Source: a bacterium (lineage in GTDB: Bacteria; Campylobacterota; Campylobacteria; Campylobacterales; Sulfurimonadaceae). Taken from it: a stretch of 64,000 nucleotides of DNA. Below the pieces are notes generated by a model. That model was given only the letters and a program-made list of their open reading frames with translations. It was not told the origin of the DNA and made no database searches. Location: positions 1 through 64,000 of the forward strand of contig JAHJEG010000033.1 in the NCBI GenBank assembly GCA_018825665.1, given 5' to 3'. Positions 1-64,000 of the stretch are shown piece after piece; positions within the stretch are counted from its first letter, which is position 1; each line of letters begins with the position of its first letter. A program made the translations under genes and the position numbers.

Positions 1-323
1 GTATCTGTATCTGTATCGTTATCTGTGTCAGTATCCGTATCATTGTCAGTGTCTGAGTCAGAATCCGTATCGTTGTCTGTGTCCGTGTCAGTATCCGTGT
101 CAGTATCAGTGTCTGTATCTGTATCGTTGTCTGTATCTGTGTCAGAATCCGTATCGCTGTCTGTATCTGTGTCAGAATCCGTATCGTTGTCTGTATCTGT
201 GTCAGAATCCGTATCGTTGTCTGTGTCCGTGTCAGTATCCGTATCAGTATCCGTATCAGTGTCTGTATCTGTATCAGAATCCGTATCGTTGTCTGAATCT
301 GTGTCGCTATCAGTATCCGTATC
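1..323 (-). repeat. Hexanucleotide-period repeat encoding (Asp-Thr/Ser/Asn)n
   Basis: About 108 codons alternate GAT/GAC with ACN, TCN/AGC or AAC. The DNA is therefore a degenerate 6-bp tandem array (GTATCN, GTGTCN, ATCGTT on the plus strand) that continues past the window edge. Codons vary between units, so this is diverged protein-level repetition and not a pure microsatellite. Blocks such as the plus-strand string TCAGAATCCGTATCG recur several times, which indicates duplication of longer units. The encoded polyacidic stretch may bind calcium or act as a flexible spacer. Confidence 0.9.
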
Positions 324-797
324 GCCACCAAGTTCTAAATTATCGTTTCTGGATAATTCTTCATCATTCATACCTGCTCTTTTGCCACTAAAGTCGTCCT
401 CCCCATCGTCACTTTTGCCTCTTGAAAAGCTTTGTTCGTATGCTTGGGCGACAGGATTCTCTTCAATTGGACCAGAGTTTCCTTCAGAGCCTTCCTCACC
501 GGCTGCAGTTTCAAATATATCAAATAAGTCAGCATCATTTATTATACTGTCAATTGCTTCCACTCCTGCAATGACCGAACCATCGGCCAGCACTCTAAAA
601 ATACCGTCGTATGCCGTCGCTTCCGGAAGTGCCGTATATTTAATCTGAAACAGTGCCTCAGGGTCACTGCTTACAATCTGCTCACCTTCATACATCAGTC
701 CGTCGTATACCGCATTGCGGGCAGAACCGTCCACCCCGATAATTTTTACGTTCCCCAACGCAACCTGAACTTTTCCTATTACATCTCCAGCAGCCAT
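1..797 (-). CDS. N-terminus of a giant LapA-like RTX adhesin (partial, runs off left edge)
   Basis: The reverse strand is open from an ATG at 797 to the window edge, 265 codons without a stop. The ORF track lacks it because no stop is inside the window. A strong Shine-Dalgarno (GGAGGTG) lies 4 nt upstream of the ATG. Residues 1-95 look like the N-terminal retention module of type I-secreted adhesins: it opens MAAGDVIGKV, has an internal VDGSARNAVYDG segment and a later VLADGSVIAG segment. There is no Sec signal, as expected for this class. TAAG sits at residues 97-100, like the LapG cleavage site of Pseudomonas LapA. An acidic linker follows, then an Asp-Thr/Ser/Asn dipeptide repeat from residue 159 to the edge. 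In LapA-type adhesins the retention module holds the protein in the outer membrane until LapG cuts it when c-di-GMP is low. Family call is from pattern; C-terminal RTX repeats are unseen. Confidence 0.8.
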   Translation of the reverse strand, partial: MAAGDVIGKVQVALGNVKIIGVDGSARNAVYDGLMYEGEQIVSSDPEALFQIKYTALPEATAYDGIFRVLADGSVIAGVEAIDSIINDADLFDIFETAAGEEGSEGNSGPIEENPVAQAYEQSFSRGKSDDGEDDFSGKRAGMNDEELSRNDNLELGGDTDTDSDTDSDNDTDSDTDTDTDTDTDTDTDTDTDNDTDSDTDTDNDTDSDTDTDSDTDSDTDTDNDTDTDTDTDTDTDTDTDNDTDSDSDTDNDTDTDTDNDTDTD

Positions 798-888
798 ATC
801 ACACCTCCAAATCTAATTGTCAGTAATGATAACATAGCCTAAGACAAGATGTACATAGTACTTTGGTATTGTTTGCACTCCTATTTGC

Positions 889-1683
889 TTATGAATGCAC
901 GAATAGCTCAAACAATCCCATAACAATTTCAATACCGATTAAAATTATTATTATCCACTCCAAAAATGAACTGTGGTTATGATTTGTAAGATCCATAACC
1001 ATAACAATATCATCTTTAATACTGTTAAGTTTATATTCTACGATATCAAACCGATCTTTCAATTCAAGAATAGATGCCAATCTGTTATAGAGCATCTCTA
1101 CATCTTCATTATCCCATAAAATATTCGGCTTATCCAGTAATTGCAGCTCAATGAGCATATCATGACGGATTAGGACGAGTTGTTTGGCAAATCGAGCCAA
1201 ACGGGTTCGTTTGAAAATAGAGAATGTATCTGATGCATCAAGTAGATCACGACTTTTTTCATAATGTTCCGCAAGCTTTTTTTCATAGATCTCCAAGGCA
1301 ACACTCTGGGAAATCACATGTGCTATAATAATCATACTTGTGAGGGAATATTCTTTTAATGTAATTACATCATTGTTTATCAAAAAAGCCTGAGAGATAC
1401 CTGCGTCAATCACAAGAGGATATTCCTGATAAAATCCGGCTTTATCAAAGTCTTCCGCCTCATCGAGGCCTATAGCAGAGAGGGCGTTTATAATATCCTC
1501 TCTTTTAAAGTTTATCATGGTCAGCACATTAAACTGTGTATATGTCAGGATAGTGTCGCCTATCTCAGCGTAGTATGTTGCTTCTATCCTTTTTTTCATG
1601 GTAATATCGAGTGCATTTTCAATATCACCAAGAGAGGTGTTCTCCGGCAAATAAAAAGAAAATAATTCCATCTTCCGTTTCAT
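889..1683 (-). CDS. RMD1/DUF155 family membrane-anchored protein
   Basis: This 264-residue protein matches the DUF155 family (yeast RMD1, human RMND1, bacterial YagE-like). It has a soluble N-terminal region, a helical middle (roughly residues 140-230) and a single C-terminal membrane segment near residues 242-262 preceded by SSFLEW, the usual ending of this family. The ATG at 1683 has AGGAG 8 nt upstream, which supports it over the ATG four codons later. It is transcribed toward the adhesin gene with a 91-base gap. The biochemical role of bacterial members is not established, so none is assigned. Family call is fairly secure. Confidence 0.75.
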   Translation of the reverse strand: MKRKMELFSFYLPENTSLGDIENALDITMKKRIEATYYAEIGDTILTYTQFNVLTMINFKREDIINALSAIGLDEAEDFDKAGFYQEYPLVIDAGISQAFLINNDVITLKEYSLTSMIIIAHVISQSVALEIYEKKLAEHYEKSRDLLDASDTFSIFKRTRLARFAKQLVLIRHDMLIELQLLDKPNILWDNEDVEMLYNRLASILELKDRFDIVEYKLNSIKDDIVMVMDLTNHNHSSFLEWIIIILIGIEIVMGLFELFVHS

Positions 1684-1795
1684 TATAAAAACTCCTGTAA
1701 CGTTATAATCCTAATATAATAACACAGATAGCAAACTTATAAATGCAAATATAAGTATTTTATATACATTTATATTCCTCACACTCTTAAAATGA

Positions 1796-1801
1796 TATAA
1801 T
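1796..1801 (+). promoter_or_regulatory. Probable sigma70 -10 box for the globin-DGC gene
   Basis: TATAAT lies 35 bases before the ATG at 1836, in a very AT-rich gap between divergent genes. No good -35 box is visible, which is common in Campylobacterota sigma70 promoters. It would drive the diguanylate cyclase and the small membrane protein behind it. Confidence 0.5.
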
Positions 1802-1835
1802 GTCACATTAACATAAATAAACATTTGAGGTTTTG

Positions 1836-3104
1836 ATGAAAAACAAATATGCGAAGTTAAAATATATCGCACCCGATATTCAGGATGCGTTTGATATGTT
1901 TTACAATACTATGCTTAGTGATGTGCGTCTTTCATCTTTTTTTGAGAGTGATGCGCAGATACAATCATTGATTGATAAGCAAAAGAAATTTTTCCTGGAA
2001 GCTTTTGAATTGGATGTGGATCAGATTGAAAAATCTTACATAAAAATAGGTGAGATGCATTACGACATGAGGATTCCATATGTTGATTACATGAAGGGCA
2101 TGGAAATTTTGCAAGAGCATTTTCTTTTGTATTCAGCCTCAATAGAGGATTCTGCTGAAATTATGAGAGAGATTTTTTCATATTTCAGATTTATCAAGTC
2201 CAAGACTGCTCAAGGCTATTTAAATAAAATGCTGGAGTCGGACGAACATGATATTCAGCTGTTTTTACAAAACATCACTACGATTAATGATGAATTTGAC
2301 AAAAAAATAGTCCTAAACCGTATCAATTGGTTAAATACTTTAATACTTTCTATTAAGAATAGTATTGTGCTGGATACAAAAACAAATGATACCGAATTCA
2401 AAGAATGGATAGAGAGAGCAACTTTTATAGATATGGAAAAAAAACTTTTCTTTGAGGATTTGGAAAAAAGAATAAATATCAATACCCAAAACCTGTTCTA
2501 CTTTTTGGAAAATGGGAACTACCTTGAGATGTTACCACTATACGAATCACTGCAAAATATTTACAAACTGACGCTTATTCTGAGCAATTCCGTTTCACTC
2601 ACTGTTGCCGATGATTTAGTAAAAAACTTAAAAATCGATTCGCTTACCCATCTATACAGAAAAGACGCCTTTAATACATTCCTGGAAAAAGAGTTATTCT
2701 TTTTGAAACGCTCAAACTCTTATTTTAGTGTCGTATATATCGACTTGGATAAGTTTAAATATATTAATGACACCTATGGGCATTGGAGCGGTGACAAAGT
2801 TCTTGAAAAAATCGGGGAACTTATAAACAGCAATATCAGAGAATCAGATATCGGATTTAGAAACGGCGGTGATGAGTTCGCCATAATTTTAAAGCAGGCG
2901 AATGAAGAGCAGGCAAGCAAAATATGTGAAAAAATATATCAAGAGTTTTCAAGTTGTAACTTTATGCATAATGAAAAAACTTTCTTCAATGTTTCATTAA
3001 GTTATGGTGTTTTCGTTTGTGATGAGAGCACAAAAGATATGAATATTACTGATGTTATAGAAGCTGTCGACCAACGACTCTATAAAGCAAAAAACAAAAA
3101 CTAG
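1836..3104 (+). CDS. Globin-coupled diguanylate cyclase
   Basis: It is predicted to make c-di-GMP from GTP in the cytoplasm under control of a globin-type haem sensor. Residues 1-150 look like a sensor globin: helices with a conserved IGEMHYDMRIP segment, whose His is the likely proximal haem ligand, followed by YMKGM. A helical linker leads to a C-terminal GGDEF domain with intact NGGDEF. An RESD inhibitory site lies five residues upstream, so product inhibition is likely. The track starts at a TTG (1833), but GAGG is placed 5 nt before the ATG at 1836, so I start there. There is no signal peptide or membrane segment. By analogy with DosC or AvGReg the ligand could be O2, NO or CO; this is inferred. 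Confidence 0.8.
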   Translation: MKNKYAKLKYIAPDIQDAFDMFYNTMLSDVRLSSFFESDAQIQSLIDKQKKFFLEAFELDVDQIEKSYIKIGEMHYDMRIPYVDYMKGMEILQEHFLLYSASIEDSAEIMREIFSYFRFIKSKTAQGYLNKMLESDEHDIQLFLQNITTINDEFDKKIVLNRINWLNTLILSIKNSIVLDTKTNDTEFKEWIERATFIDMEKKLFFEDLEKRININTQNLFYFLENGNYLEMLPLYESLQNIYKLTLILSNSVSLTVADDLVKNLKIDSLTHLYRKDAFNTFLEKELFFLKRSNSYFSVVYIDLDKFKYINDTYGHWSGDKVLEKIGELINSNIRESDIGFRNGGDEFAIILKQANEEQASKICEKIYQEFSSCNFMHNEKTFFNVSLSYGVFVCDESTKDMNITDVIEAVDQRLYKAKNKN

Positions 3105-3112
3105 ATTGCAGC

Positions 3113-3502
3113 ATGATTGATGATTTGATTTTAAACTATGTCTTTCTTTTTGTACTGCTTGAGGTGTATGAGATAAGCTGGCAAAAAGCACCCAGCCTGA
3201 TGGGTATGCTTTTGCGCATGTACAAACAGTATAATAAAAGTATTTGGCTGTTTTTAATCATGCATCCCACCTTTTATTTCAGTATAGGCTTTGCAATGCT
3301 TACAGAGTATAATTTTGCCGCTATGATGCTGCTTTTTATTAAGACTGCGGATATCGCCACAAAAATAATGCTTATAGAACAGGTTTTTATAAAAAAAGAA
3401 CTCTCTCAGGAATTGGGACTGATTCTTTTAGCACCGATAAATAACTTCTTACCCTATCTGGGTCTTATCATCTATCCGGTTTTAATCATACTAGCTGTCT
3501 AA
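3113..3502 (+). CDS. Small integral membrane protein of unknown function
   Basis: This 129-residue protein is almost entirely hydrophobic, with about four predicted membrane helices (near 5-20, 43-65, 68-88 and 102-127). No catalytic motif is visible. It starts 8 bases after the globin-DGC stop and is probably co-transcribed with it. Its last 12 bases overlap the end of the convergent coiled-coil gene. A Shine-Dalgarno is weak (GCAGC), so translation may depend on the upstream gene. I do not recognise the family. Confidence 0.6.
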   Translation: MIDDLILNYVFLFVLLEVYEISWQKAPSLMGMLLRMYKQYNKSIWLFLIMHPTFYFSIGFAMLTEYNFAAMMLLFIKTADIATKIMLIEQVFIKKELSQELGLILLAPINNFLPYLGLIIYPVLIILAV

Positions 3503-4738
3503 CTGCGTATACCCTTTTTGAAGTTTCGCTTTTTTAGCCAGCATTTGAACACTCTGGGTGATATCTTCTCCGGCAATGTGATAATGTTCGTGAAGCTTTG
3601 CAAGAGAATCGTCAATCTTCCGGGTAAGGGCTTCTCCTAGTGTGTCTATCTGATTTTTCATAGCTGTTATTTGTTCATTTTCAGAGTATTTAATCTCTTT
3701 AGAAACAATACTAAGCTGTGCCTGAGACTTGACATAATCTGCTTTTATAACTTCCATATCTACCATCAACTCTTTTATCGTTGCATAAATATCGTGTAAG
3801 CCGTGATTTTGTTTTTCAAGTTCATTCATTTTATTGGATGAAAGGACCATCTGCTTCATGATTATCTCGCTTTGGTCTCGTATGCTGCCAAGTCTGCTTT
3901 CACTCTCGGACAAGGAGGTGCCTACACCCTCCGTTTGTGACTTGAGCGCCAGCATCTGCTTTTCAAAGGCTTTTGTGACACTTCCGAGTTCCTGAAGGGT
4001 CTGTCTTGTAATCAATCCGGCTATTGTATCTGACATATTTTTCAGTTTATCGAGATTCTCTTTTAAAAAATCCAGATCCTCTTGTACATCGTATCTGTTT
4101 TCAAAGGCTTTATTGATGGCTGCCGTGAGTTTATTGAAATGTTCTTGTTCGGCCACTCTGAGTATGTCTATATGTTTGTGAACCACATTGTCGAGTTCAG
4201 GAAGCTGCGTATGCGTAAAATCTTCAAAAGAGTTCGTCACATCCTTGTGCCAGTTGCTCAAATCATCAAATTTTTCTAAAAACTTTCCCTGATTTGTCTG
4301 GATAGCATCCAGTGCTTTGATATCTTTGCTGAATTTTTCCCGTATTTCTTTTTGGGATTCCCTGTCCTCTTGCTGAGAGATGCTTATCCTTTCTTCGAGT
4401 TCACTCATAAATTCTTTGAGCTGTGCAACCTGTGAGATAATTGTTTGTGTAAATTCACTCTGCGCTCTTGCATTTTCTGATTGTTGCGTCTGGTGAAGGA
4501 TATTCATAACGATATAAAGCAACAACCCCACAAGCAAAGGGAAGAACGACTCCCTTAAAAGCATGACGACATTACTCACATCAGGATGTATTATAAAATG
4601 CACTACGGAGCTAATAGCACCGATGCCGACCATCAAAGGTGCATAATTAATCTTGTTTGGCTGTTTTAAAATATATATTTGTCTTAAGAAGAGTATGGCC
4701 ATAAATAAAAAGGCCAGAAGTAAATCATTTTCAAACAC
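3491..4738 (-). CDS. Membrane-anchored coiled-coil protein, function unknown
   Basis: The 415-residue protein starts with three hydrophobic segments (about 5-20, 33-50 and 65-85). A long, largely coiled-coil cytoplasmic region follows (about 90-400), rich in Glu, Lys, Gln and Leu heptads. The start is a GTG at 4738 with GGAG 5 nt upstream. There is no HAMP domain and no chemoreceptor hairpin tip, so it is not a chemoreceptor. The layout recalls RmuC-like or cell-envelope scaffold proteins, but no family motif is recognisable. Its 3' end overlaps the convergent small membrane gene by 12 bases. Confidence 0.6.
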   Translation of the reverse strand: MFENDLLLAFLFMAILFLRQIYILKQPNKINYAPLMVGIGAISSVVHFIIHPDVSNVVMLLRESFFPLLVGLLLYIVMNILHQTQQSENARAQSEFTQTIISQVAQLKEFMSELEERISISQQEDRESQKEIREKFSKDIKALDAIQTNQGKFLEKFDDLSNWHKDVTNSFEDFTHTQLPELDNVVHKHIDILRVAEQEHFNKLTAAINKAFENRYDVQEDLDFLKENLDKLKNMSDTIAGLITRQTLQELGSVTKAFEKQMLALKSQTEGVGTSLSESESRLGSIRDQSEIIMKQMVLSSNKMNELEKQNHGLHDIYATIKELMVDMEVIKADYVKSQAQLSIVSKEIKYSENEQITAMKNQIDTLGEALTRKIDDSLAKLHEHYHIAGEDITQSVQMLAKKAKLQKGYTQLDS

Positions 4739-4782
4739 AATATCTCCTATGTGTTAAAGTTTGATTATTCTATCATATATTT

Positions 4783-5412
4783 TTATAAAACTATATCTAA
4801 AATCTCTTTTGGCATGTGGAGGAGCACATCATGCTCGCCTGATGGAGAAAACCCCCATGTAGCAAACATAGAGCCGATGCCGGCACTCTTTGCACTCAGC
4901 ATATCTTTTGAGTTGTCACCGACCATCCAGGCATTATGTCTGTCTCGGTCAAAACCATAATGGTTTAATATCTCATTGAGCATTTGAGGGTCGGGCTTGG
5001 AAGCCTTTACCTTATCCGCTCCTATGATTACGTCAAAAAGATGCGCTACCTCCAGGTGTCCCAACATCCTTTGAGCAAACTTGGTCGGAGCATTCGTAGC
5101 AACGGACAATTTAATTCCACATGCCAGAAGCTCATGCAGAGTTTCTTTTATCCCATCATAAAGATAAGGATTCTGGATACACTGCTTTTCATAATGTGCC
5201 TCGAAGATATCTCTGTCGCTGTCGTGGTAAATATCTGTTCCGTAAAAAAGCTTAGGCAGGTTTCGAACCTCCATATTTATTGCCTCGACTATGAACTTTT
5301 CTGAGAGAGGGGGAAGATTATAGTTTAATGCCCGGACATAGTTTATGGAGATGGTTATGTCTTTTTGGGAATCTAGCAGCGTACCGTCCATATCAAAGAT
5401 AACAACTTTCAT
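4783..5412 (-). CDS. HAD-family phosphatase, phosphoglycolate phosphatase-like
   Basis: All four HAD motifs are present: DMDGTLLD near residues 7-14 (Asp nucleophile and acid/base), VATNAP near 103, the Lys in KASKPDP near 137, and GDNSKD near 165. A helical cap lies between motifs I and II, so this is a subclass I HAD like Gph. It probably hydrolyses a small phosphorylated metabolite; 2-phosphoglycolate is the best guess. It lies 6 bases after hemH and is probably in the same transcript. The gene carries two copies of the GGCATGTGG motif, one encoding the LLACGIK segment. Confidence 0.8.
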   Translation of the reverse strand: MKVVIFDMDGTLLDSQKDITISINYVRALNYNLPPLSEKFIVEAINMEVRNLPKLFYGTDIYHDSDRDIFEAHYEKQCIQNPYLYDGIKETLHELLACGIKLSVATNAPTKFAQRMLGHLEVAHLFDVIIGADKVKASKPDPQMLNEILNHYGFDRDRHNAWMVGDNSKDMLSAKSAGIGSMFATWGFSPSGEHDVLLHMPKEILDIVL

Positions 5413-5418
5413 CCTGCC

Positions 5419-6369
5419 CTACTTCATCTTCTCATAGATTTCACAAAGCGCATCCACGAACAAGTCGCTGTCATTGACACATCTGCAAACCCTGTAATCT
5501 TTAAAACCAAGTTCCTCTGCTATTTCTCTGTACTCTATCTCCAACTCAAAATCAGTCTCAGAGTTGTCAATCGTAAAAGCTATAGGGTAGATTACCACGC
5601 CCCTGTTTCTGACGGTTTTGAGCTTGTCTTCCAAAGAGGGTTTCAACCATTGCATCGGTCCCACCTTCGACTGGTATGCCAGATGCGTTTCATAAAAGTC
5701 CATCTTTTGTTCTTTTAGCATCTGCTTTAAGATCTCCACATGCCGCGTAATATGTTTTTCATAAACATCCCCTGCGTCGACTATCTTTTGAGGAAGACCG
5801 TGTGCCGAGAAGATTATGTCGAAATCTCTGTACTCATCCTCTCCCATGCTCTCTTTTATTCTCTGGATTACGGCTTTGTTATAGCTTTCATTCTCAAAAT
5901 AGTGTTTTATCTCAACCAAAAGCGCATCCCCCGTACTGTCATGGTAACACTCTTCAAAATCTTCCAGGGAGGACTTTGTCGTAGTTGTAGAATACTGAGG
6001 ATACATAGGAATAAGATAGATCTTGTCTATATCTTCTTTGTTGAGTCTCTCTATCACCTCTTTGGCAAAAGGCGGAGTGTAGCGCATCACAAAATCCACG
6101 ATATACTTTTCTCCGAGCCTCTCCTGTAGTTTTTTCACAAGACTCTGCGTATGACCCACTATAGGAGACTTCCCGCCCAATTGTCTGTATATTTCCTGAG
6201 AACTTTCTGTTCTGGTAAAAGTTATCAGACCCCCGACAAGCTTTCTGAGGAGATTACTTTTCATCGTCAAAATATTTTTATCACTGAACATATTTGTTAA
6301 AAACATCTCAACCTCTTCAAGGTTGTTGGGCCCGCCCATATTCAGTAAGATTATCGCTTCTTTTTTCAA
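5419..6369 (-). CDS. hemH: Ferrochelatase
   Basis: It inserts Fe2+ into protoporphyrin IX at the last step of haem synthesis, at the membrane surface. The 316-residue length fits the family. Visible signatures are the N-terminal LLNMGGP, the QLGGKSPI segment, SAHGLP near 190 (metal-site His) and the acidic NSETDFELE segment near 270 that carries the catalytic Glu. The gene precedes the HAD phosphatase by 6 bases, suggesting an operon. Haem supply suits the many cytochromes, haem sensors and the CcsBA maturation protein encoded nearby. Confidence 0.95.
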   Translation of the reverse strand: MKKEAIILLNMGGPNNLEEVEMFLTNMFSDKNILTMKSNLLRKLVGGLITFTRTESSQEIYRQLGGKSPIVGHTQSLVKKLQERLGEKYIVDFVMRYTPPFAKEVIERLNKEDIDKIYLIPMYPQYSTTTTKSSLEDFEECYHDSTGDALLVEIKHYFENESYNKAVIQRIKESMGEDEYRDFDIIFSAHGLPQKIVDAGDVYEKHITRHVEILKQMLKEQKMDFYETHLAYQSKVGPMQWLKPSLEDKLKTVRNRGVVIYPIAFTIDNSETDFELEIEYREIAEELGFKDYRVCRCVNDSDLFVDALCEIYEKMK

Positions 6370-6434
6370 GTTAGTCCTATTTCATTAATCTCTAATCATA
6401 TCCAATTAGCTTAATTATACACTTTATTTTTAAA

Positions 6435-6443
6435 TGGTATAAT
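6435..6443 (+). promoter_or_regulatory. Extended -10 promoter of the NifX-like gene
   Basis: TGGTATAAT (a TGN extended -10) sits 27 bases before the ATG at 6471. It lies in the AT-rich gap between divergent hemH and the NifX-like gene. A Shine-Dalgarno AAGG is present just before the ATG. Confidence 0.6.
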
Positions 6444-6470
6444 CATCGCAAAATATTTATAAGGTAAAAT

Positions 6471-6863
6471 ATGAAAATTGCTATTCCTGTTAAAGATGAG
6501 AGTCTTACGTTTTTTGGTAATGCCGGACACACTCCTGAATTTGCCGTATACGAGATGAACGGAACCGGTATGTTCAAGTCATTTAAATTAAATGAAATCA
6601 GAAAAAATCCTCGTACGGATTTGGACCATGAACATGATGACGAAGAGCATCAGTGCGGTCATGATCACGATGATGCAGAGCACATCGCGCAACATGATAA
6701 AATGGGTCTGGTTCTTGAAGACTGTAACTATATCGTCGTAAGCCGTGCTTGTAAAAATACTGTAAATACTATGAAAAACTATGGTGTCAGTGTTGTCAAA
6801 TACAGTGGTGACGCACAAAAAAGTGATGCTATCCTTAGAGAGCTTTCCGCGAAATTCGCCTAA
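6471..6863 (+). CDS. NifX/NifB-type dinitrogenase iron-molybdenum cofactor family protein with His-rich insert
   Basis: This 130-residue protein has the ribonuclease H-like fold signature of the NifX/NafY/NifB C-terminal family: it opens KIAIPVKD, then FFGNAGHTPEFAVYE, then NYIVVSRACKNT. An insertion near residues 44-70 is very rich in His, Asp and Glu (HEHDDEEHQCGHDHDD), which suggests metal binding. No other nif gene is nearby. It may handle metal or Fe-S clusters outside nitrogen fixation, as many stand-alone members probably do; that role is inference. It is a single-gene unit between hemH (divergent) and a DUF2461 gene (convergent). Confidence 0.8.
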   Translation: MKIAIPVKDESLTFFGNAGHTPEFAVYEMNGTGMFKSFKLNEIRKNPRTDLDHEHDDEEHQCGHDHDDAEHIAQHDKMGLVLEDCNYIVVSRACKNTVNTMKNYGVSVVKYSGDAQKSDAILRELSAKFA

Positions 6864-6875
6864 ACAAAACCTTCC

Positions 6876-7571
6876 CTAAAAATCGGCAGATAGACTTATT
6901 TTGTACATTATCTGCTGCAGGGGCAACATCTCTTCATACATCTTATACAATGTATCTATCAGCAGTTCGCCCTTTTGTATAAGAGTCGGATCTAAAATTT
7001 TGTAGGCTGCCATCCCTTTATAGAGACTCATATCGGCACGTAACATATGCGCGTTAAAACCTCTTGGATATCTTTTGTATCCGTGTTCGAGTGTTTGATA
7101 TCCGCATGCCATGAGTTTGTCCAGGAGCATGCTAAGTTCAAGCCTTTTATCTTCATCTTTTATATATTCTCTGTAAGCGTCAAGCATAGGTTTTTCAAAC
7201 CATCTCACGCCCGCTGCGACAAAAAGTTCGTCCGGGGAAAAATGAAGATAGAAAGAAGAGCTCTGAAGCCTTTTTCCTTTTCCCTGCCAAAAGATGATGC
7301 CTATCCTGCTTTTTAAAGGCTCTTTGTTTGAACCCATTCTTCGGGTGTCTCTGTAGATCCTAAAAAGTGATTTGTTGATTTTAGGTTCCGCGTTTATAGT
7401 GGGTTCTAAGGCCTGAAGGTGTTCACCCATCTCTACCACAAAGGCGCGAGAGGGATTTAGGATAAGTTCTTCATACTCATTTTTATGTGCTTCAAACCAT
7501 TCTTTGTTGTTATTTTTGCGGATTGTTCGTAAAAAAGTTAATGTTTTTTTACTAAAACCTTTGAATTCCAC
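6876..7571 (-). CDS. DUF2461 family protein (TIGR02453)
   Basis: This 231-residue protein matches the DUF2461 family through FLRTIRKNNNKEWFEAHK near the N-terminus, the FRIYRDTR segment and the SSFYLHFSPDELFVAAG segment. Function is not known in the family. The start is a GTG at 7571 inside one of the GGCATGTGG copies. The overlapping ATG is in another frame, and TAAGG overlapping the ccsBA stop codon serves as the ribosome site. It lies 9 bases after ccsBA, so it is probably co-transcribed and translationally coupled. Confidence 0.8.
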   Translation of the reverse strand: MEFKGFSKKTLTFLRTIRKNNNKEWFEAHKNEYEELILNPSRAFVVEMGEHLQALEPTINAEPKINKSLFRIYRDTRRMGSNKEPLKSRIGIIFWQGKGKRLQSSSFYLHFSPDELFVAAGVRWFEKPMLDAYREYIKDEDKRLELSMLLDKLMACGYQTLEHGYKRYPRGFNAHMLRADMSLYKGMAAYKILDPTLIQKGELLIDTLYKMYEEMLPLQQIMYKISLSADF

Positions 7572-7580
7572 ATGCCGGCC

Positions 7581-10500
7581 TTAGACTAACTTTCTGTTTC
7601 TAAAAGCCAAGGCAATCACCAAAAATATTATCAGATATGTGACGGGCACAAAATCAGGGATTGGAACAGGGTCGCCTTTTGCATAGGAATGAAGACCTGC
7701 AAGGTAGTAGTTAACACCGAAATAGGTCATGATTACAGATGTAAATGCCAAAAGGGAGATAACACTGAAGTTAAAATCGCTGTATATAGATTTTATAAAT
7801 CTAAGGTGGATAACAATAGCGTACACAAGGATTGTCACAAGTGCCCAAGTCTCTTTTGGATCCCATCCCCAGTATCTTCCCCAGGATTCATTTGCCCAGA
7901 CTCCGCCCAAAAAGTTACCTATGGTCAAAAGCACAAGCCCCACCATCAAACTCATCTCATTAATCGAGTTCAACTCTTTTATAGAGAGGCTGATATGTTT
8001 TTCATTGTTTTTGGTTTTTAACACAAAAAGAATAATACTTATAAACCCGAGCAAGGCTCCCAATCCCAAGAAGCCGTAACTTGCGGTAATCATGGAAACA
8101 TGTATACTCAGCCAGTAAGAATTAAGAACGGGAACCAGGTTTGTAACCTGAGGATCCATCCAGTTCAGGTGTGCTACAAACAGGATAAGCCCCGCCAAAA
8201 TACCCGTCGACGCCATAGTCATACTTGAACGTTTTGAGAAGATAAAACCTGCCAAAACAGTAGCCCACGCGATATATATCATAGACTCATAGCCGTCAGA
8301 CCAGGGAGCGTGCCCCGAGATGTACCATCTGTTTATCAGACCGATGGTATGTGCCGTAAAAAACAAGATTAAAAGAGCCAGAGTCGATTTTGTAAAAAAT
8401 TCTATCTTAAAACTCGGTTTTAGAATTTTTACAAAACTCAAAATCAAAAGAAGAAAACCAACCAAAAGATAAAGAGGATAAATTCTTTCAAAAATATTTG
8501 CCTCATTATAGAATACTTCTGCGAGGATTCTGTTCTGGCTTGGATATACCTCTGCTCCGTAAAACTTCTGATACTCTGCGAGCTTTGATATCGCCGTGTC
8601 GGCCTCAGACCAGTTTGCGCTTGCCAAAGCTCTGTCTATAGATGTAAAATAATCCACCGCTATGGCTCTTAACTTCTCACCGTTTTGGGGCGTGAAACTC
8701 TGAAGTGCCTCTATGGTCGCAAACCATTTGTTGTTTACATCACCCGGTTTAGGCCAGATTTTTATCAGTGCTCCGGTATAGACCATATAAGCCACATTGA
8801 CGCGCTCGTCTACTTTTAATATCTCTTTGTCAAGCTTATCTCTGTATTTTGGTTCTTTTCTGATGGCTTCTTCAACTTTTTGGGAGAGCTTATATCCGCG
8901 CATATTTTCAGGATCCGTAAAAAACTGGGAAAAGGAGACATATTTGGCATCCTCTTTTGCATCGATGAGTTTATTTACTTCGCCATCTTTTGTTAAAATG
9001 ATTTTGATATCTCTGTAGATGTCAGGTCTGACCATCATCCCCAAGACAACCTGATTTGCACTTAGTTTGAACTCCCCTATATTTACGCTTGAACCTCTGT
9101 GTATCTTGGCAAGTATCTCTGTTGAGAGGGTATGCATGGGTTTCATTCTTCCGCCGCTGTCCTGGACTACAAGCTCTCCAAATTTCTTGGCATGTGCATT
9201 GTCAAATGAAAGAATCGTTTTTATAGCAGGGTTTAGCTCCTCTGCATAGGACGGGGATATACTAAAAAGAACTCCCAGACCGAGCAAGAACGACAATGCT
9301 TTTGATTCGCTGGCTTTTTTTGCTTTTTTAGCCAAAGACGCAAACCTGTGCTGTTTTGAGAATAATGACCAAAACATCCCAAGAGCCAAAAGAAAATATC
9401 CTATATACGAAGGAAGGGTTCCCGGGTCATTATTTACAGAAAGGATTGTCCCCATCTCATCCTGGTCGTACGATGCCTGAAAAAATCTGTATCCTCTGTG
9501 TTCGAGGATATTGTTCATAAAAATTCTATATGGCATCTCCACGCCCTCTTGTTTATCCACTAAGACAACCTCGCTCGCATAAGAAGCGGGGCTCATAGAA
9601 CCTGGATAACGGTCAAGCTGAAAATCAAGAAGCTTTATCTCAAAAGGCAGCTGCAGTTCTTTTGCCCCATACGAGAGATGTACATCCACACCGTTGATAT
9701 CGTTATGATACTCTTTTGCCATTTCCCCGCTTCTTCCAAAGATCAAGACCTCTTTTGAGACATCATCGACACGCACATTAAAACGAAGGGCATCATAGCC
9801 CGGCTGTCTCGCCGAAGCATTTGGATTTGAGACGATCTTAGTTGTGGAATGGGGTATAAACTCACGTAGGACGAAGTTGTTTTTTTCGGCTGTAAAAAGT
9901 GTTCTGCTTGTAAAGAGTTCTTTTTCATTCGCAATCAGCTCACCTTTTGAACCATCATCCATTTTCAGATAGCTTAGGGGCATACTGTGATTCATATATA
10001 AGATATCATCTTCGATAAACATAGAGATAACGGTTTTATCAAAGCTCTTATTGGAGCCAAAATCAAGAACAAAATCGCTGTCTTCATAGTATTCACCATG
10101 CTTAAGCGTAATCGGCTCACCTTGCCCGCCGCCAGTTACCATCATCTTGGCAACGGCCTGTCCGCCCTCTTTGAGCTCTACCGTCTCTTCTATCGCATCA
10201 TGTATATATTCTCTCAGCTCGACTTCAACATTTTTTCCCTCTATACTCAAAGAAGATGAAAGGCTGTTTGTACTTTTTTTAGACAGATATACAATCTCGC
10301 TTGTCGAGACTTTTTTACCGCCTGCAGAAGCATCAACCATGAAAAAAGTATCGCGGCTCAGCATCGTAGAACTGCTCTCACCTTCACGGATGTGCATAGA
10401 GCCTTCAAACCCTACAAAACGGGTAATCGCAGCACCCAGCAATATAACTAAAAAAGCAAAGTGGAAAATAAAGATAGGAGCCTTTTTTAAAGTGTACATT

Positions 10501-10706
10501 TTAAAATTATAGATATTGAGAATAAGGTTTAGGGCTAAGAGAGCGAGTAAGAGTTCAAACCATCCTGCATTGTAAATATCTGCTTTTGCGGTGATAGTGC
10601 CATAGTCATTTTCGACAAATGTCGCATAACCGATTGATACGGCAAAGATGCCCATAAGCACTGCCATCGTCTTCATAGAGCTCAAGAAGGATAAGAGGTT
10701 TTTCAT
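7581..10706 (-). CDS. ccsBA: Fused cytochrome c biogenesis protein CcsBA (ResB-CcsA)
   Basis: This is the system II cytochrome c synthetase, which exports haem and attaches it to CXXCH apocytochromes on the periplasmic side. The 1041-residue length fits the single-chain CcsBA found in Campylobacterota. The N-terminal half is ResB-like, with membrane helices near 12-30, 48-66 and 78-95 and a large periplasmic domain. The C-terminal half is CcsA-like with several helices and the WWD haem-handling motif WGRYWGWDPKETW. It supports the cytochromes encoded here (SoxX, SoxA, the c-type cytochrome at 40.9 kb and the haem-c DGC). It is followed directly by the DUF2461 gene. Confidence 0.95.
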   Translation of the reverse strand: MKNLLSFLSSMKTMAVLMGIFAVSIGYATFVENDYGTITAKADIYNAGWFELLLALLALNLILNIYNFKMYTLKKAPIFIFHFAFLVILLGAAITRFVGFEGSMHIREGESSSTMLSRDTFFMVDASAGGKKVSTSEIVYLSKKSTNSLSSSLSIEGKNVEVELREYIHDAIEETVELKEGGQAVAKMMVTGGGQGEPITLKHGEYYEDSDFVLDFGSNKSFDKTVISMFIEDDILYMNHSMPLSYLKMDDGSKGELIANEKELFTSRTLFTAEKNNFVLREFIPHSTTKIVSNPNASARQPGYDALRFNVRVDDVSKEVLIFGRSGEMAKEYHNDINGVDVHLSYGAKELQLPFEIKLLDFQLDRYPGSMSPASYASEVVLVDKQEGVEMPYRIFMNNILEHRGYRFFQASYDQDEMGTILSVNNDPGTLPSYIGYFLLALGMFWSLFSKQHRFASLAKKAKKASESKALSFLLGLGVLFSISPSYAEELNPAIKTILSFDNAHAKKFGELVVQDSGGRMKPMHTLSTEILAKIHRGSSVNIGEFKLSANQVVLGMMVRPDIYRDIKIILTKDGEVNKLIDAKEDAKYVSFSQFFTDPENMRGYKLSQKVEEAIRKEPKYRDKLDKEILKVDERVNVAYMVYTGALIKIWPKPGDVNNKWFATIEALQSFTPQNGEKLRAIAVDYFTSIDRALASANWSEADTAISKLAEYQKFYGAEVYPSQNRILAEVFYNEANIFERIYPLYLLVGFLLLILSFVKILKPSFKIEFFTKSTLALLILFFTAHTIGLINRWYISGHAPWSDGYESMIYIAWATVLAGFIFSKRSSMTMASTGILAGLILFVAHLNWMDPQVTNLVPVLNSYWLSIHVSMITASYGFLGLGALLGFISIILFVLKTKNNEKHISLSIKELNSINEMSLMVGLVLLTIGNFLGGVWANESWGRYWGWDPKETWALVTILVYAIVIHLRFIKSIYSDFNFSVISLLAFTSVIMTYFGVNYYLAGLHSYAKGDPVPIPDFVPVTYLIIFLVIALAFRNRKLV

Positions 10707-10783
10707 AAATTAGCCTTTAATTAAAAAAGGGATATTTTAATCAAATTAAGCTAATACTAGGTTAAAGAGGCGAAACTATTGAT

Positions 10784-11491
10784 TCACTCCTTTAAAAACT
10801 CCTCAATATACTCAGCTATACTGTCTATAGCTTCCGTAGCCTTAGAGTAATATACCTTGGTGAAATACCTGTCGTCTATAGCGTCGCTTGGTTCAAGATT
10901 ATTTAAAATGGAATACTCACTGAGCTGTGCAAAATAGGTCACATCCAGAACATTTCCGCTTGTGCCTATCACTACGATGAGATCGCATTCATTGAGGGCG
11001 TGTATCAATTTTTCATATTCGGGAGCCGCTTCTCCAAAAAATACGATATTGGGTCTGAGTTCACCGTGGCAAGACGGGCATCTCTTATAGGTCAATGCAT
11101 CCTGAGCTCCATAGGCGATATCCAGGACCATTGCACATTCTCTGCATCTAAGTTCACGAAGAAATCCGTGCAGATGCACGATCTCATCCCTTTGCATTCC
11201 CGCCTTTTCAAAAAGATCATCCACGTTTTGCGTAAGTACCGAGATGGCATGTGGAAATCTCTGCTTTAGCTCCACTATGGTTTTGTGCGCATGGTTAGGC
11301 TCTTTGTCTTTGATGTCTGCACGTCTTGCATCATAAAACTTTTTTGTTGCTTCTGCATTTGTATCAAGACAACCGGCAGTGCATATCTCCTGTATATTAT
11401 GGTTTTCCCATAAACCATCACCGCCTCTAAAAGTGGATATTCCTGATTCTGCACTGATTCCTGCTCCGGATAAAATCAAGACCTTCGGCAT
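10784..11491 (-). CDS. cobB: Sir2-family NAD-dependent protein deacylase
   Basis: It removes acyl groups from protein lysines using NAD+. Visible sirtuin motifs are GAGISAESGI at 9-18, TQNVD near 88, the catalytic His in HLHG near 106, and two zinc CXXC pairs (CREC and CPSC). Tyr and Arg in FYDARR match the class III positions that allow succinyl or malonyl removal in E. coli CobB, so desuccinylase activity is plausible. The 235-residue length is typical. It lies 13 bases after the chemoreceptor gene and may share its transcript. A GGCATGTGG copy lies in it. Confidence 0.92.
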   Translation of the reverse strand: MPKVLILSGAGISAESGISTFRGGDGLWENHNIQEICTAGCLDTNAEATKKFYDARRADIKDKEPNHAHKTIVELKQRFPHAISVLTQNVDDLFEKAGMQRDEIVHLHGFLRELRCRECAMVLDIAYGAQDALTYKRCPSCHGELRPNIVFFGEAAPEYEKLIHALNECDLIVVIGTSGNVLDVTYFAQLSEYSILNNLEPSDAIDDRYFTKVYYSKATEAIDSIAEYIEEFLKE

Positions 11492-11504
11492 AGACGCTAT
11501 CCGA

Positions 11505-13649
11505 TTACCTTTTTTCTACCATATTGTCTAAATGTCTAAACAACTCTTGCGAAGCCTTTTCAGCCCCTTTGAACATCTCAATAATCTCATTTGAATTAGA
11601 ATCGATATCCCGTTCAAGTATGCTTATCACTTTTGAGATATTGGCATGAACTTGTTTATGCGGCTCTATAATATTTTTGTACGAACTGCTTGTTGCAAAG
11701 TTTTCTTTTCCCTCTTTTGCGTACCACTTACCAAGGTTGCATGTCGTATGGTCGCTTAGCTGTATATTCGTATTTCTTTCAAATACGCAGGAATATGCTG
11801 TGTTTTTATAGATCATATGGTCTAGTTTTGCCATATTCGTAAAGAGCTCGTGACCGATTACCGTATTGTCTGATTTGATTTTATGGGCATTGTCGATAAG
11901 CTCAAGCAATATATTTTTAAACTCATCCAATCTTTCCTGGGAAGAGATGGCATGGCTTTCAATCTGCTCACTGTTTTGCGACATGCTTGTAGAGTTTTGT
12001 TTGAGTACGCTTATATTGGCTTCGACCTCGCTTGTAGCCTTTTGCGTTCTCTCGGCAAGTTTTCTGACCTCATCAGCCACCACGGCAAATCCGCGTCCGT
12101 GTTCGCCCGCCCTTGCAGCTTCAATCGCAGCATTTAGAGCCAGAAGATTTGTCTGGTCTGAGATATCTTTGATGAGTGAAATCACATCAAAGATCTCTTC
12201 AACATTCGAATTGAGCTGTTCTGCAGATATCCTTGAATCACTGATCATCTCTGTGATGTTTGAAATAGTGCCTATAATCTCATCGGTTGAGAGGGTTACT
12301 TTGGAGATAACATTTTGCGTATCTTCGTTTAGGGTATTTATCTCATTTACGTTTTCAACATTTTTTTTCATACTGTTGCGAAGGTTTTGGGCATTGTTGA
12401 TGGAACCGCCTATCATCTCATAAGAGAGGGTGAGAGTCAAGAAGTTTTTTTCTATACTTGCTTTTACTTCTCTGGCTGATTCTTCCGCTATATGGGCCTG
12501 CTCCTGTGCATCTATTGCTATAGTTTGAACTTTATCCAAAAACATATTTATGCTTGAGCTTGCCTTTCCGAGTTCATCATTTGAATTCACCGGGAGTCTT
12601 TTTGAGAGGTCTGCATCACCCTGTGCCAATTCTACAACAACATTATCAAGATAGATGATAGGGTCGCTTACGGCTTTTTTAATTATCAGCATCAAAAATA
12701 CAAATATGAACATCTCGATAATAAATACGATCAGCATCTGCTGAAGGAGCGAGCTTTTAGAATGGTCTATCATGCTCTCAACATTGGATATTTTGTTTCC
12801 GATTATCGCATATCCCACGACATCATTGGAGTAATCCAAAATAGGCTCCGATACTATGAAATGCTGATCTGTAACCTGATAGTCCTCACTGCTTGCTATA
12901 TCGATACTGCCGTTGCCAAGAGCTTCTCGTATCTCTTTTAAAAATTCTTTGTCTACCACTTCCTCTTTTACTGCCAGGGTATACTTACCGATTTTTGGAG
13001 CATCCTGGAGTGAAGTTGCCGTTGATAGGTATTTATTGTCCATGACGATAAGCATCTCATAGCCGTTGTTTTTCTTGGCACTTTTGATAATCGAGTTCAG
13101 CCCCTGCATAAACTCAACCGAACCGAAATAGTTTTCATGTTCTATAATAGGTGAAACTCCGCGAAGGACCAGACCTGCACGGCCCAGTTCTATAGCCACA
13201 AAGGGTTTTTTCATAACCTTAACATCCACTATCGTCTTTCTAAAAGAGCTTAGGTCATCACCGTATTTCTCCGGTTTCCAATTTCTTAAAAAACTGCGTG
13301 TATCGGCGTCGTGGACATGTATCTTGATATTATTATATTTTGTGTTGTCTTTAAACTCTTTGGATATTGACGAGAGCCCGTTTATGGCGAGGTCCCTGTC
13401 GTTTTCCATAAGGGATCTGATCACGTTGTAGTTTCTGGATATATTTATGGCATTTGTCAAACCTATATCTTCTTTTGATTTCATCAATTCATTATACGTC
13501 ATACGGATAGATTCTGACTGTGTAGTATATACATCCTTTTTCATCTGACTGATCGAATAAAAATAATTTCCGATTATAACTATGAACCCCACTACGATTG
13601 ATAGAAACAAGGGTATATATATTTTTTTACTGATAGATAAATCTGACAT
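11505..13649 (-). CDS. Methyl-accepting chemotaxis protein with C-terminal CZB domain
   Basis: This 714-residue transmembrane chemoreceptor has a first helix near 10-32, a periplasmic Cache-like sensor (about 35-295), a second helix near 300-325, HAMP, then a cytoplasmic signalling hairpin with the canonical tip [19 protein letters not shown]. The C-terminal 90 residues form a CZB (chemoreceptor zinc-binding) domain: a His in the first helix, Cys in CNLGKWY and two His in [11 protein letters not shown] domains bind zinc and in known cases sense hypochlorite or zinc. The periplasmic domain resembles that of the stand-alone sensor at 56.1-57.2 kb (shared IELGR/IEVGR segment). Its leader TAAGGCCGGC resembles that of the DUF2461 gene. 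Confidence 0.93.
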
Positions 13650-13701
13650 GCGCCGGCCTTAAAATTAAAATTGCAAAGATTCTATCATATTGTTTATGTT
13701 T

Positions 13702-14964
13702 TTACAATTTAATCAATTCTATATTTTCAAACAATAGATTATATTTTTCAACAGAATATTTAAGCCTCTTCAGAGTGATCTCATATATATTCGTATAACC
13801 GTTTTTAAATGCCGGAGAACTTTTCTTTGTCGCTTCGCTCGATTGCACCAAAATAAAGCGTCTTGTTCCCCCGTCTTCGCTGTTTAGCCGCATAACCGCT
13901 TCTGCTGTGGTTCCGCTTCCTGCAAAAAAATCCAAAATGAGCGCATCCTTTTTCTGATACGTAACAGACTCAAGAAGCAGTTTTATCAGACCAAGAGGCT
14001 TTGGTTTTGTAAATGCTTCAAATCCGAAAAGTGTATTCATCTCCGATGTCGCGTCCTCATATGTAGGAGTATTGTAGCTCTCTTTTGTCAGCATATTTCG
14101 CATAGACTTTCGTTTTGATTCCTGTTTTATGAGGTTTATTCTAAAGGGTACTTTTGCCACCGTGAATTTCTCACCCTTTTGTATCAGGGTGTCTATATAC
14201 TCCTGAGTGTATCTCCACGAACCCTTTATTCTGAACTGATTTGCATTTTTTCCGTTTACTATCTGCACATCATCGAGTAAAACACACTCTATTGTTTTAC
14301 TCGACATATCCGATGCTCTGATGAGAGAATCACTCAGATTAAAATCTACGCTTGCGGCTTGAAAGAGCAGCTCTTTTGGAGGATTGTGTTTGAAATTAAG
14401 AGGATAGGCTTTTTTCTGAGATGATTTTTCAACGCTCAGCATGGGTGCTCTTTCTCTATTTTTTGCATAAGACAAGATATACTCGCTCACCTTTGAGACT
14501 TTTTTGTGCAAAAAAGAGGGTTTGTTTTTCTTTTGCCATACAAACTGTGCTATAAAATTATCCTCACCGAATATTTCATCACATACAAGTTTCAGCTGTG
14601 CCGCCTCATTGTCGTCGATACTGATAAAAATAACACCCTCATCACTTAAGATTCCACATGCCAGAATGAGCCTGGGATAGATAAAGTTAAGCCAGGCACT
14701 GTGAGGATCTCGGCATGTGGAATCTTTCGCAAAATTATCTTCATAGACAAACTTGTGATTTTTTGTATTATAGGGAGGGTCGATGTAGATTACATCTATT
14801 TTATTTTTGTACTCTTGTGCCAATATTTTAAGAGCATCGAGATTATCCCCGTTTACAAGGAGGTTGTTTGTTGAGAATTTTATCTTTGTCCTGGATCTGC
14901 TTTTTGTAAAAGATTCCCTTTTCGCCTCATCTTTTAAAGCCCAGTTGAGTGAATACACAGACAT
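13702..14964 (-). CDS. Orphan beta-class DNA methyltransferase (type III Mod-like)
   Basis: Predicted N6-adenine or N4-cytosine methyltransferase. DPPYNT (motif IV) lies near residue 62 and FAGSG (motif I) near 345; this order defines the beta class. The region between them (about 150-330) should hold the target-recognition part. At 420 residues it is shorter than typical type III Mod subunits, and no res or other endonuclease gene lies nearby, so it is probably a solitary methyltransferase acting in regulation or marking. The recognition site cannot be read from sequence. The gene carries two GGCATGTGG copies in opposite orientation, 49 bases apart. Confidence 0.85.
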   Translation of the reverse strand: MSVYSLNWALKDEAKRESFTKSRSRTKIKFSTNNLLVNGDNLDALKILAQEYKNKIDVIYIDPPYNTKNHKFVYEDNFAKDSTCRDPHSAWLNFIYPRLILACGILSDEGVIFISIDDNEAAQLKLVCDEIFGEDNFIAQFVWQKKNKPSFLHKKVSKVSEYILSYAKNRERAPMLSVEKSSQKKAYPLNFKHNPPKELLFQAASVDFNLSDSLIRASDMSSKTIECVLLDDVQIVNGKNANQFRIKGSWRYTQEYIDTLIQKGEKFTVAKVPFRINLIKQESKRKSMRNMLTKESYNTPTYEDATSEMNTLFGFEAFTKPKPLGLIKLLLESVTYQKKDALILDFFAGSGTTAEAVMRLNSEDGGTRRFILVQSSEATKKSSPAFKNGYTNIYEITLKRLKYSVEKYNLLFENIELIKL

Positions 14965-14998
14965 CTTTTACCTCCAAATCCGCTCTGGGCGCGCTATG

Positions 14999-15283
14999 CT
15001 AAGCTTTTTTAAATACTATCCTGTAGTCTTTATTCTCAAGTTCCGTTGCTTCATATGTAATATCCGAAGGTATCCTCGCATAAAGCGGCGCAGGCTCATG
15101 AAAGAATATCCCCACCAGTCTCTCATTTTTATTTTTCAGCAGACTCAGCCCGACAATAGCATTGACCATAGGTTCGGGAGGAGTGCACTCCGTAGCATCA
15201 AACTCATAAAACACTAGACCCTCCTGCTCATATTTGTAGAACTTCAAGGTCGCTCTTTTTACCTCTATTAACTCTTTTTCCAA
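14999..15283 (-). CDS. Conserved hypothetical small protein
   Basis: This 94-residue soluble protein has no recognisable domain. It contains a TPPEPM segment and ends basic (IVFKKA). It begins 3 bases after the stop of the REC-HD-GYP gene and ends 34 bases before the methyltransferase start, so all three probably share a transcript. The tight spacing and good reading frame make it likely to be real. No function can be assigned. Confidence 0.6.
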   Translation of the reverse strand: MEKELIEVKRATLKFYKYEQEGLVFYEFDATECTPPEPMVNAIVGLSLLKNKNERLVGIFFHEPAPLYARIPSDITYEATELENKDYRIVFKKA

Positions 15284-15286
15284 TTT

Positions 15287-16792
15287 TCAGACCTTAATAT
15301 TTTTTTCAAATTCAGATAAAGAAAAAATCTGTTTTTCTAATATATTTATATCTTTTACAGTTGCATTTAGCATCGGGTCCGCTTCTGAGAGTATTTCCTT
15401 TATTTTGGAGATATCACTTGTTGTTTTTTTACTCGAAAGTAGGATAAAGTCATCTCCTTGAAAACGAAACAATATCACATCTTTGAAACTCTTAGAGAGG
15501 CAAAGAGCAACTCGTTTCAACAACTTATCACCTTCCTTCCAGCTATGATTTTGATTAAAATGTGTAAAATTATGAAGACTAATGAGCGAAATATAGTTGT
15601 AAATTTTAGAATTTGCATTTTGATTCAATATCAGATCTAAATATTCCTGATTATATAAGCCTGTAATTTGGTCCTTATAAAAATAAGCAAAACGTTCCTG
15701 TTCAATCTCTCCTTTGGGAAGTTGTGTCGTTTTAGAGTTCGTGTTGATACTATTTAATGCTTCTAGCGCAAAAGGGACAATTTCCGGATCAAACTGTTTC
15801 GCACTGTTTATCGCTATCTCCTGCAGTGCCGCCTCAACACTCAAACGAGGCTTGTAAATACGGTTTGTTGTCATTGCGTCAAAGGCATCTGCTATTATCA
15901 TAATTCTTGATAAGAATGGAATCTCCTCCCCTTGTAATCCTTGAGGATAACCGTTTCCGTCATACCTTTCATGGTGCGACAGAATAATTGTTACCAGTTC
16001 TTTATACATCGGAATCTTTGCGAGCATTTGTGTTCCTGCCGTGACATGACCTTGAATCAGTTTATATTCATTCTCGTCAAGGTTTCCGGGTTTTAGCAAA
16101 ATGGCATCCGGAGTTACAACCTTGCCTATGTCATGGAGTATTCCGGCTCTATATATAAGATCACATTGCTCAAGAGTGCATTTCATATGCTCTGCTATAG
16201 CTTTGCAGTACGTAGCCACGCGCTGGGAATGTCCTCCTGTATATGTATCTCTTCGCTCAATCAGCTCTACAAGAGCAATGAGTGTTTGCTCATAATTGTC
16301 AATTTTTTCACTCTCCAATTCACTGTTTTTTTGAAGCTCTTCTTTCACCATCTCTTCTAAATGAAGTTTATATTCCCTATTTTGACGTAGTGCAATTATC
16401 TTTTCAACAACACGAAAGAGAGTACTGTTCATACTGTTAAAATCAACAGGTTTCAGGAGATAACCACTTATATCAAGTTTGATTGCATCCATTAAATAGT
16501 CAGATTCAGAAAAAGCGGTCAAAATTATCACCTCCTGATCTGGAGATTCCTTTTTAATTGCTCGAATCATCTCTATGCCATCCATATTTGGCATTTTAAT
16601 ATCTGTTATAACTAGGTCAAACTGATTTTTTTTAAAGTTTTCCAAACCTAAAAGACCGTCATTTGCACTGACCACCTTGGCAAAAATATTTTTAAGATAA
16701 TCCGATACCATCGCCTGAAGTTGTGCATCGTCTTCTACATATAAAACACTCAAACTTGAACAAAGCTGTTTTAACTCTTTTAGTGAACCCAT
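15287..16792 (-). CDS. Response regulator with HD-GYP c-di-GMP phosphodiesterase and degenerate GGDEF domain
   Basis: Order of domains: receiver (about 10-130, Asp in VITDIKMPNMDG), a helical linker, HD-GYP (about 165-350, with HDIGK and HHERYDGNGYPQG), then a degenerate GGDEF-like domain (about 380-490) where the signature is FQGDDF. It is predicted to hydrolyse c-di-GMP when phosphorylated, the last domain possibly binding GTP or acting as a regulator. The ATG lies inside the last codons of the CheB-CheR-kinase gene (13-base overlap), and its ribosome site GGAGGAG is within that gene, so the two are translationally coupled. A close paralog with identical order lies at 61.6-63.1 kb. Confidence 0.9.
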   Translation of the reverse strand: MGSLKELKQLCSSLSVLYVEDDAQLQAMVSDYLKNIFAKVVSANDGLLGLENFKKNQFDLVITDIKMPNMDGIEMIRAIKKESPDQEVIILTAFSESDYLMDAIKLDISGYLLKPVDFNSMNSTLFRVVEKIIALRQNREYKLHLEEMVKEELQKNSELESEKIDNYEQTLIALVELIERRDTYTGGHSQRVATYCKAIAEHMKCTLEQCDLIYRAGILHDIGKVVTPDAILLKPGNLDENEYKLIQGHVTAGTQMLAKIPMYKELVTIILSHHERYDGNGYPQGLQGEEIPFLSRIMIIADAFDAMTTNRIYKPRLSVEAALQEIAINSAKQFDPEIVPFALEALNSINTNSKTTQLPKGEIEQERFAYFYKDQITGLYNQEYLDLILNQNANSKIYNYISLISLHNFTHFNQNHSWKEGDKLLKRVALCLSKSFKDVILFRFQGDDFILLSSKKTTSDISKIKEILSEADPMLNATVKDINILEKQIFSLSEFEKNIKV

Positions 16793-19700
16793 GCTGTCTC
16801 CTCCTCTATATTTGTATTCTCTAAAGGTATTTCAATTGTGAAACAGCTTCCATCTTTTATATTTTTCCATTTTAAATTTCCGCTGAAATGTTTTTGTAAA
16901 ATAATCATAGACATATAGATTCCAAGACCGGTTCCATTTTGACTTTTTGTAGTTACGTAAGGTTCCCCCAGTTTAGTTATAACAGATTTATCAATCCCGC
17001 CTGCATTATCTATTACATCGATAGTAAGGATCTCTGAAGTAACTCTGGTAATGACATCAATTTTAGCATTTTTTACTTTTTTCTCTTTCATTGCATCTTT
17101 GGCATTATTAAACAGATTAATCAGTACCTGTATCAGTTCATTGGGAAAAGTATACAGCTCAATATCGCAGCTATTTATAAAATGAATTTCAACCTGGTTA
17201 TTTTCCATTATCTTATGAATCATACTCTCAAGTTTTTCATATATTTTACACAATGAGATTATTTCTCTTGTCTTTTCCGGTTTAAAAAATGTACGAAAAT
17301 CATCAATTGTATGACTTAGATACTGCGTTTGTTCCATTAATACATCGGTTAGTTTAATGATATCTTCAGGCGTAATCTCTTCTTCAAGTTCAAGTTGCGC
17401 TTTCAAATTATTGGCTACCATCCCTATCACGGCCAGGGGTTGCCGCCATTGATGAGCTATCATCCCAATCATATCGCCCATTGCTGCCTGACGCGATTGC
17501 GCAAGCATAAGCTCCTCTTTTTTATGCATATCCGTTATATCCATAGCCGAAGAAACTATGATTCTCATCCCGCTGTATATATTTCCAAGGGGTGCATAAG
17601 AAAATATCCAAATTAATTCTCTTCCATCTTTTGTAGTGACACTAATATTTCCTTCATCAACCCTTGTACCATTCTCAAAAAGTTTGTCTACGTCTAAACT
17701 TTTTTCAGCAAGAGAAGTTTGTTTGTGCCATGCTTCAATCGTAGGTATATCTTTTATGGAATATCCACTGAGCTCTTCCCAAGATTCATTTACCATAAGA
17801 ACCGTTCCATCTTCCGAATGAAGCATTATAGGATTTGGAGCAAAACGAATAATGTTTTCAAATTCATTCTTTTTCGATTCAAGTTCTAACATCAGTAATT
17901 TAATTTGCGAAATATCTTGAATAATAGAGATAAAGTAAAGAGGATTATGATTGCTATCTCGAATAAGAACTACAGATAAATGTATCCAAATAATATTGCC
18001 ATTCTTCTTAATATAGCGTTTTTCCATGCTATAGGTGTCTTTTTCCCCGGCTATGAGTTGTTTCACGTAATTCAAGTCTTTGCTTAGGTCATCGGGATGG
18101 GTGATGTCTTGGAAAGTCAGTTTCAATAGTTCTGCTTTGGTATATCCGACAAGCCTGCAGAAATATTCGTTTACCTCCAGCCATGAACCATCCGCTGACA
18201 CATGGGCGATTCCGATTTGTGCCGCTTTAAATGTAGTTTCATATTTAATATGGCTTTCATTGAGTTTTTCACTCAGCGCTTTTTCTTTTGTAATGTCATT
18301 TCCGGTTGCTATGATGCCAATGACATTTCCCGCACTATCTGTTTGTCTTACATTGTTCCATGATATAAGATGCTTATTTCCTTTGGCATCTATAATTTCA
18401 TTGATATAATGTGCTGTTTCTTTTTTTTTCAATAATGAAACAAAAACTTTTCTCGTCTCCTTAAGAAGCTTTTTATCTATAAAATTATCAAACCAATTTA
18501 AGCCTATAAGCTTCTCTTTACTTAACCCAAGCAATTTACTTCCGGTATTATTAATAGATACAATGGTTGATTTTGTATCTAAAACCATAATGAGTAATCC
18601 TGAGACTTCAAGATAAGAAGTAAGTAGTTGATGTTCATTTTCAACTTTTTTCTCCAACTCTTTTTTCTCTGAAATATCATGAAAAAACATAACTACACCT
18701 GTTATTTGTCCATCTTCCATAATAGGGCTTCGTACATATTCCACATGAAATCCTCTACCCTCTTTATTCCAAAAATAATCCTCGCCTCTGGATTCTTTTC
18801 CTGTCTTTATCACTTCATTGATAGGACATTCCTCCTCCGGATAATAAGAGCCGTCCTCTTTTGTATGGTGCCATATTGCATGGCTTGTTTTGCCAAGAAG
18901 ATACTCTGCTGAGTATCCAAGCATTTTTGCAGCTTTTTTGTTTACAAAAATATGGCGGCTAAAAATATCAAGTCCCAATATCCCTTCTATGGAAGATTCT
19001 AAAAGAAGAGAAAGTTTATTTTGAAGTTCCCTGTTTGAGGACAAAGATGCATGAAGCTCTTCGTTTGATGATTGCAGCTCTTCATTGGATGTTTCAAGCT
19101 CTTCGACCGTAGATTGAAGTTTTTCATTGGATTCTTGAAGTTCTGAATTTATCATGGACATATTCTGTTTGGAAAATAACAGTTCATCAAACATGCTTTG
19201 TATTTCATCTCGAGATTCATTTAATTGCACAGACAGAGTATGAATGATTTTATTTTCATTCATAGACGCCAGGGAAGAACCTGTAAACTGTATATCGTCC
19301 GATGAAATCTCCTCAAAACTCATCAATATCATGGATGTAGTTGATTCAAATTCAAAAGGCTGTGCCACAATCCTTAGAAGCACTTCTTCCTTTTTGGATT
19401 CAAGCTGAATGAATTTTGTCCTCTCTAGTTTCTTTGAGACAAAAACATGATTTAAAAGCATTCGGATATCATAGTGCAGCCGCTTATCCAGATTCATAAA
19501 CAGATTTAGGCTTACAATCCCGTCCGAATAGTTCAGATAAGGGATATTCCCTTTTTTATACACGATAGTATAATCACGGTCAATAATCAAGCAGGCATTT
19601 TTATAATACTCAAACATTGTATTTTTTAATGATTCTTCGATTTTTTCAACATTTACAGTTTTCATGCGTTCTCCTCTAGAGGGTGACAATTTTTTTTGAT

Positions 19701-21138
19701 ATTTATCTATACTATGCTGTGGAAATTTAGATAGATACACTTCCTCTTTTTTTTCATAAATCTTATACTTGTTATCAATTGTCAAAAAGTAATTTGTACA
19801 GCTTGCAGTAGACTCAGATGGACCTAAAAAAAGTAAACCGTCTTTATTTAAAGAAAAATGAAATAAAGAAAAAACCTCATTTTGTACAGAATGTATAAGA
19901 TAAATCAGTACATTTCTGCAACTAATTAAATTCATATTGATAAAAGGAGGATTGTGTAAAAAATTATGATGTGCGAATACCATTTGTTCTCGCAAGGATT
20001 TAATTACTTCGTAACCATAAGGTGTCGGAGTAAAATATTTTTGCAACCATTCAGGTTTTACATTTTGGAGATTTTCTTTTGAATATTCTCCTTTTCTAGC
20101 CTTTTCCAAGGCAATATCATCTATATCTGTAGCAAAAATTTTTATATTTATTTTTTTATCAAGTTCTTGGCTTATTTCGTTCACAAGAATTGCTAAACTG
20201 TACGCTTCTTCTCCGCTCGAACAAGCAACACACCATATACGAAACTCACTAAATTCCTTTTGGATTTTAAGATTGATTCTCAATTTGGCTTGAAGCGCCT
20301 CAAAAGCTTCCTCTCCACGAAAAAACTCGGTCACACCAATTAAAACCTCACGGTTTAATATCTCAATCTCTTTCTTATTTTTTTTTATATATCCTGCATA
20401 TGCTTCTAAATTTTCCAGATTCAAAAACTCTATTCTCTTTTGTATACGCCTGAGTACTGTTTCATCCTTGTATTTGAAAAGATCAAGTTGCTTTTCTGTA
20501 CGAAGGAGCTTTCGGATCTCATCAAAAGGGATATCTTCAGTGTAGTACGTTCCTTCGTTTACGGCATGTGCAAATTTTATAAGCATTTGCGCAATATCTT
20601 TGACGCGCAGTATATAATCCACAACTTTCGCTTCAATTGCACTCTGTGGCATATGGGCAAACATTGCTTCTTGTGGATGCTGTACCACTGTAATCCCATT
20701 GTTGTTTTTTACGGCTTGCATTCCGGATGTACCGTCACTTCCGGAACCCGAGAGTAAAACAGCAACTATCTTTGAGTTTTTTATCGTGCATAATGTCTTG
20801 AATAATATATCAATATTTGGAAAAGGAAAAGGGGTATCTGTAACAACTTCTCTAACAGAAGGTTTGTTGTTTTGAATATATATTTCCAATTCTGAAGGAA
20901 GGATATAAAGTATGTCAGGCTTAAAGAGCGTTCCACACTCTATACTTTGAACTTCTATACTACTTTTTCTGCCAAGCAAGCCCGCTAACATGCTATTTTC
21001 ACCTTTTGCACAATGCTGCGCCAAAAAATAAAAAAAACCCGATTTTGGAGGTAAGCTTGCCACAAGTTCAGATAAGGCTTCAAAACCGCCTGCACTCGAA
21101 CCTATTGCGACATAAATAGAAGAGGCTTTCTTTTTCAT
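16780..21138 (-). CDS. CheB-CheR-multi-PAS hybrid sensor histidine kinase
   Basis: At 1452 residues it fuses a CheB methylesterase domain (about 8-190: Ser in GSSAGG, His in QHCAKGENS, Asp in GSGSDGTSG), a CheR methyltransferase domain (about 200-470: VTEFFRG, CVACSSGEE, SCRNVLIYL), a PAS-like region, a coiled coil (about 640-705), four PAS domains, and a histidine kinase core with phospho-His in IAHQWRQP and an ATP-binding GTGLGIYM box. CheR motifs deviate slightly (FFRG for FFRD, SSGEE for STGEEPY). There is no receiver domain; the partner is the overlapping REC-HD-GYP gene. The signal is probably cytoplasmic. Targets of the CheB and CheR halves are unknown. Confidence 0.9.
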   Translation of the reverse strand: MKKKASSIYVAIGSSAGGFEALSELVASLPPKSGFFYFLAQHCAKGENSMLAGLLGRKSSIEVQSIECGTLFKPDILYILPSELEIYIQNNKPSVREVVTDTPFPFPNIDILFKTLCTIKNSKIVAVLLSGSGSDGTSGMQAVKNNNGITVVQHPQEAMFAHMPQSAIEAKVVDYILRVKDIAQMLIKFAHAVNEGTYYTEDIPFDEIRKLLRTEKQLDLFKYKDETVLRRIQKRIEFLNLENLEAYAGYIKKNKKEIEILNREVLIGVTEFFRGEEAFEALQAKLRINLKIQKEFSEFRIWCVACSSGEEAYSLAILVNEISQELDKKINIKIFATDIDDIALEKARKGEYSKENLQNVKPEWLQKYFTPTPYGYEVIKSLREQMVFAHHNFLHNPPFINMNLISCRNVLIYLIHSVQNEVFSLFHFSLNKDGLLFLGPSESTASCTNYFLTIDNKYKIYEKKEEVYLSKFPQHSIDKYQKKLSPSRGERMKTVNVEKIEESLKNTMFEYYKNACLIIDRDYTIVYKKGNIPYLNYSDGIVSLNLFMNLDKRLHYDIRMLLNHVFVSKKLERTKFIQLESKKEEVLLRIVAQPFEFESTTSMILMSFEEISSDDIQFTGSSLASMNENKIIHTLSVQLNESRDEIQSMFDELLFSKQNMSMINSELQESNEKLQSTVEELETSNEELQSSNEELHASLSSNRELQNKLSLLLESSIEGILGLDIFSRHIFVNKKAAKMLGYSAEYLLGKTSHAIWHHTKEDGSYYPEEECPINEVIKTGKESRGEDYFWNKEGRGFHVEYVRSPIMEDGQITGVVMFFHDISEKKELEKKVENEHQLLTSYLEVSGLLIMVLDTKSTIVSINNTGSKLLGLSKEKLIGLNWFDNFIDKKLLKETRKVFVSLLKKKETAHYINEIIDAKGNKHLISWNNVRQTDSAGNVIGIIATGNDITKEKALSEKLNESHIKYETTFKAAQIGIAHVSADGSWLEVNEYFCRLVGYTKAELLKLTFQDITHPDDLSKDLNYVKQLIAGEKDTYSMEKRYIKKNGNIIWIHLSVVLIRDSNHNPLYFISIIQDISQIKLLMLELESKKNEFENIIRFAPNPIMLHSEDGTVLMVNESWEELSGYSIKDIPTIEAWHKQTSLAEKSLDVDKLFENGTRVDEGNISVTTKDGRELIWIFSYAPLGNIYSGMRIIVSSAMDITDMHKKEELMLAQSRQAAMGDMIGMIAHQWRQPLAVIGMVANNLKAQLELEEEITPEDIIKLTDVLMEQTQYLSHTIDDFRTFFKPEKTREIISLCKIYEKLESMIHKIMENNQVEIHFINSCDIELYTFPNELIQVLINLFNNAKDAMKEKKVKNAKIDVITRVTSEILTIDVIDNAGGIDKSVITKLGEPYVTTKSQNGTGLGIYMSMIILQKHFSGNLKWKNIKDGSCFTIEIPLENTNIEEETAWVH

Positions 21139-21276
21139 AAAATGTACCGACCTTTGTTCATATAAACATATTTATACTCCATTTATAACACAATCTGTAT
21201 TAATTTATTGATAAAATCTATGTTATTTTAAGCTTGCATATACTAAAAAAGAGTTTTTTACTCTACTCACTGCACA

Positions 21277-22269
21277 TTAGGAAAACTGTTTTGCGATTCT
21301 TATCTCAAAACCTTTTCTCTCACCCTTGAGCAGTTCCACACATCCGCCGTGGGCCTCTGCGATTTGTCTGCTTAGAACCAGTCCCAGACCGTTGCCCTTT
21401 TCTTTGGTGCTTTTAAATGCTTCAAAAAGCTCTTTTTTGTTTTCTATTGCGATTCCGCTGTCATAGATGTAAAACCTGTGAAAACTGGCATCATTCTCAT
21501 ACACGATCTCAACACTTCCCTCTTCGTTCTCATCAAGCTCAATGGCATCGATAGCATTGATAATGAAGTTTGAGAAAAGCATCTCCAAAAGGTCTTTGTC
21601 CGCATTTAATATAAACTTTTGCTCAGGGAAGATAAAACGGATCTCTTTTGAGTATGCATAATAGCCTATTGCCATATCTATAGACTCTTTTAGCTCACTC
21701 CACATAAAGGGAGCGATATTTGCCTCAACACCCTTGGAAAACATCAAAGTGGCTTTGATAATCCTGTCGATGCGATACACGGATTTTTGGATCTCTTCAA
21801 CGATGGGGATGTTTTCCGGGATAACCCTCTTTTTTAAAGCCGAACTTAAAAGAGAAATGGAACCGATGGGATTGCGTATCTCATGTGAGAGATGTGCCGC
21901 CATCTGCCCCATGGTAGCGAGGTTCTCTTTTCTTTTTTGTTCCGTTATATCGGTTGCGCTGAGCATGAACTTGTCTTGGTAGGAGGAGCTTTTGATGAGA
22001 TAGGAGCGTTTTTTGAAACTCACTTCATAATCATCATTTTTGGATTCCAGGAGCTCAAGCAGTTTTCCAAGAGATTTGGCCTGGGAATTTTGTAAAAAAA
22101 CCTCCCCCTCCTCATCCAGGATCCAGATAGCATTTGGCAAGAATTCGACCACTTTTTCCACAGTATCCTGCAGATGGGTGTAAGACTCTTTTAGGTCCGT
22201 AAATTCCCGCTCGACCTTATAGGTCTGCTCTATTAAAAGATTTAATTCCTGGGGCGTGATACCGGACAT
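21277..22269 (-). CDS. flgS: FlgS-type flagellar sensor histidine kinase
   Basis: This soluble 330-residue kinase has a PAS domain (about 45-110), a HisKA segment with LSHEIRNPIGSI near 128 and an HATPase domain with GNGLGLVLSRQI. It lacks membrane segments. The N-terminal LLIEQTYKVEREF and the EFLPNAIWILDEEG segment look like the Campylobacterota FlgS kinases, which sense the flagellar export apparatus and phosphorylate FlgR to switch on sigma54-dependent rod and hook genes. The ATG overlaps the aminopeptidase stop by one base (ATGA), so the genes are coupled. No flgR is in the window. The specific FlgS identity is recalled from family features, not searched. Confidence 0.7.
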   Translation of the reverse strand: MSGITPQELNLLIEQTYKVEREFTDLKESYTHLQDTVEKVVEFLPNAIWILDEEGEVFLQNSQAKSLGKLLELLESKNDDYEVSFKKRSYLIKSSSYQDKFMLSATDITEQKRKENLATMGQMAAHLSHEIRNPIGSISLLSSALKKRVIPENIPIVEEIQKSVYRIDRIIKATLMFSKGVEANIAPFMWSELKESIDMAIGYYAYSKEIRFIFPEQKFILNADKDLLEMLFSNFIINAIDAIELDENEEGSVEIVYENDASFHRFYIYDSGIAIENKKELFEAFKSTKEKGNGLGLVLSRQIAEAHGGCVELLKGERKGFEIRIAKQFS

Positions 22270-23528
22270 CAGTCGCTAAATCCCACTAATATCTTATACA
22301 AAGAATGGGCATCATCGCTTCCGCAAAGCTCCCTTATCGAATGCATTGCAAAAGTAGGAAGACCTACATCCAAAGTCTCGATTCCTAGTCTTGTGGCAGT
22401 GATGGGTCCTATCGTAGAGCCGCATCCCATATCGCTTCGTGTCACAAACTTCTGAATCGGTTCATTAAGTGAAGAGGCAACATTCATAAACCTTGACATT
22501 GTCTTGGAGTTTGAGGCATAACGCTGATTGGAGTTTACCTTTATGACCACGCCTGCATTGATATGGGGGGCATGGTTTTCATCATGTTTCGCCGGATAGT
22601 TTGGATGTATGGCATGTGCATTATCCGCAGAGATCATCACTGAGGAGCGTACCATCTGTATATATTCCTCATAGTCGCCAAACATCCTTCTGAGCGTGTT
22701 TTCCAAGAAGGAGCCGGCAGCTCCGGAAGTCGAAGCACTCCCCACCTCTTCATGGTCGCTCGCGATAAAGAGCATAGGCTTGTTTGCATCTATACTGCAA
22801 ATGCTCAGCATCCCTACATAACAGCTCAGAAGATTGTCCAGCCTTGCACTCGCTATGAAGTCATTGTCTATTCCGACATAAGAAGCATTTTGAGTATCAT
22901 AAAGGCTCAGCTCATTGGCGTAAAGTTCTACAACCTCGTCAATTCCACATGCCAGAAGCTGGTCTTTTATAAAATGCTCAAAACTAAAGCTGTTTCCACA
23001 TGCCAGAATCGGAGAGATATCCGTCTGGGCGTTGATGGTCTTGGCTGTGTGTACATCTCTGTCCAAATGTATCGCAAGAGAAGGGATAATCGCAATAGCT
23101 TTTTTGACATCTATAAGAGCATCCCGGATTCGGTTGTTCGTATCAAGATAGCTCACCCGTCCTGCCAAAGACAAATCTCTGTCAAACCATGGATTCAACA
23201 GTATCCCACCATAAGGCTCAACCGCGAACTTCACAACCCCGTCATTTTTAATAATCGGATTTGGTTTGAGTTTGAGATTTGGAGAGTCCGTATGTGTTCC
23301 CACCATAGTATAGTTTCTGCTCTTTGGATAGGTAAAAGCGATAACAGAAGAGTCGTTTCTGCTCACAAAATACTTTTCGCCCTCCTGCAGATTCCACTTC
23401 TGATCCTCAAAAAGCTCTATAAAACCTGCATTCTCAAACATTCCCGACATATTTTTCGTAGCATGAAAAGGGGTTGGCGAGGCATCCAAAAAACCGAGTA
23501 AGCCTTCATTAAAATCTTGTTTGTTCAT
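22269..23528 (-). CDS. M18 family aspartyl aminopeptidase-like metallopeptidase
   Basis: This 419-residue peptidase is predicted to release N-terminal (acidic) amino acids using two metal ions. M18 signatures are visible: GTHTDSPNLKLKP near 78 (metal His and Asp), YGGILLNPWFDRDLSLAGRV near 105, SDHEEVGS near 256 (catalytic Glu pair) and DNAHAIHPNYP near 300. Length fits the family. It lies between dnaE (5 bases upstream) and flgS (1-base overlap), so dnaE, this gene and flgS probably form one operon. Two GGCATGTGG copies lie 42 bases apart in it, coding LLACGID and LACGNS. Confidence 0.9.
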   Translation of the reverse strand: MNKQDFNEGLLGFLDASPTPFHATKNMSGMFENAGFIELFEDQKWNLQEGEKYFVSRNDSSVIAFTYPKSRNYTMVGTHTDSPNLKLKPNPIIKNDGVVKFAVEPYGGILLNPWFDRDLSLAGRVSYLDTNNRIRDALIDVKKAIAIIPSLAIHLDRDVHTAKTINAQTDISPILACGNSFSFEHFIKDQLLACGIDEVVELYANELSLYDTQNASYVGIDNDFIASARLDNLLSCYVGMLSICSIDANKPMLFIASDHEEVGSASTSGAAGSFLENTLRRMFGDYEEYIQMVRSSVMISADNAHAIHPNYPAKHDENHAPHINAGVVIKVNSNQRYASNSKTMSRFMNVASSLNEPIQKFVTRSDMGCGSTIGPITATRLGIETLDVGLPTFAMHSIRELCGSDDAHSLYKILVGFSD

Positions 23529-23533
23529 CTTTT

Positions 23534-26500
23534 TTATCCTTCTATAATATCCACGTGTTCATTATTTTCCAGTGCCAAAATTATTTTTCCGTCTACTCTG
23601 ATAGCTGAGTCTATAACAACATTATGCAGTTTTGAGATTACGGTTATCTTAAGGGGTCTGTTTCCCGGATTTTGTCGCACAAGCATATACAGGTCCTCAA
23701 GGACTTTCATGTTCGTATCAAGCCTTACAGCCAGATTCAGCGGTTCCTGCGGCTTTTCACGCACTTCTGTTTTTGTTTTTTTCGTCTCTTTTTTTGCTTC
23801 TTTGAGCGTCATAATCTTTGTTACGCCGATTCTTGTAAACATCTCCGTATGCGTAATCTTGGCTTTAAAGGCGACCGGCTCGTTCAAATCCATCTCACTC
23901 AGCTGTTCGAGCTTGTCTGAAAAGAGCATAATCTCTATATTTCCGTGAAAGTCCATAAGAGAAACGATTCCAAAAGCGTTCCCTTTTTTGGATACTTTTT
24001 TTTGTATCTCTTCAACCTTGCCTATAAAGATGGCGCTGGAACCGTCTTTTATATTTTCAAGCTCGGAAGAGAGCGTATATGTCAACTCATCCAGTGCGTC
24101 TCTGTATTCGTCCAGAGGGTGCCCCGATACATAAAAGCCCAGGGTTTCTTTTTCAAACTCCAAAATCTCTTTGAGCGTATATTCATCCGAATTTGTCAGT
24201 TTAAGTTCTACCGTAGTTATCTCGGCATCGTCTCCAAACAAAGAACCCATCGCATTTTTCTTTGCCACCGAAGCATCTTTTGCCGTATCGACGATAAGCT
24301 CCAACTGATCCAGAAGTGCTTTTCTCGAAAAGCCGTATCTGTCAAATCCGCCCGATTTTATAACCGATTCTATAAATCTTTTATTGACCTTTGAGGGATC
24401 GATTCTGTTTACAAAATCCTGTATGGAAGTAAAATTGCCGCCCTCTTTTCTTGTTTCAAGGATAGATAAGACAGCGGATTTTCCCACACCCTTAATCGCA
24501 CCAAGACCAAAGAGGATAATCTCCTGCTCATCTTTGGTGATGGCGGAAAATTCCAATTGAGAATCACAAACGTCAGGCGGCGAGAGTTCTATACCCATTC
24601 GCTTCACCTCATCGATGTAACGCACAACCTTGTCCGTGTTGTCCTTGTCCGAGGTAAGAAGAGCCGCCATAAACTCGTTGGGGTAGTAGGTCTTGAGCCA
24701 TGCTGTTTGAAAGGTGACCATCGCATAAGCCGCGGAGTGTGATTTGTTAAATCCGTATCCCGCAAATTTTTCTATCAGGTCAAAAAGCTTTGAGGCTTCA
24801 TTATAGTCAAAGCCCTGCTTTTGGGCACCCTCTGAAAACTCGGCATTGTACACATTCATATCTTTTTTCTTACCCATGGCACGACGGATAATATCTGAAT
24901 ACCCAAGGCTGAATCCGCCGATAGTCTGGACTATCTGCATAACCTGTTCCTGGTACACGATGACCCCGTAGGTGTTTCCAAGGATAGCTTCCATAGGTTC
25001 AAAGGTATATTCTATAGCCTCACGCCCGTGTTTACGCTCGATAAAACTATCAAGCATCCCGGACTCCATAGGTCCCGGACGGTACAGTGCCAAGACCGCA
25101 ATCAAATCCTCAAAATTATCGGGTTTCAGACGTTTGTTCAAATCCTGCATTCCCGAGGACTCTATCTGGAACATCCCGACAGTTTCACCGGTTCTTATGA
25201 CCTCGTACACTTTTTTGTCATTCTCGTCTATCTTGTGCCAGTCTATATCTTTTTTATATCTTCTTTTGATAAGCTTGATCGCATTATCGATAACATCCAG
25301 AGTCTTCAGACCGAGGAAGTCAAATTTGATCAAATCGACATCTTCTAGATAGTTAAGCGAATACTGCGTTACAAATGTCGTCTCACCCGATGGCTTGTAG
25401 ATAGGTGTCTTATACCAGAGCTCTTCATTGGAGATAACGACACCTGCTGCATGCATGCCGGAATTGCGCTTGAGCCCTTCGAGCTTTTTGGCAAATTCCC
25501 AAACTCTTGCGGCACTTGGGTCTGTTTCTATAAGTTCTCTGAGTTTAGGCTCTTTTTGAAAAGCCCCGTCAATAAACTCCCCTTTTTTCTCTTTTCCGTT
25601 GAGAGTGATACCAAGCTCGTCGGGAACCAGTTTTGCCATCTTGTCCGCCTGACTCAAAGGCATATCCAAAACCCTTGCTACGTCACGGATAACCCCCTTT
25701 GCAAGGAGCGAACCGAAGGTGATGATCTGCGCCACCTGATTACGTCCGTATTTCTCGACAACATAGTCTATAATCTCTCCGCGGCGCGCCTGCATAAAGT
25801 CCATATCGATATCGGGCATGGAGACACGCTCAGGATTGAGAAACCTCTCAAAAAGCAGATCATACTTCATAGGGTCGATATCCGTAATATCAAGCGAATA
25901 CGCGACAAGACTCCCCGCGGCAGAACCGCGTCCGGGTCCTACGGCGATGCCCATCTCTTTTGCAACCTTCACGAAATCCCAGACTATAAGCATATAGCCT
26001 GGAAACTTCATGTCGTTTATGATTTTCATCTCAAAATCAAGTCTCTCTTTGTATTCCTGATGCTTGGCATGTGGAACATGCACCAATCTGTTTTGCAAAC
26101 CTTTTTTACAGCAAAAGATAAAATATTCCGCATCGTTTTTGTCTGCCCCGCTCTTCCATGCTTTTTTGTCATCTTTTGAAGCATCTTCGGGCAAAGGCGC
26201 GTCATCTTCATAGTTGATATCCAGTCCCTCTTTTTTTGCATATTCGGGAGTAAACTTAAAATTCGGAGGAGTCGGATCGCCCAGTTTTAGTTTGAGATTA
26301 CATTTATCCACAATCTCCTGAGTGTGGGCAAGCGCTTCTGGGATATCTGCAAAAAGTCTGGCCATCTGCTGTGGGCTTTTGAGATAAAACTCATGTACGG
26401 AATGGCGCATACGGTTTGGGTCATCATAGAGCTTATTCATCCCGATACACATAAAAGCCTCATGATACTGGGCATCACCCGGATATGTATAATGGGTGTC

Positions 26501-27142
26501 ATTCGTAGCCACCACTTTTATCCCCGTCTCTTTGGATATCTTGAGAACCTGATCATCTATAAAAAGCTGGTCACCGATACCGTGACGCATAAGTTCAAGA
26601 TAAAAATCATCTCCGAAGATATCCTGATACTCCCGTGCGACTTCCAAAGCACCGTCATAACCAAGAGCGCCGTTTTTTACATTTCTCTCATTTGAGAGGT
26701 TTAAATGCCAGTTCACTTCGCCCTGAAGACAGGCGGAGGTGCAGATAAGACCTTCGCTGTGCTCGCGGAGTTCCTGTTTGTTAATGCGGGGAAAATAGTA
26801 AAATCCGTCTATAAATGCCTTGGATGAGAGATACATAAGATTCTCATACCCTTTTTGGTCTTTGGCATAGAGACAGATATGAAACCTCTGTTTTGTGCTT
26901 TTGTCATCCAGGGTGTCTCCGTTGTGTATATAACCTTCCATCCCGATGATGGGCTTGATTCCTGCATCCGTCATCTGCTGGTAAAAGTCAATCGCGCCAA
27001 ACATGTTTCCATGGTCGGTCATGGCTACGGACGTCATTCCAAGCTCTTTGACTCTGCTTACGAGATTTGTGATTTTGTTGGCACCGTCGAGCAGTGAATA
27101 TTCTGTGTGCAAATGGAGATGTGTAAAGGGTTGAACGCTCAT
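23534..27142 (-). CDS. dnaE: DNA polymerase III alpha subunit
   Basis: This is the replicative polymerase catalytic subunit, 1202 residues. The N-terminal PHP domain opens FTHLHLHTEYSLLDG. The polymerase active site shows PDIDMDF near 400 and IKFDFLGLKTL near 560, holding the three catalytic Asp residues; GPGRGSAAGS lies just upstream. A tandem helix-hairpin-helix and OB-fold region follow toward the C-terminus (IFIGKVEEIQKK). No intein or break is seen. It appears to be the first gene of the dnaE-M18-flgS group. One GGCATGTGG copy lies in it. Confidence 0.97.
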   Translation of the reverse strand: MSVQPFTHLHLHTEYSLLDGANKITNLVSRVKELGMTSVAMTDHGNMFGAIDFYQQMTDAGIKPIIGMEGYIHNGDTLDDKSTKQRFHICLYAKDQKGYENLMYLSSKAFIDGFYYFPRINKQELREHSEGLICTSACLQGEVNWHLNLSNERNVKNGALGYDGALEVAREYQDIFGDDFYLELMRHGIGDQLFIDDQVLKISKETGIKVVATNDTHYTYPGDAQYHEAFMCIGMNKLYDDPNRMRHSVHEFYLKSPQQMARLFADIPEALAHTQEIVDKCNLKLKLGDPTPPNFKFTPEYAKKEGLDINYEDDAPLPEDASKDDKKAWKSGADKNDAEYFIFCCKKGLQNRLVHVPHAKHQEYKERLDFEMKIINDMKFPGYMLIVWDFVKVAKEMGIAVGPGRGSAAGSLVAYSLDITDIDPMKYDLLFERFLNPERVSMPDIDMDFMQARRGEIIDYVVEKYGRNQVAQIITFGSLLAKGVIRDVARVLDMPLSQADKMAKLVPDELGITLNGKEKKGEFIDGAFQKEPKLRELIETDPSAARVWEFAKKLEGLKRNSGMHAAGVVISNEELWYKTPIYKPSGETTFVTQYSLNYLEDVDLIKFDFLGLKTLDVIDNAIKLIKRRYKKDIDWHKIDENDKKVYEVIRTGETVGMFQIESSGMQDLNKRLKPDNFEDLIAVLALYRPGPMESGMLDSFIERKHGREAIEYTFEPMEAILGNTYGVIVYQEQVMQIVQTIGGFSLGYSDIIRRAMGKKKDMNVYNAEFSEGAQKQGFDYNEASKLFDLIEKFAGYGFNKSHSAAYAMVTFQTAWLKTYYPNEFMAALLTSDKDNTDKVVRYIDEVKRMGIELSPPDVCDSQLEFSAITKDEQEIILFGLGAIKGVGKSAVLSILETRKEGGNFTSIQDFVNRIDPSKVNKRFIESVIKSGGFDRYGFSRKALLDQLELIVDTAKDASVAKKNAMGSLFGDDAEITTVELKLTNSDEYTLKEILEFEKETLGFYVSGHPLDEYRDALDELTYTLSSELENIKDGSSAIFIGKVEEIQKKVSKKGNAFGIVSLMDFHGNIEIMLFSDKLEQLSEMDLNEPVAFKAKITHTEMFTRIGVTKIMTLKEAKKETKKTKTEVREKPQEPLNLAVRLDTNMKVLEDLYMLVRQNPGNRPLKITVISKLHNVVIDSAIRVDGKIILALENNEHVDIIEG

Positions 27143-27253
27143 AATATATTGCCTGTATTCTATAAAATTGTATATTTTTGAATTAATTTTTGATTATAGT
27201 AAAATTGACTTAATATCTAGTTTATGAAAAAACTTAAACATCAAGCCTATGGA

Positions 27254-29107
27254 TTAGCTTAACGATACCACACGGTTTCTTCCGTTTTCTTTGGCGGAAT
27301 AAAGATTTTCATCGCATCGTTTTGCTATGGAGTCGACGGTATCCTCATGACGGTACTGCGTCACGCCAAAACTGCAGGTGACATGTTTTACATGTGAAAA
27401 TGTGTTCTCATCGATAACCTTACGAATTTTTTCTGCAAAATCCTCGCAGTGGAATATCTCGGTACGGGAGATAATCATAAACTCTTCCCCGCCCCATCTT
27501 GCAAAAATATCGACAGAACGCGTGTGTTCTGCGACAAGTTTTGTAAGCTCTTTGAGTATGATATCTCCCACATCGTGTCCATAGGTATCGTTGATGGATT
27601 TAAAATGGTCTATATCAAACATAATCAGAGAAAATATCGCACCGTAACGGGAAGCATTTTCTATCTCCTTGTTGAGGAAAAAATTAAAACGGTTACGGTT
27701 GTATATATTGGTAAGAGTATCGTAGTTGGCACGGTTTTCAAGTTTTTCAAACTCATTCAACTCTTTTGTGATATCCCTGAAGATTATAAAAGAGTTTTCA
27801 CTGTTTCTAAAAGGCTTCTTGCTTATCTCAAAGATTCTGATTTCATTCGTGCGAAAATCACTCATCTTGACCAAATGCCTTATATCTGGATATTTTTCTA
27901 TATATTCCGTCCATGTGAGGCTTCCCATCTCTTTTTGAAGATAGCCGTCCTCTTTTAGGAAAAAATCACATATACAGGCGTGTTCCCTGTGAAAATCCTT
28001 TAGTCTCTTATAGCCGAAAAATTTCAGCAGGGCATCGTTGGCATCTTTGATGTTGATTCCATCGGACACGATAAGAATCTCTTTTTGCATATTTATCAGT
28101 TCTCTTGCATACGCCCTGTTCATAATCTGCTTGACTATAAACAGATAAATAAAAAAACCCAAAAGCAGGGCAAGCACGATTTCTGTGAGAAGCGTCTTCA
28201 GATAGCCGCTTTTTGGAGTCTCAGTGATGTCTGTAAACATATAAGCAATATGTTTTCCCTGAATGTCATACATCTTTGTGACTGCAAGGGCAAAGCTGTG
28301 CGCATTGTAGTTGTACTCTATAACCCAAGGGGTATCAACTCTAAGAGCCTCTCTAAGCTCTTTGAGCCTGATAATATACTTCAAACGATTCTGGTCAATA
28401 CTGTCATGATATGCACTCTTTTTAAAATAATAGGATTCCCCTGCTATTTGTATATCATCATAGCGATTGTGCACGATATTCGGTTCTACTTTGGCATCTA
28501 TCTCTTTTGCCTTGAATAAAAAGACATACTGCCTGCCGTACAACTTCTTCATCTCACGAATCAAAGCATCGGAACTCACGCTGTATTCATACGCTCCCAC
28601 AAAATTCCCGTCATAGAATAACGGATACTGAAATCTGAAGGATTCTTTGTTTGTCCCTATTTCCAGACCTTTGCTGTAAGACAAATCGTCTACGATCTTT
28701 TTTATAGAAAAACGCATTTGATAGACAGGATCATCGTACATGCTCAAATTATGAAATCTCAGAAGCGAATACCCCTCTTTGTCAAATACATGCACCCCTT
28801 CCAACAGATCAAGGCTTTGGGTATTATAAAAATTCATCAGATACGCTATCATCTCTTTGCGCACCTCTTCTCTTGATTCTTTGTTCTTTTCATTCAATAG
28901 ACTCAAAAATTTTGAAAGTTCATCCGCATGATGGCTGTAATTATCCTCGTTGGCAAGTTCAAACACATTCATAGCACTGTTAAAAGAGCTTTTCACAGAA
29001 GCCAGCACACTCTTATGAAAATGCTCCATTTTTTGTACATACTGGTCATAGAAGAAAAAACCGGCAAACACCCCGTATAGAATAAAAGCTATAAAATAAT
29101 AACGCAT
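27254..29107 (-). CDS. Membrane diguanylate cyclase with periplasmic Cache-type sensor and PAS domain
   Basis: Order: N-terminal membrane helix (about 3-20), periplasmic sensor (about 25-300, with EGVHVFDKEGYSLLRFHN and FQYPLFYDGNFVGAYEYS typical of Cache-like folds), second helix (about 307-330), PAS (about 340-450), GGDEF (about 455-615). RWGGEEF is intact and RSVD five residues upstream forms an inhibitory site, so an active, feedback-inhibited c-di-GMP synthase is expected. The track begins at a TTG; GGAGG is best spaced from the ATG at 29107, so I use that. It is divergent from a PhnD-like binding protein, a probable ligand partner. Confidence 0.87.
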   Translation of the reverse strand: MRYYFIAFILYGVFAGFFFYDQYVQKMEHFHKSVLASVKSSFNSAMNVFELANEDNYSHHADELSKFLSLLNEKNKESREEVRKEMIAYLMNFYNTQSLDLLEGVHVFDKEGYSLLRFHNLSMYDDPVYQMRFSIKKIVDDLSYSKGLEIGTNKESFRFQYPLFYDGNFVGAYEYSVSSDALIREMKKLYGRQYVFLFKAKEIDAKVEPNIVHNRYDDIQIAGESYYFKKSAYHDSIDQNRLKYIIRLKELREALRVDTPWVIEYNYNAHSFALAVTKMYDIQGKHIAYMFTDITETPKSGYLKTLLTEIVLALLLGFFIYLFIVKQIMNRAYARELINMQKEILIVSDGINIKDANDALLKFFGYKRLKDFHREHACICDFFLKEDGYLQKEMGSLTWTEYIEKYPDIRHLVKMSDFRTNEIRIFEISKKPFRNSENSFIIFRDITKELNEFEKLENRANYDTLTNIYNRNRFNFFLNKEIENASRYGAIFSLIMFDIDHFKSINDTYGHDVGDIILKELTKLVAEHTRSVDIFARWGGEEFMIISRTEIFHCEDFAEKIRKVIDENTFSHVKHVTCSFGVTQYRHEDTVDSIAKRCDENLYSAKENGRNRVVSLS

Positions 29108-29170
29108 CAAGGAACCTCCGCCATTTTTACATTTATTTTACTTTAACATAAAACTGTTTATGATGTCTAC

Positions 29171-29977
29171 ATGAAAGCTGTATTTTTTATACTTATATTA
29201 CTACTGCAACTTCAGGCATCCGAGGTCCTGGTTTTTGGTACGGCGGCGACCGTCGAGACTGCCTTGATGAAAAAAAGACTCATGCCCCTTGTCGACTATC
29301 TGCAGGAGAGCATAGGCAGGCCCATAGAGTTTCAAAGCGGATATGACTATAAGGATGCTATTAAAAAAGTCTCAAACGGGACCTTTCATCTGGCATACAT
29401 CGGTCCTGCCCCTTATGTTTTGGCGAAACGTCTGAATCCCGAATCTATACAGATTCTTGCGGGTTTAAAAAACTCGCAGGAGGGGTGTTTTCACACCGTT
29501 CTTATCGCAAAAAAAGGCTCGCATATTGTAAAACTCGGCGATCTTGAAAATCACAGCTTTGCCTTTGGATCACCCGAATCTACACTCTCTTATTATGTCC
29601 CTATGGAGATGCTGATAAAATCAGGAATGATACAAAAGATAAAAAGATATGATTTTTTAGGACGTCACGACAAGGTAGCCAAGTATGTGATAATGAATAA
29701 ATATGACGCAGGCGCAATCAAGCATTCTGTCGCAAAAAAATATTCCAAACATCTGCAGGTCCTTGCACAGAGCAAGGATATGCATGACTTTATGATTGTG
29801 GCGAATGCAAATATGGATAAAAAACTGCTCCAAAAGATACAAAAAGCCCTTTACGAATTAAAAAACCCCGAGATATTAAAACCTATAAAAGAGTCGGCCA
29901 CAGGATTTGAGCCAAGAGAGGACGGGGATTATGACGAGGTCAGAAAAATCATAGATTTTGTTTCTGTACACAAATAG
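29171..29977 (+). CDS. PhnD-like periplasmic phosphate/phosphite/phosphonate-binding protein
   Basis: This 268-residue protein has an N-terminal signal peptide (about 1-16, ending QASE). It has the type 2 periplasmic-binding fold of PhnD/PtxB proteins: VFGTAATVETAL, then YKDAIKKVSNGTFHLAYIGPAPYVLA, then FAFGSPESTLSYYVP, then DAGAIKHS. No permease or ATPase gene is adjacent. It is divergent from a membrane DGC 63 bases away. A sensory role, presenting a ligand to the DGC, seems more likely than transport; that is inference from context. The ligand class is from family knowledge and may be broader than phosphorus oxyanions. Confidence 0.82.
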   Translation: MKAVFFILILLLQLQASEVLVFGTAATVETALMKKRLMPLVDYLQESIGRPIEFQSGYDYKDAIKKVSNGTFHLAYIGPAPYVLAKRLNPESIQILAGLKNSQEGCFHTVLIAKKGSHIVKLGDLENHSFAFGSPESTLSYYVPMEMLIKSGMIQKIKRYDFLGRHDKVAKYVIMNKYDAGAIKHSVAKKYSKHLQVLAQSKDMHDFMIVANANMDKKLLQKIQKALYELKNPEILKPIKESATGFEPREDGDYDEVRKIIDFVSVHK

Positions 29978-30047
29978 CCAAGGCACAAAACAGCTCTTCC
30001 CCGCTGATTCTTAAACATTGATTAATAGATTTTTTATATAGCTTCGT

Positions 30048-30053
30048 TATAAT
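30048..30053 (+). promoter_or_regulatory. Probable -10 box upstream of the CBS-PAS-GGDEF-EAL gene
   Basis: TATAAT sits 34 bases before the TTG start at 30087, inside GCTTCGTTATAATCG. AT-rich sequence with a T-run lies just upstream. No clear -35 is visible. Confidence 0.5.
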
Positions 30054-30086
30054 CGTTGGAGATAATCACTTTAAAAAGGGTTCCCT

Positions 30087-33000
30087 TTGAATCATTTTAT
30101 GAATATATCTGATATTATGTGTACAGATGTGGCATCCTTAGGGATAGACTCTTCGCTTCAAGAAGTTGTTCTTTTGATGCAAAGCAAAGAGATCAGCTCC
30201 GTTGTCGTCTGCAAAGACGATACTCCTGTCGGTATTATCACCGAACGGGATATCGCCAGAGCGGCTTTATCGCCTGAGGAAAGTCTCACAAAAGCTGCTT
30301 CTGAAGTGATGGCTGCACCCGTCTGCACCGTACAAAAAGATGCCGATTACAGAGATGCGTATATGACTATGGTGGAGCGCGGCATTCGTCATCTCGTTGT
30401 TGTAGATGAACAAAATACCCTGCTTGGCATCCTGGATGAAGGTGATTTTTTGCGCCATCTGAGCCCCGAACAGCTTCTAGCAATCAAAGAGATAGAAAAG
30501 GTGATGAGCAAGCTTGTCCTTACATGCTCTCCCGATGAGACAGTTGCTTATGCCCTAAAACTCATGAACAAAAAACGTGTCAGCACTCTGGTGATACAAA
30601 AAGAGGGGAAACCGGTCGGTATTCTCAGTGAACGGGACACGCTCAAACTGATTCAACTGCCAAACAGCGTATTACAAACAGCCGTAAAAGAGTTTATGTC
30701 CTCACCCGTTATAACTATTCATTATAAACAAACCGTTTTAAATGCACAGAGTGTCATGGCGGACAAGCGTGTGAGAAGACTCATAGTCGTTGACAGCGAA
30801 GGTAACACCAAAGGTATCATAACACGTCATGACCTTATCAAAAATCTACCCAATTACTATATCGAACTCTTGCGCGAAATGGTTGAAAATCAAAAACAGC
30901 TTGTCACAAAGACAAAAAAACAGCTTGATGAAAAACTTTTTTTTCAAAATGCTATGCAGGCACTCCCCCATTCACTTGTCTTTGCAGCGGACAAGGAAGG
31001 GTACGTACAGTTTGTCAATATAAAAAAGAATGAATCCTGCGAAATACCCGATGTAAAGATTGGTGATAATCTTTCTACCCTGAGCGATACTCTTTTTGAA
31101 CTCCTGCAAGATTCAAAATGGCAGGAAAAACTGGCTCTGAAATACACCCTGAATAAAATTATAGAGATAGAAAATACCGGCACACACCCTCTTTGTTATT
31201 TTCAAACAAGCATTTCAGAGATTTACAACAGCGAGAATACACTTGAAGGATACATATTTATCGCTAAAGATATCTCCACGAGCGAGCATCTTAAAAAAGA
31301 ACTTAGAAACACTTCTGAAAAACTGGAAAACGCGTATCATATAGCCAAAATAGGAAACTGGCAGCTTGATGCAAATACGATGGACGCGGTCTGGTCAGAT
31401 GAGATATGCGATATTCTGGGCATTCAAAGGGGAACGGTTGGCGGTCCGAAAATTTTAAGCCAATTCGTAAAAGATAAAGATTTTTCCAAAATAAGCAACT
31501 CCCTAGCTTCTGCAATAGAATACGCAACCGAGCATGAAGTGATTTATGAAATCACGCGTCCAAATGATAAACAGACACGATGGGTAGAGTGCCGTGCGAA
31601 AAGAGAGATTGACAAAGATGGAAACACCCAAGCTCTTTTGGGAACGCTTCAGGATATCACCCAACGCGTCAAGTCTGAAAAAAGTATTCAGCATCTCAAC
31701 AGTCTGCTCAAGTCTATTCGAACCATCAATCAGCTTATCATAAAAGAGCGAAGTCCTGAGAGACTTTTACAAAAAATATGTGATGAGATAACACATGTAC
31801 GTAATTTTTACGGTGCGTGGATTCTCCTGCATTCCAATCAAAAAAACGAGTTTTACAGTTCCGGTTTTAAAGAATCTGAAATATCCAAGATGAAACAAAA
31901 CCTAAACAGTCATATACTTCCGGAGTGTTGCAGTGATACCTCCTCCGGCGTAAAAATCTATGAAAATACAAAGATGCAATGCATAGAATGTCCCTTATCT
32001 ACGGCATCTAAAGAGCAAATAGCGATTACTGCACCCATTATCTTTAATGGAATCCACTTCGGACATCTTGGACTCTCTGTGCCGCTGGAATCTGTGCAAA
32101 ACAATGAAGAAAAGCAGCTTATCAAAGAGCTCTCCGATGATATTGCCTTTAGTCTCAATGCAATTGCGCAAAATGAGATCTATGAAAAGACCCAGCGCCG
32201 CTACCGCTCTTTGGTGGATAATTCACAAGACGGTATCTTTATTCATACTTTAGAGGGGGTACTTCTGGATGTAAACCCCGCCCTTGAACTGCTTCACGGC
32301 CGCCCAAAAGAAGAGATCATCGGTCACAATGTGATTGAATTTTACAAACCTGAAAATCTTCCTCTGGCGGCATTGCATTTTGAGGAGATTCAAAAAACCG
32401 GTCATATAATGCTCGATATGGAACTTTTGAAACTTGATGGAACCCCTTTTCATGCAGAACTGGTTGCATCTCTTGTTGAGATTGACGGTGAAAACGTAGT
32501 GCAGGGCTCGATTCGTGACGTCACCCAAAGATATGAAGCTGAAAAAAAAGCAAAGGAGAGTGAAGATACGATGATATTGGCACTTGAGAGTGCCGGACAC
32601 GGTGTTTGGGAGTACAATATCAAGACCAACGAGATACTTTTTTCCCATCATTACAAAAGTATGCTCGGATATACAGACGAGGAACTTGACAACTCTTTAG
32701 ACACTTTTTTGGAGCTTGTTCACCCTGATGATTTAAAATATACACAATTTTCTGTTGAGAGATTTATACAGCAGAACAAAAAAAGTCTGCGTCTCACCTT
32801 TAGGCTCAGATGCAAGGACGGTACATACAAATGGATCCTCTCTATTGCGACAAAGGTTATCTATGAAGGGGAAAGAGCCGTTAAAATAACAGGTACGAAT
32901 ACGGATATTTCCGAACAAAAAGAGGAAGAGGAAAAATTCAAACGTATCTTCAAGGACTCTCCTACAGGGATTATCTACTATACCTCTGAGGGTATTCTAC

Positions 33001-35328
33001 TCGACTGCAACGACAAATTTGCAAAACTTTTTCATACTGAACCCGAAAAACTCATCGGTATCAATATCTTTGACACAATAAAAAACGAAAATTTCATACA
33101 GGCCTTTCAATCTTCCATAGAAACAGGACATGGTGAATATGAAGGGTGGTATGAAGCTTCGACCACCACTGCAATCGGCTATGGACATGCCATATTTCAT
33201 GGAATAAAAGATGCCGATGGCAAAATACGCAACGGTATCGGTCTTGTTTCGGAATATACAAAACTCAAAGAAACCGAATCTTCCCTTCGTCTTTTCAAAC
33301 GCGGAGTAGAAGCATCCACAGAGGGTATAGTCATCACAAAAGCCGACGGAAATCAGGATGCCGTCTATGTAAACCCTGCATTTGAAAGATTAACCGGCTA
33401 CACTTCCCGGGAGATTCTTGGAAAAGAACTCTCATTTTTACAGGATACTACACAAAATGAAAATGAACTGCTCAGCTTGCATGATGCACTGGAAAAAGGG
33501 ATATCCAAAACCGTCTTTTTAAATAATCTAAAAAAAGACGGAACCAGGTTTATATCCCGACTCAGTATGGACCCCATATTTGACGAAAACAACAAGTTGA
33601 GCCATTTTGTCGGTTTTCAAAAAGACATCACAAAATTAAAAGAGGATGAAAAACGCCTGAGACAGTCTGCTGCCGTATTTGAAAATACTTCAGAAGGGGT
33701 AATGATTACTGATGCACAGGTTTATATCATAGATGTCAATGATGCCTTCACCTCGATAACAGGAAGAACAAAAGAAGAAGCAATCCATCAGAAACCTTCT
33801 ATCCTGAAATCAGGCAGACATGATAAGGCTTTTTATCAAGGCATGTGGAAAAGCATCACCGATACAGGGCAGTGGTGCGGCGAGATATGGAACAGACGTA
33901 AAAACGGCGAAATATATCCCCAATGGCTCAACATAAGCAGTGTAAAAAATTCTCTTGGGGAGATAGAGAACTATATCGCCGTCTTCTCCGACATCACGAC
34001 ACTCAAAGAGTCTGAAGAAAAACTCGACTATATGGCACACCATGATCATCTCACCGAATTGCCAAACAGAATTTTACTAAAAGCAAGACTGCAGCATACC
34101 CTCAGTATCAACAAACGTCAAAAACTACTGACGGCCGTAATGTTTATGGACCTGGATAACTTCAAAAATATTAACGACAGTTACGGTCATTCGGTGGGAG
34201 ATGAAGTCTTGGTGGCTGTTTCAAGCAGAATCTTGTCTACCTTAAGAGAAGATGACACACTCGCCCGCATAGGCGGAGACGAGTTTGTGATCGTCATGGA
34301 TAATTTTAAAACGACAGATGATATAAACAGAGTGGCCCAAAATATTATAGATACCTTTGAAAAGCCCTACTATATAGGAGAAAGAGAGTTTTGGATCACT
34401 TCAAGTATCGGAATCAGTATATCTCCCGAGGATGGGACATCTGCTGAAACACTTATCAAAAATGCAGATACCGCCATGTACGAAGCCAAAAGCGACGGAA
34501 AAAACATGTTCAAATACTATAATGACAATATGACTGCAAAATCATTTGAACGCATGCTTTTTGAAAATGCCCTAAAAACAGCCGTGATAAACAATGAGTT
34601 TGAGGTCTATTACCAGCCTCAGGAAAATATCCAGACAGACACGATTATAGGTTTTGAAGCCCTGCTGCGATGGAATCATCCAAGCCTTGGAATTGTCACC
34701 CCCCGATCGTTTCATACCCATTGCAGAAGAGACAAAGATGATTCTTTTTATTGGTGAGTTCGTACTCGAACAAGCATGCAGAGATATCTCAAAATGGAAA
34801 AAGAATGGAGTTTGCGACGGCAGGGTCGCCGTCAATGTCTCAGGGATTCAGATAGAACATTCAGATTTTGCAGGCACTCTGAAAAAATGCCTGCATAAAT
34901 ACAATGTTGAACCCTCTATGCTCGAAATTGAGGTGACGGAATCTACGGTTATGAAAAATCCCGAACAGTGGATAAGCATACTTGAAGAGATAAAGAGAAT
35001 CGGTGTAACTATAAGCGTTGATGATTTTGGCACCGGATATTCATCCCTGAGCTATTTACGACGCCTGCCTGTAGATACGCTCAAAATCGATATCAGTTTT
35101 GTGCAGGATCTGCCCTTTGAAAAAGATGCCTGTGCTATTGCAAATGCGATTATCAGCATGGCAAACAGTTTGGGACTGACGACTCTGGCTGAAGGTGTTG
35201 AGACACAAGAACAACGTGATTATCTAAAGAAAATAGGATGCATACAGACGCAGGGATTTTTACTTTCAAGACCAATGACATATTCTGCGACATGCGACTG
35301 GCTTACAAATATAAAAACTATAAGATAA
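30087..35328 (+). pseudogene. CBS-PAS-GAF-GGDEF-EAL protein broken by a +1 frameshift in the EAL domain
   Basis: One gene is split in two track ORFs (30087-34757 and 34654-35328). Joined, it gives about 1745 residues: two CBS pairs (1-255), a PAS, a second PAS (about 415-520), GAF (about 545-690), five more PAS domains (about 710-1310), GGDEF (IGGDEF intact, REDD inhibitory site) and EAL (FEALLRW, then in the other frame VNVSG, DDFGTGYSSL, LAEGVET). The break is at CACCCCCCGATCG: with five C instead of six (34699-34704) the text reads VTPDRFIPIAEE, as in normal EAL domains. It could be a sequencing error, a slippage (on/off) site or a true lesion; unbroken, it would both make and degrade c-di-GMP. 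The TTG start has AAGGG 6 nt upstream; an ATG follows at 30099. Confidence 0.88.
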
Positions 35329-35331
35329 AAG

Positions 35332-35367
35332 TTTCCACATGCCGGTACAACTTCCGGCATGTGGAAA
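35332..35367. terminator. Bidirectional terminator hairpin built from an inverted pair of GGCATGTGG motifs
   Basis: TTTCCACATGCCGG and its exact reverse complement CCGGCATGTGGAAA flank an 8-base loop (TACAACTT), a perfect 14-bp stem. It lies in the 48-base gap between the convergent ends of the EAL gene (stop at 35328) and efp (stop at 35377). A-rich sequence precedes it and AATAAAAAAG follows, so it could terminate transcription from either side. Each arm is one full copy of the dispersed 9-mer in its extended form. Confidence 0.85.
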
Positions 35368-35376
35368 TAAAAAAGT

Positions 35377-37164
<1,788 letters not shown>

Positions 37165-37237
37165 TTATTTAATAGAAGATATTAAGTTTCTTTATATTTT
37201 TTAAAGTATACAATCACACTAAAATAAGGGTAGCAGT

Positions 37238-39598
37238 ATGAATTTTTTTAATAAACCGCTAATATTTATCGCTGTTTTTGCTCTGTCTTTTTTTATACTC
37301 AATGAGTCTTTTTCATACTATTTCGGCTTGGAAAAAGCCAAAACGGAATTTTATGAAAAAGACCGTCTTATCCTCACAAACCTTATTGCGGCACAATCTA
37401 AAAACATTGAGACATTAGCCGAGGTCCTGGCCTCAGATGAAAGGGTCAAACAGGGATATATCCAAAACGATCCCGAAATAATAAAAAAACATGTATTTCC
37501 CATTTGGAACAGGATAAAAGATAAAAAAATCACCTATGAAATCCATTTTTTCAAACCGCCGGCGATATCTTTTGTAAATTTTTCCAATTTTAAATCCATC
37601 GGCAATGACGTCTCAAGCGTCAGAACAGATATCCTATGGATCACCTCCTCGTTCAAATCAAGCTCTCACGCCCTTATGTGTAAAACCTATGCGGGATACA
37701 GAGCAACCCATCCCATTATCGACGATAATGGGACCATGCTCGGCGGCTTGTCTCTGGGCAAGAAGATTGACTGGATTCCAGAGGCTATAAAAGAAAGAAC
37801 AACACATGATTCTTTTCTCATCTACACAAAAGAATCAACAAACTCTCTTATGAAAAAATACTATGAACATTTTATAAAGGACAAGGAAGTTGTCGGCGAT
37901 TATATTCTCGCCGACAAGACTATACCCGTAGCGGCTGAAGACATCAAAGGGATAGACTACACAAAAAATATTCAGGATATTGTCATTGCCGATAAAAGCT
38001 ACACCTTATATTCCTACCCGATTATCGACTTCAACAAAGAGACTATGGGCTATGTTTTTACACTTACGCAACTAGAGGAGTTCAAAGAAAGGTTTAGCGC
38101 GAATCTAATCAAAAATTTCATTATCATAGTGCTTACTGCCTTGCTTATCTTTCTTATCACAAGAAGAAGCACTATCACTCTTTTAAAACAGATACATTTT
38201 ATAAAAGAGATTACAAAAGAGATCAAAAAAAGAAACTTCAAACCTCTGCACAAGCTCTCTTTTAATTCCAAAACAGTTGCAGTACCGCTTATAGACCTTG
38301 AAAAAGACATTCTTGAGATGGGACTGGAGCTTGAAAAACAATATACAATCCTCGAAGACGACAACCGGGAAAAAACTCAACAGCTCATCAAACAACTCTA
38401 TACCGATGAAGTAACAGGTCTGGCAAACAGAAATGCTCTCTTTAAAGACCTTGAAAAGAATAAAGACGCTTTTGTGGCTATTTTCAATATTCGAAGCTTT
38501 AAGGAGATCAATGATGCCTTTGGATTTGAAGCCGGCAACCATATCCTAAAAGAAGTAGCAAAGAGACTCGTGCCCCACACGAAGCAAAAAGAGTTCAATA
38601 CATACAGAGTCGGCAGTGATGAATTTGTCATTATAAACAACATTGAAGATATCTCAAAGATTGCTTTTAAAGAGTTTATTATAGATATGATAGACAAGGT
38701 GGAACATACTTTTTTTGACTTTGAAAATGAAGATATCAACATCAGTGTCAATATCTATGCAGGCATATGCCTAGACAAAAACAAAAGACTCGAAAAAGCG
38801 GATATGGCTTTGACCCAGGCAAAAAAAGACAGAAAAGATTACGTGATTTACAGCGAAAAAGAAAACACGCAAGATATGCATATCAATAATATACAGATTA
38901 TCAACAAAATAACAAAAGCTCTTCAAAATGACAATATCATAGTTTACTATCAGGCTATCATAGATAAAAACGGAGACATCACCAAGTATGAAGCTCTGGT
39001 AAGAATGAGAGATGAAAACACGGTTCTATCTCCCTTTTATTTTTTAGACATCTCCAAAAGAACCAAACATTACACAGCTATTTCCAAAGTCGTTATAGAA
39101 AAAACTTTTCAAAAATGCCAAGAGTGCAGCAAAGCTTTTTCGATTAATCTTACTGCGGATGATATTTTAAATGAGGGGACCGTAGTTCTGATAAAAAATA
39201 AAATGCTGACACTGCAGGATCCGACCAAGGTGGTCTTTGAACTTGTAGAATCTGATGATCTTTACAATTTGCCTGAGATTAAAAACTTTATCATCGATAT
39301 AAAAAAGATGGGTGCCAAAATAGCCATTGATGATTTTGGTACAGGGTATTCAAACTTTTCTTATATGATGAAAATACAACCCGATTATTTAAAAATCGAC
39401 GGTTCTTTGATAAAAAATATAAACAGCGATAAGAATGCCTATAAAATCGTCAAGACCATAGTCTCTTTTTCAAAAGAGCTCAACATAAAGACGATAGCTG
39501 AATTCGTCCATTCAAAAGAGATATATGAAGTTTGTAAGGCTATAGGTATAGATGAGTTTCAGGGGTATTATTTTAGCGAGCCAAAAAGCGAACTATAG
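37238..39598 (+). CDS. Membrane GGDEF-EAL protein, probable c-di-GMP phosphodiesterase
   Basis: An N-terminal helix (about 7-23), a periplasmic sensor (about 30-285) and a second helix (about 288-308) lead to GGDEF (about 385-545) and EAL (about 555-780). The GGDEF signature is GSDEF and lacks an upstream RxxD site, so cyclase activity is doubtful. EAL residues look intact: YEALVRM, NLTADD, ELVESDD, DDFGTGYSN and IAEFVHS. It should therefore mainly degrade c-di-GMP, with the GGDEF domain regulatory. The sensor resembles those of the chemoreceptor at 11.5 kb and the sox-linked sensor at 56 kb. AAGGG precedes the ATG by 7 bases. Its last 6 bases overlap the convergent dihydroorotase-like gene. 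Confidence 0.88.
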   Translation: MNFFNKPLIFIAVFALSFFILNESFSYYFGLEKAKTEFYEKDRLILTNLIAAQSKNIETLAEVLASDERVKQGYIQNDPEIIKKHVFPIWNRIKDKKITYEIHFFKPPAISFVNFSNFKSIGNDVSSVRTDILWITSSFKSSSHALMCKTYAGYRATHPIIDDNGTMLGGLSLGKKIDWIPEAIKERTTHDSFLIYTKESTNSLMKKYYEHFIKDKEVVGDYILADKTIPVAAEDIKGIDYTKNIQDIVIADKSYTLYSYPIIDFNKETMGYVFTLTQLEEFKERFSANLIKNFIIIVLTALLIFLITRRSTITLLKQIHFIKEITKEIKKRNFKPLHKLSFNSKTVAVPLIDLEKDILEMGLELEKQYTILEDDNREKTQQLIKQLYTDEVTGLANRNALFKDLEKNKDAFVAIFNIRSFKEINDAFGFEAGNHILKEVAKRLVPHTKQKEFNTYRVGSDEFVIINNIEDISKIAFKEFIIDMIDKVEHTFFDFENEDINISVNIYAGICLDKNKRLEKADMALTQAKKDRKDYVIYSEKENTQDMHINNIQIINKITKALQNDNIIVYYQAIIDKNGDITKYEALVRMRDENTVLSPFYFLDISKRTKHYTAISKVVIEKTFQKCQECSKAFSINLTADDILNEGTVVLIKNKMLTLQDPTKVVFELVESDDLYNLPEIKNFIIDIKKMGAKIAIDDFGTGYSNFSYMMKIQPDYLKIDGSLIKNINSDKNAYKIVKTIVSFSKELNIKTIAEFVHSKEIYEVCKAIGIDEFQGYYFSEPKSEL

Positions 39599-40810
39599 TC
39601 TGTTCACTTTTTTGCCCTGAAAACTCATAAGTATCTCTCCGCTTAATTCCTCTTGGTTGTAAAGAGATTGTCTGTTTCGAACTTTCACCTTGGCATGTGG
39701 ATTAAATACTAAAGCATTTGCACTCTGCCCCACTTCGATATTTCCCGCTTCTTTATTGATACAGCTTGAAGGGTTTCTTACCGTCAGTTTCACCAGATCG
39801 CTCATGCTTATCATTCCGCTTTTAACAAGTTTGGTGTAATAAAGAGGCAGAGCATTTTCAAGTGCTTCACAACCATATGCCGCATCGTAAAAAGCCACTT
39901 CTTTGTTTACGGGGGAACTTGGCTGATGCAAGGTTGTGAGGGTGTCAATTTGATTGTTTTTAAGTGCTTCTTGCAAAAGAAGTACATCACTTGCACATGC
40001 CAAAGGAGGATTTATCTTGGCAGTTGTATTAAAATTTTCACACAATGCATCCGAACATATAAGATGGTGGATGGAAACTTCGCATCTCACATCTACTCCG
40101 TCTTTTTTTGCCTGATTTATCAAATAAATAGAACGTGGTGAAGCGATAGATTTGAAAAGTATCTTTATTTTAAAATGTCTTGCAATCTCTATCATTCTCG
40201 AAACGTGCAGCACTTCGCTAAGGTCAGGGATGCCGGCCAGACCCAATTTTGAACTTACATCGCCATCTAGCATCACACCGCTTTTTATAAGTGAATTGTC
40301 CTCAGCCTTGCAAAAAAGTGTCACTCCGTACATCTGGACGTACTCGGCTATTTTTATAGCCACGTCATTTTTTGCTATCGTACTCATATAAGGTGCCACG
40401 GCACCGCTTTTTAAAAGTATCGCTATATTGCTGAGTGTGGCATCCTCTTTTAGGGAGTTGAGCATCAAATCGACTTTTGCTCCTTCAATATCTCTAAGTC
40501 CGTTTTGGGCAAACTCCAAAACCACCTCATTGTCTATGGCGGGAGTCGAATCCGCATTCAGGACGATATGCCCGACACCCCCTTGAAGTGCCTGTTTGGA
40601 TATGGATTTGATATTTTTTGAATTGAGCGTAGAGTCTTGCAGTCTTATGTTTGTATCTACCAAAAGAGGGATAAAATAAGCACCATTTGCATCAAAAACT
40701 TCCGAATCGCTCAAGCCTGAACCTATCTCCGTGATAATTCCATCTTCGATACGAACATCGGCATTTCTTTCACCCCGGACATCACAAACTATAAGATTTG
40801 AAACTACCAT
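39593..40810 (-). CDS. Catalytically inactive dihydroorotase homolog (PyrC'-type)
   Basis: This 405-residue amidohydrolase-fold protein aligns with dihydroorotases but lacks the metal site. The N-terminal HxH motif (normally DxHVHLR) reads VDTNIRLQD, and the usual TDHAPH segment reads TLHQPSSP. EVSIHHL is retained. Such PyrC' proteins serve as non-catalytic partners that stabilise aspartate carbamoyltransferase (PyrB) in some bacteria. No pyrB is nearby. It is divergent from the cytochrome c/lpxB pair, 52 bases away. A GGCATGTGG copy lies near its 3' end. The role is from family knowledge; loss of ligands is seen directly. Confidence 0.82.
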   Translation of the reverse strand: MVVSNLIVCDVRGERNADVRIEDGIITEIGSGLSDSEVFDANGAYFIPLLVDTNIRLQDSTLNSKNIKSISKQALQGGVGHIVLNADSTPAIDNEVVLEFAQNGLRDIEGAKVDLMLNSLKEDATLSNIAILLKSGAVAPYMSTIAKNDVAIKIAEYVQMYGVTLFCKAEDNSLIKSGVMLDGDVSSKLGLAGIPDLSEVLHVSRMIEIARHFKIKILFKSIASPRSIYLINQAKKDGVDVRCEVSIHHLICSDALCENFNTTAKINPPLACASDVLLLQEALKNNQIDTLTTLHQPSSPVNKEVAFYDAAYGCEALENALPLYYTKLVKSGMISMSDLVKLTVRNPSSCINKEAGNIEVGQSANALVFNPHAKVKVRNRQSLYNQEELSGEILMSFQGKKVNRL

Positions 40811-40862
40811 ATTTCCACCACCTTTGATATAATGCTGGTATTATAATTTATCAAGGCTTAGA

Positions 40863-41225
40863 TTGCGTTTTTTACTACTACTTTTTTCAACACTTTTATT
40901 GATTCATGCCGAGAATTCTTATGAATCGGGAAAAGCTCTTTATATGCAAAAATCATGTTACAGCTGTCATGGTTCAAAGGCTGAGGGGATGCACATGTAT
41001 CCAAGTCTGGCAAACCGGGCAAAGGGGTATTTAGCCTACAAACTCAAACGCTTTCGCGATAAGATCTCTGATAATCAGCAGCAGGATATGATGATAGCCT
41101 TCGCTGTGGGTCTGAGTGACAAGGATATAGAGGATTTGACGACGTATCTCTATGAGTACGCCGATGAAGAAAATGAACAAAGATATGATGACAGTTATCA
41201 TACACACGGGGATGGTGGATCATGA
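40863..41225 (+). CDS. Small periplasmic monohaem cytochrome c (c553-like)
   Basis: This 120-residue protein has a signal peptide (about 1-16) and one haem site CYSCH near residue 32. MYPSLANRAKGYL probably supplies the axial Met, and AVGLSDKDIEDLTTYL is the usual C-terminal helix of class I cytochromes. An acidic, His-containing tail (YHTHGDGG) extends beyond it. The start is TTG with AAGG 6 nt upstream. Its stop overlaps the lpxB ATG (ATGA), so the genes are translationally coupled. Probable soluble electron carrier in the periplasm; partner unknown. Confidence 0.85.
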   Translation: MRFLLLLFSTLLLIHAENSYESGKALYMQKSCYSCHGSKAEGMHMYPSLANRAKGYLAYKLKRFRDKISDNQQQDMMIAFAVGLSDKDIEDLTTYLYEYADEENEQRYDDSYHTHGDGGS

Positions 41226-42268
41226 AAGTTTTAGTAAGCGCCTTGGAGCATTCTGCGAATATCCATCTTAGATCTTTAAAAAAAGAGCTGAGCGGTGAGA
41301 TAGAATTTATCGGCATATTTGACAGTGAACTCGGTGACTCGATAGTAGATTTGCGTTCACTCGCCATTATGGGTTTTGTGGATGCTATCAAGAAATTACG
41401 CTATTTTTTAAAACTAAACACACAAATGGCTGAACTGGCATCCGAGGCTGACAAGGTACTGCTGATAGATTCATCCGGGTTTAATCTTCCTCTGGCAAAA
41501 AAGATAAAAAAAAGATATCCGGAAAAAAAGATAATCTACTATATTCTTCCTCAGGCCTGGGCATGGAAAAAAAAGCGTATTCCCGTACTTGAACGCACCA
41601 TCGACCACCTGGCTTCCATATTGCCCTTTGAGAAGGATTACTACTCCAAAAATGCTCCTATCACCTACGTAGGTCATCCCCTTTTGGACATTATTACACA
41701 GTTCAAGCAAGAGTTGAATCCTGAAGTCAAAAATATTGTTTTTATGCCCGGCAGCCGCAAAGGTGAGATAAGCAATCTTATGCCTGTTTTTAAAGAACTA
41801 AGAGAAAAGATTGGGATTCAGGCGACAATCATAATCCCGACACATTTCAGCAAAACGGATATTCAAGATCTTTATGGGGATTTGTCTGGATTTACAGTAG
41901 TGCACGACACCTACAAAACGCTCTACGAAGCTGACTTTGCGTTTATATGCAGCGGTACGGCGACACTCGAAGCCGCGCTTATCGGCATCCCTTTTGTGCT
42001 TAGCTACATTGCAAAACCGCTTGATTATTTCATAGCCAGCAAACTTGTGAAACTAAACCATATCGGGCTTAGCAACATTATGTTCACACAGTTTAATGAA
42101 AGGGATCTGCATCCAGAGTTTATTCAAAAGGATGTCACGGCGGATAATTTATTCAGGGCGTATAAAGAGTTTGACAGAAGTACATTTTTGGATGATTCCA
42201 AGGCTCTTAGAGCCTATCTCAAGCACGGAAGCTCAAAAAATGTGGCTGCCATACTTGAGCAGAGGTAA
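41222..42268 (+). CDS. lpxB: Lipid-A-disaccharide synthase
   Basis: It joins UDP-2,3-diacylglucosamine and lipid X to form the lipid A disaccharide at the inner membrane. The 348-residue protein shows LpxB signatures: DSSGFNLPLAKKIKK, YYILPQAWAWKKKR, YVGHPLLD, MPGSRKGEI and ICSGTATLEAAL. It begins within the cytochrome c stop codon, an unusual partner. The convergent thioredoxin gene ends 6 bases past its stop. Confidence 0.95.
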   Translation: MKVLVSALEHSANIHLRSLKKELSGEIEFIGIFDSELGDSIVDLRSLAIMGFVDAIKKLRYFLKLNTQMAELASEADKVLLIDSSGFNLPLAKKIKKRYPEKKIIYYILPQAWAWKKKRIPVLERTIDHLASILPFEKDYYSKNAPITYVGHPLLDIITQFKQELNPEVKNIVFMPGSRKGEISNLMPVFKELREKIGIQATIIIPTHFSKTDIQDLYGDLSGFTVVHDTYKTLYEADFAFICSGTATLEAALIGIPFVLSYIAKPLDYFIASKLVKLNHIGLSNIMFTQFNERDLHPEFIQKDVTADNLFRAYKEFDRSTFLDDSKALRAYLKHGSSKNVAAILEQR

Positions 42269-42274
42269 AAACAA

Positions 42275-42661
42275 TCAGTTATTCGCTTTTACCTCTTTTA
42301 GTTTGTCTCTAAAATCTCTAGCATTCGCACCGCCGTCTATTCGGTCGAGTCTTCTCTCGCTTTTGTTCAAAAAATGAAAAGTCGGAGTGCCGATATACGT
42401 CAAACCTTCCGGAATAAAATCATTGTGTATATCCAGATGCACACCTAAAAAGTCCTTGTTAAACTCATTGACTACATTGTCGTCTTCAAACACTATGTCG
42501 TCCATATATTCACAGGTAGGGCAATCTTCACGGCTCAGCATGACCATCACTATCTTATTCTCTTTTTTTGCTTTTTCTATCGCATCATCATATTTCATCC
42601 AGTGAATCTCTGCAAATAATGAGCTGACAAGCAGACTTGCTATTAGTATTATCTTTGACAT
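42275..42661 (-). CDS. Periplasmic thioredoxin-fold protein
   Basis: This 128-residue protein has a signal peptide (about 1-17, ending LFAE) and a thioredoxin-like active site CPTC near residue 48, followed by GTPTFHFLN with the cis-Pro. The spacing resembles the SoxW/DUF255-like small thioredoxins. It lies 9 bases after dsbD and is likely co-transcribed, so DsbD probably keeps it reduced. It resembles the second small thioredoxin at 47.3 kb in the sox block. Substrate unknown; apocytochrome or Sox thiols are possible. Confidence 0.82.
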   Translation of the reverse strand: MSKIILIASLLVSSLFAEIHWMKYDDAIEKAKKENKIVMVMLSREDCPTCEYMDDIVFEDDNVVNEFNKDFLGVHLDIHNDFIPEGLTYIGTPTFHFLNKSERRLDRIDGGANARDFRDKLKEVKANN

Positions 42662-42670
42662 CTTCTCTTC

Positions 42671-44461
42671 CTATATTTTATTTAAATGGGTCAAAAACTC
42701 ATCCGGCGGTATAAACCCTATGATTGTTTTTGCCTGCATCACTTCACCCGTTTCATCTATAAACAAAATCGCGGGAGGACCAAAGACACCGTACTTTTTA
42801 CTCAAAGCTTTTTCATTCTCGCCGTTATCCGTTACATCCGCTTTTATGAGCACAAACTCTGCCATCTTCGCTTTTACGTTTTCATCGGCAAAGGTCACCT
42901 CTTCAAGCTCCTTGCAGGCTGTACACCATTTAGCACTAAAATCAAGAAGTATCTTTTTACCCTTGTATTTTGCCAGCTCAATATCCAGCTCTTCAATCGA
43001 TGTGACTGTTACAAACGTAGTGTTGAGCTGCTTTTGAACCGCGGTTTGAGAGAGTGTGCCCCCCTTGAAAACTTCCAAAGGCTTGCTCATACTTGAAGAG
43101 CCTCCAAGCACTCCGATAAATACTGCAAGAGAATACAGGAAAATAAGCATGGCAATCGATTTTTTGATGTGATGCTGCTGTTTTTCAGTATCAAAGAGTC
43201 CAAGATAAAAGGCAAAACTTATACCAGTAACGGCATAAAGCATCATAGTGACCGTGTTATCCAGGATTCTCTCCAACATCCAGATAGCAATAACTATCAT
43301 AGAAACACCGAAGAAGGCATTGACAAGAGTCATCCATTCACCCGGTTTTGGCATAAATTTACCTGCACTCGTACCGATAAAGATAAGAGGCAGTCCCATT
43401 CCAAGACTCATCGCAAACAGCGCTGCACCGCCTAAAAATGCATCTCCGGTTTGACCGATATACACCAGGGCTCCTGCAAGCGGCGCTGCAACACAGGGTC
43501 CGACGATAAGAGCAGATAGGAATCCCATCACCGCCACACCTGCCATGCCGCCTTTTTTCTCACCCGTACTGCTTACTTTTGCGACGATGGAATCGGGAAT
43601 TTTAAGTTCATAAAAACCAAACATGCTCATTGCAAGTGCCACAAATACGCCGGCAAAGGAAACGATAACCCAAGGATTTTGAAGCGCTGCCTGCAGGTTT
43701 GCTCCAAACATACCGGCTAAGACCCCTGCTATCGTATAGGCTACGGACATAGCGAGCACATACACAAGAGACATGCTAAATGCCCGACATACGCCCTGGT
43801 CCTTACACTGAGAGACGATAACACCCGAGATTATAGGTATCATAGGAAAAACACAAGGGGTCAAAGAGAGCAAAAGTCCAAAACCAAAAAAGGTCAGCAA
43901 AATCACCCAGACACTGCTGTTTTTCAATACATCAGAGATTGCATCCGTTTGTGAAACTTCGCCTGTATCTACACTCTGTTGTGATGTTTTTAAAGGGATT
44001 TTCGCCACTGCAGGTTCTTTTACCGCAGAGAGTACAGAGAGCTTTGAGCTGTCTATCTCAAAAGTAAAAACTTTACTCAGGGGCTCATAACAAAGCCCCT
44101 GTTCTGAACACCCTTGATAAAAGAGTTCAAACTCGATACTTTTCATTCCCTGGACTCTGCTCTCTTTTTGCAGGTTTACTACAAAATGGGGAGTCTCAAG
44201 ATATGCCATATCCCCTTCATGTGCAACCCGAGAGGGTGATATTATCTCTGAAATATGTATTCCATCACCTTTTTTTATCTCCATCTTCAACTTGTCTGCA
44301 TACAAATAAATATCTTTCGCTATCTCCACGCTGGCCTGTATCTGCATATTTTCATTGAGCTTGGCATGTGGAATAAATGCTTCCTCAGGCATTAAAAATT
44401 TAGGAGGCGCTGCAAGCACAACCAAAGAAGCAAGCAGGAATAAGAACAGTTTTTTCATCAT
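42671..44461 (-). CDS. dsbD: Thiol:disulfide interchange protein DsbD
   Basis: It carries electrons from cytoplasmic thioredoxin across the inner membrane to periplasmic thiol proteins. All three parts are present in 596 residues: signal peptide and periplasmic alpha domain (about 18-160, cysteines in GCSEQGLCYEP), the eight-helix beta domain (about 180-460, LTPCVFPM and GPCVAAPLAG holding the redox pair), and a thioredoxin-like gamma domain with WCTACKELE near 515. Two ATG codons lie in tandem at the start. The small CPTC thioredoxin follows. A GGCATGTGG copy lies near the 5' end. Confidence 0.95.
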   Translation of the reverse strand: MMKKLFLFLLASLVVLAAPPKFLMPEEAFIPHAKLNENMQIQASVEIAKDIYLYADKLKMEIKKGDGIHISEIISPSRVAHEGDMAYLETPHFVVNLQKESRVQGMKSIEFELFYQGCSEQGLCYEPLSKVFTFEIDSSKLSVLSAVKEPAVAKIPLKTSQQSVDTGEVSQTDAISDVLKNSSVWVILLTFFGFGLLLSLTPCVFPMIPIISGVIVSQCKDQGVCRAFSMSLVYVLAMSVAYTIAGVLAGMFGANLQAALQNPWVIVSFAGVFVALAMSMFGFYELKIPDSIVAKVSSTGEKKGGMAGVAVMGFLSALIVGPCVAAPLAGALVYIGQTGDAFLGGAALFAMSLGMGLPLIFIGTSAGKFMPKPGEWMTLVNAFFGVSMIVIAIWMLERILDNTVTMMLYAVTGISFAFYLGLFDTEKQQHHIKKSIAMLIFLYSLAVFIGVLGGSSSMSKPLEVFKGGTLSQTAVQKQLNTTFVTVTSIEELDIELAKYKGKKILLDFSAKWCTACKELEEVTFADENVKAKMAEFVLIKADVTDNGENEKALSKKYGVFGPPAILFIDETGEVMQAKTIIGFIPPDEFLTHLNKI

Positions 44462-44618
44462 TGTTTACCTATTGAATAATTTGAAAATATTATACTGATA
44501 AAAAACTAATATCTATCTTCTAAATAGAAGCATTGTCTCTATTTCAAACAGATTTAATACTTGCATGTTTTATCTATAATTAAAAGCGGCATATAGAGGC
44601 CCATTTAATCTAATTTAC

Positions 44619-44647
44619 TTGTCAAATATGATAAGATTTTGTATATG
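44619..44647 (+). promoter_or_regulatory. Probable sigma70 promoter of the haem-c DGC gene
   Basis: TTGTCA (44619-44624) and TATATG (44642-44647) are separated by 17 bases, 21 bases before the TTG start codon. The 207-base gap between dsbD and this gene holds otherwise only AT-rich sequence and room for a divergent dsbD promoter. Confidence 0.5.
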
Positions 44648-44668
44648 TTAAATAATAAAGGCTTATAA

Positions 44669-45907
44669 TTGAGAAATTTTATAAATAAATATTTTTTATT
44701 GTTGATAATCTTTGTCATAATTTTTATTGTGATAGAGGTTGTACTTAAACAGCAGGTAGAAGAGTATGCTATCTATGAGAACAATGAAAAACTTGAGAAT
44801 ATACTCACAAATCAAAAAGCCCTGCATACCTATATTGAGGATATGCAAAAACCGGTTATCTATAACCTGAAAAAAAGCGAGAAGCTGTATCATGAATTTT
44901 TTGACCCGAACATACTGTCTTTTACATATATCGCCAGAAATATACATGCGATAGAAAATAAGATCGAACAGGAAAACAATCGCACGCAAAAGTATTACAA
45001 ACTAGCCTCCGTCAATCCAAGAAACGACCTCAATATTGCCAATGACTTTGAAAAAGAACTCATTGAAAGATTCAATACAAGCGAGCTTAAAGACTATAAA
45101 AAGGTCATTGAAGAAGATGGCAAGAAGTTTTTATACTATGCAAAACCCGTCGGAGAAAACAAGCAAAGCTGCATGAAGTGTCACAGCACACCCGATAAAG
45201 CACCTACGGAAATGCTTAAGATGTACGGAGACAAAAAGGGATTTTATGAAAAAATAGGCGATATACGAGCCATAATATCCATAAAGATCCCGCTTGAGCA
45301 CGAACTTAAAAATGCATCCAAATATTACAATATCGTCTCGGCCATAATCTTCGTCAGTTTGGTATTTATCTACCTGATTATATTTTATCTCATGAAAAAA
45401 CTGGACAAAAAGCAGGAAAAACTTCAATTGCTCGTCCATGTAGACCAATTGACAGGCTGTTTGAACAGAAGAGCATTTGAAGCCAATGTTAAGCGTGAAA
45501 TAGAACTGGCAAAAAGATCCAAAAACAGTTTTTCTCTTATCACCTTTGATATTGACCATTTTAAAAATATCAACGACACCTACGGGCATCAGGCCGGAGA
45601 TGAAATTTTGGTAGAGGTCTGCGAGATGATTACACAGCAAAACAGAGAGTACGACAAATTTTACAGAATCGGCGGTGAAGAGTTTATGATACTCTGCCCA
45701 AGTACAGATATCAAAGATGCTCTCAACATAGCCCAAAGATTACGCATAAAAATACAAGAGCATAACTTTAAATATGATTACATCACCATCAGTCTTGGTG
45801 TGACAGAGTATAACAGCAATGACAGTTTTGAAGAACTGTATAAAAAAGTCGACAACGCCCTGTATCTATCCAAAGAGAAGGGAAGAAACAGAGTCGAAGC
45901 CGGCTGA
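44669..45907 (+). CDS. Membrane diguanylate cyclase with periplasmic haem-c (Tll0287-like/DUF3365) sensor
   Basis: This 412-residue protein has a membrane helix near 8-25, a periplasmic domain (about 28-225) with a c-type haem site CMKCH near residue 168 in a Tll0287-like setting (FARxYAKPVG-type sequence before it), a second helix near 228-248, and GGDEF (about 258-410). RIGGEEF is intact and REYD upstream gives an inhibitory site. It probably adjusts c-di-GMP to periplasmic redox state, O2 or NO through the haem; the signal is inferred. The start is TTG at 44669, with AAGG 8 nt upstream and no nearer ATG in frame. It is convergent with the DUF302 gene, 5 bases apart. Confidence 0.87.
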   Translation: MRNFINKYFLLLIIFVIIFIVIEVVLKQQVEEYAIYENNEKLENILTNQKALHTYIEDMQKPVIYNLKKSEKLYHEFFDPNILSFTYIARNIHAIENKIEQENNRTQKYYKLASVNPRNDLNIANDFEKELIERFNTSELKDYKKVIEEDGKKFLYYAKPVGENKQSCMKCHSTPDKAPTEMLKMYGDKKGFYEKIGDIRAIISIKIPLEHELKNASKYYNIVSAIIFVSLVFIYLIIFYLMKKLDKKQEKLQLLVHVDQLTGCLNRRAFEANVKREIELAKRSKNSFSLITFDIDHFKNINDTYGHQAGDEILVEVCEMITQQNREYDKFYRIGGEEFMILCPSTDIKDALNIAQRLRIKIQEHNFKYDYITISLGVTEYNSNDSFEELYKKVDNALYLSKEKGRNRVEAG

Positions 45908-45912
45908 TTCTA

Positions 45913-46836
45913 TTATTCGGTTACGTCTCTTAGGATAGATTCAAAGTCCTTTTGCGCCTTAAGAAGGACTTTTTGGGCTGCTTTGTCTTGCACTTTTGCA
46001 CTGCTCATCCAGTTGTAAACAGCAGGGAAGCCAAGAACGATTTTGTTTTCCCCTTTTTTCTTATATACCATAAGCGTACACGGTGCAAAGGCAGCAGCTT
46101 CAGGACGGCTTTTAGAAACGGTATAGATAACTTTTAACTTGCAGATAGAGTATGTGTCATAAAAATCAAACGGACTCTCTATCGTACCCTCTTGTGTAAG
46201 CTCGTCGTTATATGCCAAGAATGAAGGCATAACAAAACCAAAAGGCTCAAAACCTGCTTCGAGATTCATCTCCAGCTCCTCTTTTGCATCCTCCCACTCG
46301 TCACCGTCCAAGACAAACTCAAACTTAGTCACAAGCGCACGGCTTTCTTTGAGAGAGTCCTCGCTGTATCTGTGTTTTGCACCTTCTAGAACCGTGTTTA
46401 ACACCTTCAGCACATCTTTTTCTATCTGCTTTAAGATTTCATCATTATCAATGCCGAGTATCTTTGCCTGCGCATCCGATGTTAAAGCGGACACATGAAG
46501 CGTATCTTCATTAAGACCTTGGTAGATTCCTATACCCATAGGTGTAAAAACACCGGCCTGGGGATATTTTTTTATCAAATCCTGAGCCAGAGCAGTGTGA
46601 TATACCGTAAGCAGTGTAAACACTTTAAAATCAGTCTGTTTGAACTGTTTGTTAAACGGAAGATTCATCTCGCTGTTGACACCCAGGGTAAAACCCTTGC
46701 TTGTAAAGGCTTCTTCAATCTTTAGCGTAGTAATCTTCCCCTCTTTATTATTTACATCGAATATGTGCAGGTCTCCCTGAGCATATAACGATACGGCACA
46801 TAGTAATGCAACTATCAGAACAACTATTTTTTTCAT
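45913..46836 (-). CDS. Secreted DUF302-domain protein of the sox block
   Basis: This 307-residue protein has a signal peptide (about 1-20, ending LYAQG). Two DUF302-like halves are visible; the second carries the family FAPCTLMVYKK segment with a conserved Cys, followed by VLGFPAVYNW. DUF302 proteins are often found with sulfur-oxidation genes, but the reaction is unknown. It lies 32 bases after the DsrE gene and is the last gene of the leftward sox block. It may bind sulfur species or thiols in the periplasm; that is inference. Confidence 0.78.
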   Translation of the reverse strand: MKKIVVLIVALLCAVSLYAQGDLHIFDVNNKEGKITTLKIEEAFTSKGFTLGVNSEMNLPFNKQFKQTDFKVFTLLTVYHTALAQDLIKKYPQAGVFTPMGIGIYQGLNEDTLHVSALTSDAQAKILGIDNDEILKQIEKDVLKVLNTVLEGAKHRYSEDSLKESRALVTKFEFVLDGDEWEDAKEELEMNLEAGFEPFGFVMPSFLAYNDELTQEGTIESPFDFYDTYSICKLKVIYTVSKSRPEAAAFAPCTLMVYKKKGENKIVLGFPAVYNWMSSAKVQDKAAQKVLLKAQKDFESILRDVTE

Positions 46837-46868
46837 CTGTATTTCCTTGTTTTAAATTAAAATTTTGT

Positions 46869-47303
46869 TTAAGGGACTATGTTGATCCACCCCTCTTTTA
46901 CTCTCTCAACCATTTCGACTATTCCGGCCGTCACGATCTCGACGCCCTCTATCAGTTCATCTTCTTGGATATTTTTTGTCTTCATCGTATTTCCACATGC
47001 CACGAATTCAACATCGTATTGCATAAGAGCATCCACGCGGACTGCTATATCTTTTTCTTTTTTGAGCAAGGCTCTTATACCATGGTAGTACGCAACAATG
47101 CGCATATGCACCTTCTCTGGTCCATAAAACTTCAAGACATTGTTTGCACTGCTTAGAACATGGTGAATATCTTCATCATCGGCACTTTTGATAGAGAATA
47201 CTATCTCCCGCTGATTGTCAAAAGATGGTTTGGGTTCGGCAAATTCGGTATCGGCATGTGCAAATGTACAAGCCATCAAAAATACGAACAATACTTTAAT
47301 CAT
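46869..47303 (-). CDS. Periplasmic DsrE/F-like sulfur-relay family protein
   Basis: This 144-residue protein has a signal peptide (about 1-17, ending AHAD). It has the DsrE/YchN-like fold pattern: EIVFSIKSADDEDIHHVLSSANNVLKFY, HMRIVAYYHGIRALL, then VEFVACGNTMKTKNI, where the Cys is the usual persulfide-carrying position. Cytoplasmic DsrE proteins relay sulfur; exported versions in sox clusters may do the same in the periplasm, which is not proven. Its start overlaps the SoxW-like stop by 4 bases, showing coupling. A CCACATGCC copy at 46993, the last one in the window, lies here. Confidence 0.78.
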   Translation of the reverse strand: MIKVLFVFLMACTFAHADTEFAEPKPSFDNQREIVFSIKSADDEDIHHVLSSANNVLKFYGPEKVHMRIVAYYHGIRALLKKEKDIAVRVDALMQYDVEFVACGNTMKTKNIQEDELIEGVEIVTAGIVEMVERVKEGWINIVP

Positions 47304-47674
47304 TTTAAATCCTTCGTAAGAGATTTAAAGTCCTCTATATTCCAGGAACCCGGTATTTTTTTTACTATCTCTTTTTTTGTATTGAAAAAATAAAAGGTCG
47401 GTGTCATCATCACCTTAACACCCTCTGGTACCACGTCCTTGTCAAGATTTATTTTTACAGCGATAAAACGCTTATCCAGCCATCTTGACATCTCTTTATC
47501 CTCAAATACGCCCTTATCCATATCCTCGCAATAGTGACAATGTTCTCTGACAAAATCTATCATAATCAGTTTTGAGCTCTTTTTCTGAAGCTCTAAAGCC
47601 TCTTCATAGCTATGCCACTGTGTTGCCGACAAAGACAAAAAGCCAAACAATAGAACAAAAACTGTTTTATTCAT
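47300..47674 (-). CDS. SoxW-like periplasmic thioredoxin
   Basis: About 124 residues from the ATG at 47674. The track's longer start would add 11 residues ahead of the signal peptide, so I reject it. A signal peptide (about 1-18) precedes a thioredoxin fold with active site CHYC and MTPTFYFFN holding the cis-Pro. The ATG overlaps the stop of the SoxH-like gene (ATGAATAA). SoxW-type thioredoxins keep the SoxY cysteine usable by reducing wrong disulfides; the assignment rests on location and fold. Its active site differs from the DsbD-linked CPTC protein. Confidence 0.8.
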   Translation of the reverse strand: MNKTVFVLLFGFLSLSATQWHSYEEALELQKKSSKLIMIDFVREHCHYCEDMDKGVFEDKEMSRWLDKRFIAVKINLDKDVVPEGVKVMMTPTFYFFNTKKEIVKKIPGSWNIEDFKSLTKDLK

Positions 47675-48578
47675 CGCCCCACTCCAACATTCTATATGCC
47701 ACTTCAATATTTTGTCTATGCATCATCTCATAGAGTTTAAAATTTTGAAAATACGGCATTGTCGCTTCATTGAGGGCATCATCAATCTCAACACCCTCTT
47801 CTATCAAAGAAGCTACTTTATTTTTCAGCTCGCTTAAATACTTGTATGTGGCATCTGTCGATTCCATATTTGTAATAGCTCCGTGACCGCCTACAATATA
47901 CTCGGCATCTAAAGATTTAATATCGTCCAGGACTTGTATCCAGGTGTTTATATTTCCGTCTCTTAGAGAAGGGATTCTTTCATTAAAAACCAAATCACCT
48001 GCAAAAACAGTTGAGATGGAGGGTATATAAACGAAAAGATCACTGTTTGAGTGAGCTTTCTTATTTATACTTTTGATTTGTACTTCCATATCATTAATCA
48101 TCAGCACTTTTTTATCATTGACAAACTCATTTGGAAACACTTCTGAGGTTCCTGCATAAGCCTCTTTTGATATATTTTTCTGCATACGTGTCATTTCAGA
48201 TTTCACCAAAGATTCAAACTGTTTTGAACCTAGTATCTTTACTCCAAGTTCATTGTAATAGCTGTTTCCAAGCCAGTGGTCATCATGCACATGCGTGTTG
48301 ATCACATAAGAGACAGGCAACTCTTTTATCTCTTTCATCTTCTTATACGCATTTTGCGCATACAAATATGTAGGACCGCTGTCTATCACTAAATAGCTCG
48401 TCCCCATATCAACAAAACAGGAGTTGACCATATTACCGTTGTTGTGTTTATCCATCACCTCAGGCAAACCGATAAAGCAGTGTGTAGTAGCACCTACTTT
48501 TTTTGCCTCTAATGTGTATTCAAAGGAGAGGAGTGAATGAAAAAAAACCATACACATTAAAAGTGACTTCATAAACAC
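47667..48578 (-). CDS. SoxH-like metallo-beta-lactamase-fold hydrolase
   Basis: This 303-residue periplasmic protein has a signal peptide (about 1-19) and the metal motif THVHDDHWLG near residue 97, then AGDLVFNERIPSLRDG near 200 and the late VGGHGAITN. Length and motifs fit SoxH and the quinoprotein-relay zinc hydrolase group. In Sox systems SoxH is accessory, possibly acting on thiol or persulfide esters; the substrate is unknown. It follows the porin after a 68-base gap containing an 8-bp stem-loop, and overlaps the SoxW-like gene. Confidence 0.82.
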   Translation of the reverse strand: MFMKSLLMCMVFFHSLLSFEYTLEAKKVGATTHCFIGLPEVMDKHNNGNMVNSCFVDMGTSYLVIDSGPTYLYAQNAYKKMKEIKELPVSYVINTHVHDDHWLGNSYYNELGVKILGSKQFESLVKSEMTRMQKNISKEAYAGTSEVFPNEFVNDKKVLMINDMEVQIKSINKKAHSNSDLFVYIPSISTVFAGDLVFNERIPSLRDGNINTWIQVLDDIKSLDAEYIVGGHGAITNMESTDATYKYLSELKNKVASLIEEGVEIDDALNEATMPYFQNFKLYEMMHRQNIEVAYRMLEWGDE

Positions 48579-48603
48579 AACCTTTATATCTATTTAAATA
48601 TGT

Positions 48604-48625
48604 GCAAGGAAGCTGGATTCCTTGC
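48604..48625 (-). terminator. Stem-loop between the porin and SoxH-like genes
   Basis: GCAAGGAA and TTCCTTGC form a perfect 8-bp stem with a 6-base loop (GCTGGA). On the transcribed strand no strong T-run follows (ACATATTTAAATAG), so it is more likely a weak terminator or an mRNA-processing or stabilising hairpin that lets the porin be expressed more strongly than the genes behind it. Confidence 0.6.
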
Positions 48626-48646
48626 TCCTACACGTACTTATACTTT

Positions 48647-50149
48647 CTAGAATAAGTAGTTTAACTCGAAACGGTACTCATTGTATGAATCTTTGTCACC
48701 GCCTGCTTCACGCTCATTTGCAGAAACAAGACCTATACGGATCTTAGCGTCAAGTCCAGGGACCGAAGCGAATTGTTTACGAAAGTCCATGTGCAGGATA
48801 TTACTGTCTGCCTGAACGCCTGCAGCTTGTTTATCTTCATCAAAATCTTGCATAGCGTAACGCGCCATTGCACTGAATCCTGAAACAAGTTTAGCTTTTC
48901 CAAAATCGTAATGCACTTCGGCAGCTGTGGTCTTAGTGTTGGCATACCAGTTGTACTGCGCCATTGCACGAGTATATCCGCCTGTCGGGAAACCTCTCCA
49001 TGGAGCTACGATATCCGCTTCATCAGCCACTGCAGAATAAGCCACCTGCACTTTAAGAGGACCCTGTTTTAGCACTAAACGAGCCATAGCAAGGGAACTG
49101 TCCAGAGTTTTTGCATCTTTGTATCCCAGAGTATCCCCAGTTGTCCAGCTGGCCAAAGTACCTTTGAGTGTTGCCCCACCGATATCTCCGCCGCCGTTAT
49201 CCATTTGTTTCATATAACGGATACCGGGAGTTACTGACATACTCTCAGATACATTAATCTGGTAGTTTGCTTCACCGGTGATTGAAGAAACCACATCAGG
49301 AACAGAACCGTATGTCACATCAATCTGAAGATTTTCTACAGACTTGTTTTGTACATCCGCTACGATGAGAGCATGTTCGGTGTCTTTGCCCGCAGCAGTA
49401 AAGTTTGCAAAGGAGAGACCTTTATGCACGGCTGAATCATCATTATTGTTCCAGCTGTCACCTGCTGCATCTTTAAAAGTGATAACATCATGAAATGTAG
49501 TATGATCACGAAGTTTTTGAGCATAGAAGTAAGCAGCACGCACTTTGGTCTTAGGGATCTCTTTTATCTCAACACTGTACCCTTCAAAGGTATTTGGGAT
49601 CATTTTTGTGTCATTTGATTTTGTTAAAAAAGACTCAAATATTTGACGACCGGCTTTAAAACTTGTTTTTGACACATCATATTGTAAATACGCCTGACCA
49701 AGAACCGCCATCGACCAGTTACCGCTTGTTTTTACATCATAACGGCTGAAAGTATCTTTCCCGGCTTTTACGGTTCCAACATCCGCGTTATCTTCACGAA
49801 TACCTGCAAACGGACTGTCTGCATAGTAAAGTCCGGCCGTTGCGCTCACACCTGATAGAGGTGCAGTTTTATAGATCATACTGCCGCCAAGTCCAAATCC
49901 GTTATTATCCTGATTTGAAGCAGTGTCTTCAGCTTTCCAGTCCCATTTAAAAGAGTTCATTCTTAAACGACCGTAAAAGACACCTTTTGAAAATGCTTCA
50001 GTCAAGTTTTCTGCATTTTGAGGAAGCGTGTTGTAAACTTCCATCATATTATTTTTAAGTTCACGTTTTGGTTTTGTATCTTCTGCATTTGCACTTGTAG
50101 AGAGCGCTATTGCAGCGATTGCCACTATACTCATTTTCACTAATTTCAT
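48647..50149 (-). CDS. Opr-family outer-membrane porin of Campylobacterota type
   Basis: This 500-residue protein has a signal peptide (about 1-22, ending ANAED). Alternating beta-strand sequence rich in Tyr, Gly and Asn follows, ending in YRFELNYLF with the terminal Phe recognised by the BAM complex. GVFYGRLRMNSF is the first strand, as in Campylobacterota OprD-like porins. Position directly behind soxB suggests it admits thiosulfate or another sulfur substrate; that is inference. It has its own leader with AT-rich promoter sequence and an inverted repeat, and GGGAAA before the ATG. A hairpin follows the stop. Confidence 0.85.
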   Translation of the reverse strand: MKLVKMSIVAIAAIALSTSANAEDTKPKRELKNNMMEVYNTLPQNAENLTEAFSKGVFYGRLRMNSFKWDWKAEDTASNQDNNGFGLGGSMIYKTAPLSGVSATAGLYYADSPFAGIREDNADVGTVKAGKDTFSRYDVKTSGNWSMAVLGQAYLQYDVSKTSFKAGRQIFESFLTKSNDTKMIPNTFEGYSVEIKEIPKTKVRAAYFYAQKLRDHTTFHDVITFKDAAGDSWNNNDDSAVHKGLSFANFTAAGKDTEHALIVADVQNKSVENLQIDVTYGSVPDVVSSITGEANYQINVSESMSVTPGIRYMKQMDNGGGDIGGATLKGTLASWTTGDTLGYKDAKTLDSSLAMARLVLKQGPLKVQVAYSAVADEADIVAPWRGFPTGGYTRAMAQYNWYANTKTTAAEVHYDFGKAKLVSGFSAMARYAMQDFDEDKQAAGVQADSNILHMDFRKQFASVPGLDAKIRIGLVSANEREAGGDKDSYNEYRFELNYLF

Positions 50150-50179
50150 TTCATTTTCCCTTTTTATTAATTTAAAATA

Positions 50180-50216
50180 TGTAATACTATTACAGTTTGT
50201 TTTTGTATCTATTACA
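50180..50216. promoter_or_regulatory. Operator-like repeats upstream of the porin gene
   Basis: TGTAATA-C-TATTACA is a perfect 7-1-7 inverted repeat at 50180-50194. Its right half CTATTACA recurs at 50209-50216, 22 bases away, which is two helical turns. This spacing suits a dimeric regulator such as the OmpR-family protein encoded upstream of soxX, but no site for that regulator is known. The repeats lie 31-67 bases before the porin ATG, overlapping the expected promoter. Confidence 0.5.
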
Positions 50217-50228
50217 AATTCAGATTCC

Positions 50229-50250
50229 GGCGGCAGCAGCTACTGCCGTC
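50229..50250 (-). terminator. GC-rich stem-loop between soxB and the porin gene
   Basis: GGCGGCAG and CTGCCGTC pair as an 8-bp stem (one G-U or A-C position depending on strand) with a 6-base loop, 11 bases after the soxB stop. It stands out in an AT-rich gap. No T-run follows on the transcribed strand, so it may be a weak terminator or a 3'-end protecting hairpin for the soxXYZAB transcript. Confidence 0.55.
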
Positions 50251-50260
50251 TCACCAATAC

Positions 50261-52021
50261 CTAACAGCTTCTTGAACCTTTTACGGGACATCCGCAGTCA
50301 TAATCAACCAAAGTAACATTTCCCTTATTGCTTACGTCCACAACTTTTTGTCTTTTGATATAGTCTCTGGTAACATCATATACTGCTCTAATCTTCTCTT
50401 TTTGAAGATTAGTTCCGGCATTTTGCAGGTTACCGCCCCAAGATGAGACTATATAAGTTTTTTCTAGATCAATAGGCTTCCCGCCGATCATAAGCTTGGA
50501 AATCCTTTTCCCTGCCTGGTTTGCAACGGCTATGTCATATGTAACACCGCCAAGACGGCTCATATCACCGCCCTGCTGATAAAGCGGATTGGAATTAAAG
50601 ACATTGTCCGCTATATCTTCCAAAAGCGTTGCTATTTTACTGCCTTTTAATTCAAATGTATAGACATTCGGATAGGTAATTCCGCACATCTCATAGACAT
50701 TATCCATTAAAATGTCATCACCTGCAAGAACCGTAGTTCCCCATCTGTATCCTGGCGTAAAAGAAATATCACATTTCATCTCATCCATGATGGCATCATT
50801 GATAAGCTGATCAAATGTCGAGAAGAAAGTATCTCTTTTATAAAGAGTATTCTTTGTTTTACCCAACACTTCGTTAAATTCTTTTGCATAGGGAGCATAT
50901 AACTCATCTACCAGTTTCACACCAGCAGGATCCGCAGGAATCATATTGGATGCGATTGGAACAAGTTTATACTCATAATCTTTCACTTTGCCGTTTTTAA
51001 TATCTACATCCAAACGGCCAATATATTTACCGTGACTTCCGGCTATTACGATTACTGTACCGTTGATCGTAATCGGCTTTGGTGAAGGGTCATGCGTGTG
51101 ACCGCTTAAGATAAAGTCTATGCCGTGAACCTGACGGGCAACTTCCTGATCAACGCTGAATCCGTCGTGGGATAAAACAACGACACAATCGACTTTGTGT
51201 TCATCTCTTAACTCATTCACATATTCCTGAAGTGTCTCAAGTCTAAGACCAAAACTCCATCCCTGCGTAAACTCTTTAGGATTTGCTGTCGATGTAAACG
51301 GAAAGGACTGTCCGATGATACCAATCTTGGCACCGCCTTTTTCTTCAATTGTATAAGGCTCAAAAATAAGCTCTTCATACTCTTCGGAAAATGGGTCATC
51401 CCCTACAACATTTTGAGAGATGAACTTGGCATCAAGCATCTCGATAAGCTCTTTAACTCTCTCTTTGCCGTAAGTAAATTCCCAGTGTCCGACCATTACA
51501 TCAACGCCCAAATAGTTTTGCGCCTTGACAATCGCTTCACCGCCGCTCTTTAGTGCAACACCGGTACCCTGCCACGTATCGCCGGAGTCCAGGAACAACA
51601 CATTGTCATTTCCTCTCTCTGCTCTTACATGATCAAGGTATGTTTTCATATGGGCAACACCGCCCATTTTACCAAACTTTTTGGCAAGTGTGTCAAAGTC
51701 CATATGCGTATCAAAATAAGCATCAAGTGAGCTTGGTTCCAATCCGTAATGTTTTGCAAACGCTTCACCGCATAAAAAACCTGGTGTTCCAACCAGGTTC
51801 GGAGCAGAAATCAAAGTAGACGGCTCTCTCCAATACAGGGGCTTTATATGTGCATGCAAGTCACACATATGAAGCAATGTAACCTTCCCTTTTGACTTAA
51901 AATCATAAATATCTTTTAAAGATATCTGAGCAGGCGTTTTTGAACTTGCCATACTGCTTGTAGCTGCACCTAATCCAAAAATGGCTGCTATATGCATAAA
52001 GTCTCTTCTAGATATTTCCAT
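50261..52021 (-). CDS. soxB: SoxB thiosulfohydrolase
   Basis: It releases sulfate from the SoxY-bound cysteine S-sulfonate in the periplasm. The 586-residue protein opens with a twin-arginine signal (SRRDFMHIAA). Di-manganese site residues are visible: LLHMCDLHAH near 49, DSGDTWQGTG near 147, GHWEFTYG, VVLSHDG and ILSGHTHD. The 5'-nucleotidase-type C-terminal domain follows. The C-terminus ends in a Cys-rich tail (YDCGCPVKGSRSC) that may be specific to this group. It is last of the soxX-Y-Z-A-B run, 9 bases after soxA. Confidence 0.97.
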   Translation of the reverse strand: MEISRRDFMHIAAIFGLGAATSSMASSKTPAQISLKDIYDFKSKGKVTLLHMCDLHAHIKPLYWREPSTLISAPNLVGTPGFLCGEAFAKHYGLEPSSLDAYFDTHMDFDTLAKKFGKMGGVAHMKTYLDHVRAERGNDNVLFLDSGDTWQGTGVALKSGGEAIVKAQNYLGVDVMVGHWEFTYGKERVKELIEMLDAKFISQNVVGDDPFSEEYEELIFEPYTIEEKGGAKIGIIGQSFPFTSTANPKEFTQGWSFGLRLETLQEYVNELRDEHKVDCVVVLSHDGFSVDQEVARQVHGIDFILSGHTHDPSPKPITINGTVIVIAGSHGKYIGRLDVDIKNGKVKDYEYKLVPIASNMIPADPAGVKLVDELYAPYAKEFNEVLGKTKNTLYKRDTFFSTFDQLINDAIMDEMKCDISFTPGYRWGTTVLAGDDILMDNVYEMCGITYPNVYTFELKGSKIATLLEDIADNVFNSNPLYQQGGDMSRLGGVTYDIAVANQAGKRISKLMIGGKPIDLEKTYIVSSWGGNLQNAGTNLQKEKIRAVYDVTRDYIKRQKVVDVSNKGNVTLVDYDCGCPVKGSRSC

Positions 52022-52030
52022 AATGCATCC

Positions 52031-52798
52031 CTATCTTTTTAAACCGGGAATAGCAATTGCCTGGCCTTTTGATTTATCCGTAACATATACTTCCAGTGCT
52101 ACCATCTCAGGAGATCCCAATGGAATAACATCCAAAAGTGCATTTTTCATACATCCCTGAAAACGGCGCTGGAGTGTTCTTAAAGATGACTTAGTCATTC
52201 TATATGCCGGCCATGTTCCACCCGCATTCTGCGCACCCAAATCCGGTAAAGGCTGTGTTCTAAGGACTGAGCCGATTACATCCGGACTGTGACAGCTCAA
52301 ACATGCCAGACCTCTTCCTCCGCGTTTGGTGTCAAATGTTTTTTGACCCAAGGCATACGCTTCTTTCATATGTTTGTTTGCATTGACATCGATATTAATC
52401 GCTACATCGTTGGCAATTGATTTGGTATATGCCACCATGTCAAACATTTTTCCGTCTTTAAGAGCAAAAGGTTTGTGAGAGTTTTTATGCATCAAAGCCT
52501 GTAAAACCTGATCTATCCCCACAACCATTTTAAACTCTTCGAGATAACGGGGAAAACCGGCTATATAAGCAGGTAAATCTTTTTCACTTACATTAAGAAA
52601 CTTTGCAAGACCCGCATCTCCGCCACAATACTCTTCAAGCAGCTCACTGCCGCTCTCAACCATAATGTCTGCGGGATTGTTGTCTAACATCTCCGCATAC
52701 ATTGCACGGTCTGCATCACTCATCGCAAATTGCTCACCGCCAAAAGAGAGTGATGACAAAAGCGCTATAGACAATGCTATTTTTATACCTGTTTTCAT
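52031..52798 (-). CDS. soxA: SoxA, monohaem cytochrome c subunit of SoxAX
   Basis: With SoxX it oxidatively couples thiosulfate to the SoxY cysteine. The 255-residue protein has a signal peptide (about 1-20) and a single haem motif CLSCH near residue 169, so it is the monohaem type. The active-site Cys ligand is in RRFQGCMKNA near 217. A segment near 53-63 (LEEYCGGDAG) keeps one Cys where dihaem proteins have the other haem. Only 3 bases separate it from soxZ. Confidence 0.95.
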   Translation of the reverse strand: MKTGIKIALSIALLSSLSFGGEQFAMSDADRAMYAEMLDNNPADIMVESGSELLEEYCGGDAGLAKFLNVSEKDLPAYIAGFPRYLEEFKMVVGIDQVLQALMHKNSHKPFALKDGKMFDMVAYTKSIANDVAINIDVNANKHMKEAYALGQKTFDTKRGGRGLACLSCHSPDVIGSVLRTQPLPDLGAQNAGGTWPAYRMTKSSLRTLQRRFQGCMKNALLDVIPLGSPEMVALEVYVTDKSKGQAIAIPGLKR

Positions 52799-52801
52799 CG
52801 A

Positions 52802-53137
52802 TTATCCTTTTGGTTTAATCTTGATACTTTTTTCACTAACTTCGCCAGTGCTTTCAGTATAAGTTACTTTTAGCTCACCTGCACCATCTATTTTCATATA
52901 TGTTGTAAATACCGGATTCGTCGATAATGACTCCCAAACATTCATAGTAGTGATCACTTTACCCTTATAAGTAAATTTAACACTGTTTACATATTCTGCA
53001 GGAACCAATTTTTTTGTTTCCTTATCTTTACGCATACCGGTTTCCATCGGATGCATAACCATAAAACTTACCTTTACAACCTCGCCGTCTTTATATTTTT
53101 TTGGCTTGATCTTGATTAGTGATTTTCTTTTTCCCAT
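52802..53137 (-). CDS. soxZ: SoxZ, carrier-complex subunit
   Basis: This 111-residue protein has the SoxZ beta-sandwich sequence: IKPKKYKDGEVVKVSFMVMHPMETG near the start, FTYKGKVI and VTYTESTGE. It binds SoxY to form the periplasmic carrier. It has no signal peptide and so is exported with SoxY through the Tat route. It follows soxY after 52 bases. Confidence 0.96.
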   Translation of the reverse strand: MGKRKSLIKIKPKKYKDGEVVKVSFMVMHPMETGMRKDKETKKLVPAEYVNSVKFTYKGKVITTMNVWESLSTNPVFTTYMKIDGAGELKVTYTESTGEVSEKSIKIKPKG

Positions 53138-53189
53138 TTTAATTTCCTTAATTTTCTTTTATATTTTATGCTTTAAAATCGGGTTGAAA

Positions 53190-53657
53190 TCAACCACATC
53201 CGCCGATTGTCACTTTTACGCTCTGAGCAGCTGTTAAAAATGTTCCGTCACTCATCTCTACGATTGTCGCCACGTCCTGTGTTCCGCCAAGTTTGATACG
53301 CGTTGCAAACATTGCTTTTCCGTTTGCCGGAGTCAAGTGCACTGAAACACAACGTGAGTTAGAGTTCTTCGTTGCAAATATATGGATAGTTTTTACATAA
53401 TCGCTCTCAGTCATAGGAGAATCCACCTCAACAGTTACAGGAACAACAGCTCCATTTTCAGCAATTTCCGGAACTTTCAATTGTACTTTTGAAGATGTTT
53501 TAGCAGGTTTGCCGCCAGTTATTACATCTAATGCCTTTTGATATGAAAACTCATTAGGACCTTTTGGTTTTGCCTCTTCTGCAAAACTCATCGATGGCAT
53601 TACAGCTGTTACAGCGGCAACAGCACCTAACTTTTTAAAAAATTCTCTTCTTTGCAT
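53190..53657 (-). CDS. soxY: SoxY, sulfur-carrying subunit
   Basis: Thiosulfate-derived sulfur is carried on the Cys of the flexible C-terminal GGCG arm, which is intact here (VTIGGCG at the end). A twin-arginine signal (QRREFFKKLGAVAA) directs folded export together with SoxZ. The 155-residue length is typical. It lies 14 bases after soxX. Confidence 0.97.
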   Translation of the reverse strand: MQRREFFKKLGAVAAVTAVMPSMSFAEEAKPKGPNEFSYQKALDVITGGKPAKTSSKVQLKVPEIAENGAVVPVTVEVDSPMTESDYVKTIHIFATKNSNSRCVSVHLTPANGKAMFATRIKLGGTQDVATIVEMSDGTFLTAAQSVKVTIGGCG

Positions 53658-53671
53658 AATCTACTTTCCTT

Positions 53672-54196
53672 TTATTTTGGAGATACAATATATGAAGCTA
53701 TATCACATATCTCTTTTTCATTAAATAATTTTGTTGTCAAATTAACCGTCATATGCGTATCTGCATTGTCTATGCGTGGATCAGCTATTTTTTGATATAC
53801 AAACTGATTATCTCTTACACCTGTTGCCATAAACATATCTTTGTATCCTGTTAGATCAGGACCTATATTTCCGGCACCTTTTGCACCTTCTATATTATGA
53901 CATGCGACACAGTTTCCGTATTGCTTGTATGTTCCATCAGCATTTTTCTTTTTTAAGCCCTCAGGTGTTTTTCCTTTTACTTTTTCCCCATTCAAGTTAT
54001 GGAAAATAAAAGAACCTCTGGCAATCGCTTTTGGATCATTTGTTATACATCCCGTAGGCATCGTATAAACTTTAGCTGGTGCTAACAGATCTTTTTTTAT
54101 TATCTCACTGGCACTCGGGTTTTCAATAACACTGCTGTAATCAGCCGCGAAAAGTGAACCCATTAGAAGCATCGAGAGTGTAAAAGATTTCTTCAT
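53672..54196 (-). CDS. soxX: SoxX, cytochrome c subunit of SoxAX
   Basis: This 174-residue protein has a signal peptide (about 1-18, ending LFAAD) and one haem site CVACH near residue 100, preceded by GNC. GNIGPDLTGY and the late MTVNL segment supply the axial-Met region. It is first of the five-gene sox run, with AGGAGG placed 7 nt before the ATG, indicating strong translation. The 94-base gap upstream holds the likely sox promoter. Confidence 0.94.
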   Translation of the reverse strand: MKKSFTLSMLLMGSLFAADYSSVIENPSASEIIKKDLLAPAKVYTMPTGCITNDPKAIARGSFIFHNLNGEKVKGKTPEGLKKKNADGTYKQYGNCVACHNIEGAKGAGNIGPDLTGYKDMFMATGVRDNQFVYQKIADPRIDNADTHMTVNLTTKLFNEKEICDIASYIVSPK

Positions 54197-54225
54197 TGTA
54201 GTTCCTCCTATTAATTTCAGAGGTA

Positions 54226-54255
54226 AGTATAACTGTGAAGTGTAAAATTAGTATA
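54226..54255 (-). promoter_or_regulatory. Candidate sox promoter/operator region
   Basis: On the transcribed strand two TATACT boxes (54255-54250 and 54231-54226) occur within the direct repeat TTATACTNA, 24 bases apart, 30-60 bases before the soxX ATG. One may be the -10 box; the pair could also be regulator half-sites. No -35 consensus is visible. It lies directly downstream of the histidine kinase gene. Confidence 0.4.
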
Positions 54256-54290
54256 AAATGTATTTCTTATTGGAAAAGAAGTTTGTAATT

Positions 54291-55457
54291 TTAGTTTATA
54301 TCTACAATATCCGCCGGGAATTTATATATAAACGTACTGCCCTGCTTAGGTTTTGACCTTACACTGAGCTCAATATCAAGGGTATCGATAATAGATTTAA
54401 CTATGTTCAAACCTATTCCAAAACCGCCTTTGCTGACATCTTCACGGTAATAACGGCTAAATATTTTATTTGTATCCTCTATGCCGACCCCATAATCTTT
54501 AAAACTCAGATAGCAGCTCTTGTCTTTTATATACAGATCTATCTCGATGCAACTCTCTTCATAAGAATACTTGATAGCATTTGAAATATTGTTGTCAATT
54601 ATTCTCTGCAGCTGCTTTGTATTCATAATAAAATAAATGCCTTTTGTAATATTGCTTTTTAAAGTTATATTCTTCATCAGCGCCACCTCTGAAAAATACT
54701 CCACCCTTTCATTTAAAAACAGGGTCATATCGATTGATTCCTGTTCAAAATGCAATCTGTCATGCTTTATCAGATAATCCATGTCATTATAAATATTTGA
54801 AAGCACCTTTGCCGCAGCCTTCATTCTCTGCATATATTTATTAGACTCATTTTTTCTATTGTACAAATCTATATTGACATTAATGATAGACAGGGGCGTG
54901 TTTATCTCATGCATGGAATCTTTGATAAAATTATCCAGAGTTTCATTCATCTTTTTAAAGGGAGTGGCAAAACTGTTTAAAAAGAAGATACTTAAAATAA
55001 AAACAAGCACCACAATGGAAAACAGGATGAGCATCACTTTTTCATAGACGACTGCAAAAGAGAGCGTATTCTTTACAATTAAATATTCTGCACCGAAATA
55101 TCTGTTTTTTGGCAGCTTGACGATTAAATAGGCATTGTTTGCATCATCTAAATGGTAGCCCTCTTTAAAATGCTCAATATTGGAGCTGATCAAAGAAAAG
55201 ATAGCCTGAAATCTTAAATCATATAGACCAGACTCAAATGTTTTAAATCTCGGATACTCATAGTGTGTTTCATTTTGATTAAACTCCTCCATAGACTTTA
55301 CGATAAGCAGGGATTTTTCTTTTAGAAGAAGCTCATTTTGAATGGAATGTATGTTTTTCATATAGATCAAATAAAAAAACAGCGGCGCCAATAATATAAG
55401 AGTAATCAATGTCGTATAGATGAGCGCATACTTGCCTGCATACGTATTATCGTTCAA
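54291..55457 (-). CDS. Membrane sensor histidine kinase next to the sox cluster
   Basis: This 388-residue kinase has two membrane helices (about 12-32 and 140-165), a short periplasmic region, then HisKA with MHEINTPLSI near 183 and an HATPase domain (NNISNAIKYS, DYGVGI, GGFGIGLNIVKSI). No HAMP or PAS domain is seen. Its start overlaps the response-regulator gene by 11 bases. It is the last gene of a three-gene sensory unit pointing into soxX 94 bases away, making it the best candidate regulator of sox expression. The signal is probably thiosulfate or another sulfur compound, by context only. Confidence 0.88.
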   Translation of the reverse strand: MNDNTYAGKYALIYTTLITLILLAPLFFYLIYMKNIHSIQNELLLKEKSLLIVKSMEEFNQNETHYEYPRFKTFESGLYDLRFQAIFSLISSNIEHFKEGYHLDDANNAYLIVKLPKNRYFGAEYLIVKNTLSFAVVYEKVMLILFSIVVLVFILSIFFLNSFATPFKKMNETLDNFIKDSMHEINTPLSIINVNIDLYNRKNESNKYMQRMKAAAKVLSNIYNDMDYLIKHDRLHFEQESIDMTLFLNERVEYFSEVALMKNITLKSNITKGIYFIMNTKQLQRIIDNNISNAIKYSYEESCIEIDLYIKDKSCYLSFKDYGVGIEDTNKIFSRYYREDVSKGGFGIGLNIVKSIIDTLDIELSVRSKPKQGSTFIYKFPADIVDIN

Positions 55458-56100
55458 TGATATATCCTAGGCCTCTTCTGTTTTGAACCACCCCGTTTGG
55501 AAGTTTTTGACGAAGATTATTTACCTGAACCCTGACTGTGGCAGGCTCCACATACTCACCCCAGACTTCATCCTGAAACATCTCTGTCGAGACAACACAG
55601 TTTTGATGTTTTATAAGAACCTCTAAAATATCTTTTTCCGCCTTTCTCAGTACAATCTCTTTATCGTTCAAACTGAGTCTGCTTTTGGTCATATCGTATG
55701 TGACTTCGCATCCAAGATTGACAATATTTTCATCATCCAGATAAAAACTGGCAAATGCCTGATTGATACGCAGTTCCAACTCTTCGAGGTCAAAAGGCTT
55801 TCGTATATAATCACAGCACCCTCTTTTGTACCCTTCTTTGAGATTTTGTATATCTACCATAGATGTTAAAAAGATGGTCGGTATCTTTTTGTTTTCTTTG
55901 CGCAGATTCTTTAAGAGTTCAAAACCGTTCATTGAGGGGACGTTTACATCAAGCAGCAAAAGATCATATGTCTTATCAAAAATAGCATCATACGCTTCAG
56001 CTCCATCCATAAAAGAGTCAACTTCATAACCAATATCAACCAAAAATTCCTGAATACTTATACGCAGTGAGTATTCATCTTCCAATAACAAAATCTTCAT
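55447..56100 (-). CDS. OmpR/PhoB-family response regulator next to the sox cluster
   Basis: This 217-residue protein has a receiver domain (about 1-120: acidic pair EDE near 7, Asp in LLLLDVNVPSMNG near 52, Lys in IRKPFDLEE) and a winged-helix DNA-binding domain (about 130-217, ending NRRGLGYIIE). It is predicted to bind direct repeats near target promoters. The ATG overlaps the stop of the sensor gene upstream by 4 bases, and its end overlaps the kinase gene, so all three are translated together. Direct repeats before the porin and the TATACT repeats before soxX are possible targets. Confidence 0.92.
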   Translation of the reverse strand: MKILLLEDEYSLRISIQEFLVDIGYEVDSFMDGAEAYDAIFDKTYDLLLLDVNVPSMNGFELLKNLRKENKKIPTIFLTSMVDIQNLKEGYKRGCCDYIRKPFDLEELELRINQAFASFYLDDENIVNLGCEVTYDMTKSRLSLNDKEIVLRKAEKDILEVLIKHQNCVVSTEMFQDEVWGEYVEPATVRVQVNNLRQKLPNGVVQNRRGLGYIIER

Positions 56101-57212
56101 TTAATCTTTCCATCAATCTTTTTAATAATCTTATGCTCCAACATAAGCTGAATCAATTCATCCTTGCTGTAGGCATCTAGTTTTTTATATGCTTCATCAA
56201 AAAACAGCTCTCTGTCTTCCTTGGCAATAATATCTTTTATGTAGAGTAAAGAATCAACACTGTACTTGTCATACATGTTATTTTGATACTGTTCCTCTTT
56301 CACCACATCGTATAAGCTGCTCCTCGTCACATTTACCAAAAAGGATATATCATCCTCCGGATCTTTGAAATAGTCCAAATATTTTTCCGGCAATACAAAG
56401 ACAAAAGCACCTATTGTCTGCCCTTCACCGTTATTCATCGTCTCGTAAAATATATACTTGTTATCCACATATAAAATACGGTCTACCTTTAAGGTCTTAA
56501 AATCAATCTTATTGAGAGTCTGTATATGATTGAAATTATAATTTCTATTTGAGACAATATATCTGTCTACCGTCAAATTTTCCTGCATCAAGATGGCTGT
56601 ATCAAAATACTTATCCTCAAGCATAACATACAAGTCTATCCCCTGCTTGGAAAAATACTTTGTGATAGACTCAAAAAAATCGATGACTTCTATAAAGCCT
56701 AAAAAAACACCCTCTTTATATATAGGAACAGTTGCCTTGATTCCCAAGCGTCTTCCCACTTCTATGGAAGTCCTTGGAGTTGTATGGGTTTTAAAATAAT
56801 CAAGATCGGTCCTGTAATCTTCCAGCGGCATTCCGGCATAGACATTATCCCAGCTTCTGGCAAAAATATTATACTCACTTGTAATGATTTGCGTTCTGAT
56901 ATATCGGTTTGTATTCGTTTTAATGCTAAGCATGATGTCCGAGAGGATCTTATACCCCAAGTCTTCGTTGTCATTTTCCAGAGCATTGACCAGACCCTCG
57001 TTTTTTGACAGGACAACAGCTATTTCAAGAGCATTCATCTGCTCATTTTTAAGCTGACTTTCCAAAGACAAAGTACACTGGTCCAAGATGTATTCGATTT
57101 TCTGATCATTGACCTGATATTTCAGATATCCGATAACGACCATAATAGTTATCACTATAAAAACAAACACATATAATAGACTTCTAAGCATATTCAATAA
57201 AACCGATACCAA
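56097..57212 (-). CDS. Membrane-anchored periplasmic Cache-type sensor without an output domain
   Basis: This 371-residue protein has one N-terminal membrane helix (about 9-28) followed by a double-Cache-like periplasmic region (about 35-290) and about 80 C-terminal residues that are mainly helical. There is no second clear membrane helix and no kinase, cyclase or chemoreceptor output. The sensor resembles the chemoreceptor at 11.5 kb (shared SIEVGR/AIELGR and later LEDKY/MDNKY segments). It is first of the three-gene unit and likely acts as a separate ligand-binding partner of the kinase at 54.3 kb. A truncated chemoreceptor is an alternative, but the overlapping gene order argues for a functional unit. 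Confidence 0.8.
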   Translation of the reverse strand: MVSVLLNMLRSLLYVFVFIVITIMVVIGYLKYQVNDQKIEYILDQCTLSLESQLKNEQMNALEIAVVLSKNEGLVNALENDNEDLGYKILSDIMLSIKTNTNRYIRTQIITSEYNIFARSWDNVYAGMPLEDYRTDLDYFKTHTTPRTSIEVGRRLGIKATVPIYKEGVFLGFIEVIDFFESITKYFSKQGIDLYVMLEDKYFDTAILMQENLTVDRYIVSNRNYNFNHIQTLNKIDFKTLKVDRILYVDNKYIFYETMNNGEGQTIGAFVFVLPEKYLDYFKDPEDDISFLVNVTRSSLYDVVKEEQYQNNMYDKYSVDSLLYIKDIIAKEDRELFFDEAYKKLDAYSKDELIQLMLEHKIIKKIDGKIK

Positions 57213-57355
57213 TAATTTTTTAGATTATATCAAGAAAATAAGATGTCACGTTGAAATTTTTAGTATTATCGTAATAAATTATATAATTCAAATAAAATTA
57301 ATTATTTTACTCTAAAATTAGCTCACTTAAAATATTCGGATTGGAGGAGCCTGTT

Positions 57356-57577
57356 ATGATAGACTTAGAAACTGAGATATGCATATGTAACGGTTTGAGC
57401 GTAAGAGATATTGCTGAATGCATCAAAGAAAACAAGCTTACGACTATGCAGGAGATACTTGAAAATGAGATCTGTCCCATGGGGGACAAGTGCGAAGCTT
57501 GTCAGGATGAAGGATTTAACAATGACGGGCTCAATATACCAATGGTTCTTTCTCTGGTGCAAAAAAAACTAATTTAA
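57356..57577 (+). CDS. BFD-like [2Fe-2S]-binding small protein
   Basis: This 73-residue protein has CICNGLSVRDI near the N-terminus and CPMGDKCEAC in the second half. The Cys pattern resembles bacterioferritin-associated ferredoxin-like domains that bind a [2Fe-2S] cluster, with one extra Cys. The track starts at a TTG, but GGAGGAG there is the ribosome site for the ATG at 57356. It is divergent from the sensor gene and its end overlaps the convergent kinase gene by 9 bases. It may deliver electrons or report iron status; no partner is adjacent. Confidence 0.72.
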   Translation: MIDLETEICICNGLSVRDIAECIKENKLTTMQEILENEICPMGDKCEACQDEGFNNDGLNIPMVLSLVQKKLI

Positions 57578-60169
57578 ATCTCTGATCTCTATCATAAATG
57601 TAGAACCTCTGGGTGATGTTTCTACTTTTATGTCCCCTCCAAACTGTTTTTGGATAATCATCTGACTCATATAAAGACCTAATCCCGTGCCATTTTTACC
57701 CTTGGTGCTGAAATAGGGTTCAAATAATTTTTTCATATTCTCTTCGCTTATCCCAGAAGCATTGTCCTCAACACATATACAAAACCTGTCTTTATAAGAT
57801 TTTACATAGAGGCTTATAGCTTTGTTTTCCCTATCTACCTCTTCAAACGCATCAATGGCATTGTTTATAAGGTTGAGTATCACCTGAATCAACTCATTCA
57901 TATATACCTGTATATATATTTCCCGCTCTTTTTTTATATGAATACTTATATTTGTAGCGTTTATTTTAGGTAATGTGAAATTCACTACCTTTTGTAAAAG
58001 TTCATGTATCTCTACTTTTGTAGATTTTTTATCGGGATGAAAATATGTCTGAAAATCGTCTATGGTGTTTGAGAGATAAATGATTGAATCGCTGATCTCA
58101 CTTAAAGTTTTATCAGTTTTTTCTTCATCGATTGCACCTCCCATTAACTTTGTCAGCTGCAAATTAGAGATTTGAAGAGTGATATTTGAGAGTGGCTGTC
58201 TCCACTGATGAGCAATCATACTTATCATCTCGCCCATAACGGCCTGCTTCGACTGAGCCGTAAGTATTTTATCTTTTTGAATCAGTTCCTGCACTTTTTC
58301 CGCAACGGTAAGCTCTAAAGATTCGTTCAGTTCTTTGAGTTCGTGCGTTTTTATCTTAACTTCGCTTGCCAGTTTTGCGTTAAAAGAGCTCAGCTTTCTC
58401 TGATGATATGCCATCACGCCCACTAAAAAACTTACAGCTATCAAAATCTTCCAAACTAAACTGTAATCTGTTTCTGAATGATATCTTGTTATCATCCAGC
58501 TCTTGATTATACTGTCTATCTTCTGCGGGGGTATGGCATCGAGCGATTTTTGTATTATATCTGCGAGAACAGTCTCATCCTTAAGAATGCCTATGCTCCC
58601 TTTTATCTTATTCTCTTTAGAGATAAATCCGTTGATTTTTAATTTTCCGTATCCATACTGTTCTACAAGATAATCGGCAGATTCATTCAGAGAGAGGGCC
58701 GCATATGCATTCCCATCCAAAACATTTTTCATCATCCTGTTAGGGTCTCTTTGGACTGTTATATTTAATTTCGGATGGCTCTTCAAAATATGTTCTTTAA
58801 AAATTTGAGACTGAACGACAAGAATGACATCTTCCAATATACTTATGTCTTGGACAAAAGACTTATCCAGTTTTGTAATAAGCGTAAAATAGCTCTCGAT
58901 AAAAGGTCTGGTATGAATAAGCAGCTCTTTATTACTGTTTGTAACGTTTACGGATACGATTTGACATGTTTTATTAATGACATTTTTTCTCAGTTCTTCA
59001 ACGGACGAAGATTCTATCGCTACAAATTTAAGACCCGATTTTTTGGATATGAGGCTGTATATGTCAGCCATAATGCCCGCTTGAGCATTGGATGCATATC
59101 CGTCAATTGGAAATATATTTGGTTGGACACATACTTTTATCGGTTTGGTGGTATTGATATAGTGAAACTCATTAAGAGTAAAATCTATCTTGGAATTTCC
59201 CGGTGTGAATAAAAAATCATCTAAATAGATTGTGTCATTTATCTTATAATACATCTTCAAAAGTTCGCACTGCTTGAGTAAAAAACTTTTATCCATCGAA
59301 CCTATGTCATAAATTTTTGGAAGGATGAGTTTTTCTATTTCTCTGGCTTCATTTTTTAAACTGTCTATGGATATATTCTTTGAATATTTGTCATAGATGA
59401 GCTTTACTGTTTCATCCTTGTGCCTCAGTGCATATTCCCATCCTTTTTTAGTGGCATCCCTAAATAGCTTTACTCTGTCTGGGTTATTTTTAACTTCATC
59501 CTTGGAAGTGAACAGCTCAAGCTGTAGATTGAACATTCCGAGTTCGCTTGGATTGATAACATTATATTTTACGCCCATTTTATCAAGTTTATACGGCTGG
59601 TCAGAGATAAATGCCGTCATAGCATCTACATTTTTATTTACAAAATCTTTTAAATCATATGTATGCTTGACCAGTTTCAACTGGTCTGAATTTACACCGT
59701 ATTCATCAAACAGATATTTAAAGTTCAGATTAAAATCTTCTCTGCCGTTTGCCATGATTGTTTTGCCCAACAAGTCTTTTGGAAACTTTATATCGGTTGA
59801 GGTGATTAACACCAATGCAGATCTTTTAAAATAGGATGCGACAAGCTTTATGGACCTGTCTTGCAAATACTCTACTAAAATATTTGAATTATACACACCA
59901 AACGTAGAGCGCCCGCTGACTACTTCATCAACAATATCTGTGCCAAACTCATATTCTTTTAATTCAACATCTAAACCGACATCCTCATAAAAACCTTGCT
60001 CTTTGGCTGCGATAAAACCTGCATACTGAAACTGATACTTCCAATGAAGCTGAACCGATACCTTCTCAGGCTTTTTACTTTCTTCAATACTATGGAATCT
60101 CTTATAATCATCCTCAAGCGCTGATGCACTATTAATCAAAAGCAATACGAGGAGAATCAGATTTTTCAT
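57569..60169 (-). CDS. Sensor histidine kinase with NMT1/THI5-like and SBP3-type periplasmic domains
   Basis: This 866-residue protein has a signal/membrane segment (about 1-17), an NMT1/THI5-like binding domain (about 38-310, VQLHWKYQFQYAGFIAAKEQGFY), a second solute-binding domain of the SBP_bac_3 type (about 345-565), a membrane helix (about 575-595), a coiled coil, and a kinase core with IAHQWRQP and GTGLGLYMSQMI. No receiver is attached. NMT1/THI5 folds bind pyrimidine thiamine precursors and related small molecules. It follows a nucleoside deoxyribosyltransferase gene by 1 base, which points to a nucleobase- or nucleoside-like ligand; that is inference. The ATP-binding core resembles those at 16.8 and 63.2 kb. 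Confidence 0.88.
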   Translation of the reverse strand: MKNLILLVLLLINSASALEDDYKRFHSIEESKKPEKVSVQLHWKYQFQYAGFIAAKEQGFYEDVGLDVELKEYEFGTDIVDEVVSGRSTFGVYNSNILVEYLQDRSIKLVASYFKRSALVLITSTDIKFPKDLLGKTIMANGREDFNLNFKYLFDEYGVNSDQLKLVKHTYDLKDFVNKNVDAMTAFISDQPYKLDKMGVKYNVINPSELGMFNLQLELFTSKDEVKNNPDRVKLFRDATKKGWEYALRHKDETVKLIYDKYSKNISIDSLKNEAREIEKLILPKIYDIGSMDKSFLLKQCELLKMYYKINDTIYLDDFLFTPGNSKIDFTLNEFHYINTTKPIKVCVQPNIFPIDGYASNAQAGIMADIYSLISKKSGLKFVAIESSSVEELRKNVINKTCQIVSVNVTNSNKELLIHTRPFIESYFTLITKLDKSFVQDISILEDVILVVQSQIFKEHILKSHPKLNITVQRDPNRMMKNVLDGNAYAALSLNESADYLVEQYGYGKLKINGFISKENKIKGSIGILKDETVLADIIQKSLDAIPPQKIDSIIKSWMITRYHSETDYSLVWKILIAVSFLVGVMAYHQRKLSSFNAKLASEVKIKTHELKELNESLELTVAEKVQELIQKDKILTAQSKQAVMGEMISMIAHQWRQPLSNITLQISNLQLTKLMGGAIDEEKTDKTLSEISDSIIYLSNTIDDFQTYFHPDKKSTKVEIHELLQKVVNFTLPKINATNISIHIKKEREIYIQVYMNELIQVILNLINNAIDAFEEVDRENKAISLYVKSYKDRFCICVEDNASGISEENMKKLFEPYFSTKGKNGTGLGLYMSQMIIQKQFGGDIKVETSPRGSTFMIEIRDLN

Positions 60170-60170
60170 T

Positions 60171-60671
60171 TTAAAGAGTACTTATCTTTTTAAGGACGTC
60201 TTCAAATCCGCCTTCTACTATTTCAATGACCGAACAGGCAATCATCAGGTTTACAGGATAGTCAAAATCTTCTATCATCTTGCCGTCTGTGTCTACCGTC
60301 ACCGCACCCTTCAATCTCTTTTCCTTATCGCTAAAATGCTCAATATAGGATAGTTTTTTATTCATATAGCCATACACTTTTTTACCGAGTCCATACGCAT
60401 AACCGCATTCCCAGACCGTACCGCTGTCGGCTTCTTTACCACGAAAGGCGTTTATGTTTGCTATAACGATATCTGCCTTTTTTATAAGCTCTTCGTTAGC
60501 CTTGAAAATATCATGTGCCACCTTTTGTTTTGGCTGATCAAAATCTATGCTGTTGTCCAACGGATACATGCCGACAAATCCGTACTCTCCGCAAAGCTTC
60601 GAATATTTTTTCCCGATTTCAATCGAATCCGGCTCAAAGACGTCCGGTCCGGCTATGTATATTTTTTGCAT
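60171..60671 (-). CDS. Nucleoside 2-deoxyribosyltransferase
   Basis: About 166 residues from the ATG at 60671, chosen because AGGTC lies just upstream and the text then opens KIYIAGPDVF, the usual family start; the track's longer version adds 12 atypical residues. Motifs: IAGPDVF, ADIVIANINAFRGKEADSGTVWECGYAYGLGKKVYGY, the last holding the catalytic Glu and substrate site. It swaps or removes the base of 2'-deoxynucleosides in salvage. It is immediately upstream of the NMT1/SBP kinase (1-base gap) and divergent from a Tsx-like channel gene. Confidence 0.88.
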   Translation of the reverse strand: MQKIYIAGPDVFEPDSIEIGKKYSKLCGEYGFVGMYPLDNSIDFDQPKQKVAHDIFKANEELIKKADIVIANINAFRGKEADSGTVWECGYAYGLGKKVYGYMNKKLSYIEHFSDKEKRLKGAVTVDTDGKMIEDFDYPVNLMIACSVIEIVEGGFEDVLKKISTL

Positions 60672-60783
60672 TCTATGACCTAATATTTTTATTTGTTCAA
60701 TTATCACTAAATAATACCATTTTTAACTTTAATATCTTCCAAGGCACGGTACTTTTTAAGTATAAAACAAATAGAATATACGA

Positions 60784-61581
60784 ATGAAAAATATTCAACG
60801 TACCACATTCTCGGCACTTATAACACTTATCTTGTCAACACCCCTTTTTGCGAATGAAAAAGGGATTGCAGACACTTCTTTGTTCAAACCTGATTTTACC
60901 TTTGGCAATATCAGTCTAAACTATCTGGATTGGACGCAAGACACCCAAAACCGCTCTCCTCAGAGAGACTTTTCGTATCTTGAGCTTGAAGGTGGCGCAG
61001 GATGGAGCTGGGGGGAGTTCTATATGCTTGCAGACCTTGAGAATCCCACAAGGTCATACGATGATACGACGGACAGCAGGCATTATGTTTTTAAGCCTGT
61101 CCTGGATATCAGACTCTTAAAAACAAACTTTCATATTCATATACAGGATTATAATTTTTACTCCGAAAATTTTTACGTGAGCAATGCAATAGCAGGTCTC
61201 TCCTATAAAATAGAAAGCGGGTCTGATTTTTGGGCGATTCCCTTTATCGGTATCCATCATCAGCAAAGTACATACTATACAGGGTTTAACGGCTTTATGG
61301 CAGGGTTTTCCCACTCATACAGTATGCATAAACAAAACAATAAATTTTCTATAGCAGGCTGGCATGAATTTGAATTTGGACGTAACAAAAAGGACTATCA
61401 GCTTGAGGATGGAACACCTATAGGAGATGGCGACAGCTATGGAGTCCAAGGGGCACTTTCTTTTTGGTGGCATCCCAGAACAGAGGTCACTACCGGAGTC
61501 CAATACCGCTACGCACATAATAAACTTGGATTCAATGGCTATCAGGATGGATTTATTTACTCTGTAAAGTATAATTTTTAA
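60784..61581 (+). CDS. Tsx-like outer-membrane nucleoside channel
   Basis: This 265-residue protein has a signal peptide (about 1-23, ending LFANE) and beta-barrel sequence resembling the Tsx family (FGNISLNYLDW, FSYLELEGGAGWSWGEFYMLADLEN, WHEFEFG). It ends in IYSVKYNF with a terminal Phe for BAM. Tsx channels pass nucleosides. The divergent deoxyribosyltransferase supports a nucleoside role. It ends 14 bases before the end of the convergent REC-HD-GYP gene. Confidence 0.78.
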   Translation: MKNIQRTTFSALITLILSTPLFANEKGIADTSLFKPDFTFGNISLNYLDWTQDTQNRSPQRDFSYLELEGGAGWSWGEFYMLADLENPTRSYDDTTDSRHYVFKPVLDIRLLKTNFHIHIQDYNFYSENFYVSNAIAGLSYKIESGSDFWAIPFIGIHHQQSTYYTGFNGFMAGFSHSYSMHKQNNKFSIAGWHEFEFGRNKKDYQLEDGTPIGDGDSYGVQGALSFWWHPRTEVTTGVQYRYAHNKLGFNGYQDGFIYSVKYNF

Positions 61582-61595
61582 AAGCTGTTTTTATT

Positions 61596-63119
61596 TTATT
61601 TTATTTTTGCGGCTTCGTTAAGGTCCATATAGCCCTTGATATCTGCTGTCTTTAAATTCAAGTAGCGGTGGTTGCAGTAAAGATTATTTTCTTTTAGCAT
61701 CGCTATAGCATTTATCTTATCTATATCAATCGCAAAATCCATATTTTTCAACAAAACAAAATCATCGCCAAAAAGACGAAAGATCTGAAAATCATGAAAC
61801 TCAGATTGTAGGTATTTGGCAAATGTATTTAAAAAAACATCTCCGGCATTCCATCCAAATTTTTGATTATAAAGCGTAAAATTTTTTATATAGATTATAT
61901 TTAAATACAAAGACTTATGCTCGTCAATATTCTTATGTATTAAAAAATCCAGATAATTATGGTTATACACATGTGTCAGCGTATCCTTGTAAAAGTAGGC
62001 AAATCTTGCATCATCCAAATATGTATCGGGTTCCTGAGATGCGTTGTTATCCACGTTTACATCATCTAAAACATGAACGGCATTTTTTACAACCACGGGG
62101 TCGTAGAGTGAACCGGCCAAGTCCTGCAACTCTTCAATCGCCTCTTTCTTTGTTTTTCTTGCCTTATATATTCGGCTGGTCGTCATTGCGTCAAAAGAAT
62201 CCGCTACCGTCATGATACGCGCAAAAATTGGAATTTCTTCATATTTTAGTCCCCTTGGATACCCGCTTCCATCGTAATATTCATGATGAGAATACACGAT
62301 ATTGGCAAGTTCTTTATACATCGGGACATCCGAGAGCACGTTATAGCTAATCGTAACGTGCTCTTTAATCAGTGAGTATTCCTCATTTGTCAACTTATCC
62401 GGTTTTAGCAGGATTGCATCAGGAGTGATAACCTTGCCTATATCATGTAATATTCCGGCCTGATAAATCAAATCACACTCTTTTTGTTTAAATCCCATAG
62501 CACGTGCTATATCTCTGGAATAGACTGCTACACGCTCGCTGTGCCCGCCTGTATAGGTGTCACGTCCGTCAATCATCTTCACAAGAGAAAGCATCATCTG
62601 TTTATAGTTTGAGAGCAGTTCATCCTGAAGATGGATGATTTTTTTAGTTCGTTTATCGACCATGACTTGCAATTTGGTCTTGTATAGTTCATTTTCTCTA
62701 AATGCCGTCAATTTATCCACGGATTGCTGAAGCACCTTTACTATCTGTTCAAAATCTATAGGTTTGATAATGTATCCGGTCACTCCGAGCTTAATCGACT
62801 GTGTCAGATAGTCTGAATCTGTATATGCAGAAGTTATGATTACTTCTTGAGCCGCATCTATTTTTCGGATCTCTTGTATCAATTCCAGACCATTCATATT
62901 TGGCATTTGAATATCGGTTATGACTATATCATATTTGTTATGGGCATATTTATCAAGAGCCTCTTTGCCGTCCGCCGCCACCTCAACTCTATTAAATATC
63001 TTATTTAAAAAACTGCCGGTCTTTTCACGCAGCATCCCTTCATCCTCAACATATAAAACACAAAACAACTGTGCCTTTTCTTTTATAGACTCAAGCAATA
63101 TTTTTAAGTTATCCCTCAT
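61596..63119 (-). CDS. Response regulator with HD-GYP phosphodiesterase and degenerate GGDEF domain (paralog)
   Basis: The domain order equals that of the 15.3 kb gene: receiver (about 15-135, Asp in VITDIQMPNMNG), HD-GYP (about 170-355, HDIGK and HHEYYDGSGYPRG), and a degenerate GGDEF-like domain with LFGDDF. It is predicted to hydrolyse c-di-GMP when phosphorylated. The track starts at a GTG (63128); GGAG is better spaced from the ATG at 63119, giving 507 residues. It lies 35 bases after a kinase gene, its likely partner. Sequence similarity to the 15.3 kb gene extends through the degenerate domain, indicating duplication of the whole pair. Confidence 0.88.
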   Translation of the reverse strand: MRDNLKILLESIKEKAQLFCVLYVEDEGMLREKTGSFLNKIFNRVEVAADGKEALDKYAHNKYDIVITDIQMPNMNGLELIQEIRKIDAAQEVIITSAYTDSDYLTQSIKLGVTGYIIKPIDFEQIVKVLQQSVDKLTAFRENELYKTKLQVMVDKRTKKIIHLQDELLSNYKQMMLSLVKMIDGRDTYTGGHSERVAVYSRDIARAMGFKQKECDLIYQAGILHDIGKVITPDAILLKPDKLTNEEYSLIKEHVTISYNVLSDVPMYKELANIVYSHHEYYDGSGYPRGLKYEEIPIFARIMTVADSFDAMTTSRIYKARKTKKEAIEELQDLAGSLYDPVVVKNAVHVLDDVNVDNNASQEPDTYLDDARFAYFYKDTLTHVYNHNYLDFLIHKNIDEHKSLYLNIIYIKNFTLYNQKFGWNAGDVFLNTFAKYLQSEFHDFQIFRLFGDDFVLLKNMDFAIDIDKINAIAMLKENNLYCNHRYLNLKTADIKGYMDLNEAAKIK

Positions 63120-63154
63120 ACAGCACACTCCAATACATAATTATATCTTTCATT

Positions 63155-64000
63155 TTAGGCATCCGCATCGTCACTTTTTAATAATCTTATTATAAAACAT
63201 ACACCCTGGTTTGAATTGCATACATCTATTTTTCCATTTAAATGCTCTTCTATAATCATTTTACTCATATACAGTCCCAACCCCGTTCCGTTTTTCTCAT
63301 CTTTTGTCGTAAAGTACGGATCAAAAATCTTTTGTAAGATATCTTCCTCTATCCCTGTTCCATTGTTACAGACCTCTGTATTGACATACTTTCCATCATC
63401 ATATACATTTATACTTATCAGAGCGTTTTTTATACCGTTGGATACTAAGGAATCCTTAGCATTATTGATTATATTTACAAAGACCTGCATTAATTCTCTT
63501 TGATAGGCACTCACTTCAGAGTAAGAATTATATTTAGCTTTGAACTCAATATTGTTATTTATCAGACTCTCTTTTACTATGGCATAGGTTTCACCTATGA
63601 TAGTTTGCATCTTAACTTTTGAAAAAGTTTTATCAGGCTTGAAGAAGTTTCGAAAATCGTCTATCGTTTTTGACAAGTGTGAGGTTTGCTCCAAAATATC
63701 GCGAGAATATTTTTCTGCCGTATTTGCATCAAAGTCACCGATTGCTATATCCACGAGCATGTTGTTTGCGTCCATAGATATACCTGCGATAGGTTGTCTC
63801 CACTGGTGTGCAATCATCCCTATCATCTCACCCATCGCAGCATGACGCGACTGCATAATCATTAACTCATCCTTTTTCTTCAATTCGGTAATATCCATAG
63901 CCGAAGTTATAAAAGTACGCTTTGCGTCTATAATCCCTAAAGGAGCAGAACTGAACTGCCAGACAATGACATCACCATTTTTTGTCATAATATTGTATTC
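63155..64000 (-). CDS. PAS sensor histidine kinase, C-terminal part (continues past right edge)
   Basis: The frame is open to position 64000 (about 281 residues visible), so the track's ATG at 63988 is internal. The visible part starts in a PAS domain (VIVWQFSSAPLG, AMDITELKKKDELM), then a kinase core with phospho-His in IAHQWRQP, the FRNFFKPDK segment and the ATP box GTGLGLYMSKMI. It closely resembles the C-terminus of the CheB-CheR-PAS kinase at 16.8 kb and, like it, is followed by a REC-HD-GYP gene. Whether it also carries CheB and CheR domains is outside the window. Confidence 0.88.
   Translation of the reverse strand, partial: EYNIMTKNGDVIVWQFSSAPLGIIDAKRTFITSAMDITELKKKDELMIMQSRHAAMGEMIGMIAHQWRQPIAGISMDANNMLVDIAIGDFDANTAEKYSRDILEQTSHLSKTIDDFRNFFKPDKTFSKVKMQTIIGETYAIVKESLINNNIEFKAKYNSYSEVSAYQRELMQVFVNIINNAKDSLVSNGIKNALISINVYDDGKYVNTEVCNNGTGIEEDILQKIFDPYFTTKDEKNGTGLGLYMSKMIIEEHLNGKIDVCNSNQGVCFIIRLLKSDDADA

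Follow-up and report, generated by a model that had tools for sequence, protein, structure and literature searches.

Three overlapping genes in front of the soxXYZAB operon of a Sulfurimonas genome encode what is probably a three-component system (an accessory sensor, a histidine kinase and a response regulator). This system is probably dedicated to thiosulfate metabolism, with a signal that would pass from a Cache protein to the kinase, then to the regulator and finally to soxXYZAB. In the proposed mechanism, the membrane-anchored double-Cache protein would bind thiosulfate or a close sulfur oxyanion, such as tetrathionate, and would signal, in the membrane or the periplasm, to the co-encoded kinase, which has a small periplasmic part. 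The kinase would then phosphorylate the OmpR/PhoB-type regulator, as expected from what is known of these families. The last step, strongly supported by comparative genomics, is the predicted binding of the regulator to a tandem TTTACA-N5-TTTACA standing where soxX would have its -35 box, from where it would activate soxXYZAB in a PhoB-like manner. The trio beside sox appears to belong to a larger family that extends across the phylum, with further branches beside tsdA, phsABC and a multihaem cytochrome operon that seem to rely on a site of the same type.

Thiosulfate oxidation through the Sox system by Sulfurimonas, Sulfuricurvum and their relatives is important at vents, in redoxclines and in sediments. 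A review of the phylum has described metabolic regulation in its free-living members as little known (PMC6682613). The present analysis provides a named candidate regulator, an operator predicted at the level of single bases and a predicted receptor.

In the window (the whole stretch of DNA analysed, 64,000 nucleotides), the ORFs for sensor, regulator, kinase and SoxX follow one another in this order, all on the minus strand. The gene of the Cache-only sensor (56097..57191, 364 amino acids) overlaps that of the OmpR/PhoB-family response regulator (55447..56100, 217 amino acids) by 4 bases. The latter overlaps the gene of the histidine kinase (54291..55457, 388 amino acids) by 11 bases, the TTG start of the kinase lying inside the regulator gene, and 94 bases separate the kinase gene from soxX. 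Both overlaps are nearly invariant among relatives, and that of 4 bases is near-universal in the trios beside sox and tsdA. The layout of genes and the domain matches bear out the original prediction of a Cache sensor devoid of output domain, an OmpR-type regulator and a kinase with a small periplasmic region, overlapping one another and placed 94 bp before soxX. A separate sensor had also been called unusual: a separate sensor gene does accompany the kinase-regulator pair, with overlapping genes and a conserved order, but this architecture is common in Campylobacterota, is no oddity of the locus and is not confined to sox.

The operon, likewise on the minus strand, begins with soxX (53672..54196; TIGR04485, 81.9 bits vs 61) and continues with soxY (53190..53657; TIGR04488, 168.3 bits vs 125), soxZ (52802..53137; TIGR04490, 103 bits vs 76), soxA (52031..52798; TIGR04484, 197.1 bits vs 110) and soxB (50261..52021; TIGR04486, 798.7 bits vs 550), every score exceeding its NCBIfam cut-off. 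As a side observation, the only SoxC-like match in this genome is below the cut-off, so soxCD was not accepted; the matching protein adjoins a small cytochrome and, on both counts, may be a sulfite dehydrogenase.

The association of trio and operon was followed in 199 relatives, with sensor, SoxB and kinase as queries, the counts being taken within the genus (n=119). Both soxB and the class-1 kinase were present in 44 of the 119 Sulfurimonas genomes and both were missing in 70, while two held soxB only and three the kinase only (Fisher p 1.8e-26); in the two soxB-only genomes (loci L083 and L085) the contig ends next to sox. The distribution of sox across Sulfurimonas is patchy, and the presence of the trio tracks it. 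The gene order sensor-regulator-kinase-soxXYZAB occurs repeatedly, in Sulfurimonas, Sulfuricurvum, Hydrogenimonas and Nitratiruptor as well as in several further families. Conservation beside sox in other Campylobacterota, proposed earlier as a check, is found, and synteny in dozens of genomes argues against a chance assembly of the block.

Trios were also sought beyond sox: sensors from a more distant branch served as queries against 397 genomes of the phylum, and the neighbourhoods of the matches were then read. All trio loci were gathered by sensor similarity alone, so that the enzymes beside them were not selected for. The 152 non-redundant trios comprised 77 beside soxXYZAB, 38 beside tsdA, 14 beside phsA and six beside multihaem cytochromes, together with eight at contig ends and nine that have sufficient flanking DNA but none of these enzymes; five of the last nine are a second, paralogous Sulfurimonas trio that adjoins DsrE-like and porin-like genes. 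The neighbour in the tsdA class is a dihaem cytochrome, most similar among solved structures to those of TsdA (4wq7 and 4v2k, E 1e-38 to 1e-47); the arrangement of the two (upstream, divergent or downstream) varies from genome to genome. In trios of the phsA class, the regulator-kinase pair ends the phsABC operon and the Cache gene lies convergent behind it; the large subunit scores 1163 and 1107 bits against an NCBIfam PhsA cut-off of 694 and also matches structure 2vpw. These phsA-class trios fall mostly in one family, which would include Campylobacter.

The regulator's link to the soxX promoter, drawn from sequence comparison, is strongly supported. Leaders of soxX share a TTTACA-N5-TTTACA, after which come a -10 box and a Shine-Dalgarno sequence. 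In the window, the predicted operator TTTATA-CTAAT-TTTACA (54241..54257, minus strand) is a tandem repeat of 11-bp period covering the -35 position of soxX, and the predicted -10 box TATACT (54226..54231, minus strand) lies 9 nt past it. The strict hexamer tandem occurs in 49 of 55 non-redundant soxX promoters, as compared with 0.3% of shuffles, and in 40 of these 49 a TAnnnT stands exactly 9 nt downstream. PhoB-type activators bind tandem repeats of 11-bp period that replace the -35 box; direct repeats of this period near -35, a trait of OmpR/PhoB regulators, are conserved at the predicted targets, and the position of the site suggests that the regulator would activate soxX rather than repress it. 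Within the genome, the operator of the window is one of five exact matches and the only one that precedes a correctly oriented gene, for which reason the other four were discarded as targets.

The same type of site is found before the other enzymes. A repeat-distance test free of sequence assumptions, in which the best 8-mer repeat was taken in the 90 bases upstream and a match of at least 7 of 8 was demanded, gave a repeat at 11 bp in 82% of soxX, 87% of phsA and 30% of tsdA promoters vs 6% of 232 controls, other distances being mostly near background. The strict tandem was present in 11 of 15 phsA promoters, every one of the 11 with the 9-nt spacing to TAnnnT. The sites of tsdA are more variable, keeping the 11-bp period with GTTACA, TTGACG and GTAAC units (strict pattern in 6 of 30), and in the multihaem branch TTTACACTATTTTTACA stands before a cytochrome gene. 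Among the controls, 4 of the 232 promoters carry the strict tandem, and the unfiltered matches all belong to sox-cluster genes of the MBL or DUF302 type, which may therefore be true targets. A regulator site had also been expected at the porin leader, an expectation that was not sustained, as the strict tandem was seen in none of 73 porin upstream regions. Nor was there any sign of autoregulation of the trio through this site, 4% of sensor promoters having an 11-bp repeat.

The behaviour of the site where trio and operon are parted bears on whether a general two-component system might simply have travelled with sulfur genes that it does not control. Such inertia of gene order could be invoked since the Sulfurimonas genomes are related and their operons conserved, but it is highly improbable. 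The same kind of trio stands by three unrelated enzyme systems in differing orientations, and the operator belongs to the enzyme promoter: soxX keeps it when the trio is on another contig among other neighbours (L113 and L251, apparently two places in one genome), and also when genes intervene or the arrangement is inverted (L057, L058, L074 and L146). Furthermore, trio and site are both missing from 13 sox clusters of another, more remote type (SoxB about 41% identical), and in the control and porin promoters, as given above, the site is rare or absent. A regulator that controls its neighbours is thus the preferred reading. The claim of a regulator dedicated to the sox operon is supported by the co-occurrence with soxB, by synteny across several families and by the PhoB-like predicted operator, which soxX keeps when the trio is elsewhere.

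A broader reading, on which the balance is even, is that obligately split receptors, each pairing a free-standing double-Cache protein with a minimal kinase, sense sulfur oxyanions throughout the phylum, and that one type of regulator and operator governs Sox, TsdA and Phs, in all probability also within the Campylobacter family. The oxidative (Sox, TsdA) and reductive (Phs) metabolism of thiosulfate would then be linked under one regulator family.

As regards the individual proteins, the regulator combines a receiver (PF00072, 89.5 bits) with a C-terminal Trans_reg_C winged helix (PF00486, 51.1 bits), each scoring above the cut-off, as in the OmpR/PhoB family. Hence the regulator ORF directly beside sox is not of the ArsR type with a cysteine pair to which SoxR and sHdrR belong, and the system is, as had been proposed, distinct from the SoxR/SoxS of alphaproteobacteria. 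The kinase has intact HisKA (PF00512, 28.1 bits) and HATPase_c (PF02518, 69.6 bits) domains, and its phospho-acceptor H183, in a HEINTPL box, is invariant in 43 homologues; together with its membrane anchoring, these features make it a HisKA sensor histidine kinase. Its transmembrane segments (about 13-31 and 141-159) enclose a periplasmic stretch of some 100 residues, small and beta-rich in the predicted model, and the domain search found no HAMP domain. No PhnD-like sensor domain, as used by ThsSR and TtrSR, was found in either kinase or sensor.

The domain search assigned a dCache_3 domain to the sensor (PF14827, 43 bits; cut-off 25.7) and revealed no output domain. A single N-terminal transmembrane anchor (residues 5-23) precedes the periplasmic double Cache, and the C-terminal tail (about 270-364) is helical; a second transmembrane segment was considered and dropped, hydropathy at a looser threshold suggesting none that is real. 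A start at TTG 57212 was also set aside as probably 21 bases too early, since in the alignment the homologues begin at ATG 57191, which is probably the true start. Direct sequence comparison with solved structures gave no match for the sensor. Its AlphaFold2 model is a confident double Cache (mean pLDDT 84.3), closest in fold, according to Foldseek, to the dCache domains of DctB and vpHK1S, which agrees with the PF14827 match in describing an extracytoplasmic dCache_3 sensor.

The Cache protein and the kinase together are likely to form the thiosulfate sensor. That the former acts through the latter is suggested by their being co-encoded and by the small sensory part of the kinase. Alternatively, the kinase might sense alone through its own periplasmic domain of about 100 residues, the Cache protein only modulating it or serving another pathway. 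This is unlikely, even though that region is intact and beta-rich and the sensor gene of the phsA class is convergent to the regulator-kinase pair, and hence not in the same operon. Mean-field DCA on 154 paired trios (Meff 84) gave no enrichment of sensor couplings in the periplasmic part of the kinase, in a run where the regulator-kinase positive control failed as well. Against sensing by the kinase alone stand the 4-base overlap of sensor and regulator genes already described and the presence of an adjoining sensor at nearly every fetched regulator-kinase pair of the trio type (three exceptions), a count to be read with the collection of loci by sensor similarity in mind. Moreover, related long kinases that lack a separate sensor carry a fused sCache_2 domain of their own in five of the six scanned. 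The ten loci of such kinases that were fetched do not lie beside the enzymes that accompany the trios. A Cache protein that would feed the kinase is the reading retained here.

Several known systems resemble the trio in part. ThsS/ThsR of Shewanella halifaxensis, a two-component thiosulfate sensor encoded beside phsAB-psrC, is likewise a kinase and regulator adjoining a thiosulfate enzyme, and activates a neighbouring promoter upon thiosulfate (PMC5408782). Its PhnD-like domain, however, is fused to the kinase, whereas the trio has a separate dCache_3 protein and a kinase without such a domain; the dCache family may offer a type of thiosulfate biosensor that is new and unlike ThsS. RsrS/RsrR of Acidithiobacillus caldus is an EnvZ/OmpR-like pair that controls the thiosulfate/tetrathionate operon tetH-doxDA, but it has two components, a 19-bp inverted-repeat operator and no Cache partner (PMC5093147). 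In ThsSR, TtrSR and RsrSR alike the sensor domain is inside the kinase, while the sensor candidate of the trio is separate. The alphaproteobacterial SoxR and sHdrR, with SoxS and SoxT, also exert local control of sox according to sulfur availability (PMC11582611, PMC12423496); these, in contrast, are one-component, ArsR-type cytoplasmic repressors responding to sulfane sulfur, and the trio is a putative membrane phosphorelay with predicted activation.

Like PhoR/PhoB, the trio has a PhoB-family regulator, and at its predicted targets, as in the pho box, tandem repeats of 11-bp period occupy the position of the -35 box; it differs in repeat sequence, in signal and in its third, separate sensor protein. 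In the same phylum, the OmpR-family PCE regulator of Sulfurospirillum, RR2 (PceP), binds CTATA repeats of 11-bp period over the -35 box, as determined by EMSA, although both repeat sequence and operon are different (PMC7755780). A separate extracytoplasmic protein has been proposed to feed the kinase in QseG-QseE-QseF (PMC12691602) and HbpS-SenS-SenR (PMC4991794); QseG is an outer-membrane lipoprotein and HbpS a secreted haem-binding protein, while the proposed partner in the trio is a double Cache anchored in the inner membrane. In the genome of Arcobacter butzleri, three kinase-regulator pairs have been noted that are accompanied by one more gene, for a sensor or a regulator (PMC2147049). 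No earlier report of the trio was found in the open-access literature, subscription papers being outside the scope of the search. Separate kinase sensors are thus known, but that literature does not appear to describe a Cache family that spans a phylum and is connected with three thiosulfate enzymes through a common kind of operator.

With regard to the ligand, thiosulfate or a related sulfur oxyanion is the candidate suggested by association, since the same kind of trio adjoins TsdA and PhsA as well as Sox. Residues R112, R127 and K/R152, in the distal Cache module, do not vary among sensors from the sox, tsdA and phsA classes. In four other dCache_3 proteins, R127 and a basic residue at position 152 are likewise common, so that, being partly general to dCache_3, this basic pocket points only weakly to a particular ligand. 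It is possible, but on balance doubtful, that the system controls these enzymes in response to tetrathionate, sulfite, polysulfide or a shared redox signal: TsdA interconverts thiosulfate and tetrathionate, Phs/Psr enzymes handle polysulfide too, and trios also adjoin multihaem cytochromes and DsrE-like proteins. Thiosulfate itself is favoured because it is the only substrate that Sox, TsdA and Phs have in common. Furthermore, the sensors of the enzyme-less DsrE/porin branch have mostly lost E144, G146 and K152, as would be expected if that branch had changed its ligand. Finally, Sulfurovum indicum has more abundant soxXYZAB transcripts with thiosulfate than with elemental sulfur (PMC10045233), which is consistent with a thiosulfate-linked control of sox.

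In the sox-linked Cache-only sensors, the C-terminus forms a helical tail some 90 residues long (residues ~270-364 of the sensor beside soxXYZAB, 56097-56386 in the window) that terminates in a conserved GKIK-like motif; this feature is absent from the tsdA-linked and phsA-linked sensors. Adjoining the trio is the gene for a kinase of 866 amino acids (57569-60169), in which an NMT1/THI5-like solute-binding domain is fused to HisKA/HATPase. This kinase stays close to the trio in several relatives, and a DsbD-like gene and the small ferredoxin-like gene lie between the two. A small divergent ORF (57341-57577), similar to the BFD [2Fe-2S] domain with a match below the Pfam cut-off, is conserved near the trio across many Sulfurimonas.

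Sox clusters of a second kind exist in the phylum (loci L252-L264), with SoxB about 41% identical, and these have neither the trio nor the predicted operator site. Elsewhere, phsABC is followed by the regulator and kinase genes, the Cache-only gene being convergent (L214-L229); this layout is found in many genomes of a single family, thought to include Campylobacter. In a further branch (L069, L070, L071, L073 and L233), the trio adjoins a multihaem cytochrome operon encoding paired-CXXCH cytochromes, peptidylprolyl isomerases and beta-propeller proteins, and a predicted operator of the same type as at the other predicted targets of the trio was seen in L070 and L233.

Sulfurimonas also possesses a second, paralogous Cache-only trio, neighboured by DsrE-like and porin-like genes (L065, 12020-13111 of that locus; also L063, L064, L067 and L068). 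Distal pocket residues are altered in its sensor, and its ligand is probably a different one.
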